Part shown: one piece after another, positions 1-32,060 of the stretch | How positions within the stretch are numbered: position 1 is the first letter of the stretch | How the letters are laid out: each line of letters starts with the position of its first letter | Virus record (IMG/VR): IMGVR_UViG_3300025161_000264 | Coordinates: 1 to 32,060 of that record | Length of the DNA stretch: 32,060 bases | Source of the DNA: a virus | Reading direction: 5' to 3' (one strand) | The notes under the pieces: generated by a model | Databases searched by the model: none | What the model saw: only the letters and a program-made list of their open reading frames with translations | What the model was told of the DNA's origin: nothing | Position numbers and translations under genes: made by a program

Positions 1-393
1 GTCGGCGGTGACGCCGATGGCCCCCTTGAAGTTCGGCGGCACCTGGCCGCCAGGCGCGTACGCGCCGACGGTCTGGAGGCTCTGCGTGATATGCTGCGTG
101 CCGCCGCCGGTGTCGAAGGCGAAGACGGACTCGTTGGTCTGCGGGATACTCGCGTAGCGGACGATGCCCTCCCACAGCAGGTCACCCACCGGCTGGATGG
201 TGACGGTCTCGCGCGGCAGGAAGACCAGGCCGGTGCCGAAGAGGTCGAAGGCCGCCGGGGCGGTCGCGGACAGGGCGGATCGCGCCTGCACGTCGTCGTT
301 GGTGCCGCGGATGTTGTAGCGCAGCTCGGCCGAGGGGTTCTGGCCGGTGGTGACCAGGCGGCTCTCGAACTTCTCCTCGACGGTGACGGGCAT
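1..393 (-). CDS. Phage structural protein, C-terminus cut by window edge
   Basis: An open minus-strand frame runs from an ATG at 393 to the window edge, giving 131 codons with no stop. It begins MPVTVEEKFESRLVTTG and contains the stretch LRYNIRGTNDD. I do not recognise a family. It lies directly downstream of the tape measure gene in the late operon. Tail-tip or baseplate proteins usually occupy that position, so a distal-tail role is likely but rests on context only. A palindromic heptad repeat separates it from the tape measure stop. The plus-strand frames opposite are low-complexity shadows. Confidence 0.6.
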   Translation of the reverse strand, partial: MPVTVEEKFESRLVTTGQNPSAELRYNIRGTNDDVQARSALSATAPAAFDLFGTGLVFLPRETVTIQPVGDLLWEGIVRYASIPQTNESVFAFDTGGGTQHITQSLQTVGAYAPGGQVPPNFKGAIGVTAD

Positions 394-409
394 GGTCGCT
401 TCGCTCCCT

Positions 410-500
410 CAGGCTTCAGACTTCAGGCTTCGGGCTTCAGGAGGAGGGATGCAACGGTCCCGCAATCCTGAAGCCTGGAGCCCGAAGCCTGGAGCCTCTC
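410..500. repeat. Palindromic heptad-repeat cassette A
   Basis: The left arm (411-441) is four tandem 7-mers of the type AGGCTTC/AGACTTC/GGGCTTC. The right arm (467-496) is the complementary series CCTGAAG, CCTGGAG, CCCGAAG, CCTGGAG. The two arms can fold into one long imperfect hairpin. The cassette fills the gap between the tape measure stop (504) and the next start (393). It has the same architecture as the cassettes at 2951, 4575, 5449 and 8278, though the unit sequence differs. Confidence 0.85.
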
Positions 501-503
501 TTC

Positions 504-2501
504 TCACGCAAACGTCAGCCCGCCGATCGACGCGGCCTCGGCCAGGCGCTTCGTGTGGCGGGCGGTCTGCTCCGACGCCCGCGCCGTGCGCTCCATCGCA
601 TCGCCGCCGGTGCCCAGACCACGCACGGCCGCGGCGCTGAAGGTGCCGGTGACGCTGATCTTCTGCGCCAGGGCGTCGCCGATGCCGGCCAGGCGGTCTT
701 CGAGTCCTTCGAGCGGGTCGCCGATCTTCCGGCGCGGCGGGCCGCCCTGCTTGTCGGCGGCCTCGCGTTCGGCACGGGCCTTCTTCAATGCTTCGTCGAG
801 CTGCTTGCGGGCCTCGGCCAAAGCGCGGCGGGTCTCCTCCAATTTGGCGTCCGTCTCTTCGCCCAGGCGCTTCTCGGCCTCGTCGAGCTGTTTGCCGATC
901 TCGGCGAGCGTGGCGTCGTGCTCCTCGCCGGCCCGCTCGCGCTGCTGTTTACGCTGCGCCTCTCGTTGGGCTACGGCCGCGTCGCGCTGGCGATCGATCT
1001 CGGCGTTCAGGTCGGCCAAGTCCTGGTCGGCCATGCGCTTGGCGGCCTCGGCGTCGAGCGTCTCGTCGAACAGGCCCCACAGTTCCAGCAGCCGCTTGGT
1101 GGTCCAGTTGATGGCCGTGTTCCAGGCCTTCTGAAAGCCCGACGTGAAGCTGGTCCAAGTCTTCGAGAGAAACGCTGTCGTCTCGATCCACGCGACCTCG
1201 AGGGCGTGGAACACCGTCTCGGCCGTGGCCAGCGCCCCGAACCACATCTTCTGGGCCGTGGAGATGAAGAAGCGCCTGGCCTCCAGCCAGACGCGGTCCA
1301 GCGCCGCGACGCCCTGCTGCCAGGCGAGCTTCAGCGAGAGCCAGAGGATCTGCGCCGCCAATGCGATGTCGCCCGCGGCCAAGGCGTCGGCGATCCCGCC
1401 GACTACCTTCATGACCGTGGCCTTGAGCGACTGGAACTGCTCGCCGAGCCAGGCCAGGGCATCGGCCCCCGCGCCGCTGACGACCAGCAGTGTGCCGCCC
1501 AGGGCGACGACGGCAGATACGACCAGCCCAATCGGCGAGAGCATTGCGCCGAGGACCGACCCGACCACGCCCAGTGCGGTGCCTACACCCGCCGCGATGG
1601 AGGCCAACGTTCCCAGCGCCGCGCCGACGCCGGAGATGACGAAGCCCAGCGCGACCAGCGCGAGGCCCACGCCGACGACGCCCACCGCGATCTTCGCGGC
1701 GGTGACGATCAGGGCCTTGTTCTGCCTGATCCATTCCGAGACGCGGACGACGGCGCGGGTGACGGCGTTTGTCAACTCGACTACCGTCGGGGCCAGCGCC
1801 GAGCCGATCACGAAGACGCCCTGTTTCACGACGCGCCACAGGGTGTGCAGCGTGTCGTTGAGCAGCGCCGCGTCCTTGGCAGTCTGCGTCGAGACGGTCA
1901 GCCCTAACCGCCGCGCCTCCTCACGCAGCGCCTCGATGCCCTTGGCTCCATCCTTGATCAGCGGAAGCAGGCGCGTGCCGGACTTGCCGAAGATCTCGAT
2001 TGCCAAGGCGGCGCGGCGTGTGGGGTCCTCGACCCGGCTGATCCGGTCGGCAATCAGCAGGAACTGCTGCTCGGGCGAAATGCCCTTGAGCTGTTCGACG
2101 GTGAGGCCGAGCTGCGCAAGTGCGTCGATGGCGCTCTTCGATCCGCCGGCCGCCTCGGTGATGGCCTTCTGCATCTTGCGGATGCCGGTCTCGAGCGTCT
2201 CTAGGTCCGCTCCCGACAGCTCGGCAGCGAAACCGAGTTCCGAAAGCGCCTCGGCGGACAGGCCCGTGCGCGCCGCCATCTTGTCGAGCACGTCGCCGGC
2301 CTCGGAAAACGTGCGTACGGCCGCGGCCAACGGGGCAAGCGCCGCAGACGCGATGGCGGTGATCTGCGTGCCGATGGAGCGGACGCCCGCGCCGAAGGCT
2401 TGAAGTCGCTTCTGTGCGGCGCGGAGGCCCTTGGTGAGCTTGTCGCTCACGCCGAGTTCGACGAACGCCCGGCCGGCCCGGATGCCCTGCGTGTTGGCCA
2501 C
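504..2501 (-). CDS. Phage tail tape measure protein
   Basis: This 665-residue protein starts with GTG. It sets tail length and is packed inside the tail tube. The N-terminal 170 residues are helical and alanine-rich, with the pattern SEAGDVLDKMAARTGLS typical of tape measure proteins of temperate siphophages. A hydrophobic, glycine/alanine-rich block lies at about residues 265-350 and is a usual membrane-insertion region. A highly charged coiled coil follows at about 500-610. The length is modest for the family and would predict a fairly short tail. It follows the HK97-gp10-like gene by 4 bp, so both are probably on one late transcript. The family call is firm from composition, length and position. 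The exact start could also be a nearby codon. Confidence 0.9.
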   Translation of the reverse strand: MANTQGIRAGRAFVELGVSDKLTKGLRAAQKRLQAFGAGVRSIGTQITAIASAALAPLAAAVRTFSEAGDVLDKMAARTGLSAEALSELGFAAELSGADLETLETGIRKMQKAITEAAGGSKSAIDALAQLGLTVEQLKGISPEQQFLLIADRISRVEDPTRRAALAIEIFGKSGTRLLPLIKDGAKGIEALREEARRLGLTVSTQTAKDAALLNDTLHTLWRVVKQGVFVIGSALAPTVVELTNAVTRAVVRVSEWIRQNKALIVTAAKIAVGVVGVGLALVALGFVISGVGAALGTLASIAAGVGTALGVVGSVLGAMLSPIGLVVSAVVALGGTLLVVSGAGADALAWLGEQFQSLKATVMKVVGGIADALAAGDIALAAQILWLSLKLAWQQGVAALDRVWLEARRFFISTAQKMWFGALATAETVFHALEVAWIETTAFLSKTWTSFTSGFQKAWNTAINWTTKRLLELWGLFDETLDAEAAKRMADQDLADLNAEIDRQRDAAVAQREAQRKQQRERAGEEHDATLAEIGKQLDEAEKRLGEETDAKLEETRRALAEARKQLDEALKKARAEREAADKQGGPPRRKIGDPLEGLEDRLAGIGDALAQKISVTGTFSAAAVRGLGTGGDAMERTARASEQTARHTKRLAEAASIGGLTFA

Positions 2502-2505
2502 TCAC

Positions 2506-2946
2506 CTACCCTCCCCGCACGCTTCCGGCCCAGAGTTTCGGCAGCTTGGGGCGCTCCTTCCCGAGGGCAGGCCCCATGAAGGGTCTTGCCCTGATGCGGA
2601 CGCGTCGCTTGCGGAGCCGGCCGCGCGAGACCTTCGTGATCGTGGTCGTGCCGCCGTGCTCCAGCACACGCGGGGCCTCGGTGGGCTTGTTCAGCTTCGC
2701 GGGCCCCACGACGACCGAATCACTGGCTCGGTCGTAACCGAACAAGATGAAGTTGCGGAGCAGCCCGACGTGCGAATGCGGCGGCGAGCCTGGCGGCGCG
2801 GAGCCCTTGCGCTTGCGGATGCTGGTCCGTGCGGCGGTGCGGATGAACGCTCCGGCCTTCGACAGCACAGCCCGCCTGGCCTTGTCGACGGCGCGGACGA
2901 CCTTGCCCCGGTCGAAGAACAGGCTCTTGATCCGCATGTCGATCAT
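2506..2946 (-). CDS. HK97 gp10-like tail completion protein
   Basis: The protein has 146 residues from an ATG at 2946 (MIDMRIKSLFFDRG). It shows the features of the HK97-gp10 minor tail / neck family: an N-terminal helix with VVRAVDKARRAVLSKAGAFI, a basic RKRKGSAPPGSPPHSH stretch, then VLEHGG and ARPFMGPAL near the C-terminus. Members act at the tail terminator or neck. The frame is open further upstream, but that part is encoded by palindromic repeat B and reads as repeat-derived peptide, so I use the internal ATG. The ATG overlaps the stop of the upstream lipoprotein gene as ATGA, which suggests translational coupling. Confidence 0.8.
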   Translation of the reverse strand: MIDMRIKSLFFDRGKVVRAVDKARRAVLSKAGAFIRTAARTSIRKRKGSAPPGSPPHSHVGLLRNFILFGYDRASDSVVVGPAKLNKPTEAPRVLEHGGTTTITKVSRGRLRKRRVRIRARPFMGPALGKERPKLPKLWAGSVRGG

Positions 2947-3407
2947 GGTGGACTGTTGGGCTGTTTGACTGTTGGACTGTTGGGGCTCGCGGGTTGGGGC
3001 TTCTCCGAACAGCCCAACAGCCCAACCGCCCAACAGCCATGTTTTCCGTTCTGCCTGATCCGGGCCATCTCGCGGCGGTGACTGAGCAGCAGCATCAGGC
3101 CCATGAGGATCACCTGCCCGACGGGCACGGCGCTGGAATACTCGATACCTTTCCAGCCGCTGGCGTCGATCTGGCCGGTGACGTTGCCTTGGCCGGACTG
3201 TTGACTGGCCTGGGCCGTGGTGTGCGATTCAGGCCTGCCCGGCGTCGGCGCGGCCTGCGCAGCTCGCGCGGGCGCGGGCGGACCCGGCCCTGCCTGTGCG
3301 TCGCACGCAGACAGGCCGGACATCGACTGCCGCGCCGTTGTGGCCGCGCAGCCGGTGATGGCCAGCGCGCAGCACCCCGCGAAGAGAATGTGACGCGCGC
3401 TGGTCAC
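2943..3407 (-). CDS. Lipoprotein with C-terminal membrane segment (u-spanin-like topology)
   Basis: It starts at a GTG at 3407 that overlaps the previous stop (GTGA) and encodes 154 residues. The N-terminus is a lipoprotein signal (ARHILFAGCCALAITGC) with a lipobox ending in cysteine. A proline/alanine/glutamine-rich periplasmic stretch follows. Near the C-terminus is one hydrophobic segment (VGQVILMGLMLLL) followed by basic residues. Outer-membrane lipid anchor plus C-terminal inner-membrane helix is the arrangement of unimolecular spanins such as T1 gp11, which fuse the membranes during lysis. No lysis neighbour supports this in the window, so the function is inferred. The last 30 residues or so are encoded by repeat B, and a palindrome at 3289-3315 lies inside the gene. 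Confidence 0.6.
   Translation of the reverse strand: MTSARHILFAGCCALAITGCAATTARQSMSGLSACDAQAGPGPPAPARAAQAAPTPGRPESHTTAQASQQSGQGNVTGQIDASGWKGIEYSSAVPVGQVILMGLMLLLSHRREMARIRQNGKHGCWAVGLLGCSEKPQPASPNSPTVKQPNSPP
2951..3038. repeat. Palindromic octad-repeat cassette B
   Basis: The left arm (2951-2985) is four tandem octamers of the type GACTGTTG/GGCTGTTT. The right arm (3008-3038) is the complementary CCCAACAG series. The first 36-37 bases are identical to the left arm of cassette E at 8278. Here the cassette lies inside the 3' end of the lipoprotein gene and upstream of the gp10-like start. Confidence 0.85.
3289..3315. repeat. GC-rich imperfect palindrome P1
   Basis: This 27-bp imperfect palindrome lies in frame inside the lipoprotein gene and encodes SACDAQAG. 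Its reverse complement is identical over all 27 bases to the copy at 21741-21767 in the helicase gene, 18 kb away. This marks a dispersed repeat family. Confidence 0.8.
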
Positions 3408-3829
3408 GGGTGAGCCTCGCCGGGAGCCGTCGCGGGGGCCTGTTCGTCCTTGTTCGCCGGCTGCGACTCGGGCGGCGCGTTCCGCGAGAACGGGCTCGGC
3501 TCGGTCTCTTCCCCGCCTGCGCTGGTAACCTGGAGCTGGCCGGCGATGCCCTCGACGCCCACGCTGGCGCGGCCCTCGATGCCCACTACCCACTTGCCGG
3601 CGAAGTTCACGACATACGTCGGGTTGATCCCCTGCGCGCCGGCCTGGATCGTGAGTTGCTCCACGCCCTGCGACAGCCCCTGCTTGACCGCGGGGATGAT
3701 CGCCTGATCCGCCAGCTTGCTGGCGAACTCCTCGATCGGCGGCTTGGCGTTCAGACTCGCGCAGCCGGTGACGCACGCACCGAGCATGGCGAGCAGACTG
3801 TGACAAACGATGGTCTTCCGTGACAACAT
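3404..3829 (-). CDS. Small phage-encoded lipoprotein
   Basis: The protein has 141 residues from an ATG at 3829, with a strong GGAGGTG ribosome site 6 bases upstream. The signal peptide HSLLAMLGACVTGCASLN ends in a clear lipobox (VTGC). The mature part contains PTYVVNFAGKWVVGIEGRA and ends in a Pro/Glu/Ala-rich tail. It would be lipidated at a membrane facing the periplasm. It lies between the tail chaperone and a second lipoprotein gene, which it overlaps by 4 bases. Possible roles are an outer-membrane spanin subunit or a superinfection-exclusion lipoprotein. I do not recognise the family. Confidence 0.7.
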   Translation of the reverse strand: MLSRKTIVCHSLLAMLGACVTGCASLNAKPPIEEFASKLADQAIIPAVKQGLSQGVEQLTIQAGAQGINPTYVVNFAGKWVVGIEGRASVGVEGIAGQLQVTSAGGEETEPSPFSRNAPPESQPANKDEQAPATAPGEAHP

Positions 3830-3847
3830 TGCAACACCTCCCTGTGT

Positions 3848-4141
3848 TCAAATCTGCTCCGGCACCCTGCCGCGCAGAAAGACATCCTTCAGCACTTCGA
3901 CACCGACCTTCAGCGGCGCGACTCGCCTGGCGAACGGATCGAAGTCGCCCGGCTTGAAGGCCCGCGTCTTCTTCGGATCGCGGTGGGCGTTGGCGATCAG
4001 GGCCAGCAGCGACGACGTCCGCGCCCATTCGTCCCGCATCCGGGCCTCGGCCATCGCCAGCAGTTCCCGCAACGTCAGCCGGCCGGGGTCGACGCCGGCG
4101 ATCCCGGCGCAGCGCCAGACGAGGGCCCAGCATTCGCCAGC
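3848..4141 (-). CDS. Tail assembly chaperone T domain, reached by -1 frameshift from G
   Basis: This open frame has no start codon of its own near its coding-like part. That part encodes AGECWALVWRCAGIAGVDPG followed by LRELLAMAEARMRDEW, which resembles the T portion of lambda-like GT chaperones. The frame is -1 relative to the overlapping G gene (4075-4560), the same relation as in lambda G/GT. GT fusions help load the tail tube subunit around the tape measure. The upstream part of this frame (to 4408) reads as arginine/glycine-rich shadow, so the crossover is probably near 4140. The true junction is not proven. Confidence 0.7.
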   Translation of the reverse strand, partial: AGECWALVWRCAGIAGVDPGRLTLRELLAMAEARMRDEWARTSSLLALIANAHRDPKKTRAFKPGDFDPFARRVAPLKVGVEVLKDVFLRGRVPEQI

Positions 4142-4560
4142 GCTTGTTCGACCACCTTCTCGATGTTCACGCTCTCGATCCGCGCTTCGATCAGGTCCCT
4201 CGCCCTGTCCATCACGCGCCACGTCGTCGCCAGCACGCGCCCGAGGTTGGCCCGGTCCCTCGGGCTCGGGGAAAAACCCACGAGCTCCTCCAGCAAGGCC
4301 TTGGTCGCGTGTTCGATGGCGTCGCCGGCCATTGCCCGGCCGAAGTCTTCGTCGCTGACGTTGCGCGTGTCCGCCTCCGGTTTGCAGACGGCGTAGACCA
4401 CGTCGCACAACAGCACCGGGTCGCGGATCAGCTTCTCGATCAGCTTGCCCTCGACGATCTCCAGCAGGTCGATGTCGAGCAGCCCGCGGACGCGCTTGAT
4501 CGCGTCGACGTTGATCGCGATGGTCCAGGTCCGCCCCGCGTTGTCGGTGAAGGTCTTCAT
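4075..4560 (-). CDS. Tail assembly chaperone G
   Basis: The protein has 161 residues and starts at an ATG at 4560 (MKTFTDNAGRTWTIAINVDA). An opening of the type 'TFTDNAGRTWTI.I.V..IKRV' followed by a helical 'LLDIDLLEI...LI.DPVLLCDVVY' body is typical of phage tail assembly chaperones upstream of the tape measure gene. The C-terminus (NAGPSSGAAPGSPASTPAG) is low complexity where the -1 frame becomes coding-like, as expected for a programmed frameshift overlap. Upstream frame extension to 4620 is derived from cassette C and is excluded. Translation would yield a short G and a minority GT product. Confidence 0.8.
   Translation of the reverse strand: MKTFTDNAGRTWTIAINVDAIKRVRGLLDIDLLEIVEGKLIEKLIRDPVLLCDVVYAVCKPEADTRNVSDEDFGRAMAGDAIEHATKALLEELVGFSPSPRDRANLGRVLATTWRVMDRARDLIEARIESVNIEKVVEQALANAGPSSGAAPGSPASTPAG
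4273..4279 (-). other. Candidate -1 slippery heptamer G GGT TTT
   Basis: On the minus strand the sequence reads G GGT TTT in the G reading frame (codons GTG GGT TTT TCC). This fits the canonical X XXY YYZ pattern for -1 slippage. It lies about 130 bases before the part of the -1 frame that looks coding, so it is a candidate only. No better canonical heptamer is visible near 4140. Confidence 0.4.
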
Positions 4561-4574
4561 AGTCGCTTCGCTCC

Positions 4575-5006
4575 GGGCTGTTGGGCTGTTAGACTGTTGG
4601 ACTGTTGGGAGGACCACCATGCGCGACCATACGAAGCTTCAAGCTTTCCAGGCGGCGGACGAGTTGGCGTTGCTCGTCTATCGAACCACGCAGTCCTTTC
4701 CCCGCGAAGAGCAATTCGGATTGACCGCGCAAATGAGACGGGCGGCCGTGTCAGTCGCATCGAACATCGTCGAAGGCTGTGCACGACAAAGTGAGGGTGA
4801 CTACATCCGGTTCCTCGATATGGCGTTCGGCTCGCTGCGCGAGCTGACTTATCAGGCATCACTCGCCCATCGGCTCGGCTATGTGCCGAACGACGCATTC
4901 CAGTCTCTTGACGCTCAATGCACATCGGCCTCAAAGCTCCTCGCCGGACTGATTCGCGCTCTGCGCGAGTGACCAGCATCCCAACAGCCCAACAGTCCAA
5001 CAGCCT
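4575..5006 (+). mobile_element. Octad-repeat cassette C carrying a four-helix-bundle gene
   Basis: The left arm (4575-4606) is exactly four octamers: GGGCTGTT twice, AGACTGTT and GGACTGTT. The right arm (4980-5006) is the complementary CCCAACAG, CCCAACAG, TCCAACAG series. Between them lies one complete plus-strand gene, opposite to all neighbouring phage genes. The unit sits precisely between the tail tube stop (5012) and the G start (4560). Empty versions with the same arms occur at 2951 and 8278. This looks like a mobile cassette; transposition itself is inferred. Confidence 0.65.
4619..4972 (+). CDS. Four-helix-bundle protein (23S rRNA intervening-sequence / Avd-like family)
   Basis: The protein has 117 residues and starts at ATG 4619. 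The ribosome site GGGAGG is formed by the end of the repeat arm. The family signature is clear: LQAFQAADELALLVYRTTQSFP at the start, then LTAQMRRAAVSVASNIVEGC, GDYIRFLDMAFGSLRELTYQ and a final helix. Proteins of this family occur in 23S rRNA intervening sequences and, as Avd, with diversity-generating retroelements. They form basic helical bundles and oligomers that bind nucleic acid. No reverse transcriptase or rRNA is present here. It is the only plus-strand gene in the structural region, and it is enclosed by inverted octad repeats. Its role, possibly in propagating the cassette, is unknown. Confidence 0.85.
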   Translation: MRDHTKLQAFQAADELALLVYRTTQSFPREEQFGLTAQMRRAAVSVASNIVEGCARQSEGDYIRFLDMAFGSLRELTYQASLAHRLGYVPNDAFQSLDAQCTSASKLLAGLIRALRE

Positions 5007-5011
5007 CCTCC

Positions 5012-5434
5012 TCAAATCCAACTCGGCGGCGTGGTCGAATACGTGACCTTCGCCGTCACGCTGACGGTGATCGCCTCCTCCAGCGCCTCGTTGCGAGAGA
5101 ATCCGGTGATCATGAAGTCCGCCTGGAGGCCCGATCCGCTCGCGCCATCGAGCACCTGGAAACCGATCGGGGCGTTGGTGAGAAAGGCGTTCTTGATCGC
5201 GGCGAATCCGGCATCGCCCGTATCCCAGACCATCTCGAATTCGACGGTGGCCTCTTTGAGCGTGGCGACGATGGCCCGCCAGCCGGAATTGGCGCGGGTG
5301 GTGACATCGGCCTCGCCGGTCTCGAGGCTCAGCGTCACGTCCTTGACGTCGGCCAGTTCCGTCCAGGCCCCACCGCCGCCCTGACCGCCGGTCTTGAAGT
5401 TGAGTCGGGCATCCATGCCCAGCTTGATCGCCAT
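5012..5434 (-). CDS. Major tail tube protein
   Basis: The protein has 140 residues, with a GAGGTGACGTA ribosome site before the ATG at 5434. The pattern matches tail tube proteins of the lambda gpV / TP901-1 fold: an N-terminal MDARLNFKTG strand, LADVKDVTLSLETGEADVTTR, then KEATVEFEMVWDTGD, and a C-terminal ISVSVTAKVTYS-like strand (AITVSVTAKVTYSTTPPSWI). Such proteins stack as hexameric rings into the tail tube. It lies upstream of the chaperone and tape measure genes as usual, separated from the chaperone only by cassette C. Confidence 0.8.
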   Translation of the reverse strand: MAIKLGMDARLNFKTGGQGGGGAWTELADVKDVTLSLETGEADVTTRANSGWRAIVATLKEATVEFEMVWDTGDAGFAAIKNAFLTNAPIGFQVLDGASGSGLQADFMITGFSRNEALEEAITVSVTAKVTYSTTPPSWI

Positions 5435-5448
5435 TACGTCACCTCTTT

Positions 5449-5546
5449 CAGGCTGTAGGCCGGAGACTGGAGAACGGAGGTTTCAGTTTGCTCGCGCCGC
5501 GTTCGACTCGCGCGCCTCCAGCCTTCAGCCTCCAGTCTCCGGTCTC
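5449..5546. repeat. Palindromic heptad-repeat cassette D
   Basis: The left arm (5449-5480) consists of heptamers GGCTGTA, GGCCGGA, GACTGGA, GAACGGA. The right arm (5515-5546) is the complementary heptad series CTCCAGC, CTTCAGC, CTCCAGT, CTCCGGT. It fills the gap between the tail tube start and the stop of the upstream gene. Confidence 0.85.
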
Positions 5547-5547
5547 A

Positions 5548-5799
5548 TTACCCCGTGCCGACCACCAGCGCCATGTCGCCGGCGCTGCCCTTGACCTCGA
5601 TCCGCGAGATATCGACGCCGAAGAACGTCGCCGACACGCCTTTGGACCACAGCGACGTCGGGCCGCCATCGACGCGCACCTGGAGCGCCCCGGCGTTCAG
5701 CGGGCTGGCGATGAGCGTGGCGACCAGCACGGTCCGGCTGTCGGCCAGCTTCTGCCAGTTCGTGGTGATCGAGTACGACTTCATGAAGATGTTGCGCAT
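5548..5799 (-). CDS. Small phage structural protein, paralogue of 5813-6142
   Basis: The protein has 83 residues; the ATG is at 5799, with MKSYSITTNW as a possible second start. It shares with its upstream neighbour the patterns NWQKLADSRTVLVA, VRVDGGPTSLW, GVSATFFGVDISRIEVKG and a terminal VVGTG. No family is recognised. The beta-rich pattern and its place between tail terminator and tail tube genes suggest a virion component. It lacks the glycine/proline-rich tail of its paralogue. Confidence 0.65.
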   Translation of the reverse strand: MRNIFMKSYSITTNWQKLADSRTVLVATLIASPLNAGALQVRVDGGPTSLWSKGVSATFFGVDISRIEVKGSAGDMALVVGTG

Positions 5800-5812
5800 C
5801 GCCGCATCCCGC

Positions 5813-6142
5813 TCAGAAACCCATCCCGAAGAACGCGCCCGAGCCGCCGCCGTTGCCGCCCGGCGGGGGCGGCAGCTTGATGACTCGCCGCGAGATTCCG
5901 CCGGTCACCAGCACCGAGTCCGGCGAAGTTCCCTTGACCTCGATCCGCGACAGATCGACGCTGATCAGCGTGGCCGATACGCCCGCCGGCCAGAGCACGG
6001 TGGGCCCGCCATCCACGCGGAACTGCGCGTTCTGCGCATTCGTCGACGCCGTGGTGATCGCGGCGGTCAGGACCGTCCGCGTGGCCGCCAGCTTCTGCCA
6101 CGTCGCCGACAGCGTGATCGAGCGGATGAAAATCGGGGCCAC
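5813..6142 (-). CDS. Small phage structural protein, paralogue of 5548-5799
   Basis: The protein has 109 residues from a GTG at 6142. It contains TWQKLAATRTVLTAA, FRVDGGPTVLWPAGVSATL and VDLSRIEVKGTSPDS, matching its downstream neighbour over about 75 residues. It then ends in a PPPPGGNGGGSGAFFGMGF tail. The two adjacent copies indicate a tandem duplication. The function is unknown; a head-tail or tail role is inferred from position. Confidence 0.65.
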   Translation of the reverse strand: MAPIFIRSITLSATWQKLAATRTVLTAAITTASTNAQNAQFRVDGGPTVLWPAGVSATLISVDLSRIEVKGTSPDSVLVTGGISRRVIKLPPPPGGNGGGSGAFFGMGF

Positions 6143-6148
6143 GGCTGC

Positions 6149-6571
6149 TCACCTCCGCACCCGATACGTCACGGTCAGGACGCTCGTGAACACGCGCTGC
6201 TGGTCCAGGTGCTCCGGAGCGAACACCGGCTCGTTGGCGATGGAGACGAATGCTGCCTCCGGCGCATCGTCCAATCGCTTCTGCCGCAGGTGGTCGGCGA
6301 TCTGCTCGATCAGGTCCACCAGCGTGTCCATCTCCGCGTCATCCGCGATCTTCTTCTGCACGCCGATGTCAATGGCGCAGTCGAAAAAACCGCTCTCCCG
6401 CGTCGCGTTGCTGATCGTCACCGACTTGGGCACGACACTGACCTTCAGCGCCGCCAGGTCGGCCAGGTCGAAGGCGGGCTGATAGCGCCGCTCGGCGGCA
6501 AGCGCCGGGTCGAATGGCCCGGCGTTCAGGGCGGCGGTCACGGCGTCGGCGATGTCCAGGATCGTGCTCAC
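6149..6571 (-). CDS. Tail terminator-like protein
   Basis: The protein has 140 residues and starts at a GTG at 6571, which overlaps the upstream stop (GTGA). The pattern 'ILDIADAVTAALNAG...RRYQPAFDLADL', a central 'VSVVPKSVTISNATR' strand, 'IDIGVQKKI', a helical 'LVDLIEQIADHL' and a final VTYRVRR strand are typical of tail terminator / completion proteins. These cap the tail tube and join it to the head. Its position just before the tail tube genes agrees. The assignment is from pattern and position, not from an exact family match. Confidence 0.65.
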   Translation of the reverse strand: MSTILDIADAVTAALNAGPFDPALAAERRYQPAFDLADLAALKVSVVPKSVTISNATRESGFFDCAIDIGVQKKIADDAEMDTLVDLIEQIADHLRQKRLDDAPEAAFVSIANEPVFAPEHLDQQRVFTSVLTVTYRVRR

Positions 6572-6825
6572 GGTTGATGGCTCCCATGCACGCGCGATCC
6601 GCCGTGGATTCCTTCGAGGTAGGCAACCCGGCGCTCGATGGCCTGGTACTCAGCCCTCAGCGCCCGGGCCTCGACGATCAGCTCGTCCAGCCGCTTCTCG
6701 ACGTGGTCGAGCTTGGTCGTCACCACGCCCCACTGGACGGTGAACGCGGACACCGCGATCACCGCCGTGAGGATGACGCCGGCCCAGCGCGACAGGCCGT
6801 TGAACTTTCCGTTGCCCGCGTTCAT
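6568..6825 (-). CDS. Small membrane protein with coiled coil (holin- or i-spanin-like)
   Basis: The protein has 85 residues from an ATG at 6825, which overlaps the upstream stop (ATGA). There is one transmembrane helix at about residues 14-33 (WAGVILTAVIAVSAFTVQW), then a coiled coil at about 36-70 (KLDHVEKRLDELIVEARALR). An N-terminal membrane anchor plus coiled coil fits an inner-membrane spanin subunit or a class of small phage membrane proteins placed among head-tail genes. With the two lipoproteins at 2943-3829 it could form a lysis set, but that is speculative. Confidence 0.65.
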   Translation of the reverse strand: MNAGNGKFNGLSRWAGVILTAVIAVSAFTVQWGVVTTKLDHVEKRLDELIVEARALRAEYQAIERRVAYLEGIHGGSRVHGSHQP

Positions 6826-7205
6826 GGGCCCTCCGTCGCCACATGCTTCGTGTGAATCCGCAGCGTCCGGCGATACGGATCGCTGTACCGGAATGGCGGC
6901 TCATTACCCGGGGCCATGACCTCGTAAACGAAGGTCTTCGCGCCATCGGCCTCGCGGATGCGGTCTCCCGTCTTCGGCAGTGTCTGCACGCCGGCGATCA
7001 CCAGGTCCGTTGTCAGCACCAGATAGTCCCGCGACTCGATCTTGTGGATCACGCCGAAGTCGTCGGCCTGCTCGAACTCGGTCCTGCCGATGGTCGCGGC
7101 GACATCGACCAAGTCATTGCCGCGCTGGTACGTCACCATCCGCGTCATGTGGCGATTCCGCTGGTCCTCCAGCCACGCCGAGCCTTGTTCGAGTACGTCC
7201 GTCAT
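6822..7205 (-). CDS. Head-tail joining protein (probable)
   Basis: The protein has 127 residues with an ATG at 7205. A short helical N-terminus (MTDVLEQGSAWLEDQRNRHM) is followed by a beta-rich body. The end is FRYSDPYRRTLRIHTKHV, with PKTGDRIREADGAKTFVYEV before it. This order, and the place between decoration proteins and tail terminator, matches phage head-tail attachment proteins of the lambda gpFII type. I cannot name an exact family. Confidence 0.6.
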   Translation of the reverse strand: MTDVLEQGSAWLEDQRNRHMTRMVTYQRGNDLVDVAATIGRTEFEQADDFGVIHKIESRDYLVLTTDLVIAGVQTLPKTGDRIREADGAKTFVYEVMAPGNEPPFRYSDPYRRTLRIHTKHVATEGP

Positions 7206-7219
7206 CGCGCCCTACGCCC

Positions 7220-7561
7220 TCATCCCTGCGACACCAGCACGCGCACATACGCGGCGTTGTCGTCCGCCGTCTTGATCGCCTTGCCCAGGTACTTGTTCGC
7301 CCCGCCGCCGTCGGACAGGTCGCCCGTCTGGCGCGACGCGTTCCAGTAGACCTTCGTGCCGGCGCGAATCTCCGTTGCGACGCCCGTCGATTTCGGGATG
7401 TCGAAGATGCCGGCGATGGTCAGCGGCCCCGGCGTGTCGGCGCGGATGTCCCGCCGCGCCACGCCGACCAGCTCGCCCTGGACGATGATCTCGCCGGCGG
7501 CCACGTCGTAGGCCGGGATGTGCTCGATCACGCCGCCGCGCTGGACGAACCGCGCCCGCAT
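7220..7561 (-). CDS. DUF2190 capsid decoration-like protein, copy 3
   Basis: The protein has 113 residues. It begins MRARFVQRGGVIEHIPAYDV and continues with AAGEIIVQGELVGVARRDI, then GIFDIPK and KVYWNASRQTG. These are hallmarks of the DUF2190 family, which decorates or stabilises HK97-type capsids. It is the most divergent of three adjacent copies and ends VRVLVSQG. The three genes follow the capsid gene directly, as expected for decoration proteins. Confidence 0.8.
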   Translation of the reverse strand: MRARFVQRGGVIEHIPAYDVAAGEIIVQGELVGVARRDIRADTPGPLTIAGIFDIPKSTGVATEIRAGTKVYWNASRQTGDLSDGGGANKYLGKAIKTADDNAAYVRVLVSQG

Positions 7562-7571
7562 GGGCCGCCTC

Positions 7572-7910
7572 CTACTGCGTCAGCCGCACCCGGACGAACA
7601 TGCTGGTGTCGGGGGCGGTCCGCACCGCCTTGCCGACCAGCTTGTTCGCCCCGGCCCCGTCGCTGGCCGTCCCGACCTTGTTGTTGGCGTCCCAATACAC
7701 CTTCGCCCCGACGGTGATCTGCGTGCCGCTGCCGGTCGCCTTGGGGATGTCGAAGACGCCCGACACCGCCAGCGACCCCTGCGTGTTGGCCCGGATGTTC
7801 CGCCGGGCGATGCCCACCAGGTCGCCCTGCACGACCACCTCGCCAAGGGCGACGTTGACCGTCGGGACGAAATCCACCGCCAGCCCGCGCTGCACAAATC
7901 TTGCCGGCAT
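7572..7910 (-). CDS. DUF2190 capsid decoration-like protein, copy 2
   Basis: The protein has 112 residues and starts MPARFVQRGLAVDFVPTVNV. Shared blocks with both neighbours are GEVVVQGDLVGIARRNI, GVFDIPKATG, GAKVYWDANN and KLVGKAVRTA. It is the middle gene of a tandem triplet downstream of the capsid gene. All three have similar length, so they are complete copies and not fragments. Confidence 0.8.
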   Translation of the reverse strand: MPARFVQRGLAVDFVPTVNVALGEVVVQGDLVGIARRNIRANTQGSLAVSGVFDIPKATGSGTQITVGAKVYWDANNKVGTASDGAGANKLVGKAVRTAPDTSMFVRVRLTQ

Positions 7911-7922
7911 TGCTCGAACCTC

Positions 7923-8258
7923 CTATTGCAACATCCGCACGCGGACGGTCGCATCCGCGTCCGCAGCGGCCTTGATGCACTTGCCGATCAGCTTGTTGCC
8001 CGTCGCCGTGGTCGTGGCCACGTTGTTCGCGTCATCCCAATAGCAGTTGGCCCCGGCGCTGATCGCCGTGCCGCCGCCCGTGGCCTTGGCGAAGTCGAAA
8101 ACGCCGGACACGGCCAGCGCCCCGAGCGTATTGGCCTTGATGTCCATCCTGGCCACGCCGACCAGCTCGCCGATGACGACCACGTCACCGGCAGCCACGT
8201 CCGCCGCCGGTGTGTAGTCAATCGAATTGCCTTCGTGTCGAAAAACCGCCTGTGGCAT
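7923..8258 (-). CDS. DUF2190 capsid decoration-like protein, copy 1
   Basis: The protein has 111 residues from the ATG at 8258, with ribosome site GGAGG 7 bases upstream. It starts MPQAVFRHEGNSIDYTPAAD and contains GDVVVIGELVGVARMDI, GVFDFAKATGGG and CYWDDANNVATT. The open frame extends upstream, but that part is cassette E and is excluded. It is the capsid-proximal member of the triplet. Confidence 0.8.
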   Translation of the reverse strand: MPQAVFRHEGNSIDYTPAADVAAGDVVVIGELVGVARMDIKANTLGALAVSGVFDFAKATGGGTAISAGANCYWDDANNVATTTATGNKLIGKCIKAAADADATVRVRMLQ

Positions 8259-8277
8259 TTTGAATCCTCCGGATTCA

Positions 8278-8359
8278 GACTGTTGGGCTGTTTGACTGTT
8301 GGACTGTTGGGGCCACGCCTTCGCGCCAAACAGCCCAACGGCCCAACAGTCCAGCAGCC
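8278..8359. repeat. Palindromic octad-repeat cassette E
   Basis: The left arm (8278-8312) has the same four octamers and same order as cassette B, identical over about 36 bases. The right arm (8327-8359) is the complementary CCCAACAG/CCAGCAG series. It fills the gap between the capsid stop (8365) and the first DUF2190 start (8258). Confidence 0.85.
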
Positions 8360-8364
8360 TTTGT

Positions 8365-10479
8365 TTACGCCTCGCCCTTGACCTTGACCGCGGCGCGGAA
8401 ATCCTGCATGGCGACGCCGAAGTCGAAGTAGCCGCGCCACTGCATGCCCAGCACGTTGAAGTCGCTCTCGCCGCTCTCAATGGTCGGCGTGCGCTTGCCG
8501 CGCAGATACGCGATCTCGATGGCCGCCACGTCCGCCGGGTTGGCGAACAGGTACCAGGCCTTCGGGCTGCCGCCGGCCAGGTTCTGGGCGTTCAGGTACG
8601 GACTGGCGATCGGCTTCCACTTACCCGTGTGCGGATTGGCCGCCGGTTTGGGCTTGCCGACGTCCGTCGTCTCGTTGATCCGCGTCTCGGTCATCAGGAG
8701 CTGCGCCGTCACCTTCAGCGACGTGGGCACCAGCAGGACCGCAGAAGTAACCAGGATCGGTTTGCCATCCGCGTCGGTCTGGTTGGCGAACAACTCTTCC
8801 GCCAGGGTCAGTGCGTCGATGGACAGGAACGTGTCCACGCCGGACAGGAAGTTCTTGTTACCCACCGAGAAGAAGTTGTTCGGGTTGGAGAGCAGCAGCT
8901 CGAAGACCGCCTGCTCGCGGGCCAGGGCCGACATGCGCCCGATGATCCGCGGGATCTGGAGAAACGCCCCGAGGTCGTCATTGATGATCATCTGCCGGGT
9001 GAGGGCGATCATCCGGCCATAGGTCTCGATGCGATTCTTGTAGGACTCCTCGGTCAACGTGGTGTGCTTCAGCTCTCCGTCGGGACCGACCTTCTCGAAG
9101 ACGCCGCTTCCCGTCATGCGATAGCGGGTGACCTCCTTGAAGTCGTTGACGTCCGTCTCCGAGCAGAAAAAGCCCACCGCGCTCTCGACCGCCTCGTAGG
9201 CAGCGAGCATGGCTTTGTTGGCGACGTTGGAGAGGATGCCCGACAGCGAGATGGTGGAGAACCCGCCGGCCGCCTCGATCAGCCGCTTGTTGGCGGCGAA
9301 CGCCGCCCCGATGGTCTCGTTGTCCACCCGGCCGGGGCGCACGTAGTCCCCGGCCGCGCGGATGACCTCATACACCAGCGTGTGCAGGCCCGCCCCACGC
9401 AGCTCGCGCGACAGCGCCGCGTTCATCGTCCGCTCGTCATACCAGGTGCCGACCTGCTTTTCGGGCAGACCGGCCGACAGGCAGAGCGCCGCCTCGATGG
9501 CATTGGCGGTGATCTGGTCGGAGCCGCGGCGCACGCCGCTGACGCTGGGCCGCTCGACGCGGAGCACCTCCAGCTCCGTCCGTGTGACGTCCCAGCCCTC
9601 GGCGATGGCCTGGGACTCGATGTCGGCGTGCTTGCCGGCGCAGATACGGCGGATCTCGGCGATACGCTTCGTCTCTGCCGCGGCCTCGGCGCGGAGCTGT
9701 GCCGTCACGCTGCCGACGTCATTGGGATCATCCCCTGCGCCCTCGGCTCCGGGGTCAGTCCCCGCCTCGGTGCCTCGGGCCTGCTCAGATTCATACATGG
9801 CCTTAAGGCCTTCTCGCTGCGCGTCTGTCAGATCGGCCGCGACGAAGCCCTTGGCCTCTACCCACTTCTCGAAATCCATTGTGACCTCCTTGTCACCTTG
9901 TGCCGTTGCCGCAACCTGGGCGCTGGTGTCTTCATCCGCGCCCAAGGCCACGAAGCTGACCTCGCCGAGCGTCGCCCTCCTGGCGACGTGGATCGGTCCC
10001 TCGAATTCGCGCCCGTTGGCCTGCGTCTTGCGGCCCTTGGCCACGAACTCCACCCGCTCGGCGAGGGCTCCCAGCGACGCTTGCCAGGGAAAGCCGTTGC
10101 GGCTGCTGTCGATGATCTCCCGCGCGATCGGACCAGCGCCCGAAATGACGCCGGTCACGAGCAATTGCGATCCTTCAATGCGCACCGAATCGGTATGGCC
10201 GACGATCAGGCTGCGGTTGTGATCCTTCAGGATGGGCCGGCTGCGGGCGCTGACTTGCAGCCCAGCCAGATCGATCACCACCGGATGCGGCCAGCCGGCT
10301 AGCGCCATCGCGCCGCCGGTGTAGGCCGTCATGCTGAATCGGCGCAGCGCCGGCTTGTGGCCTTCGCCCGCGCCCTCGACATTGGCCCATTCGCCGACGG
10401 GAGCGCAAAGATTCAGCACGCGCCCTGCGGCAACGGCCTTGTTCGCGTGAATCCGTCTCGTCCGATCAGTTCTCGCCAT
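8365..10479 (-). CDS. Prohead protease - major capsid protein fusion
   Basis: This is one 704-residue frame. Residues 1-190 look like an HK97/Mu-type prohead protease: LKDHNRSLIVGHTDSVRIEG holds candidate catalytic histidines and FPWQASLGA a candidate catalytic serine. Residues 201-350 are a charged helical region, resembling the delta scaffold domain. About 350-704 is an HK97-fold major capsid protein (YKNRIETYGRMIALTRQMII, then LVPTSLKVTAQLLM and QWRGYFDFGVAMQDFRAAVK). The protease would mature the prohead and cut off the scaffold. It follows the portal gene with a 14-base overlap. An internal ribosome site and ATG at residue 201 could also give capsid protein alone. Confidence 0.9.
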   Translation of the reverse strand: MARTDRTRRIHANKAVAAGRVLNLCAPVGEWANVEGAGEGHKPALRRFSMTAYTGGAMALAGWPHPVVIDLAGLQVSARSRPILKDHNRSLIVGHTDSVRIEGSQLLVTGVISGAGPIAREIIDSSRNGFPWQASLGALAERVEFVAKGRKTQANGREFEGPIHVARRATLGEVSFVALGADEDTSAQVAATAQGDKEVTMDFEKWVEAKGFVAADLTDAQREGLKAMYESEQARGTEAGTDPGAEGAGDDPNDVGSVTAQLRAEAAAETKRIAEIRRICAGKHADIESQAIAEGWDVTRTELEVLRVERPSVSGVRRGSDQITANAIEAALCLSAGLPEKQVGTWYDERTMNAALSRELRGAGLHTLVYEVIRAAGDYVRPGRVDNETIGAAFAANKRLIEAAGGFSTISLSGILSNVANKAMLAAYEAVESAVGFFCSETDVNDFKEVTRYRMTGSGVFEKVGPDGELKHTTLTEESYKNRIETYGRMIALTRQMIINDDLGAFLQIPRIIGRMSALAREQAVFELLLSNPNNFFSVGNKNFLSGVDTFLSIDALTLAEELFANQTDADGKPILVTSAVLLVPTSLKVTAQLLMTETRINETTDVGKPKPAANPHTGKWKPIASPYLNAQNLAGGSPKAWYLFANPADVAAIEIAYLRGKRTPTIESGESDFNVLGMQWRGYFDFGVAMQDFRAAVKVKGEA
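9877..9891 (-). promoter_or_regulatory. Internal ribosome binding site and ATG for free capsid protein
   Basis: Inside the protease-capsid fusion, AGGAGGT lies 4 bases before an in-frame ATG (codon 201, MDFEKWVEAKGF). Initiation here would give a 504-residue scaffold-plus-capsid product. That is the normal size for an HK97-type capsid precursor. Confidence 0.6.
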
Positions 10480-11944
10480 CGTCCCCGGCCTCCTTGCCGA
10501 TGGGCACCGGCTGTTCGATGGTCAAACCCAGTTCCTGCATCAACGCGACCTCCTTGGCGCGCTGGCGTAGTTCCGTCTCCCAGTCCAGCCCCTGCTCGGC
10601 GTACTCGCGGGCCAGCGTGGTCGTATGACTCTGGAGTCTCGTCGCTTGAGCGCTGGCCTCCTTGACGGGATCGACGTGCTCGTTGCCATCCCAGAACCAC
10701 TGGTGCGGCAACTCGGCGTCGCGGAGTCGCGCCGATTGCGGCAGCAACCCCTCGACCAGCACGGCCTCGCTGATCCACGCGGTGAAGATGCGATCGAGCA
10801 CGACCAGCCCGATGTGCTCCTGCTCGACGCGAATCGATTTGAAGTAGGTCTGGTGATCCAACCGCCCGGAGGCGTAGTTGTAGCCCGACGAGTTGGCCGC
10901 CGCGACGTTGAACGGCATGTTCAGACAGCGGGCGATCTCGTTGAGAATCTCCTTCTTGAACTCGCCATAGGTCGTACTCGGCTGTTCGGCCTGGACTTGC
11001 GCCATCTTCCAGCCGCCGGGCATGGTCAGCAGGCTGCGGGCCTCCAGCTCGATGGCGTCCATCGGCTCGACCGATTCGGCCTGGCCGTCGGGTGGGGCGT
11101 CGGTGTAGAGGATGCCCGCGAAGTCGGCTGCGGTTTCGGCGGCACCCAGCACAGCGAGCGTGTAACGTCGCAGTTGGGCGAACAGCGGCAGCGCCGGAGT
11201 GATGTCGGGAATGCCGCGACTCTGGCCCGGCCGATCGGCACGGAAGTAATGAATGACTGACTCGGCCGGCACGCGGTCGTAGTCGAGTCCCAGCCCGCGG
11301 CCGCGCGTATCGCCGGGATGCTGCTTCAGGACGTGGTACTCGACGGGGTTGCTGGCCGCGTCGAACACGATCCCGTCGATGGCGTTGTCGTCGAGAATGG
11401 ACAGATCGGGCGTTGTGACCTGGTCAGCCTCAATCAGCCGCAGGTCGAGCCTGACCGCCGTGGGGAGTTTCGGGTTGCTGGCGAGAATGGCGAAGGCCTC
11501 GCCGTCCGTGGCCCGCGCCATCCGCATCGTGCGGAGCTTGTCCGCCAGACCGACCGCCTTCGCCCAGCGCATGAATTCGCGCTCGATCCGCTGGTTTGCC
11601 TCGCCGTCGTCACTGAGTAATTGCAGGCGCGGCCCCGTGCCGATCACGTCGTTGGCCAGCGTCAGCACGATGCCCTTGGCGTAGCTATTGTTGGCGACTT
11701 CGTAGCGGGCCCGGTTGCGAAGCAATCGCCGCACGTCCGGTGACGCCGCCGCGTCGGCGCTGAGGCAGTCGGCGTTGGCCCAGTGGCGGCGGTTTTCATC
11801 GTTGGTGACGGCCGCGTCGTAGCGAGCGCGGATGAATCGTGCAGCGCGGATGATCGCACCTGCCTGCGTCGCGGATGACGCGACAGGCAGGTCCCGCCGC
11901 ATCGGCTCCCGCTTGCTCGACTTCGTCCGCAGCCAACCGAACAT
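10466..11944 (-). CDS. Phage portal protein, lambda type
   Basis: The protein has about 492 residues. GTG 11947 and ATG 11944 are both possible; GGGAG 6 bases before the ATG favours the latter. Portal signatures of the lambda gpB family are clear: RRLLRNRARYEVANNSYAKG, then LANDVIGTGPRLQ, WRGY-like PVEYHVLKQHPGD, VIHYFRADRPGQSRGIPDIT, and EFKKEILNEIARCLNMPFNV with NSSGYNYASGRLDHQTYF. It forms the dodecameric DNA entry ring. Near the N-terminus an in-frame palindrome (11858-11892) encodes DLPVASSATQAG, so residues of about 19-30 are repeat-derived. Confidence 0.93.
   Translation of the reverse strand: MFGWLRTKSSKREPMRRDLPVASSATQAGAIIRAARFIRARYDAAVTNDENRRHWANADCLSADAAASPDVRRLLRNRARYEVANNSYAKGIVLTLANDVIGTGPRLQLLSDDGEANQRIEREFMRWAKAVGLADKLRTMRMARATDGEAFAILASNPKLPTAVRLDLRLIEADQVTTPDLSILDDNAIDGIVFDAASNPVEYHVLKQHPGDTRGRGLGLDYDRVPAESVIHYFRADRPGQSRGIPDITPALPLFAQLRRYTLAVLGAAETAADFAGILYTDAPPDGQAESVEPMDAIELEARSLLTMPGGWKMAQVQAEQPSTTYGEFKKEILNEIARCLNMPFNVAAANSSGYNYASGRLDHQTYFKSIRVEQEHIGLVVLDRIFTAWISEAVLVEGLLPQSARLRDAELPHQWFWDGNEHVDPVKEASAQATRLQSHTTTLAREYAEQGLDWETELRQRAKEVALMQELGLTIEQPVPIGKEAGDDGEN
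11858..11892. repeat. GC-rich palindrome P6 inside the portal gene
   Basis: ACCTGCCTGCGTCGCG pairs with CGCGACAGGCAGGT across a short loop. It lies in frame near the portal N-terminus and belongs to the same CCTGCCTG-type family as the copies at 3289, 16639, 21652, 21741 and 25375. Confidence 0.7.
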
Positions 11945-12147
11945 CACACGCTCCCCGGCGGCACCAGCTTGGTAAACCGCACGCCCCTGGTTGGGTTCTT
12001 CACTGCGTCCTTGGATGCCAGATACCGATCCGCCTCGATCTGCTCGGTCAGCGAATGCTGCTCGACGCTGCCCGAGTCGCCCTGGGCGCGCTTCGGCCCT
12101 GCGGCGTTCTCGCGGATGGCGTCTTCGATGGTCGGGTCGTCGGGCAT
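11944..12147 (-). CDS. gpW-like head-tail joining protein (probable)
   Basis: The protein has 67 residues with an ATG at 12147; its stop overlaps the portal start. It contains IEDAIRENAAGPKRAQGDSG and HSLTEQIEADRYLASKDA, then TRGVRFTKLVPPGSV. Size and position between large terminase and portal match lambda gpW and its functional equivalents. The sequence resembles them only in helix and final strand pattern, so this is a positional call. Confidence 0.6.
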   Translation of the reverse strand: MPDDPTIEDAIRENAAGPKRAQGDSGSVEQHSLTEQIEADRYLASKDAVKNPTRGVRFTKLVPPGSV

Positions 12148-12160
12148 CGACGCACTCGGG

Positions 12161-12412
12161 TCAGTTCAGGATGGGCACCATCCGCCGGCGGTGCCGCCGC
12201 TCGCGTCGCGCGAACGTGTTCACCGCCCGCGCCGGATTGCGGCCCTCCAGCAGCGCCAGCCAGGCCTCCTGGACGGCGTCCTCACGATCCAGGCCGACCA
12301 CCAGGCGCAGCTCCAGCGCCAACCTGCGGTCATCCCGCAGCGGCGCAAGCTCGTCTGCCGTGCCGGCACAGGCGGGCACGCGGTCGTTGGCGTGTCGAGA
12401 AACGCCGTTCAT
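12161..12412 (-). CDS. Small helical protein, weakly sigma-region-2-like
   Basis: The protein has 83 residues from the ATG at 12412 and ends RRHRRRMVPILN. The segment LVVGLDREDAVQEAWLALLE followed by GRNPARAVNTFARRERRHRR resembles the core helix of sigma-70 region 2, but the protein is far too short for a sigma factor. It sits in the head gene cluster. The N-terminal NDRVPACAGTADE is encoded by a palindromic repeat, so the original start may be further downstream. A repeated operator-like site lies just upstream. Confidence 0.5.
   Translation of the reverse strand: MNGVSRHANDRVPACAGTADELAPLRDDRRLALELRLVVGLDREDAVQEAWLALLEGRNPARAVNTFARRERRHRRRMVPILN
12360..12369. repeat. GC palindrome P7 (GTGCCGGCAC)
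   Basis: This perfect 10-bp palindrome lies within a repeat-like stretch that encodes VPACAGTA at the N-terminus of the small helical protein. Confidence 0.5.
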
Positions 12413-12476
12413 CCACCCTGTACCGACACGAGAAGGGGTTGCTGTGCGCGGTTTTGACGTTGAGAGAAGCAGATTC

Positions 12477-12510
12477 TTCGATAGATCAAATGCTGGTTCG
12501 ATAGATCGAA
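12477..12510. promoter_or_regulatory. Paired operator-like repeats TTCGATAGATC(A/G)AA
   Basis: Two direct copies, TTCGATAGATCAAA at 12477-12490 and TTCGATAGATCGAA at 12497-12510, start exactly 20 bases apart. The second extends to a palindrome GTTCGATagATCGAAC. They lie in a relatively AT-rich gap of about 100 bases upstream of the gene starting at 12412. A two-turn spacing fits cooperative repressor binding. Confidence 0.5.
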
Positions 12511-12513
12511 CGG

Positions 12514-12699
12514 CTACGAGGCCGATTCGCGCGTCGTAATGCGCTTGCCGCAGTGGCGGCACTCGCGCAGGCGCATCACCACGCCGTTGGGCAGGCGCTT
12601 CAAGTACACGACGCGGAAGTGTTGGCAGCCGCAGGCGCGGCAGACGAGCCCGGCCTTCTGGCCGGCGACGACTTCATCGCGCTGTTTGATCCGGGGCAT
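12514..12699 (-). CDS. Zinc-ribbon protein
   Basis: The protein has 61 residues. Two cysteine pairs, LVCRACGCQHF and RECRHCGKRITTRE, bracket a basic strand, forming a compact four-cysteine zinc ribbon like that of Ogr/Delta-type or NrdR-type DNA-binding modules. It follows directly after the terminase start region, with the terminase stop adjoining its ATG. It may regulate late transcription or assist packaging; neither is shown. The short length is complete, with a start and stop in frame. Confidence 0.75.
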   Translation of the reverse strand: MPRIKQRDEVVAGQKAGLVCRACGCQHFRVVYLKRLPNGVVMRLRECRHCGKRITTRESAS

Positions 12700-14997
12700 C
12701 TACCGCCTGCTCCTCTGCAACTCGGACAACTTGATTCGCGGACGCGGCGCGGGTCGGGCGTCGGTGCCGAACAGCACGGTCCCCTGGATCGATGCGGCGA
12801 CGGCGCAGCCGACGAGGCAATCGAGCCAGTGGTTGTCGAGGCCGTCGACGCGCAGCTTCCATTCGTCCACGGTGCGGCCGCGGCCTTCGGTCTTCACGCG
12901 GTATTCGCTGGTCAGGTGGTCGGCGAGCAGGCGATGCTGGTCGACGGGCGAGACGCCCACCCTACCCGCGCGGCCGAACAGCGACAGGCAGCCGGGGTCG
13001 CCCATCGGCACCGCCAGCCGGGCGTGCACGAACGACTTCCAGTAGTTCGTGTCGAACACGACATGCCGCGTGGCCCGTTTGCCGGTGATGACCGGGATGC
13101 GCCAGTTGAGCCCCACGCGGTCGCCGCGCTTGCGCTTGTACTCGCTGAACGGAATCGACGACGCCCCGACGTATCGCCCATGCGACGGCATGACCACGCT
13201 GGCAAACTTGCTCTGCCGGCAGAACTGGTACACCACGTCCGACGAGCTGCCCCAGTTGGCGTCGATCAAGCAACGGTCGATCCGCACCATCGCGCCATGG
13301 TCGCGCCGCCACTCGCGCCCGAGCGTCGCATCGGTCAGTCGTTCGAGGCCCGCGTAGATCGCACCTTCCAGCCCGGCCCGTGAAGCCATGCTGGCCAGGG
13401 TGCGCCGGATGTCGCGCAGCGTGAAGTACTGCTCGCGCTGTTCCGGTTCGGTGCCGTAGTCGATGACGTAGCCGGTGAAGTCGTCCTCCCACGCCGCCAC
13501 GAGCCAGAACAACGCCTTGCCCTGCACGTCGATGAACATGGTCAACGCCGTCGCGCCCAGCGGCACCTCGCCGCGCTTCAAGCCATTGACCTTCGCGGCG
13601 ATCTGGTCGGCGGTCAGCAGATCGTCATCGACCTGCTCCTCGGGAAGCGGCTCGTTCTGGTACTCGGCCCAGAATGCGGCCTCGCCTCGATCCAGTTTCA
13701 GATTCACCGCGTGCTGGATCGCGGACAACTCGTCGGGATGGTGACGCTGCGGCCAGGCGACGTTCGCACCCTCGTCCATCGCCTCGCGGTTCTGCCGGTA
13801 ATGCTCCGTTGCATCGGCGATGCCGCGGTCGGCCCGCATGCCTTCGCGCCAGAGTTCGGCGTACTTGGCCCACAGCGCCTCGTTCATCGGGAACGAGTAC
13901 ACCATCTTCGTGCGTTCGCCCTGCCACTGCGGATGCTTGTCGCGGTCGAGGATGCGGTCGGCCAGATCGTCGGGGCGCACGACGGTCAGCGTCATCAACC
14001 CCGCGATCTTGCGCCCTGGCCCAGCCAGGCCGAGGATCGCGCCGGCGAGGATGCGTTCGCGCGTTACGCATTGCGACGGCGAGCGCGCCGATTCATCCGT
14101 CTGCGGATCGTCGATCAGCACCAGCGACGGCCGCACCGAAGACCCGTCCACGCGCTTGTGCTTCATGCCGCGAATGCGGCCGGTGATGCCGGCCACGCGG
14201 ATAATCGCGCCGCTAGCTTTGCTGTCTGGCATCGTGGGCAGCACGATCTCGCGTGCCGTCCAACCGATGTGCGTCTGCTTGCCCTGGTAGAGCTGCCCAC
14301 CGGCGCGCTGGTGAATCCCCTCGAGCGCCCGAATCGGGAACACGACCTCGGGGAAATCCTCCAGCAGCAGCTCGTTGTTCTCCAGTTCCGCTTTGATTGA
14401 CTCCAGCATGTTCGCGGCGTGCTCTTCGTCGCTGCCGATCAGCGCGACGAACTCGCGGTGCCCGTAAACCAGCGCCCACAGACAGGCGGTCTCACATAGA
14501 GACGTCTTGCCGCTGCCGCGCGGCATGGCCATTGCGAACAGCCCGCCTTCAAGCACGGCCTGCTCGATCTTGGCGACGACCTTTAGGTGGTCGGGCGACC
14601 AGGGCAGGTGAAACGTCTGCGGGAAGTACTGCTCGCAGAAGAAGCGGAAGTCGCGGGCCGCCCGAACCTTCCGCTCCGAGTTTACGACAGGGGGCATCTC
14701 GCCGATGTCGCGGCCGCTCAGCGACAGCTCGATGTTGCGCTGCCGCGCCCGCTCCTTGTGAGCCTCGTAGCCGGTCAGGCCCCCGGGCTCCGGCTTGGGC
14801 TTGTGCCGCTCGCTGACCAGCCACGCGACGTACCGCAGCAGGTCGATGTTGCGGGGGTCGGCCGTTGACGTGATCCGCAGCCCGGCGCGCGTGCGGTGCC
14901 GATGCAGTTGCCGCTCGCCGATGACTTCGCCGAGCGGCGTGCTGTTCAGCAGCTGCACGAGTTGCGTCGGTCGAAGGCGGCGCGGGTCAATCGTCAC
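12700..14997 (-). CDS. Large terminase subunit
   Basis: The protein has 765 residues. It is the ATP-driven motor and nuclease of DNA packaging. The order is an N-terminal HTH-like domain at 6-66 (RRLRPTQLVQLLNSTPLG, RYVAWLVSERH), then the ATPase with Walker A at 158-165 (MPRGSGKT) and Walker B at about 292-297 (LVLIDD). A nuclease-like domain follows from about 485 (ALTMFIDVQGKALFWLVAAW). The C-terminus is basic. The fused N-terminal DNA-binding domain is extra compared with ordinary large terminases and resembles the small gene immediately upstream, with which it overlaps by 11 bases. Confidence 0.92.
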   Translation of the reverse strand: MTIDPRRLRPTQLVQLLNSTPLGEVIGERQLHRHRTRAGLRITSTADPRNIDLLRYVAWLVSERHKPKPEPGGLTGYEAHKERARQRNIELSLSGRDIGEMPPVVNSERKVRAARDFRFFCEQYFPQTFHLPWSPDHLKVVAKIEQAVLEGGLFAMAMPRGSGKTSLCETACLWALVYGHREFVALIGSDEEHAANMLESIKAELENNELLLEDFPEVVFPIRALEGIHQRAGGQLYQGKQTHIGWTAREIVLPTMPDSKASGAIIRVAGITGRIRGMKHKRVDGSSVRPSLVLIDDPQTDESARSPSQCVTRERILAGAILGLAGPGRKIAGLMTLTVVRPDDLADRILDRDKHPQWQGERTKMVYSFPMNEALWAKYAELWREGMRADRGIADATEHYRQNREAMDEGANVAWPQRHHPDELSAIQHAVNLKLDRGEAAFWAEYQNEPLPEEQVDDDLLTADQIAAKVNGLKRGEVPLGATALTMFIDVQGKALFWLVAAWEDDFTGYVIDYGTEPEQREQYFTLRDIRRTLASMASRAGLEGAIYAGLERLTDATLGREWRRDHGAMVRIDRCLIDANWGSSSDVVYQFCRQSKFASVVMPSHGRYVGASSIPFSEYKRKRGDRVGLNWRIPVITGKRATRHVVFDTNYWKSFVHARLAVPMGDPGCLSLFGRAGRVGVSPVDQHRLLADHLTSEYRVKTEGRGRTVDEWKLRVDGLDNHWLDCLVGCAVAASIQGTVLFGTDARPAPRPRIKLSELQRSRR

Positions 14998-15214
14998 GTC
15001 CGGACATCTCCCGAATCAGCCATGCGGCGTACCACACAAGGTTGATCGTCCCGTCGGCGTTCGTCGGCGCGCCGGCGTCGACGTCCGCCTGGATCATCTC
15101 GGCCGTGACGCGCGTTCCGCCCGCAGCGCTGAGCAAGCGCGCCGCGTCGGCCACGGGCAGCGCCGTGGGGTTCAGCGTGGGTCTGTTAGGTTGGGTAAAG
15201 ACGTCCCCTGGCAT
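14987..15214 (-). CDS. Small HTH-like protein, possible terminase small subunit
   Basis: The protein has 75 residues from the ATG at 15214, with ribosome site GGAGG 8 bases upstream. It contains LPVADAARLLSAAGGTRVTA and ends NLVWYAAWLIREMSGRDD. The spacing and the final WYAAWLI motif parallel the N-terminal domain of the large terminase (RYVAWLV). It overlaps the terminase start. A DNA-recognition role as small terminase is plausible from position, though it is short for that family. The frame extends upstream through a hairpin that I exclude. Confidence 0.6.
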   Translation of the reverse strand: MPGDVFTQPNRPTLNPTALPVADAARLLSAAGGTRVTAEMIQADVDAGAPTNADGTINLVWYAAWLIREMSGRDD

Positions 15215-15232
15215 TACGCCGCCCTCCGCCAA

Positions 15233-15253
15233 GCAGGCACACACCTTGCCTGC
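15233..15253. repeat. Hairpin P8 upstream of the small HTH gene
   Basis: GCAGGC at 15233 pairs with GCCTGC at 15248 around a 9-base loop. It sits in the leader of the minus-strand late operon and is related in sequence to the dispersed CCTGCCTG palindromes. Confidence 0.4.
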
Positions 15254-15318
15254 GGCCCGTCGCCCCAAGGCAGTCCGTGTGCCTGACATGGCTGAATCTC
15301 GCGTCGGTACATGGAAAA

Positions 15319-15355
15319 GAATCTGCGAATTCCGGCCGGAATTGCGGCCAGATTC
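15319..15355. promoter_or_regulatory. Nested palindrome in divergent intergenic region
   Basis: The core AATTCCGGCCGGAATT (15328-15343) is a perfect 16-bp palindrome. It is flanked by an outer inverted repeat, GAATCTG (15319) and CAGATTC (15349). It lies in the 215-bp gap between the leftward late operon (start 15214) and the rightward cassette (start 15430), where control of both would be expected. Operator function is inferred. Confidence 0.55.
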
Positions 15356-15429
15356 GCTTGATCCCGTTCGCGGAACTTGCCCTCATGTGGTTGTACGCGA
15401 TGGGTGTACCCAACGCGAAGGAGATGAAC

Positions 15430-15639
15430 ATGACGAAGAGGAACGACACGACACAAGACCTTCGAAACCTGCCGGCGGGAACGCTGGTCGTATCCACGCT
15501 CGACGGCGAACCCGGCCGGATCGTCGAGGTCTGCACGCAAAACCGCAGCCGCACGAAGGCGACGTCCTACGTCGTGCTGACCAACGACGGCCGCGAGATC
15601 TGGGATGTCAGCGACATCATTCTGCCCACGAACGACTGA
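15430..15639 (+). CDS. Small protein of unknown function, first gene of plus-strand cassette
   Basis: The protein has 69 residues. The ATG at 15430 is chosen because AAGGAG ends 6 bases before it. Another ATG at 15424 overlaps that ribosome site. The sequence reads LPAGTLVVSTLDGEPGRIVE, then TSYVVLTNDGREIWDVSDII, a small beta-rich pattern suggesting an SH3-like barrel. No family is recognised. It is followed by two small paralogous genes on the same strand. Confidence 0.7.
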   Translation: MTKRNDTTQDLRNLPAGTLVVSTLDGEPGRIVEVCTQNRSRTKATSYVVLTNDGREIWDVSDIILPTND

Positions 15640-15657
15640 TCGAAAGGAGCATCGACC

Positions 15658-15879
15658 GTGACTATCAAATGCAGGACCAGAGAGTTCAAAACCTACGAAG
15701 AGGCGGAGGCCTACGCCGACCAGCGGGGCGGTGCCGCGCTGAGCATGCCCGGAGGCCGATTTCTGGCGATCAGCGCCCGCGATTGCGAACGCATCGACAA
15801 GGTCGGCGGACCGGAAACCGCGCGGTTCATCGGCCGGCGGCTGCGCGGCGGGATTCGAATCATCGCGGTCGGCCGCTGA
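15658..15879 (+). CDS. Small protein of unknown function, paralogue of 15904-16125
   Basis: The protein has 73 residues from a GTG at 15658, with AAAGGAG 8 bases upstream. It begins MTIKCRTREFKTYEEAEAYA and ends GGIRIIAVGR. Aligned to its downstream neighbour it shares the MTI start, an F-x-T-x-x-EA helix, RG-x-A, a serine-x-x-D-x-x-R segment and a final strand. This copy is basic at its C-terminus while the neighbour is acidic. The function is unknown. Confidence 0.7.
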   Translation: MTIKCRTREFKTYEEAEAYADQRGGAALSMPGGRFLAISARDCERIDKVGGPETARFIGRRLRGGIRIIAVGR

Positions 15880-15903
15880 TCGGCCGCCGCACGAGGAACG
15901 ACC

Positions 15904-16125
15904 ATGACCATCGAGTTCCAGGCAATCGACTTCGAGACGGCCCACGAGGCCATTCAGTGGACCGAGGCCGACGGGCGCGGCGTGGCGATTCTGCTCGACG
16001 GCCCGAAGGTGGTATCGCAGGCCGACGCCGACCGCCTCGAAGCCGCCGGCGTCGAGTTCGCGTACCTGCATGACCACGAGATGCCGGACGGCAGCCACCG
16101 CATCGTGACCGTCCCGGTGAACTGA
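15904..16125 (+). CDS. Small acidic protein, paralogue of 15658-15879
   Basis: The protein has 73 residues with GAGGA before the ATG. It begins MTIEFQAIDFETAHEAIQWT and contains VVSQADADRLEAAGVEFAYL and a final HRIVTVPVN strand. It is strongly acidic. Its length and pattern match the previous gene, indicating tandem duplication. Small acidic proteins in phage accessory regions are sometimes DNA mimics, but nothing specific shows that here. Confidence 0.7.
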   Translation: MTIEFQAIDFETAHEAIQWTEADGRGVAILLDGPKVVSQADADRLEAAGVEFAYLHDHEMPDGSHRIVTVPVN

Positions 16126-16185
16126 GCGACAACGCCGCGTCGCGTTGACGCGGCAGAACAAGGCGATTGCGAACAGGAGAACCTC

Positions 16186-17076
16186 ATGAAGAAAGACCAG
16201 GTCCAGATTGGCGGGACGTATGTCGCCAAGATCTCCGGCAGGCTTGCTACGGTGCAAATCGATGCGGAGAGCCGGTTCGGAGGTTGGGACGCCACGAACG
16301 TCTCGACCCACCGCAAGGTTCGCATCAAGAGCGCCCAGCGACTGCGCCGCGACGCGGCGACGTTGGCGAGCACAGAAGCGCCCGTTGTCGCCGATCTGCC
16401 GCCGCAGGACATCGACGAGCGGATCGCTGTTGCGCCGCCCAGCATCGTGCCCTACGAACAGCGACGGGCCCACGCCGAGGCGGCCGACGACGACGGGCCG
16501 CGATACGACCCGTCGCGCTGCGCGACGAAGCGCTGCCGGGGTACGCCCGTGATGACGTACCTCGAACGACCGCTGTGCCAGGCGTGCTGGGAACGGCACT
16601 GCCGCGAGGAACAGTCCAGCGAAGTCAGTGAGAACGCCTGCCTGCCGGCAGGCACGGCGGACGACGCGTGTCGCCCGACCGGGGAACCGGAAGCCCCAGA
16701 ACAGGAGAACGAGATGTCCAAGAAGATGTCCACGAAGAAGCAGTCCACCAAGAAGCAGACCAAGGCCCCGCCCGTCGCGGCGAAGGCCAAGGCCGAGAAG
16801 AAGGCCGCCGCGCCGAAGGCGAAGGCGACGACGGACCAGAAGCCGAAGCGCGTCAGCGCCCTGGATGCCGCTGCCGTGGTCCTGAAGAAGGCCGGCAAGC
16901 CGATGCGGGCCCAGGAACTGATCGCCGCGATGGCCGAGCAGAACCTGTGGACCAGCCCCGGCGGCAAGACGCCGCACGCGACGTTGTACGCCGCCATGAT
17001 GCGCGAAGAGCGCGAAAAGAAGGGCGAGGCCCGGTTCAAGAAGGTGGACCGGGGCCAGTTCGCGTTCAACGGCTAG
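16186..17076 (+). CDS. HARE-HTH domain protein with N-terminal SH3-like and zinc-binding parts
   Basis: The frame has 296 residues; AGGAG lies 6 bases before the ATG. Residues 1-55 form a beta-rich domain (VQIGGTYVAKISGRLATVQI). At about 113-140 a cysteine cluster (CATKRC, CQACWERHC) suggests zinc binding. About 180-222 is lysine/alanine-rich, like a histone-type linker. Residues 225-296 are a winged-helix HARE-HTH domain (ALDAAAVVLKKAGKPMRAQE, then YAAMMREEREKKGEARFKKV), so the protein probably binds nucleic acid. A second strong ribosome site (AGGAG, then ATG at 16714) starts MSKKMSTKKQSTKK in the same frame. A palindrome lies just before it, so this may be two genes joined by repeat insertion. 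Confidence 0.75.
   Translation: MKKDQVQIGGTYVAKISGRLATVQIDAESRFGGWDATNVSTHRKVRIKSAQRLRRDAATLASTEAPVVADLPPQDIDERIAVAPPSIVPYEQRRAHAEAADDDGPRYDPSRCATKRCRGTPVMTYLERPLCQACWERHCREEQSSEVSENACLPAGTADDACRPTGEPEAPEQENEMSKKMSTKKQSTKKQTKAPPVAAKAKAEKKAAAPKAKATTDQKPKRVSALDAAAVVLKKAGKPMRAQELIAAMAEQNLWTSPGGKTPHATLYAAMMREEREKKGEARFKKVDRGQFAFNG
16639..16654. repeat. Perfect GC palindrome P4 (TGCCTGCCGGCAGGCA)
   Basis: This 16-bp perfect palindrome lies inside the HARE-HTH gene, in frame (encoding ACLPAG), about 60 bases before the internal start at 16714. Confidence 0.75.
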
Positions 17077-17096
17077 GCACATTTCATTCACCTCTC

Positions 17097-17124
17097 CAAC
17101 GCCTCCGCGACGACGGGGGCGTTG
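17097..17124 (+). terminator. Hairpin after the HARE-HTH gene
   Basis: CAACGCCTCC pairs with GGGGGCGTTG (one G-T wobble) around an 8-base loop, 20 bases after the stop at 17076. No T-run follows, so it is a possible but not classical terminator. The remaining gap to 17242 would then hold a separate promoter for the protease gene. Confidence 0.5.
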
Positions 17125-17241
17125 CTCCGGCCTCCAAGCCAACCCGCCCGTACCGATGACATGCATTGGCCAATCCGCGCTGGTAGGATTCCATCGTCTG
17201 CACAGAACGATGATCACTTGGGGCGGCCTACGAGGTGAACT

Positions 17242-17931
17242 ATGGCGCGAATCCGCATTGCAAGCCGGCTTGGCGGCGCACCTCGACGACCCAATTACCT
17301 TCGCGTCTTCGTCCTGGAGTGCCCCAACCCTCTGGATGCACTTGAGGGCCGCTCCGAGGGACCTGCGTTGGCTGCGATCGGAAAACTGATCGGCCATGAG
17401 GTGATTACCTTTTTCGTGCGGTCCAAGCGTGAACTCAAGGAGACTTGCGGATACGTCGCGAGCATCGATGCCGGCAGCGGGCCGGACCGTCCGCTTTGCC
17501 TTCACATCAGTGCCCACGGAAACAGCCAAGGGCTCGGCTTCGGCGGTGACACAGTCGCTTGGACGGAACTCAGTGAAGCAATCACGGCATTCATAAGTCC
17601 CGCCATGCAGCACAAGGGAAAGCGAATAATCGTTCTTTCCGCCTGCCATGCGGACAAGCAGCAGCTTACGACGACGATTCAGAAGATCATCAAGTCTGGA
17701 AATAACGTCTCGCCTCCGAAGTACCTTTTCTGCGCATCCGGGAATGTCGCATGGCAGAACGCTGCGGTGGGATGGACGTTGTTTTATCACCTGCTCCCGG
17801 ATGTCAACCTCGACAAGAAGGAGGCTGTCCAAGGCGTCTTGAACAAGATCAAGTCCGTCGGAGTCGCGCAGTTCGTTTACTTTCGCTGGGATGAATCGAA
17901 GAAGCGCTACCTGCGATTCGCGGCGACGTGA
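17242..17931 (+). CDS. Caspase/CHAT-like cysteine protease (predicted)
   Basis: The protein has 229 residues; GAGGTGAACT precedes the ATG. The core reads LCLHISAHGNSQGLGFGG, with His92 in an AHG context. About 40 residues later comes KRIIVLSACHADKQQ with Cys135. This His-Gly then Ser-Ala-Cys order on successive strands is the catalytic layout of caspase/CHAT-fold (clan CD) peptidases. The N-terminus (NYLRVFVLECPNPLDAL) is a typical first strand plus loop. No fused sensor domain is present. The stretch is less GC-rich than its neighbours, and the gene is opposite to the phage operons. Such proteases occur in bacterial defence and cell-suicide systems, so a cargo defence role is inferred. Catalysis is not shown. 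Confidence 0.65.
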   Translation: MARIRIASRLGGAPRRPNYLRVFVLECPNPLDALEGRSEGPALAAIGKLIGHEVITFFVRSKRELKETCGYVASIDAGSGPDRPLCLHISAHGNSQGLGFGGDTVAWTELSEAITAFISPAMQHKGKRIIVLSACHADKQQLTTTIQKIIKSGNNVSPPKYLFCASGNVAWQNAAVGWTLFYHLLPDVNLDKKEAVQGVLNKIKSVGVAQFVYFRWDESKKRYLRFAAT

Positions 17932-17966
17932 GAGCCCACGACTATTCGACAAAGGTGTAATCATGC

Positions 17967-19283
17967 TCAGCTCTCCACCGCCGCCACTTCGATTCGCTCC
18001 GCCTTCCGGCCCGTGAACTTCTCCCATCGCTGCACGATCACGTCTGCATACAGCGCATCAAGCTCCATCAAGAACGCCCGACGCCCGGTCTGCTCGGCGG
18101 CGATCAGCGTCGACCCGCTGCCGCCGAACAGGTCGAGCACGTTCTCACCGGCGCGCGACGAGTACTGCATCGCCCGCACGGCCAACTCGACCGGCTTCTC
18201 GGTCAGGTGGATCATGGACTGCGGGTTGACCTTCTTGACCGACCAGACGTCCGGCACGTTGTTCGGCCCGAGAAAGACGTGGGCCGCACCCTCGCGCCAT
18301 CCATAGAATGCCCACTCGTGGTTGCCCATGAAGTCCTTGCGCGTCAGCACCGGATGCTCCTTGACCCAGATGATCGCCTGCGAGAAGTACAGGCCGCAGG
18401 CCTTCAGCACCGGCGGATAGTTGCCGCAGTTGGCGTAGCCGCCCCAGATGTAGAAGCCGCGCCCGGGCGCGAGTACGCGGGCGATGTTGCCGAACCACGC
18501 GTGCAACAGCTTGTCGAACTCCCCGTCGCTGACGAAGTCGTTGGCGAGCGGCCGGTCCTTCGGGCGCAGCTTCGTCGTGGTCGCTTTCTTCACGCCCTGC
18601 CGTGCGACATCAAAACCCTGGTGATGCATGAGGCCCGGCTCGCCGAACGACGACAGCCCGGCGGCGATGGCGTTGTTGCTGCGAGGCTCGACCCGCACGT
18701 TGTACGGCGGATCGGTGTTGACCAGATGGATCGCCGCGCCGTCGAGGAGGTGATTCACGTCGGCGGCGCTGGAGCTGTCGCCGCACAGCAACCGGTGCCC
18801 GCCGAGCACCCACAGGTCGCCCGGTTGCGTGATCGCCTCGTCCGGCGGCTCGGGTACGTCGTCCGGGTCGGTCAGCCCCTGCTTCACGCCGGGGTCGAGC
18901 ATGACGGCCAGCTCGTCGGCGTCGAATCCGAGTAGCGACCAATCAATGCCGGCGTCCTTCAACTCGGCCAGCTCGATCGGCAGCAGTTCGAGGTTCCACT
19001 CCGCCAGCTCAGCCGTTTTGTTGTCGGCGATGCGGTACGCCCGAATCTGTTCTGGCGTCAGGTCCGTCGCCAAGTGGACCGGCACCTCGGTCAGTCCCAG
19101 CTTCTGCGCCGCGCGGTACCGCGTATGCCCGCAGACGATGACGCCGTCCACGTCAACAACGATGGGTTGGCGGAACCCGAATCGCCGAATCGATTCGGCC
19201 ACGGCGTCCACCGCCGCGTCGTTCAGCCGCGGGTTACCTGGGTACGGTTTGATGTCGGCCAGCGGCCGGAGTTCGATGTTCAC
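17967..19283 (-). CDS. ParB-domain DNA methyltransferase (adenine-N6 or cytosine-N4)
   Basis: The protein has 438 residues from a GTG at 19283, with GGAGGT 4 bases upstream. Residues 1-90 are a ParB-N/sulfiredoxin-like domain (IKPYPGNPRLND, GVIVCGHTRYRAAQKLG). The methylase domain has catalytic motif IV DPPY at 191-194 and the SAM-binding motif I (VLDLFGGSGSTLIAAEQ) near the C-terminus. Motif IV before motif I is the beta-class order. Phage proteins with this fusion modify the phage's own DNA, probably against restriction. No endonuclease partner is nearby. It converges on the protease gene at its 3' end. Confidence 0.9.
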   Translation of the reverse strand: MNIELRPLADIKPYPGNPRLNDAAVDAVAESIRRFGFRQPIVVDVDGVIVCGHTRYRAAQKLGLTEVPVHLATDLTPEQIRAYRIADNKTAELAEWNLELLPIELAELKDAGIDWSLLGFDADELAVMLDPGVKQGLTDPDDVPEPPDEAITQPGDLWVLGGHRLLCGDSSSAADVNHLLDGAAIHLVNTDPPYNVRVEPRSNNAIAAGLSSFGEPGLMHHQGFDVARQGVKKATTTKLRPKDRPLANDFVSDGEFDKLLHAWFGNIARVLAPGRGFYIWGGYANCGNYPPVLKACGLYFSQAIIWVKEHPVLTRKDFMGNHEWAFYGWREGAAHVFLGPNNVPDVWSVKKVNPQSMIHLTEKPVELAVRAMQYSSRAGENVLDLFGGSGSTLIAAEQTGRRAFLMELDALYADVIVQRWEKFTGRKAERIEVAAVES

Positions 19284-19627
19284 GTTGACCTCCTTGTCTC
19301 GCCTTGCGGCCCATCCGTCAGGCCGCGTTGTTCGCACTCGTCGCGGCTACGCGCCGCGTCCCCTTGGCTCCAGACGCGCAGGAACGCCGCCGCGGGCCAA
19401 CGGGGCGGCCAGCCGTAGGCCGGTACGCTCCGGCGGCGTCCGTCGGCCCACGGCCCAACGGGGCGCGTCCTGGGGCGGCTTGGCCGGCACTCGGACCGTT
19501 GAAAGAAAGTCTGTCTGGATTCGCGGCTGTTCCCGCGGGCCTCGGCGGCCGTTCTCGGCCGGGTAGGACCCGCAACGCCTGCAATCCCCCGCAATACACG
19601 CACGCCGGAACGAAGTTCGTAAGGTGG

Positions 19628-19654
19628 CGCGCGTCGAGTACTATTCGACGCGCG
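19628..19654. repeat. Inverted repeat CGCGCGTCGA / TCGACGCGCG
   Basis: Ten-base perfect arms surround a 7-base loop (GTACTAT). The arm sequence recurs in the second inverted repeat 23 bases further right, forming a small cluster of TCGACGCG sites. Confidence 0.7.
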
Positions 19655-19676
19655 ACCTGCACTACCGACGCGTCGT

Positions 19677-19725
19677 CGCGTCGAGTAGTGCAAGGGGGGG
19701 TTATAGGGGGGGACTACTCGACGCG
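19677..19725. repeat. Inverted repeat CGCGTCGAGTAGT / ACTACTCGACGCG enclosing G-runs
   Basis: Thirteen-base perfect arms surround a 23-base spacer with two runs of seven G separated by TTATA. An additional CACTAC / GTAGTG pair (19660-19665 and 19685-19690) overlaps the left arm, so alternative hairpins can form. Confidence 0.7.
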
Positions 19726-19791
19726 CGACGCGCCGTACCCGTTGTGCCCTGACTCGCAACGACTGCAACGGCACGAAAAAGCGGCAATGGT

Positions 19792-21696
19792 TCACGTTTC
19801 GCTCTCCGGTGCGCTTGTCGGAACGGATGCGAAGCCGACCGGGCAACTCGGGTTCTTCGGCCGCCAGCGGAATACCAGCCCCTTCGCCTCGGCCTGTTGC
19901 AGCAGCTTTTCCGCCTTCCAGCCCGACAGCCCCGCAACACTAGCCGCCGCGACGATCTGCGCCCGGGTGCGTGGTTCGTCGGTGACGAAGCTGTGTGCGA
20001 ACGTCGCAGCGTCCCATTCAACCACAGGCTCGTCCGGTTGATCGTCGTCGAGGTTCGCGGCCGGGCGTTTCAGACGTCGCGGTTTTTCCACGCGCAGCGC
20101 CGTGGGATCGAGTTCCGGCGCGACGCGCCAGACGGGAAACTCCCACCGCAGCGCCATCGGCCCGATCGGCGGCCACGACCGCAGCGCCGCCTCCAGCACG
20201 ACTGCCTTCGGCGCTTCGTGCGGTCGCAGGATGACGTGCGTGTCGGCGGCCCGGCTCTGGCTCCCAGCCCCTGCTCCGACGTCCGTCACCGATTTGGCCG
20301 ACTGATTGCCCTTGGTCGTGTGGTGAATGATGGCAAAACAGCAGCCCAGGCGGTCGGCAAGGGCGTCGATGAGGTTGTAGATGCCGGCCATCGTCCCGTT
20401 GTCGTTCTCATCCATGCCGCGGGGCATGAAGCGATACGAGGCGTCCAGGATGATCAGGGCGTAGCGGCCGGCCTCCAGCGACTCGAAGTACGGCCGCATG
20501 GCGAAGATGTCGCACAGGCGGCCGCGCAGGCTCTCGACCGCGACGCGTTCGCGGAGAACGTCCAGCCCGATGCCCAGGGCCTCCGCGACCTGCGGGATGC
20601 GATGGGCGATGGTCTCGCGGTGCAGCTCGTTGTCGATGATCAGAACGTTGCCCGCGACGGTCTCGAAGGTGTCGAGCCAGGGGCGGCCGCTGGCCACGGC
20701 CATCGCCAAGGCCAGCACCAGCCAGCTCTTGCCCGTTTTCGGCGGGGCGATCACGTTCATGGTTTCGCCGCGACGCAGCAGGCCGACGATCACCGCCGCC
20801 CGCATCTGGAGGCACTCCTGCATGAGCTCGCCAAGCTTCTGCGGCCGTGCCACGGGCGCACCGGCGAAATCCTGCCGGTAATGGTCCTCGACCAGAGCGA
20901 CGGACACGGCGTCGGGCGCATAGCGGGCGATGCTGGCGGCGATGCGCTCGACCTCGCGATGGTCCAGCGGGGGATGACAACGCTCCACGTTGACCCGCAA
21001 CAGTGCGGCGAAGATCTCCGTCCGTGACATGCCCACCCGCCGCATCGCCCCGGCCAGGCGGGCCAGCGTGTCGTTGCGCTGGCCTTGGGGGATCGCGTTG
21101 GCGTCCGCGCCGTCGCGCACCGTCACCGCGCCGTTCGCGGTGGGCACGGCGTCAAGCAACTCGACGAGCCAGGCGGGCGGTTCGGGGAGCTTGTCGGGCG
21201 GGACGCCGAGGCCCTGGTCCTCCAGCCAGCGGTAGCATTTCCCCGCCACGACCGATGGCCCGACCAGGATGTAGCCGCCGTCGGCGCGGGTATCGACGTT
21301 CGGAGCGATCTGCCCGGCGGTGTTACGCCATGCGCGGCCCTTCGGCTGGCGGAACAGGTGCTGCCGTCCGCCTCGCGGCGTCAGCGACGTGGGCGCGCAG
21401 GCCAGGCCCTGCGATTTGTCCTGATCATCGGCGAGCCAGGAATTGTCCGCGCCGTCGATGTCGACTACGAGCAGGCCGTCGGTGCGGATGGCGACGTTGG
21501 CGCTGGGATGCTCCGACCACCACCGTTCGATCTGTTCCTGGTCGGTCGTCGCGTCGAGCAGGCCATGCGCGGTCAGGGGGCACTTGCGCCCGGGGGCGCA
21601 GGGGAAGACCGCGTAGCCCAGGTCGGCGTACCACAGCGCGGCGTGGAGCATCCTGTCTGCGTGCGGCCCACAGGCAGACGTGTTTTCGGAATCCAT
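19792..21696 (-). CDS. Replication protein: primase-polymerase plus RepA-like helicase
   Basis: The protein has 634 residues. Residues 18-185 are a bifunctional primase-polymerase domain (LGYAVFPCAPGRKCPLTAHG, catalytic DID at 79-81, GGYILVGPS). After a linker helical domain, a RecA-type ATPase has Walker A at 316-324 (IAPPKTGKS) and Walker B near 415 (ALIILDAS), with an IIHHTTKG motif. This is the usual phage/plasmid replication fusion that primes and unwinds at the origin. Residues 7-15 are encoded by palindrome P2. It is the last gene of the early operon, 14 bases after the helicase. Confidence 0.9.
   Translation of the reverse strand: MDSENTSACGPHADRMLHAALWYADLGYAVFPCAPGRKCPLTAHGLLDATTDQEQIERWWSEHPSANVAIRTDGLLVVDIDGADNSWLADDQDKSQGLACAPTSLTPRGGRQHLFRQPKGRAWRNTAGQIAPNVDTRADGGYILVGPSVVAGKCYRWLEDQGLGVPPDKLPEPPAWLVELLDAVPTANGAVTVRDGADANAIPQGQRNDTLARLAGAMRRVGMSRTEIFAALLRVNVERCHPPLDHREVERIAASIARYAPDAVSVALVEDHYRQDFAGAPVARPQKLGELMQECLQMRAAVIVGLLRRGETMNVIAPPKTGKSWLVLALAMAVASGRPWLDTFETVAGNVLIIDNELHRETIAHRIPQVAEALGIGLDVLRERVAVESLRGRLCDIFAMRPYFESLEAGRYALIILDASYRFMPRGMDENDNGTMAGIYNLIDALADRLGCCFAIIHHTTKGNQSAKSVTDVGAGAGSQSRAADTHVILRPHEAPKAVVLEAALRSWPPIGPMALRWEFPVWRVAPELDPTALRVEKPRRLKRPAANLDDDQPDEPVVEWDAATFAHSFVTDEPRTRAQIVAAASVAGLSGWKAEKLLQQAEAKGLVFRWRPKNPSCPVGFASVPTSAPESET
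21652..21680. repeat. GC palindrome P2 at the primase N-terminus
   Basis: CCTGTCTGCGTGCGG followed by a complementary half, in frame within the primase gene (encoding SACGPHADR). It differs from P1/P3 at a few positions. Confidence 0.75.
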
Positions 21697-21710
21697 TCCC
21701 GGCGCGCTCC

Positions 21711-23414
21711 TCAGAACGGAACGGAGTCATCCTTTGCCGACCTGTCTGCGTGCGACGCACAGGCAGGCACGTACTCGGGCAACTGCTCCTCCGAATCGAG
21801 CCGCGGCGGCTTTTCGCCCAGGCGATGCCCCACCACGCGGTCGAACTTCTCGCCGGCCTTGCGCTCGACGGTGATCGCCAGCGTCGGGGCCAGCGCGCCG
21901 GCCTCCGCCAGTTCGACGCCCTCGTCGGCCGACGCCGGCACCGGCTCGTTCGACCGCCGCGACCACCACTGCACGGCCTTCTGGCGCGGAAAGCCCTCGT
22001 GCTCGAAGCAGATCCACTCGCTGACGTACTCGTTGAATGCGATTCGATAGTCCACGCGCATGGTCCGCGGCGCATCGGGCGGAGCGCCGCGCTTCACATG
22101 CACGGCGTAAAAGACATCCGTGACCTCGTGCTCGGTGCGAGCGGCCTGATCGGACAGAATGCCCTCGCTGCTGGCGGTCGCCTCGTGCTTTTTCCGCTCC
22201 GGCGGCGGGAATTCGTGACCGCACTCAGGACAATTGGCGTACCCAGCGGCGATGACGGCGTGGCACTGTGGGCATTCCTTGGCCGGCACCTCGCCGTTGC
22301 CGTCCGACGCGGCGTCCGCGATGCGGATCGCGTCCACGGGCCCGTGCCGCAGAACGTTGCCGCCGAAGTCGAGGACGAGGCAGTCGGCCTTGCCGGGGTG
22401 AAGGCGGAAGCCGCGACCGACCATCTGGTAATAGAGCCCTGGCGACAGCGTCGGCCGCACCAGCGCCACGCAGTCGATGTTCGGGGCGTCGAAGCCGGTG
22501 GTCAGGACGTTGACGTTGCACAGGTACTTCAGCGTCCCTTCGCGGAAGCACTTCAGCAGGTTGTCCCGCTCGAACGGCAGCGTTTCGCCGCAGACGAATC
22601 CGCATTCGACCTTGTGGCGCTCGGCGAACACGCGGCAGATGTGCTGGCCGTGCCGCACTCCTGACGCGAAGATCAGGACCGACCTGCGTTCCTGCGTGTG
22701 CTCGATAATCTCGCGACAGGCCGACAGGACGAGGTTGTCATCGTCCATGAGGTCCTCGACCTCGCCGGCGATATATTCGCCTCCGCGGACGTGCAACTTC
22801 TCGGTGTCGGGCTTGAGCGCGCCAGCCTTGGTGCGAAGCGGGCAGAGATAGCCCTGCACGATCAGCTCGCGGACGCCGATCTCGAAGCACACGGCGTTGA
22901 GGATGTTCTCCGGCGCGCAGATCGTGCCGGACTTCATGCGGAACGGCGTGGCCGTCATGCCGATCACCCGCAGATGCGAATTGATCTTTCGGGCGTCCGT
23001 CAGGAACGTGCGGTACATCCCCTCGCCATCCGGCGGTATAAGGTGCGCCTCGTCGACGATGACGAGGTCCACCGGCCCGACGTCGCAGGCCTTCTCGTAG
23101 ATGGACTGGATGCCGGCGATGGTGACGGCGTAGCCCAGGTCGCGGCGCTTCAGGCCCGCCGAGTAAATGCCGACCGGCAGGTCCGGGGCGACCAGGTGCA
23201 ACTTCTCGGCGGCCTGTTCGAGCAGCTCGCGGACGTGCGCGAGGATCAGCACGCGGCCTTGCCAGAGCTGGACGGCGTCACGGCAGATCGTCGCCATCAC
23301 CGGCGTCTTGCCGCCGGCGGTCGGGATGACCACGCACGGGTTGTCATCCCGCTCGCGCAGGTGTCGATAGACGGCCTGCACGGCCTCAAGCTGGTAGGGA
23401 CGCAGTTGCATCAT
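21711..23414 (-). CDS. SF2 DEAD/DEAH-box helicase
   Basis: The protein has 567 residues. Motif Q-like RPYQLEAVQAV opens the protein. Walker A is at 30-37 (IPTAGGKT), DEAH at 121-124, and GMTATPFR serves as motif III. The second RecA-like domain has VGRGFRLHPGK (motif VI). A four-cysteine zinc ribbon follows (CPQCHAVIAAGYANCPECGH). It probably unwinds DNA during phage replication or recombination, and resembles phage helicases related to UvsW/RecG-like restriction-type ATPases. The start overlaps the upstream ParB-like stop as ATGA. Palindrome P3 encodes ACASHADR close to the C-terminus. Confidence 0.9.
   Translation of the reverse strand: MMQLRPYQLEAVQAVYRHLRERDDNPCVVIPTAGGKTPVMATICRDAVQLWQGRVLILAHVRELLEQAAEKLHLVAPDLPVGIYSAGLKRRDLGYAVTIAGIQSIYEKACDVGPVDLVIVDEAHLIPPDGEGMYRTFLTDARKINSHLRVIGMTATPFRMKSGTICAPENILNAVCFEIGVRELIVQGYLCPLRTKAGALKPDTEKLHVRGGEYIAGEVEDLMDDDNLVLSACREIIEHTQERRSVLIFASGVRHGQHICRVFAERHKVECGFVCGETLPFERDNLLKCFREGTLKYLCNVNVLTTGFDAPNIDCVALVRPTLSPGLYYQMVGRGFRLHPGKADCLVLDFGGNVLRHGPVDAIRIADAASDGNGEVPAKECPQCHAVIAAGYANCPECGHEFPPPERKKHEATASSEGILSDQAARTEHEVTDVFYAVHVKRGAPPDAPRTMRVDYRIAFNEYVSEWICFEHEGFPRQKAVQWWSRRSNEPVPASADEGVELAEAGALAPTLAITVERKAGEKFDRVVGHRLGEKPPRLDSEEQLPEYVPACASHADRSAKDDSVPF
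21741..21767. repeat. GC palindrome P3 at the helicase C-terminus
   Basis: This is identical over 27 bases to the reverse complement of P1 at 3289-3315. It is in frame in the helicase gene and only 60 bases from copy P2. Confidence 0.8.
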
Positions 23415-24253
23415 GCCGCCGCCGGTCGTGTCTCGTCGGGCAGGGGAAACAACTCGTGCGGCGCGGCGTACAGCCGGCTGAGCCGCTCACGGTTGAGAAA
23501 CGCCGACAGCGCCCGCTCGGTCTTGCGGTAGCATTCATGCCGCTCGGCCCGATTGCGGCCGCCCGCCGCTCCGCCCACCAAGAACTGAAAGAGCAGCAGG
23601 ATCGGCTCGTCGTGCTCGCCGATCGGCCGGCCGGTCGCCAGCACCTCCGCAAAGTGTCGCAGCAGGGCGTGATCGGCCGAATACCAGGCCCGCGACAGAA
23701 CCGCGCGGATCGTCGCCGTGGCCAGGTTCTTCAGCTTGCCGCCGCCGCGCAGAACCTCCTGCGCGAAGCGCACCGCCTCCAGGTGGCGCGCCAGCAGCCG
23801 GCCCTCCTCGCCGGGCGACCGGCGACGGTGGTCGCCCTGGCCGATGAACATGGCCCGCAGCGTGGCCAGGTCGCCGCGCGAGACTTCTCCCAATCCAGCG
23901 CTGAGCGTCAGGATCTGGTCGTTGCGGCGGCGCTGGCCGGTGTCGAGCACCTCCATCGCGTCGGAGCGCTCATTGACGAACACGCGCATCGGGACCGTGA
24001 TGCCCGACAGCACCACCGCCCACAGCCGATGCTGGCCATCCAGCAGCACGCGGTTGTCGCTGAAGGCGATCCCCTGGTGGGTGAGCCGCCAGCGGCCGGC
24101 CTTCATCTCGTCGGCCAGGTATTCGACGTGCGAGTCGATCAGCTTGCGGTTGTGCGTGTTGCAGTGAGTCAGCCAGTCGTCGGCGATCTCCGGCGTGAGA
24201 TCGATGACCAGGTTGTACCGCTCCGTCCGGGAGAACAGTTGTTCGAGTTTCAT
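23411..24253 (-). CDS. ParB/DGQHR-domain phage protein
   Basis: The protein has 280 residues. The ParB-like core is seen in DSHVEYLADEMKAGRW, then VLLDGQHRLWAVVLSG, which holds the conserved DGQHR signature, and DTGQRRRNDQ. The C-terminal half is helical and ends in a proline-containing tail. The gene overlaps both neighbours by ATGA and sits in the replication block. Members of this group are common in phages. A role in DNA binding or NTP-dependent DNA processing is inferred from the fold only. Confidence 0.8.
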   Translation of the reverse strand: MKLEQLFSRTERYNLVIDLTPEIADDWLTHCNTHNRKLIDSHVEYLADEMKAGRWRLTHQGIAFSDNRVLLDGQHRLWAVVLSGITVPMRVFVNERSDAMEVLDTGQRRRNDQILTLSAGLGEVSRGDLATLRAMFIGQGDHRRRSPGEEGRLLARHLEAVRFAQEVLRGGGKLKNLATATIRAVLSRAWYSADHALLRHFAEVLATGRPIGEHDEPILLLFQFLVGGAAGGRNRAERHECYRKTERALSAFLNRERLSRLYAAPHELFPLPDETRPAAA

Positions 24254-24966
24254 GCCGCGACTCCTTCCAGATGCTTCTTGAGGAACGTAACCAGGGCGCG
24301 GAGATAGTCCGCGTCGAACAGTTCGATCAACGTGCGCGCCCCCATGATTGGGTCATGGGGCATGTTCAGGGCCGTCATCCGGGCCGGTGTGCCGCCGGTG
24401 CGGACGGGCTTGAAGGCGTTCTTGGCGATGCCCCCGGCGGGACGACGCCGTTGTCGTGCGCGATACTGCTTCCCGTCGCGACCGAGGTGCGTTGTCGGCG
24501 AGGGTGCAACCGTTGCACCCTGAGCCGTCTTGTGCCGTTCCAGAGTCTCGCGGTAGCGTCGCACCATCTCGACGCTCACGCCAACATGCTCGGCGATTGC
24601 GGGATTGCCCAGGTCCGGCCGCAGCCTGAGCGCCCGGGCGACCGCCTTGGCCTTGTCCTCGTTGCTCCGCCGCAGACCGTGGGCCTTGTTGGCCGCCACG
24701 CTCAGCCAGCGGGCATCCGCCAGCTCGCCGGCGATGACCTCGGCCTTGATCTGCCGGCGATTCAGCCGCCGGTGGGCGAAGAACCGGTGGAACCCGTCCA
24801 CGAGCCAGTACGTCGCGCCGTAGTGGACGATGGTGATCGGCGGCAACTCCACGCCGGCCTGCATCGCCTCGGCGTATTCCTGCACGATGCCGGGGTTGAT
24901 GGCCGTGCGCGGCTGGGTGTCGCCGTCGATCCGCACGACCGACATGTCAAGAAGCTGTTCGCTCAT
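24250..24966 (-). CDS. ParB-like protein with HTH
   Basis: The protein has 238 residues. The N-terminal ParB/sulfiredoxin-like domain reads VVRIDGDTQPRTAINPGIVQ, then LPPITIVHYGATYWLVDGFH with the conserved G-x-H-R variant DGFHRF. A helix-turn-helix follows at about 120-145 (LGNPAIAEHVGVSVEMVRRY). The basic region RARQRRRP may bind DNA. It is adjacent to a second ParB-like gene with an ATGA overlap. Possible roles are transcriptional control or partition in a plasmid-like state. None is shown. Confidence 0.8.
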   Translation of the reverse strand: MSEQLLDMSVVRIDGDTQPRTAINPGIVQEYAEAMQAGVELPPITIVHYGATYWLVDGFHRFFAHRRLNRRQIKAEVIAGELADARWLSVAANKAHGLRRSNEDKAKAVARALRLRPDLGNPAIAEHVGVSVEMVRRYRETLERHKTAQGATVAPSPTTHLGRDGKQYRARQRRRPAGGIAKNAFKPVRTGGTPARMTALNMPHDPIMGARTLIELFDADYLRALVTFLKKHLEGVAA

Positions 24967-24979
24967 ACGATCTTCTCCT

Positions 24980-25423
24980 TCAGTTCCAGGATGGGGACCA
25001 GATCGCCGCGTCGTCCGGCGGCTGCTGCCCGGCCGCCAGGTCGCGGATGGTGACCACCACGCGCCCGCCGGGCACGACCTGCGAGCGGTGAATCAGCAGC
25101 CAGACGATGCGGCCGTCGTCGGGGAACGCCCCGCCGTGCTGGCACGCGTCGAGCACTGCCTTCAGTAGGTTGTCGATGTCCCGTCGTCGTCGGTCGGGCG
25201 GATAGACCTCCACCGAGACGGCCAGCCGGCCGGTCGCCGGCGACAGGCGGTGCGCCGCGAGGATGCGGCCGACCCGCCGCCGGAACTCCCGCCCGGCGCG
25301 GCTGATCAGCGTCCGTGGCCCGACGCGGCGGTAGTAGTGATTCACCGAGGGCGGCCACGGCAGCTCGAATGTCACCTGCCTGCGCCCGTCGGCGGGCAGG
25401 CAGGCCGGCGTCACCGCTGCCAC
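24980..25423 (-). CDS. rusA: RusA-like Holliday junction resolvase
   Basis: The protein has 147 residues as drawn. Family features are PWPPSVNHYYRRVG near the N-terminus, then RRRDIDNLLKAVLDACQHGG and DDGRIVWLLIHRS. Together they supply the conserved acidic residues (DxDN and DD) of RusA. It cleaves four-way junctions during phage recombination or before packaging. The first residues (TPACLPADGRR) are encoded by palindrome P5, so the original start may be the later codon before VTFELPW. It overlaps the DUF669 stop by 13 bases. Confidence 0.85.
   Translation of the reverse strand: MAAVTPACLPADGRRQVTFELPWPPSVNHYYRRVGPRTLISRAGREFRRRVGRILAAHRLSPATGRLAVSVEVYPPDRRRRDIDNLLKAVLDACQHGGAFPDDGRIVWLLIHRSQVVPGGRVVVTIRDLAAGQQPPDDAAIWSPSWN
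25375..25404. repeat. GC palindrome P5 at the RusA N-terminus
   Basis: CCTGCCTGC and a complementary GGGCAGGCAGG arm lie around a short loop. It is in frame at the beginning of the RusA-like gene, where it encodes ACLPADG. Confidence 0.75.
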
Positions 25424-25866
25424 GGCGCTTTCCCATTGCTGCCCGCCGCTGGTGCTCTCGACGCAGGGGCGTCCTTCTTCGCGTACCCCTTGATGACGTT
25501 GCCCATCTCGCCCGTATCCGGCCGCTTCTTCTGGGCCACGGTGATGACCAGCGGCAGGTTGTGCAGCTCGACGCTGTCCTTCGGTGCCATGACGCCGACG
25601 GCGCGGCAGATCGCCGACAGCTCCGCGCGGGCGATCTTCACCGTGGTCGCGTTGGGGTTGTCGAGATTGAGCCGGGCCCAGACCAGCCGGCCCTTGTGCT
25701 CGCCCTCGAGCACCTGGAACGTCAGCTCGAGGAAGTTGCCGACGCCCGACTTGGTGGGCTTCATCTTGCTGTCAGTGATGACAGCGAGGTACTTGCCGGC
25801 GGGGATGGGATCAAACCCCACGGCCGGCTCGACTTCGCTCGCATTGAATCCATTCAGATTGGCCAT
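25411..25866 (-). CDS. DUF669 family protein (phage recombination-associated)
   Basis: The protein has 151 residues, with MANLNGFNASEVEPAVGFDP at the start and IPAGKYLAVITDSKMKPTKSG. Then come FLELTFQVLEGEHKGRLVW and a low-complexity end ASRAPAAGSNGKAPWQR. DUF669 proteins accompany phage ATPase and nuclease genes and are thought to act like single-strand DNA binding proteins. The acidic/proline-rich end resembles that of SSB-like proteins only loosely. It starts 3 bases after the ATPase stop, so the two are likely co-translated. Confidence 0.85.
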   Translation of the reverse strand: MANLNGFNASEVEPAVGFDPIPAGKYLAVITDSKMKPTKSGVGNFLELTFQVLEGEHKGRLVWARLNLDNPNATTVKIARAELSAICRAVGVMAPKDSVELHNLPLVITVAQKKRPDTGEMGNVIKGYAKKDAPASRAPAAGSNGKAPWQR

Positions 25867-25869
25867 GAC

Positions 25870-26691
25870 TTACGCTCCTTGCTCAACAGGTTTGTCTTGC
25901 GACTTGCCGTACTCCGGCCAGTACACGCGGATCGCCTCCAGCGCGGCGGCCTCCTCGCCCCGGGCGAACGCCGTGTAGATGCGACAGTCCAGCGGGAACT
26001 GCTCCGGCAGCCCCAGGCGGTTCTTGGCGACGTGAGCGGGCCGCTCGGCGGTGCGGATGATCCGCTCGCCGGTGCCGATGCCCTGGACGCGCTTGCGGCC
26101 GAAGCCCTCGTCGGTGGTCTTGGTGTGAATGCTGTAGGTGGCGAACAGCACCTCGTCGCACCACTCCTGGACCAGGGCCGAGGCCTGCTTGTGCAGGCGC
26201 GGCGAGTAGCGGTCGTAGGTGTCGGTCTCCGGGTTGGCGAACTTCTCGATCTGGGCGTGGGCGATCAGGATGATGTGCATCCCGCGGTCGCCGCGCAGCG
26301 CATCCAGGTTGGACAACACCGCCCGCCAGTAGGTCAGCGCGAAGATGTAGCCCTTGCCGTAGGGGATGTCCTCGATGGACTCGACGCCGCGATCCTGGCA
26401 CACCCGCGTCCAGATCAGGCGTTCCAGCCAGTCGAGCGAGTCGAGGACGACGCTGCGATATTCGTGCGCTCCATCGTGCAGCGACGACAGGGCGTCGATC
26501 ACGTCGCCCAGGGACGTGGCCAGGGGAAATCGTTCGCAGTCGATCCCGCCCAGGCCATCCTCGGTCTGGACGAAGATGGGCCGCTCGGCCATCGCGCCGA
26601 AGGTCGATTTGCCGATGCCGTGCGTGCCGTACAGCAGCACGCGCCGCGGCGCGGGTTGCACGCCGCGTTCGATCCGTTCCAGCAGTTTCAT
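25870..26691 (-). CDS. Phage AAA/RecA-like ATPase (AAA_24, Sak4-like)
   Basis: The protein has 273 residues from the ATG at 26691, chosen over a GTG at 26706 because AAGGAG lies 6 bases before the ATG. Walker A is VLLYGTHGIGKST at about residues 20-30. Walker B is YRSVVLDSLDWLERL. IPYGKGYIFALTYWR and ILIAHAQIEKFANPET follow. This matches phage AAA_24 ATPases. With DUF669 and a PD-(D/E)XK nuclease next to it, it probably belongs to a single-strand annealing or strand-exchange module. Whether it acts as recombinase or loader is not known. Confidence 0.85.
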   Translation of the reverse strand: MKLLERIERGVQPAPRRVLLYGTHGIGKSTFGAMAERPIFVQTEDGLGGIDCERFPLATSLGDVIDALSSLHDGAHEYRSVVLDSLDWLERLIWTRVCQDRGVESIEDIPYGKGYIFALTYWRAVLSNLDALRGDRGMHIILIAHAQIEKFANPETDTYDRYSPRLHKQASALVQEWCDEVLFATYSIHTKTTDEGFGRKRVQGIGTGERIIRTAERPAHVAKNRLGLPEQFPLDCRIYTAFARGEEAAALEAIRVYWPEYGKSQDKPVEQGA

Positions 26692-26799
26692 GACGATCTC
26701 CTTCACAACTTCGGGTCCATGATTCCGGGTCCGGGGCCGGTCAGGCGGTCCCGTTCGCCATCCGTGGCAACGGCGCGCCCGCCGGCCCCGGGCCGGGAC

Positions 26800-27615
26800 T
26801 CACAGACGATCTACCACGCGCAGTCCCTCGAACCGGGTGAACCAGTTGCCCGACGCCCGACAGCCGCGAAGCTCCCGCATCGCCTCCTCGTTCTGCGCCC
26901 GGGCCTGGTCGAGCACTGCGGCCTCGATCCGCCACGCGCCGACTCGGAACGGCTCGCGCTTCTCAACGGCGATCACGTGAACTGGCAGGACGTGGCCCGA
27001 CGCGACGGCGATCAGCGCCCGGTAGAACGCAAGCTGGTGGATGTAGCCGAGGGCACGCAGCGCCAGATCAAACGAGTCGATCTCCTCGGTGGTCTTCAGG
27101 TCCACGATGCCGACGGCGAGCGCGGGACTGATCCAGTCGATTCGCGCCTGGCAGGCGTGCTCGGCGTAGGTGCAGCGGACGACGCCCTCGGCGACGCCGT
27201 CGGCCAGCAGGTCGCGGGCGACGGCGTGCTCGCGAACGGCGGCGGCCATCTGCTCAACCAGCGCCGCGTGCGAATCGCTGAGAACCGGCTTGCTTTGCGT
27301 CGCGGCCCACTCCGCGAAGGCCTTCGTTGCGGAGCCGAACGGCTGGCCGGTGCGCGGATTGATCGGCCCGCCGATGGCGTATTCGCGCTCGTAGCGCTGC
27401 CGCCCCTCGAGGATCAGCGTGTGCGCCGCCCGGCCGATCACGTACGCCGTCGAATCGCGCTCCGGCACGAGGCCGAGTTCCTTCCGGCGGTACAACTGCG
27501 GGCAGCGCCGAAACTCATTCAGCGCGTGGGCCGTGAGGTAGTCCTTGCCCTTGGCGTGGTAGACGTCCGCCGCCTCGCGGATCAGGAAACGGAGATCGAT
27601 CCTGTCTTTCGTCAT
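26800..27615 (-). CDS. PD-(D/E)XK nuclease (phage exonuclease type)
   Basis: The protein has 271 residues from the ATG at 27615, with GGGAG 7 bases upstream. Earlier in-frame codons read as shadow. The start HALNEFRRCPQLYRRKELG, the AYVIGRAAHTLILEG helix and the active-site strand AVGIVDLKTTEEIDSF (D-x-K) define the PDDEXK_1/DUF3799-like exonuclease family. It would resect double-stranded DNA ends for the ATPase downstream. It overlaps the upstream small gene by ATGA. A gap of about 108 bases separates it from the ATPase start, with no gene seen in it. Confidence 0.85.
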   Translation of the reverse strand: MTKDRIDLRFLIREAADVYHAKGKDYLTAHALNEFRRCPQLYRRKELGLVPERDSTAYVIGRAAHTLILEGRQRYEREYAIGGPINPRTGQPFGSATKAFAEWAATQSKPVLSDSHAALVEQMAAAVREHAVARDLLADGVAEGVVRCTYAEHACQARIDWISPALAVGIVDLKTTEEIDSFDLALRALGYIHQLAFYRALIAVASGHVLPVHVIAVEKREPFRVGAWRIEAAVLDQARAQNEEAMRELRGCRASGNWFTRFEGLRVVDRL

Positions 27616-27830
27616 GACCGTGCTCCCACGCTTCGGTTGTTCCGCTTGAACCCACTGCGATGGTCGCCGCGCGGCCGCACCGGCACGCCGTCGGCCGACC
27701 GCCGGGTGGTTTCGATGCGGTACCGCTCCTCCCATTCGCCGACGTTCAGGCGGTAGCCGCCGATCACGCCGTCTTGCATCACTTCCAGCCGGAGGTCTCG
27801 CGCCACGCATTCGAACAGTCCGCTGCTCAC
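27612..27830 (-). CDS. Small protein of unknown function
   Basis: The protein has 72 residues and starts MSSGLFECVARDLRLEVMQD. The body GVIGGYRLNVGEWEERYRIE is beta-rich, and the C-terminus is basic (RGDHRSGFKRNNRSVGARS). It overlaps the nuclease start as ATGA, which suggests coupled translation. No family is recognised. It is the second gene of the early operon. Confidence 0.65.
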   Translation of the reverse strand: MSSGLFECVARDLRLEVMQDGVIGGYRLNVGEWEERYRIETTRRSADGVPVRPRGDHRSGFKRNNRSVGARS

Positions 27831-27855
27831 GTCAGGTCCTCGCTCTTGCTCCGCG

Positions 27856-28191
27856 TCAGATGCCTGCCCGTTCGAGAATTCGATCCGCGTCGTCGAGCAT
27901 CCGCTGTCGCACGCGCGACGTGAGCGTCAGCTCAGGCGGAGATGGATCGGGCTGGGTGGGCGCGGGAGTCGGGTCGGCGGCGGCCAGGGCGTTGAAGAAT
28001 CGGTTGAGCGCCTCGCGGCTCGTGGCGATGTTGCGGCCCATCCGTACGTACTCGAGCCTCACGCCGCGCAGGCCCTTGCGGCACCAGCGCCACAGCGTCG
28101 AGATCGCCGGGCGCTTGCCGTTGACCCGGGGAAGCACCTTGGTCGCCTCGGTCAGGCTCACGAGCGTCTCTCGGTCGATGTCGATTGCCAT
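27856..28191 (-). CDS. DUF1580-like helix-turn-helix protein
   Basis: The protein has 111 residues. It begins MAIDIDRETLVSLTEATKVL, with RPAISTLWRWCRKGLRGVRL and then YVRMGRNIATSREALNRFF. This is the pattern of DUF1580, a winged HTH family mainly of Planctomycetes related to MerR/excisionase modules. A proline-rich linker and a helical end follow. As first gene of the early operon and next to the integrase, it could serve as excisionase or early regulator. Three 11-bp direct repeats lie 55 bases upstream. Confidence 0.85.
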   Translation of the reverse strand: MAIDIDRETLVSLTEATKVLPRVNGKRPAISTLWRWCRKGLRGVRLEYVRMGRNIATSREALNRFFNALAAADPTPAPTQPDPSPPELTLTSRVRQRMLDDADRILERAGI

Positions 28192-28245
28192 GCGCGTCGC
28201 TCCGATGTCCTCACGAGCAACTATTGCACGGGACCGCTGGACTAG

Positions 28246-28278
28246 GGGGCGCGCAAGGGGCGCTTAAGGGGCGCGCAA
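28246..28278. promoter_or_regulatory. Three 11-bp tandem repeats (GGGGCGCGCAA type)
   Basis: GGGGCGCGCAA, GGGGCGCTTAA and GGGGCGCGCAA follow each other without spacing, one helical turn each, plus a GGG remnant. They lie 55 bp upstream of the DUF1580-like gene and downstream of the integrase stop. They fit a regulator or excisionase binding array. Confidence 0.7.
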
Positions 28279-28378
28279 GGGTCGACGTGGGAACGCGTGC
28301 CGAATCGGCGCGCGGAGAAGGCCCGGAACGCCTATCGCGCGCCGGGCCTGAAACGGATGCAATGAACGAAATGGACTG

Positions 28379-29560
28379 TCAGCCGACCTTCAGCATGGCC
28401 TCGATGGCCTTCTGCTGGTCGGCTTCGGCGTAGATAGTGGTGATCGCCGCGCTGCGGTGCCCGAGGATGATCCGGGCCGTCTCCAAGCCGAACTCCTTCC
28501 GCAGGAACGTCGCCGCGTTGTGGCGAAGTTGATGGGGATGCCAGGACGGGACACCGGCCTTCTTGCACGCGCGGGCGATGGCGATTCGGTATGCCTTGAC
28601 CTCGTAGAACTCACCAGGCTTGCGTTGCGGCGACTCGCGCCGGTTCGTGCCGGGTCGATTGCCGCATGACATGGGCGTCTTACGCTGTGCGTGCAGGGCA
28701 GCGCGGCGTTCAGCCTCGGCCTCGATCGGCGAGAAGCAATAGGCGTCGAGTCGGCGCTGAAGGAACGGCCGCAGGACCTCCTGACCGCGCGGCCCGATGT
28801 AGACCTTGCGCTCATGGCCGTGGTGGGCGGTCTTGTGCTGGGCAAGCGTGAACACCCAGATTCGCCCGCTCATGTCGATGTCCACGGGCCGCATGATCGT
28901 GATTTCGCCCGCGCGGGCGGCGGTGAAGAGCTGGAGCTGAATCATCGCCCAGACCTGGCGGCTGACGAAGGGGCGAATCGCGTCCACGTGCTCCTGCGAC
29001 ACCGGTCGGACCGGCGCGCTTTCGCGGGCCTCGCTCCGGCCGCGGCGCAGGCCGTCGACCGAAAGCAATGCATGGTATGTCTCACCGGGAATCAGCTCTT
29101 CGCTGGCCGCCCACTTGAAGACCCTTTTGATCCGCCCCACGCGGCAATTGATGTTCCGACGACACAGACCCGCGTTGATCATCTTCTGGCGGATGGTTCG
29201 AAGGGCCTTCGGGCCGAACTTCACGGCGGACAGGTCTGCGAAAAGCTCGCGCACCGGCTTCATGGCATCGCGGATGTTTTCGAGCTCGCGCGAAACGACG
29301 CCGTTCGCGTTGCTGTAGTACTGCTTCGCGTGCAGCCAGTACCTGGCGATCATCTCCTTGACTGTGATGTGCTCCGGAGGCAGGCGCAGTTGCCGACCGT
29401 TGGCCAGCCACTCCGCGACCATCGCGTGGTAACGCTGCTTGGCCTCAGGTGCTTCGTGGTAGCCGAGGTAGAAGCGCTTGCCCGACAGCTCCACGTAGGC
29501 CTGAAGCGTGGCCTTGTGGATGCGGAACTTGGGGACTCGTTGCGGCAGTTGGGCGTTCAC
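28379..29560 (-). CDS. Tyrosine integrase of the prophage
   Basis: The protein has 393 residues from a GTG at 29560, with GGGAG 6 bases before. Upstream codons of the open frame read as non-coding. The N-terminal arm-binding part reads RIHKATLQAYVELSGKRFYL. The core-binding domain spans about 65-165. Catalytic residues are Arg216 (AARAGEI), Lys243, His343 with Arg346 (HPHQLRH), His368 (LGHRS) and Tyr377 (TTIYAEA), so the enzyme looks intact. It is transcribed away from the adjacent att copy (29675-29722), as is common for temperate phages that use tRNA genes. Two palindromes lie between its start and the att copy. Confidence 0.95.
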   Translation of the reverse strand: MNAQLPQRVPKFRIHKATLQAYVELSGKRFYLGYHEAPEAKQRYHAMVAEWLANGRQLRLPPEHITVKEMIARYWLHAKQYYSNANGVVSRELENIRDAMKPVRELFADLSAVKFGPKALRTIRQKMINAGLCRRNINCRVGRIKRVFKWAASEELIPGETYHALLSVDGLRRGRSEARESAPVRPVSQEHVDAIRPFVSRQVWAMIQLQLFTAARAGEITIMRPVDIDMSGRIWVFTLAQHKTAHHGHERKVYIGPRGQEVLRPFLQRRLDAYCFSPIEAEAERRAALHAQRKTPMSCGNRPGTNRRESPQRKPGEFYEVKAYRIAIARACKKAGVPSWHPHQLRHNAATFLRKEFGLETARIILGHRSAAITTIYAEADQQKAIEAMLKVG

Positions 29561-29576
29561 GACCGTCTCCCGAAAC

Positions 29577-29599
29577 GCCGCGTGTAAACTACACGCGGC
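29577..29599. promoter_or_regulatory. Palindrome GCCGCGTGTA-AAC-TACACGCGGC
   Basis: Ten-base perfect arms with a 3-base centre lie 17 bp upstream of the integrase start. It is a likely operator or an RNA hairpin controlling integrase expression. Confidence 0.65.
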
Positions 29600-29637
29600 T
29601 TGGCCTCGGTTACGGCCGCTCCGCCCCAAAGGCGGGT

Positions 29638-29654
29638 CCACGCAACTTGCGTGG
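29638..29654. promoter_or_regulatory. Palindrome CCACGCAA-C-TTGCGTGG
   Basis: Eight-base perfect arms around one base, 20 bp from the att copy and about 80 bp from the integrase start. A recombination-directionality or repressor site is possible. Confidence 0.55.
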
Positions 29655-29674
29655 TCAGCGTATCTTACGTCAAA

Positions 29675-29722
29675 AGCGGGCGATGGGATTCGAACCCACG
29701 ACGTCCAGCTTGGGAAGCTGGC
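29675..29722 (-). repeat. att copy: 48-bp 3' fragment of tRNA-Gly(CCC)
   Basis: It is identical over 48 bases to 32000-32047, which belongs to an intact tRNA. It includes acceptor 3' strand, T arm, variable region and the anticodon loop TTCCCAA, but the 5' half is absent. It is therefore a duplicated attachment core between the prophage and the right-hand mini-element, not a functional tRNA. Confidence 0.92.
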
Positions 29723-29778
29723 CGCCTCAAGTGTAAGTTGCTATCGGTCAAAATCTTACGACAATACGACACTAACCA

Positions 29779-29801
29779 CCGCCTATTTCCCCGACAGTTG
29801 C
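29779..29801. repeat. Left copy of 23-bp direct repeat (candidate integrase arm site)
   Basis: It begins CCGCCTATTTCCCCGACAG and matches 31842-31864 at 22 of 23 positions in the same orientation. It lies 57 bp inside the left att copy. Confidence 0.6.
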
Positions 29802-29870
29802 GACGCTACCGGCAACTTCGCCACTAGTCTTCCTTAGGCTAAGCCGGTCTCCCAAACGCGCCGGCAACCG

Positions 29871-29946
29871 CGCCAACACCAACACCAAAACACCAAAACC
29901 CCCGCTGGCGCTGCCGCTACGCGGGGTTTTGGTTGTGGTGTTGGCG
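29871..29946. terminator. Long imperfect hairpin
   Basis: CGCCAACACCAACACC and following ACCAAAACCCCCGC pair with GCGGGGTTTTGGTTGTGGTG and TTGGCG across a 16-base loop. It resembles a bidirectional terminator at the left end of the mini-element, and could also be a structured recombination site. Confidence 0.6.
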
Positions 29947-29948
29947 AC

Positions 29949-30311
29949 GTGCTCACGGCCACGAGCTACACCGCCGACGAAGCCTGCATGCTCGCGGACG
30001 CCCCGGCCGACATGCGGGCCGCCGTCGAATCCATCAAACGCATGTTCCCCGGGGCCGAGCTGGTAAGCGTCCAGCGCACCGCCCCGGAACCCCCGCCGGC
30101 TGACGCTGCGGCGTGGCCCACGGCCGACGATGCCGGGACGTTGCCAGCGGGCGTTGCGGACCTGGCCCGCCAACGCGACGGCTGGACCCCGGCGACGTGG
30201 CGGGGGCGGCTGCTGTACCTGGCGGACGCGTGCGCGGCGTTGCACCCGGACCGGGCCGCGGAACTACGACAAGCCGTAGGGGCGCTGACGCCTGCCAAGC
30301 GATCGCGCTGA
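29949..30311 (+). CDS. Small protein of unknown function in the mini-element
   Basis: The frame has 120 residues from a GTG at 29949; an ATG at 29988 (MLADAPADMRAAVESIKRMF) is an alternative. The segment IKRMFPGAELVSV is followed by a proline/alanine-rich linker. A helical part then reads WTPATWRGRLLYLADACAAL and ends in a basic AKRSR. The gene lies 30 bases before the integrase, on the same strand. No family is recognised. It might be the element's own regulator or excision factor, but no HTH is evident. Confidence 0.55.
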   Translation: MLTATSYTADEACMLADAPADMRAAVESIKRMFPGAELVSVQRTAPEPPPADAAAWPTADDAGTLPAGVADLARQRDGWTPATWRGRLLYLADACAALHPDRAAELRQAVGALTPAKRSR

Positions 30312-30341
30312 AGTCGCTACGATAGGAAAGGCGGTTGACGT

Positions 30342-32060
<1,719 letters not shown>

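What the first reader, a model, noticed from the sequence alone, without database searches (positions are those of the whole stretch)
4575..5006. An octad-repeat cassette that contains a complete four-helix-bundle gene
The gene (4619-4972) belongs to the IVS/Avd-like bundle family. It is enclosed exactly by inverted octad arms, runs against the surrounding operon, and its ribosome site is made by the end of the left arm. Empty cassettes with the same arm sequences exist at 2951 and 8278. This suggests an autonomous copy (with gene) and non-autonomous copies (without) of an undescribed mobile unit. The bundle protein could bind or process the hairpins. Members of the same protein family sit inside 23S rRNA intervening sequences, which are also hairpin-ended insertions.
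Basis: partly seen in the sequence, partly recalled or inferred. Interest (0 to 1): 0.82.

Follow-up and report, generated by a model that had tools for sequence, protein, structure and literature searches.

The report
Repeat-armed mobile gene cassette family
A small helical-protein gene of unknown function turns out to sit, in viruses, plasmids and chromosomes of many bacterial phyla, inside a short mobile DNA unit whose two ends are mirror-image arrays of 7- or 8-letter repeats, which suggests a role for a very common orphan protein family and an origin for repeats long known but unexplained.

Summary
The gene (PF05635, E 1.5e-34) lies between inverted octad arrays; two empty copies share its arms. 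All 12 viral and most of 80 chromosomal homologues have inverted 7/8-mer arrays too: 78 of 91 loci exceed the 99th percentile of same-locus controls. The unit differs from copy to copy, even among paralogues of one genome, but tracks the protein sequence (Mantel rho 0.52, 0 of 500 permutations). The units move: there are occupied and empty sites in near-identical Nostoc plasmids, a 185-bp gene-less copy with the same unit inside one gene copy, and, in one sub-lineage with defined ends, target duplications of exactly 8 bp (7 of 28 with at most one mismatch, 0.10 expected; other lengths at background). Two gene-bearing elements (430-456 bp) are bounded by such duplications and carry only the bundle gene. 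Arm mismatches show no G-U bias, so RNA folding on the gene strand is not what keeps the arms paired. Best reading: a mobile cassette whose bundle protein recognises its own repeat arms and is moved, with gene-less copies, by an enzyme acting in trans. That enzyme is not identified, and the protein's role in movement is inferred.

The parts
4575..4610 (+). left arm: tandem octads (GGCTGTTG / GACTGTTG / AGACTGTT variants), inverted relative to the right arm
4607..4613 (+). Shine-Dalgarno GGGAGGA, beginning in the last bases of the left arm
   Evidence: sequence read directly
4619..4972 (+). four-helix-bundle gene, 117 aa, PF05635 / TIGR02436
   Evidence: model pLDDT 94.8; best PDB matches 2GSC and 2RLD, then DGR Avd
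4979..5005 (+). right arm: inverted octads
2949..3039 (.). gene-less octad cassette (arms 2949-2985 and 3003-3039), left arm identical to that at 8278
8278..8359 (.). gene-less octad cassette; the 88%-identical phage L441 has an unrelated heptad cassette at this junction
407..497 (.). gene-less heptad cassette, unit CAGGCTT
5450..5546 (.). gene-less heptad cassette (unit about GGAGACT) with weaker arms, absent from this junction in the relatives read
   Evidence: BLAST match to the heptad cassette of L441

Best explanation
The cassette is one insertion of a very widespread family of small mobile elements. Each consists of a four-helix-bundle gene tightly enclosed by inverted arrays of a short unit (7 or 8 bp) that is particular to that protein lineage. 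The bundle protein, by its kinship a pentameric ring like XCC0516 and DGR Avd, is proposed to recognise the repeat arms of its own lineage at DNA level. It would mark both its own copy and gene-less hairpin copies for mobilisation by a nucleic-acid enzyme supplied in trans, which in the sub-lineage with defined ends makes a staggered cut of 8 bp. Shown here: architecture, spread, co-variation of arms and protein, mobility, the 8-bp duplication in one sub-lineage, gene-less derivatives, and purifying selection on the protein. Inferred: binding of the arms by the protein, its role in movement, and the trans enzyme.
For: Flanks: all 12 viral homologues show arrays; 78 of 91 loci exceed controls; 15 of 30 Bacteroidota genomes sampled across the phylum and 20 of 30 top hits in 20 genomes exceed controls. 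Within genomes G013 and G005 almost every paralogue has its own unit. Arm similarity follows protein similarity: rho 0.52, 0 of 500 permutations. The G-rich strand reads inward in 103 of 108. Mobility: the junction is empty in relatives of the phage; sites are occupied in some and empty in other cyanobacterial plasmids, at three of four sites 91-94% identical in BLAST and 85% at the fourth; a gene-less copy of the same unit sits inside a bundle gene, with 120 places in 45 plasmid records. Target duplication of exactly 8 bp in 28 elements with termini GTAACTRCTCAGGT; the gene-bearing L092 and L080 carry duplications around 456 and 430 bp. Gene-less copies with the same unit: Adhaeretor, 1 gene-bearing and 3 empty, reversed-pattern control 0; phages, 48 empty and 3 gene-bearing. 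Purifying selection: dN/dS 0.03-0.15.
Against: No binding or movement experiment. No target duplication excess over the 110 cassettes at large, and none seen for the octad elements of the window. Nostocales gene-less copies sit next to GATAA without a clear duplication, so lineages may differ in chemistry. Co-variation of arms and protein could be linked inheritance rather than recognition. The protein has no catalytic signature and no trans enzyme was found: IS66 was seen in one of six genomes, without matching ends. About half of the Bacteroidota sample did not pass the strict test.
Confidence: 0.6

Rival explanations
1. The bundle gene is only a passenger, as in mobile insertion cassettes. 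An ordinary insertion-sequence transposase of the host moves the element by its ends, and the bundle protein does something else, such as repression of its own promoter or a benefit to the host.
For: An exact 8-bp duplication is what DDE transposases leave; elements bounded by duplications hold no transposase; termini outside the repeat arms exist in that sub-lineage.
Against: The repeat unit follows the protein lineage across phyla and differs between paralogues of one genome, which a passenger of varied IS ends would not predict; no IS with the same ends was found in the six genomes tried for IS66.
Confidence: 0.25
2. The hairpin acts as RNA, as in 23S rRNA intervening sequences: the transcript folds through the arms, is cut by RNase III, and the protein binds the RNA.
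For: Same protein family and same plan as IVS elements (PMC4990558); Avd works in an RNA-protein complex (8UB7).
Against: Arm mismatches are G-T 160 against A-C 148, no bias to wobble pairs on the gene strand; cassettes lie between genes and often against the operon; a fixed 8-bp duplication speaks for DNA insertion.
Confidence: 0.07
3. A retroelement: the transcript is copied by a reverse transcriptase in trans, with the Avd-like protein as adaptor, and inserted.
For: Fold similarity to Avd of the DGR reverse transcriptase complex.
Against: Fixed 8-bp duplications are not typical of target-primed insertion; no sense-strand RNA bias in the arms; no reverse transcriptase inside the elements.
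Confidence: 0.06
4. The arrays are ordinary intergenic tandem repeats made by slippage, next to the gene by accident.
For: Heptad repeats occur without the gene in several bacteria (PMC4692102, PMC4679880).
Against: Controls from the same loci, co-variation with the protein, occupied and empty sites.
Confidence: 0.01

Closest known systems
23S rRNA intervening sequences (IVS) with an S23p ORF, e.g. Coxiella burnetii (PMC4990558)
   Same: Same protein family (PF05635); a small ORF enclosed by inverted terminal repeats; about 430 bp; suspected horizontal movement.
   Different: The elements here lie between protein genes, next to tRNAs or in operons, not in rRNA; arms are tandem 7/8-mer arrays; mobility is shown by empty sites and 8-bp duplications; no sign of RNA-level folding.
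MITEs and mobile insertion cassettes (from memory)
   Same: Short, inverted ends, target duplications, gene-less high-copy derivatives, no transposase inside.
   Different: The ends are made of a tandem unit that co-diverges with the encoded protein; no parent IS identified.
Heptameric repeats of Xanthomonas (GGGAATC, about 70 convergent pairs) and Nostoc (PMC4692102); TAACTGA repeats of Beggiatoaceae (PMC4679880)
   Same: Heptad arrays, often in convergent G-rich-inward pairs in Xanthomonas; the solved family member 2GSC (XCC0516) is from Xanthomonas.
   Different: The passages read do not link them to a bundle gene. The Nostocales link is shown here on plasmids; the Xanthomonas link was not tested.
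DGR accessory protein Avd
   Same: Four-helix bundle fold, TM 0.78-0.80.
   Different: Below the curated cut-off for Avd; no reverse transcriptase, template or variable repeat in the cassette.
REP elements with RAYT (from memory)
   Same: A protein and many gene-less palindromic repeats recognised in trans.
   Different: RAYT is an HUH nuclease; this protein has no such motif; units are 7/8-mer tandem arrays.

Membership tests
PF05635 / S23p four-helix-bundle proteins | profile match above cut-off and fold | tested here: met
   118.9 bits against 33.8; 2GSC TM 0.90
DGR Avd | profile match above cut-off | tested here: not met
   28.4 bits against 80; PF22296 23.8 against 40
23S rRNA IVS | location inside a 23S rRNA helix | tested here: not met
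   lies between phage genes; Rfam finds no rRNA in the window
23S rRNA IVS | ORF enclosed by complementary ends | tested here: met
transposable element (MITE / mobile insertion cassette type) | terminal inverted repeats | tested here: met
transposable element (MITE / mobile insertion cassette type) | target-site duplication | tested here: met
   8 bp in the GTAACT sub-lineage; not seen in the window's octad elements or over all cassettes
transposable element (MITE / mobile insertion cassette type) | occupied and empty sites in relatives | tested here: met
mobile insertion cassette | ends shared with a complete IS in the same genome | tested here: inconclusive
   only IS66 tried, in six incomplete genomes
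REP/RAYT | HUH nuclease encoded | tested here: not met
   the only ORF is the bundle protein

The most novel reading that the evidence does not exclude
The bundle family is the core of a new kind of mobility system: a non-catalytic, repeat-reading protein ring whose specificity diverges together with the 7/8-mer unit of its arms, so that each lineage spreads its own gene-bearing and gene-less hairpins. Much of the heptad-repeat content of bacterial genomes (cyanobacterial, Xanthomonas, planctomycete) would then be its offspring.
Probability: 0.4. Interest if true: 0.93.

Novelty: new variant of a known kind. Interest (0 to 1): 0.84.

Why it matters
PF05635 proteins are very common (87 of 118 Bacteroidota genomes sampled, up to 18 copies in a genome) and have no known function. 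Placing them inside a mobile unit gives the family a testable function, explains why they turn up inside CRISPR-Cas and other operons, offers an origin for orphan heptad repeats, and provides a natural series of protein and repeat-unit pairs for studying how a helical bundle reads a short repeat.

Tried and rejected
RNA-level function: tested by G-T against A-C mismatches, no bias. A general target-duplication search anchored on arm ends gave nothing; it only worked once true termini were known. IS66 as trans enzyme (8-bp duplications and GTAA ends, from memory): found in one of six genomes, no matching ends. The two homologous Calothrix plasmids as a recent-transposition pair: same site in both, uninformative. 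GenBank phage records: no homologue. An exact octad pattern in viral contigs: nothing; a looser one worked. The first attempt to test the junction at 2946 failed because the query protein came out empty. Literature: in the held library no paper was found that links PF05635 genes to tandem-repeat arms; subscription journals and preprints were not searchable. The Xanthomonas prediction (XCC0516 flanked by GGGAATC arrays) could not be tested for want of the genome.

Full report
What is there. The window is one IMG/VR virus record of 32,060 bases; its gene order and relatives mark it as a phage or prophage. A 117-codon gene (4619-4972, plus strand) runs against the minus-strand phage genes and is enclosed by tandem octads: 4575-4610 on the left, 4979-5005 on the right, complementary over 27 nt at 93%. 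The protein belongs to PF05635 / TIGR02436. Its predicted structure (pLDDT 94.8) matches XCC0516 of Xanthomonas (2GSC, TM about 0.9, 48% identity) and BT_0352 of Bacteroides (2RLD), and more distantly Avd of diversity-generating retroelements. Two gene-less octad hairpins, at 2949-3039 and 8278-8359, share its arms. A heptad hairpin with another unit is at 407-497, and a weaker one at about 5450-5546.

The arms are a property of the family. Twelve viral homologues (41-77% identity) all have inverted 7/8-mer arrays. Of 80 chromosomal homologues from more than ten phyla plus the viral ones, 91 had enough flank: 78 exceed the 99th percentile of random flank pairs from the same loci, while left and right flanks taken from different loci do so in 16%. 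Periodicity is enriched at lags 7, 8 and 14 only, and the best arm period is 7 in 75 and 8 in 30 of 110 cassettes. In a sample across Bacteroidota 87 of 118 genomes carry the family; the best copy per genome passes the strict arm test in 15 of 30 against 1% expected, and by eye several of the others also show arrays.

The unit differs between copies and goes with the protein. In genomes G013 and G005 some twenty paralogues carry different units such as GGTGAAT, CCAGTAT, GGCACAGA, GGTCGAG, GAAGTGC and TTAGGGA. Across 110 cassettes arm similarity rises with protein similarity (rho 0.52, 0 of 500 permutations as high), and pairs above 0.8 in protein similarity share arms in 71% of cases against 0-1% for distant pairs. 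The G-rich strand reads inward in 103 of 108 cassettes. The protein evolves under strong purifying selection (dN/dS 0.03-0.15). Co-variation shows that arms and gene travel as one unit; that the protein recognises the unit is an inference from it.

The units move. In about 80 relatives of the phage (gene A 78-83% identical at protein level) the junction that holds the cassette here is 9 to 102 bp long, against 451 bp in the window. A phage 88% identical over several kilobases (L441) has a heptad cassette with another unit at the junction where the window has its gene-less octad cassette, so the two were gained independently. In cyanobacterial plasmids the bundle genes have heptad arms and sit in a Cmr operon, a type I-D cas operon and a ribonucleotide reductase operon. 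Aligned plasmids show occupied and empty sites at four junctions. BLAST identity between occupied and empty plasmids is about 91-94% in the Nostoc operon that holds two of these sites, about 91% at the Calothrix site and 85% at the ribonucleotide reductase site. In Nostoc N6 the gene copy itself is split by a 185-bp gene-less element with the same heptad unit, of which 120 places occur in 45 plasmid records.

Exact target duplications. In Desulfobacterota, KSB1, Ignavibacteria and other MAGs a sub-lineage with unit AGGCTGT has conserved termini GTAACTRCTCAGGTNGATAG, dispersed in up to 34 copies per genome, with no match to the reversed control pattern. Twenty-eight elements with both termini were tested: the flanks repeat over exactly 8 bp (4 exact, 7 with at most one mismatch, 0.10 expected; identity 0.56 against 0.30), while lengths 3-7 and 9-12 are at background. 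Two gene-bearing elements, L092 (456 bp, GTTATATT) and L080 (430 bp, AAACGATA), show such duplications, found by inspection and located (flanks); the bundle gene is their only long ORF, interrupted by one stop codon in L080. This was not seen in the octad elements of the window, nor in all cassettes pooled, and the Nostocales gene-less copies lie next to GATAA without a clear duplication. So the insertion chemistry is known for one sub-lineage only.

Gene-less copies outnumber gene-bearing ones. In the complete genome of Adhaeretor mobilis the heptad unit of its gene-bearing cassette recurs in three gene-less hairpins. In phage contigs picked by octad or heptad pattern there are 48 gene-less and 3 gene-bearing cassettes; that sample was chosen by unit, so the ratio is not a census.

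How it probably works. The arms pair at DNA level: mismatches in 103 arm pairs are G-T 160 and A-C 148, so no selection for wobble pairs on the gene strand is visible. The element holds no known transposase, so an enzyme acts in trans, and a fixed 8-bp stagger is what DDE transposases leave. The bundle protein is the element's only product, is conserved by selection and co-diverges with the arms, so I take it to be a unit-specific arm-binding factor that brings the enzyme to its own and to gene-less copies. The alternative that it is a passenger is the strongest rival. The trans enzyme was not found; IS66 was tried and did not fit.

What is known. The nearest described relatives are the intervening sequences of 23S rRNA, which carry the same protein in a hairpin-ended insertion and have been suspected to be mobile (PMC4990558), and, for the repeats, the heptads of Xanthomonas and Nostoc (PMC4692102) and of Beggiatoaceae (PMC4679880). 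PF05635 was noted as Avd-like by others (PMC10053308). No paper in the held library was found to connect the protein with the repeats.

Noticed in passing
window 29672-29722 and 31997-32047: A 51-bp direct repeat (98%) ending like a tRNA; Rfam calls a tRNA at 32000-32060. It brackets an integrase gene (30342-32060) and may be an attachment-site pair.
   Followed up: partly
window 3289-3319, 21652-21689, 21737-21778: Three copies of a palindromic repeat CTGTCTGCGTGCG(A)CGCACAGGCAG, unrelated to the octads; looks REP-like.
   Followed up: no
L269 1417-1606 (Nostoc N6 plasmid pNPM1): A bundle gene split by a 185-bp gene-less element with the same heptad unit; right ends of such copies lie next to GATAA, which is already present at the empty site.
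   Followed up: partly
L264 and L260: Bundle cassettes inside a type III-B Cmr operon and a type I-D cas operon of cyanobacterial plasmids; such insertions may be why the family has been listed near CRISPR genes.
   Followed up: no
L044, L070, L072, L075, L081, L030, L037: In several Pirellulaceae the cassettes appear to lie beside tRNA-like sequences, at the same kind of site in different species; some are repeated within 20 kb in one genome (CA13).
   Followed up: no
L270 and L273, junction before the gene at 883 / 930: Two plasmids share the outer element and the left arm of a nested gene-less element but differ in its core, as if cores were exchanged between arms.
   Followed up: no
window 7220-8255: Three tandem paralogous small phage genes (65-71% identical DNA); the phage L441 has fewer copies and a cassette at the corresponding junction.
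   Followed up: no
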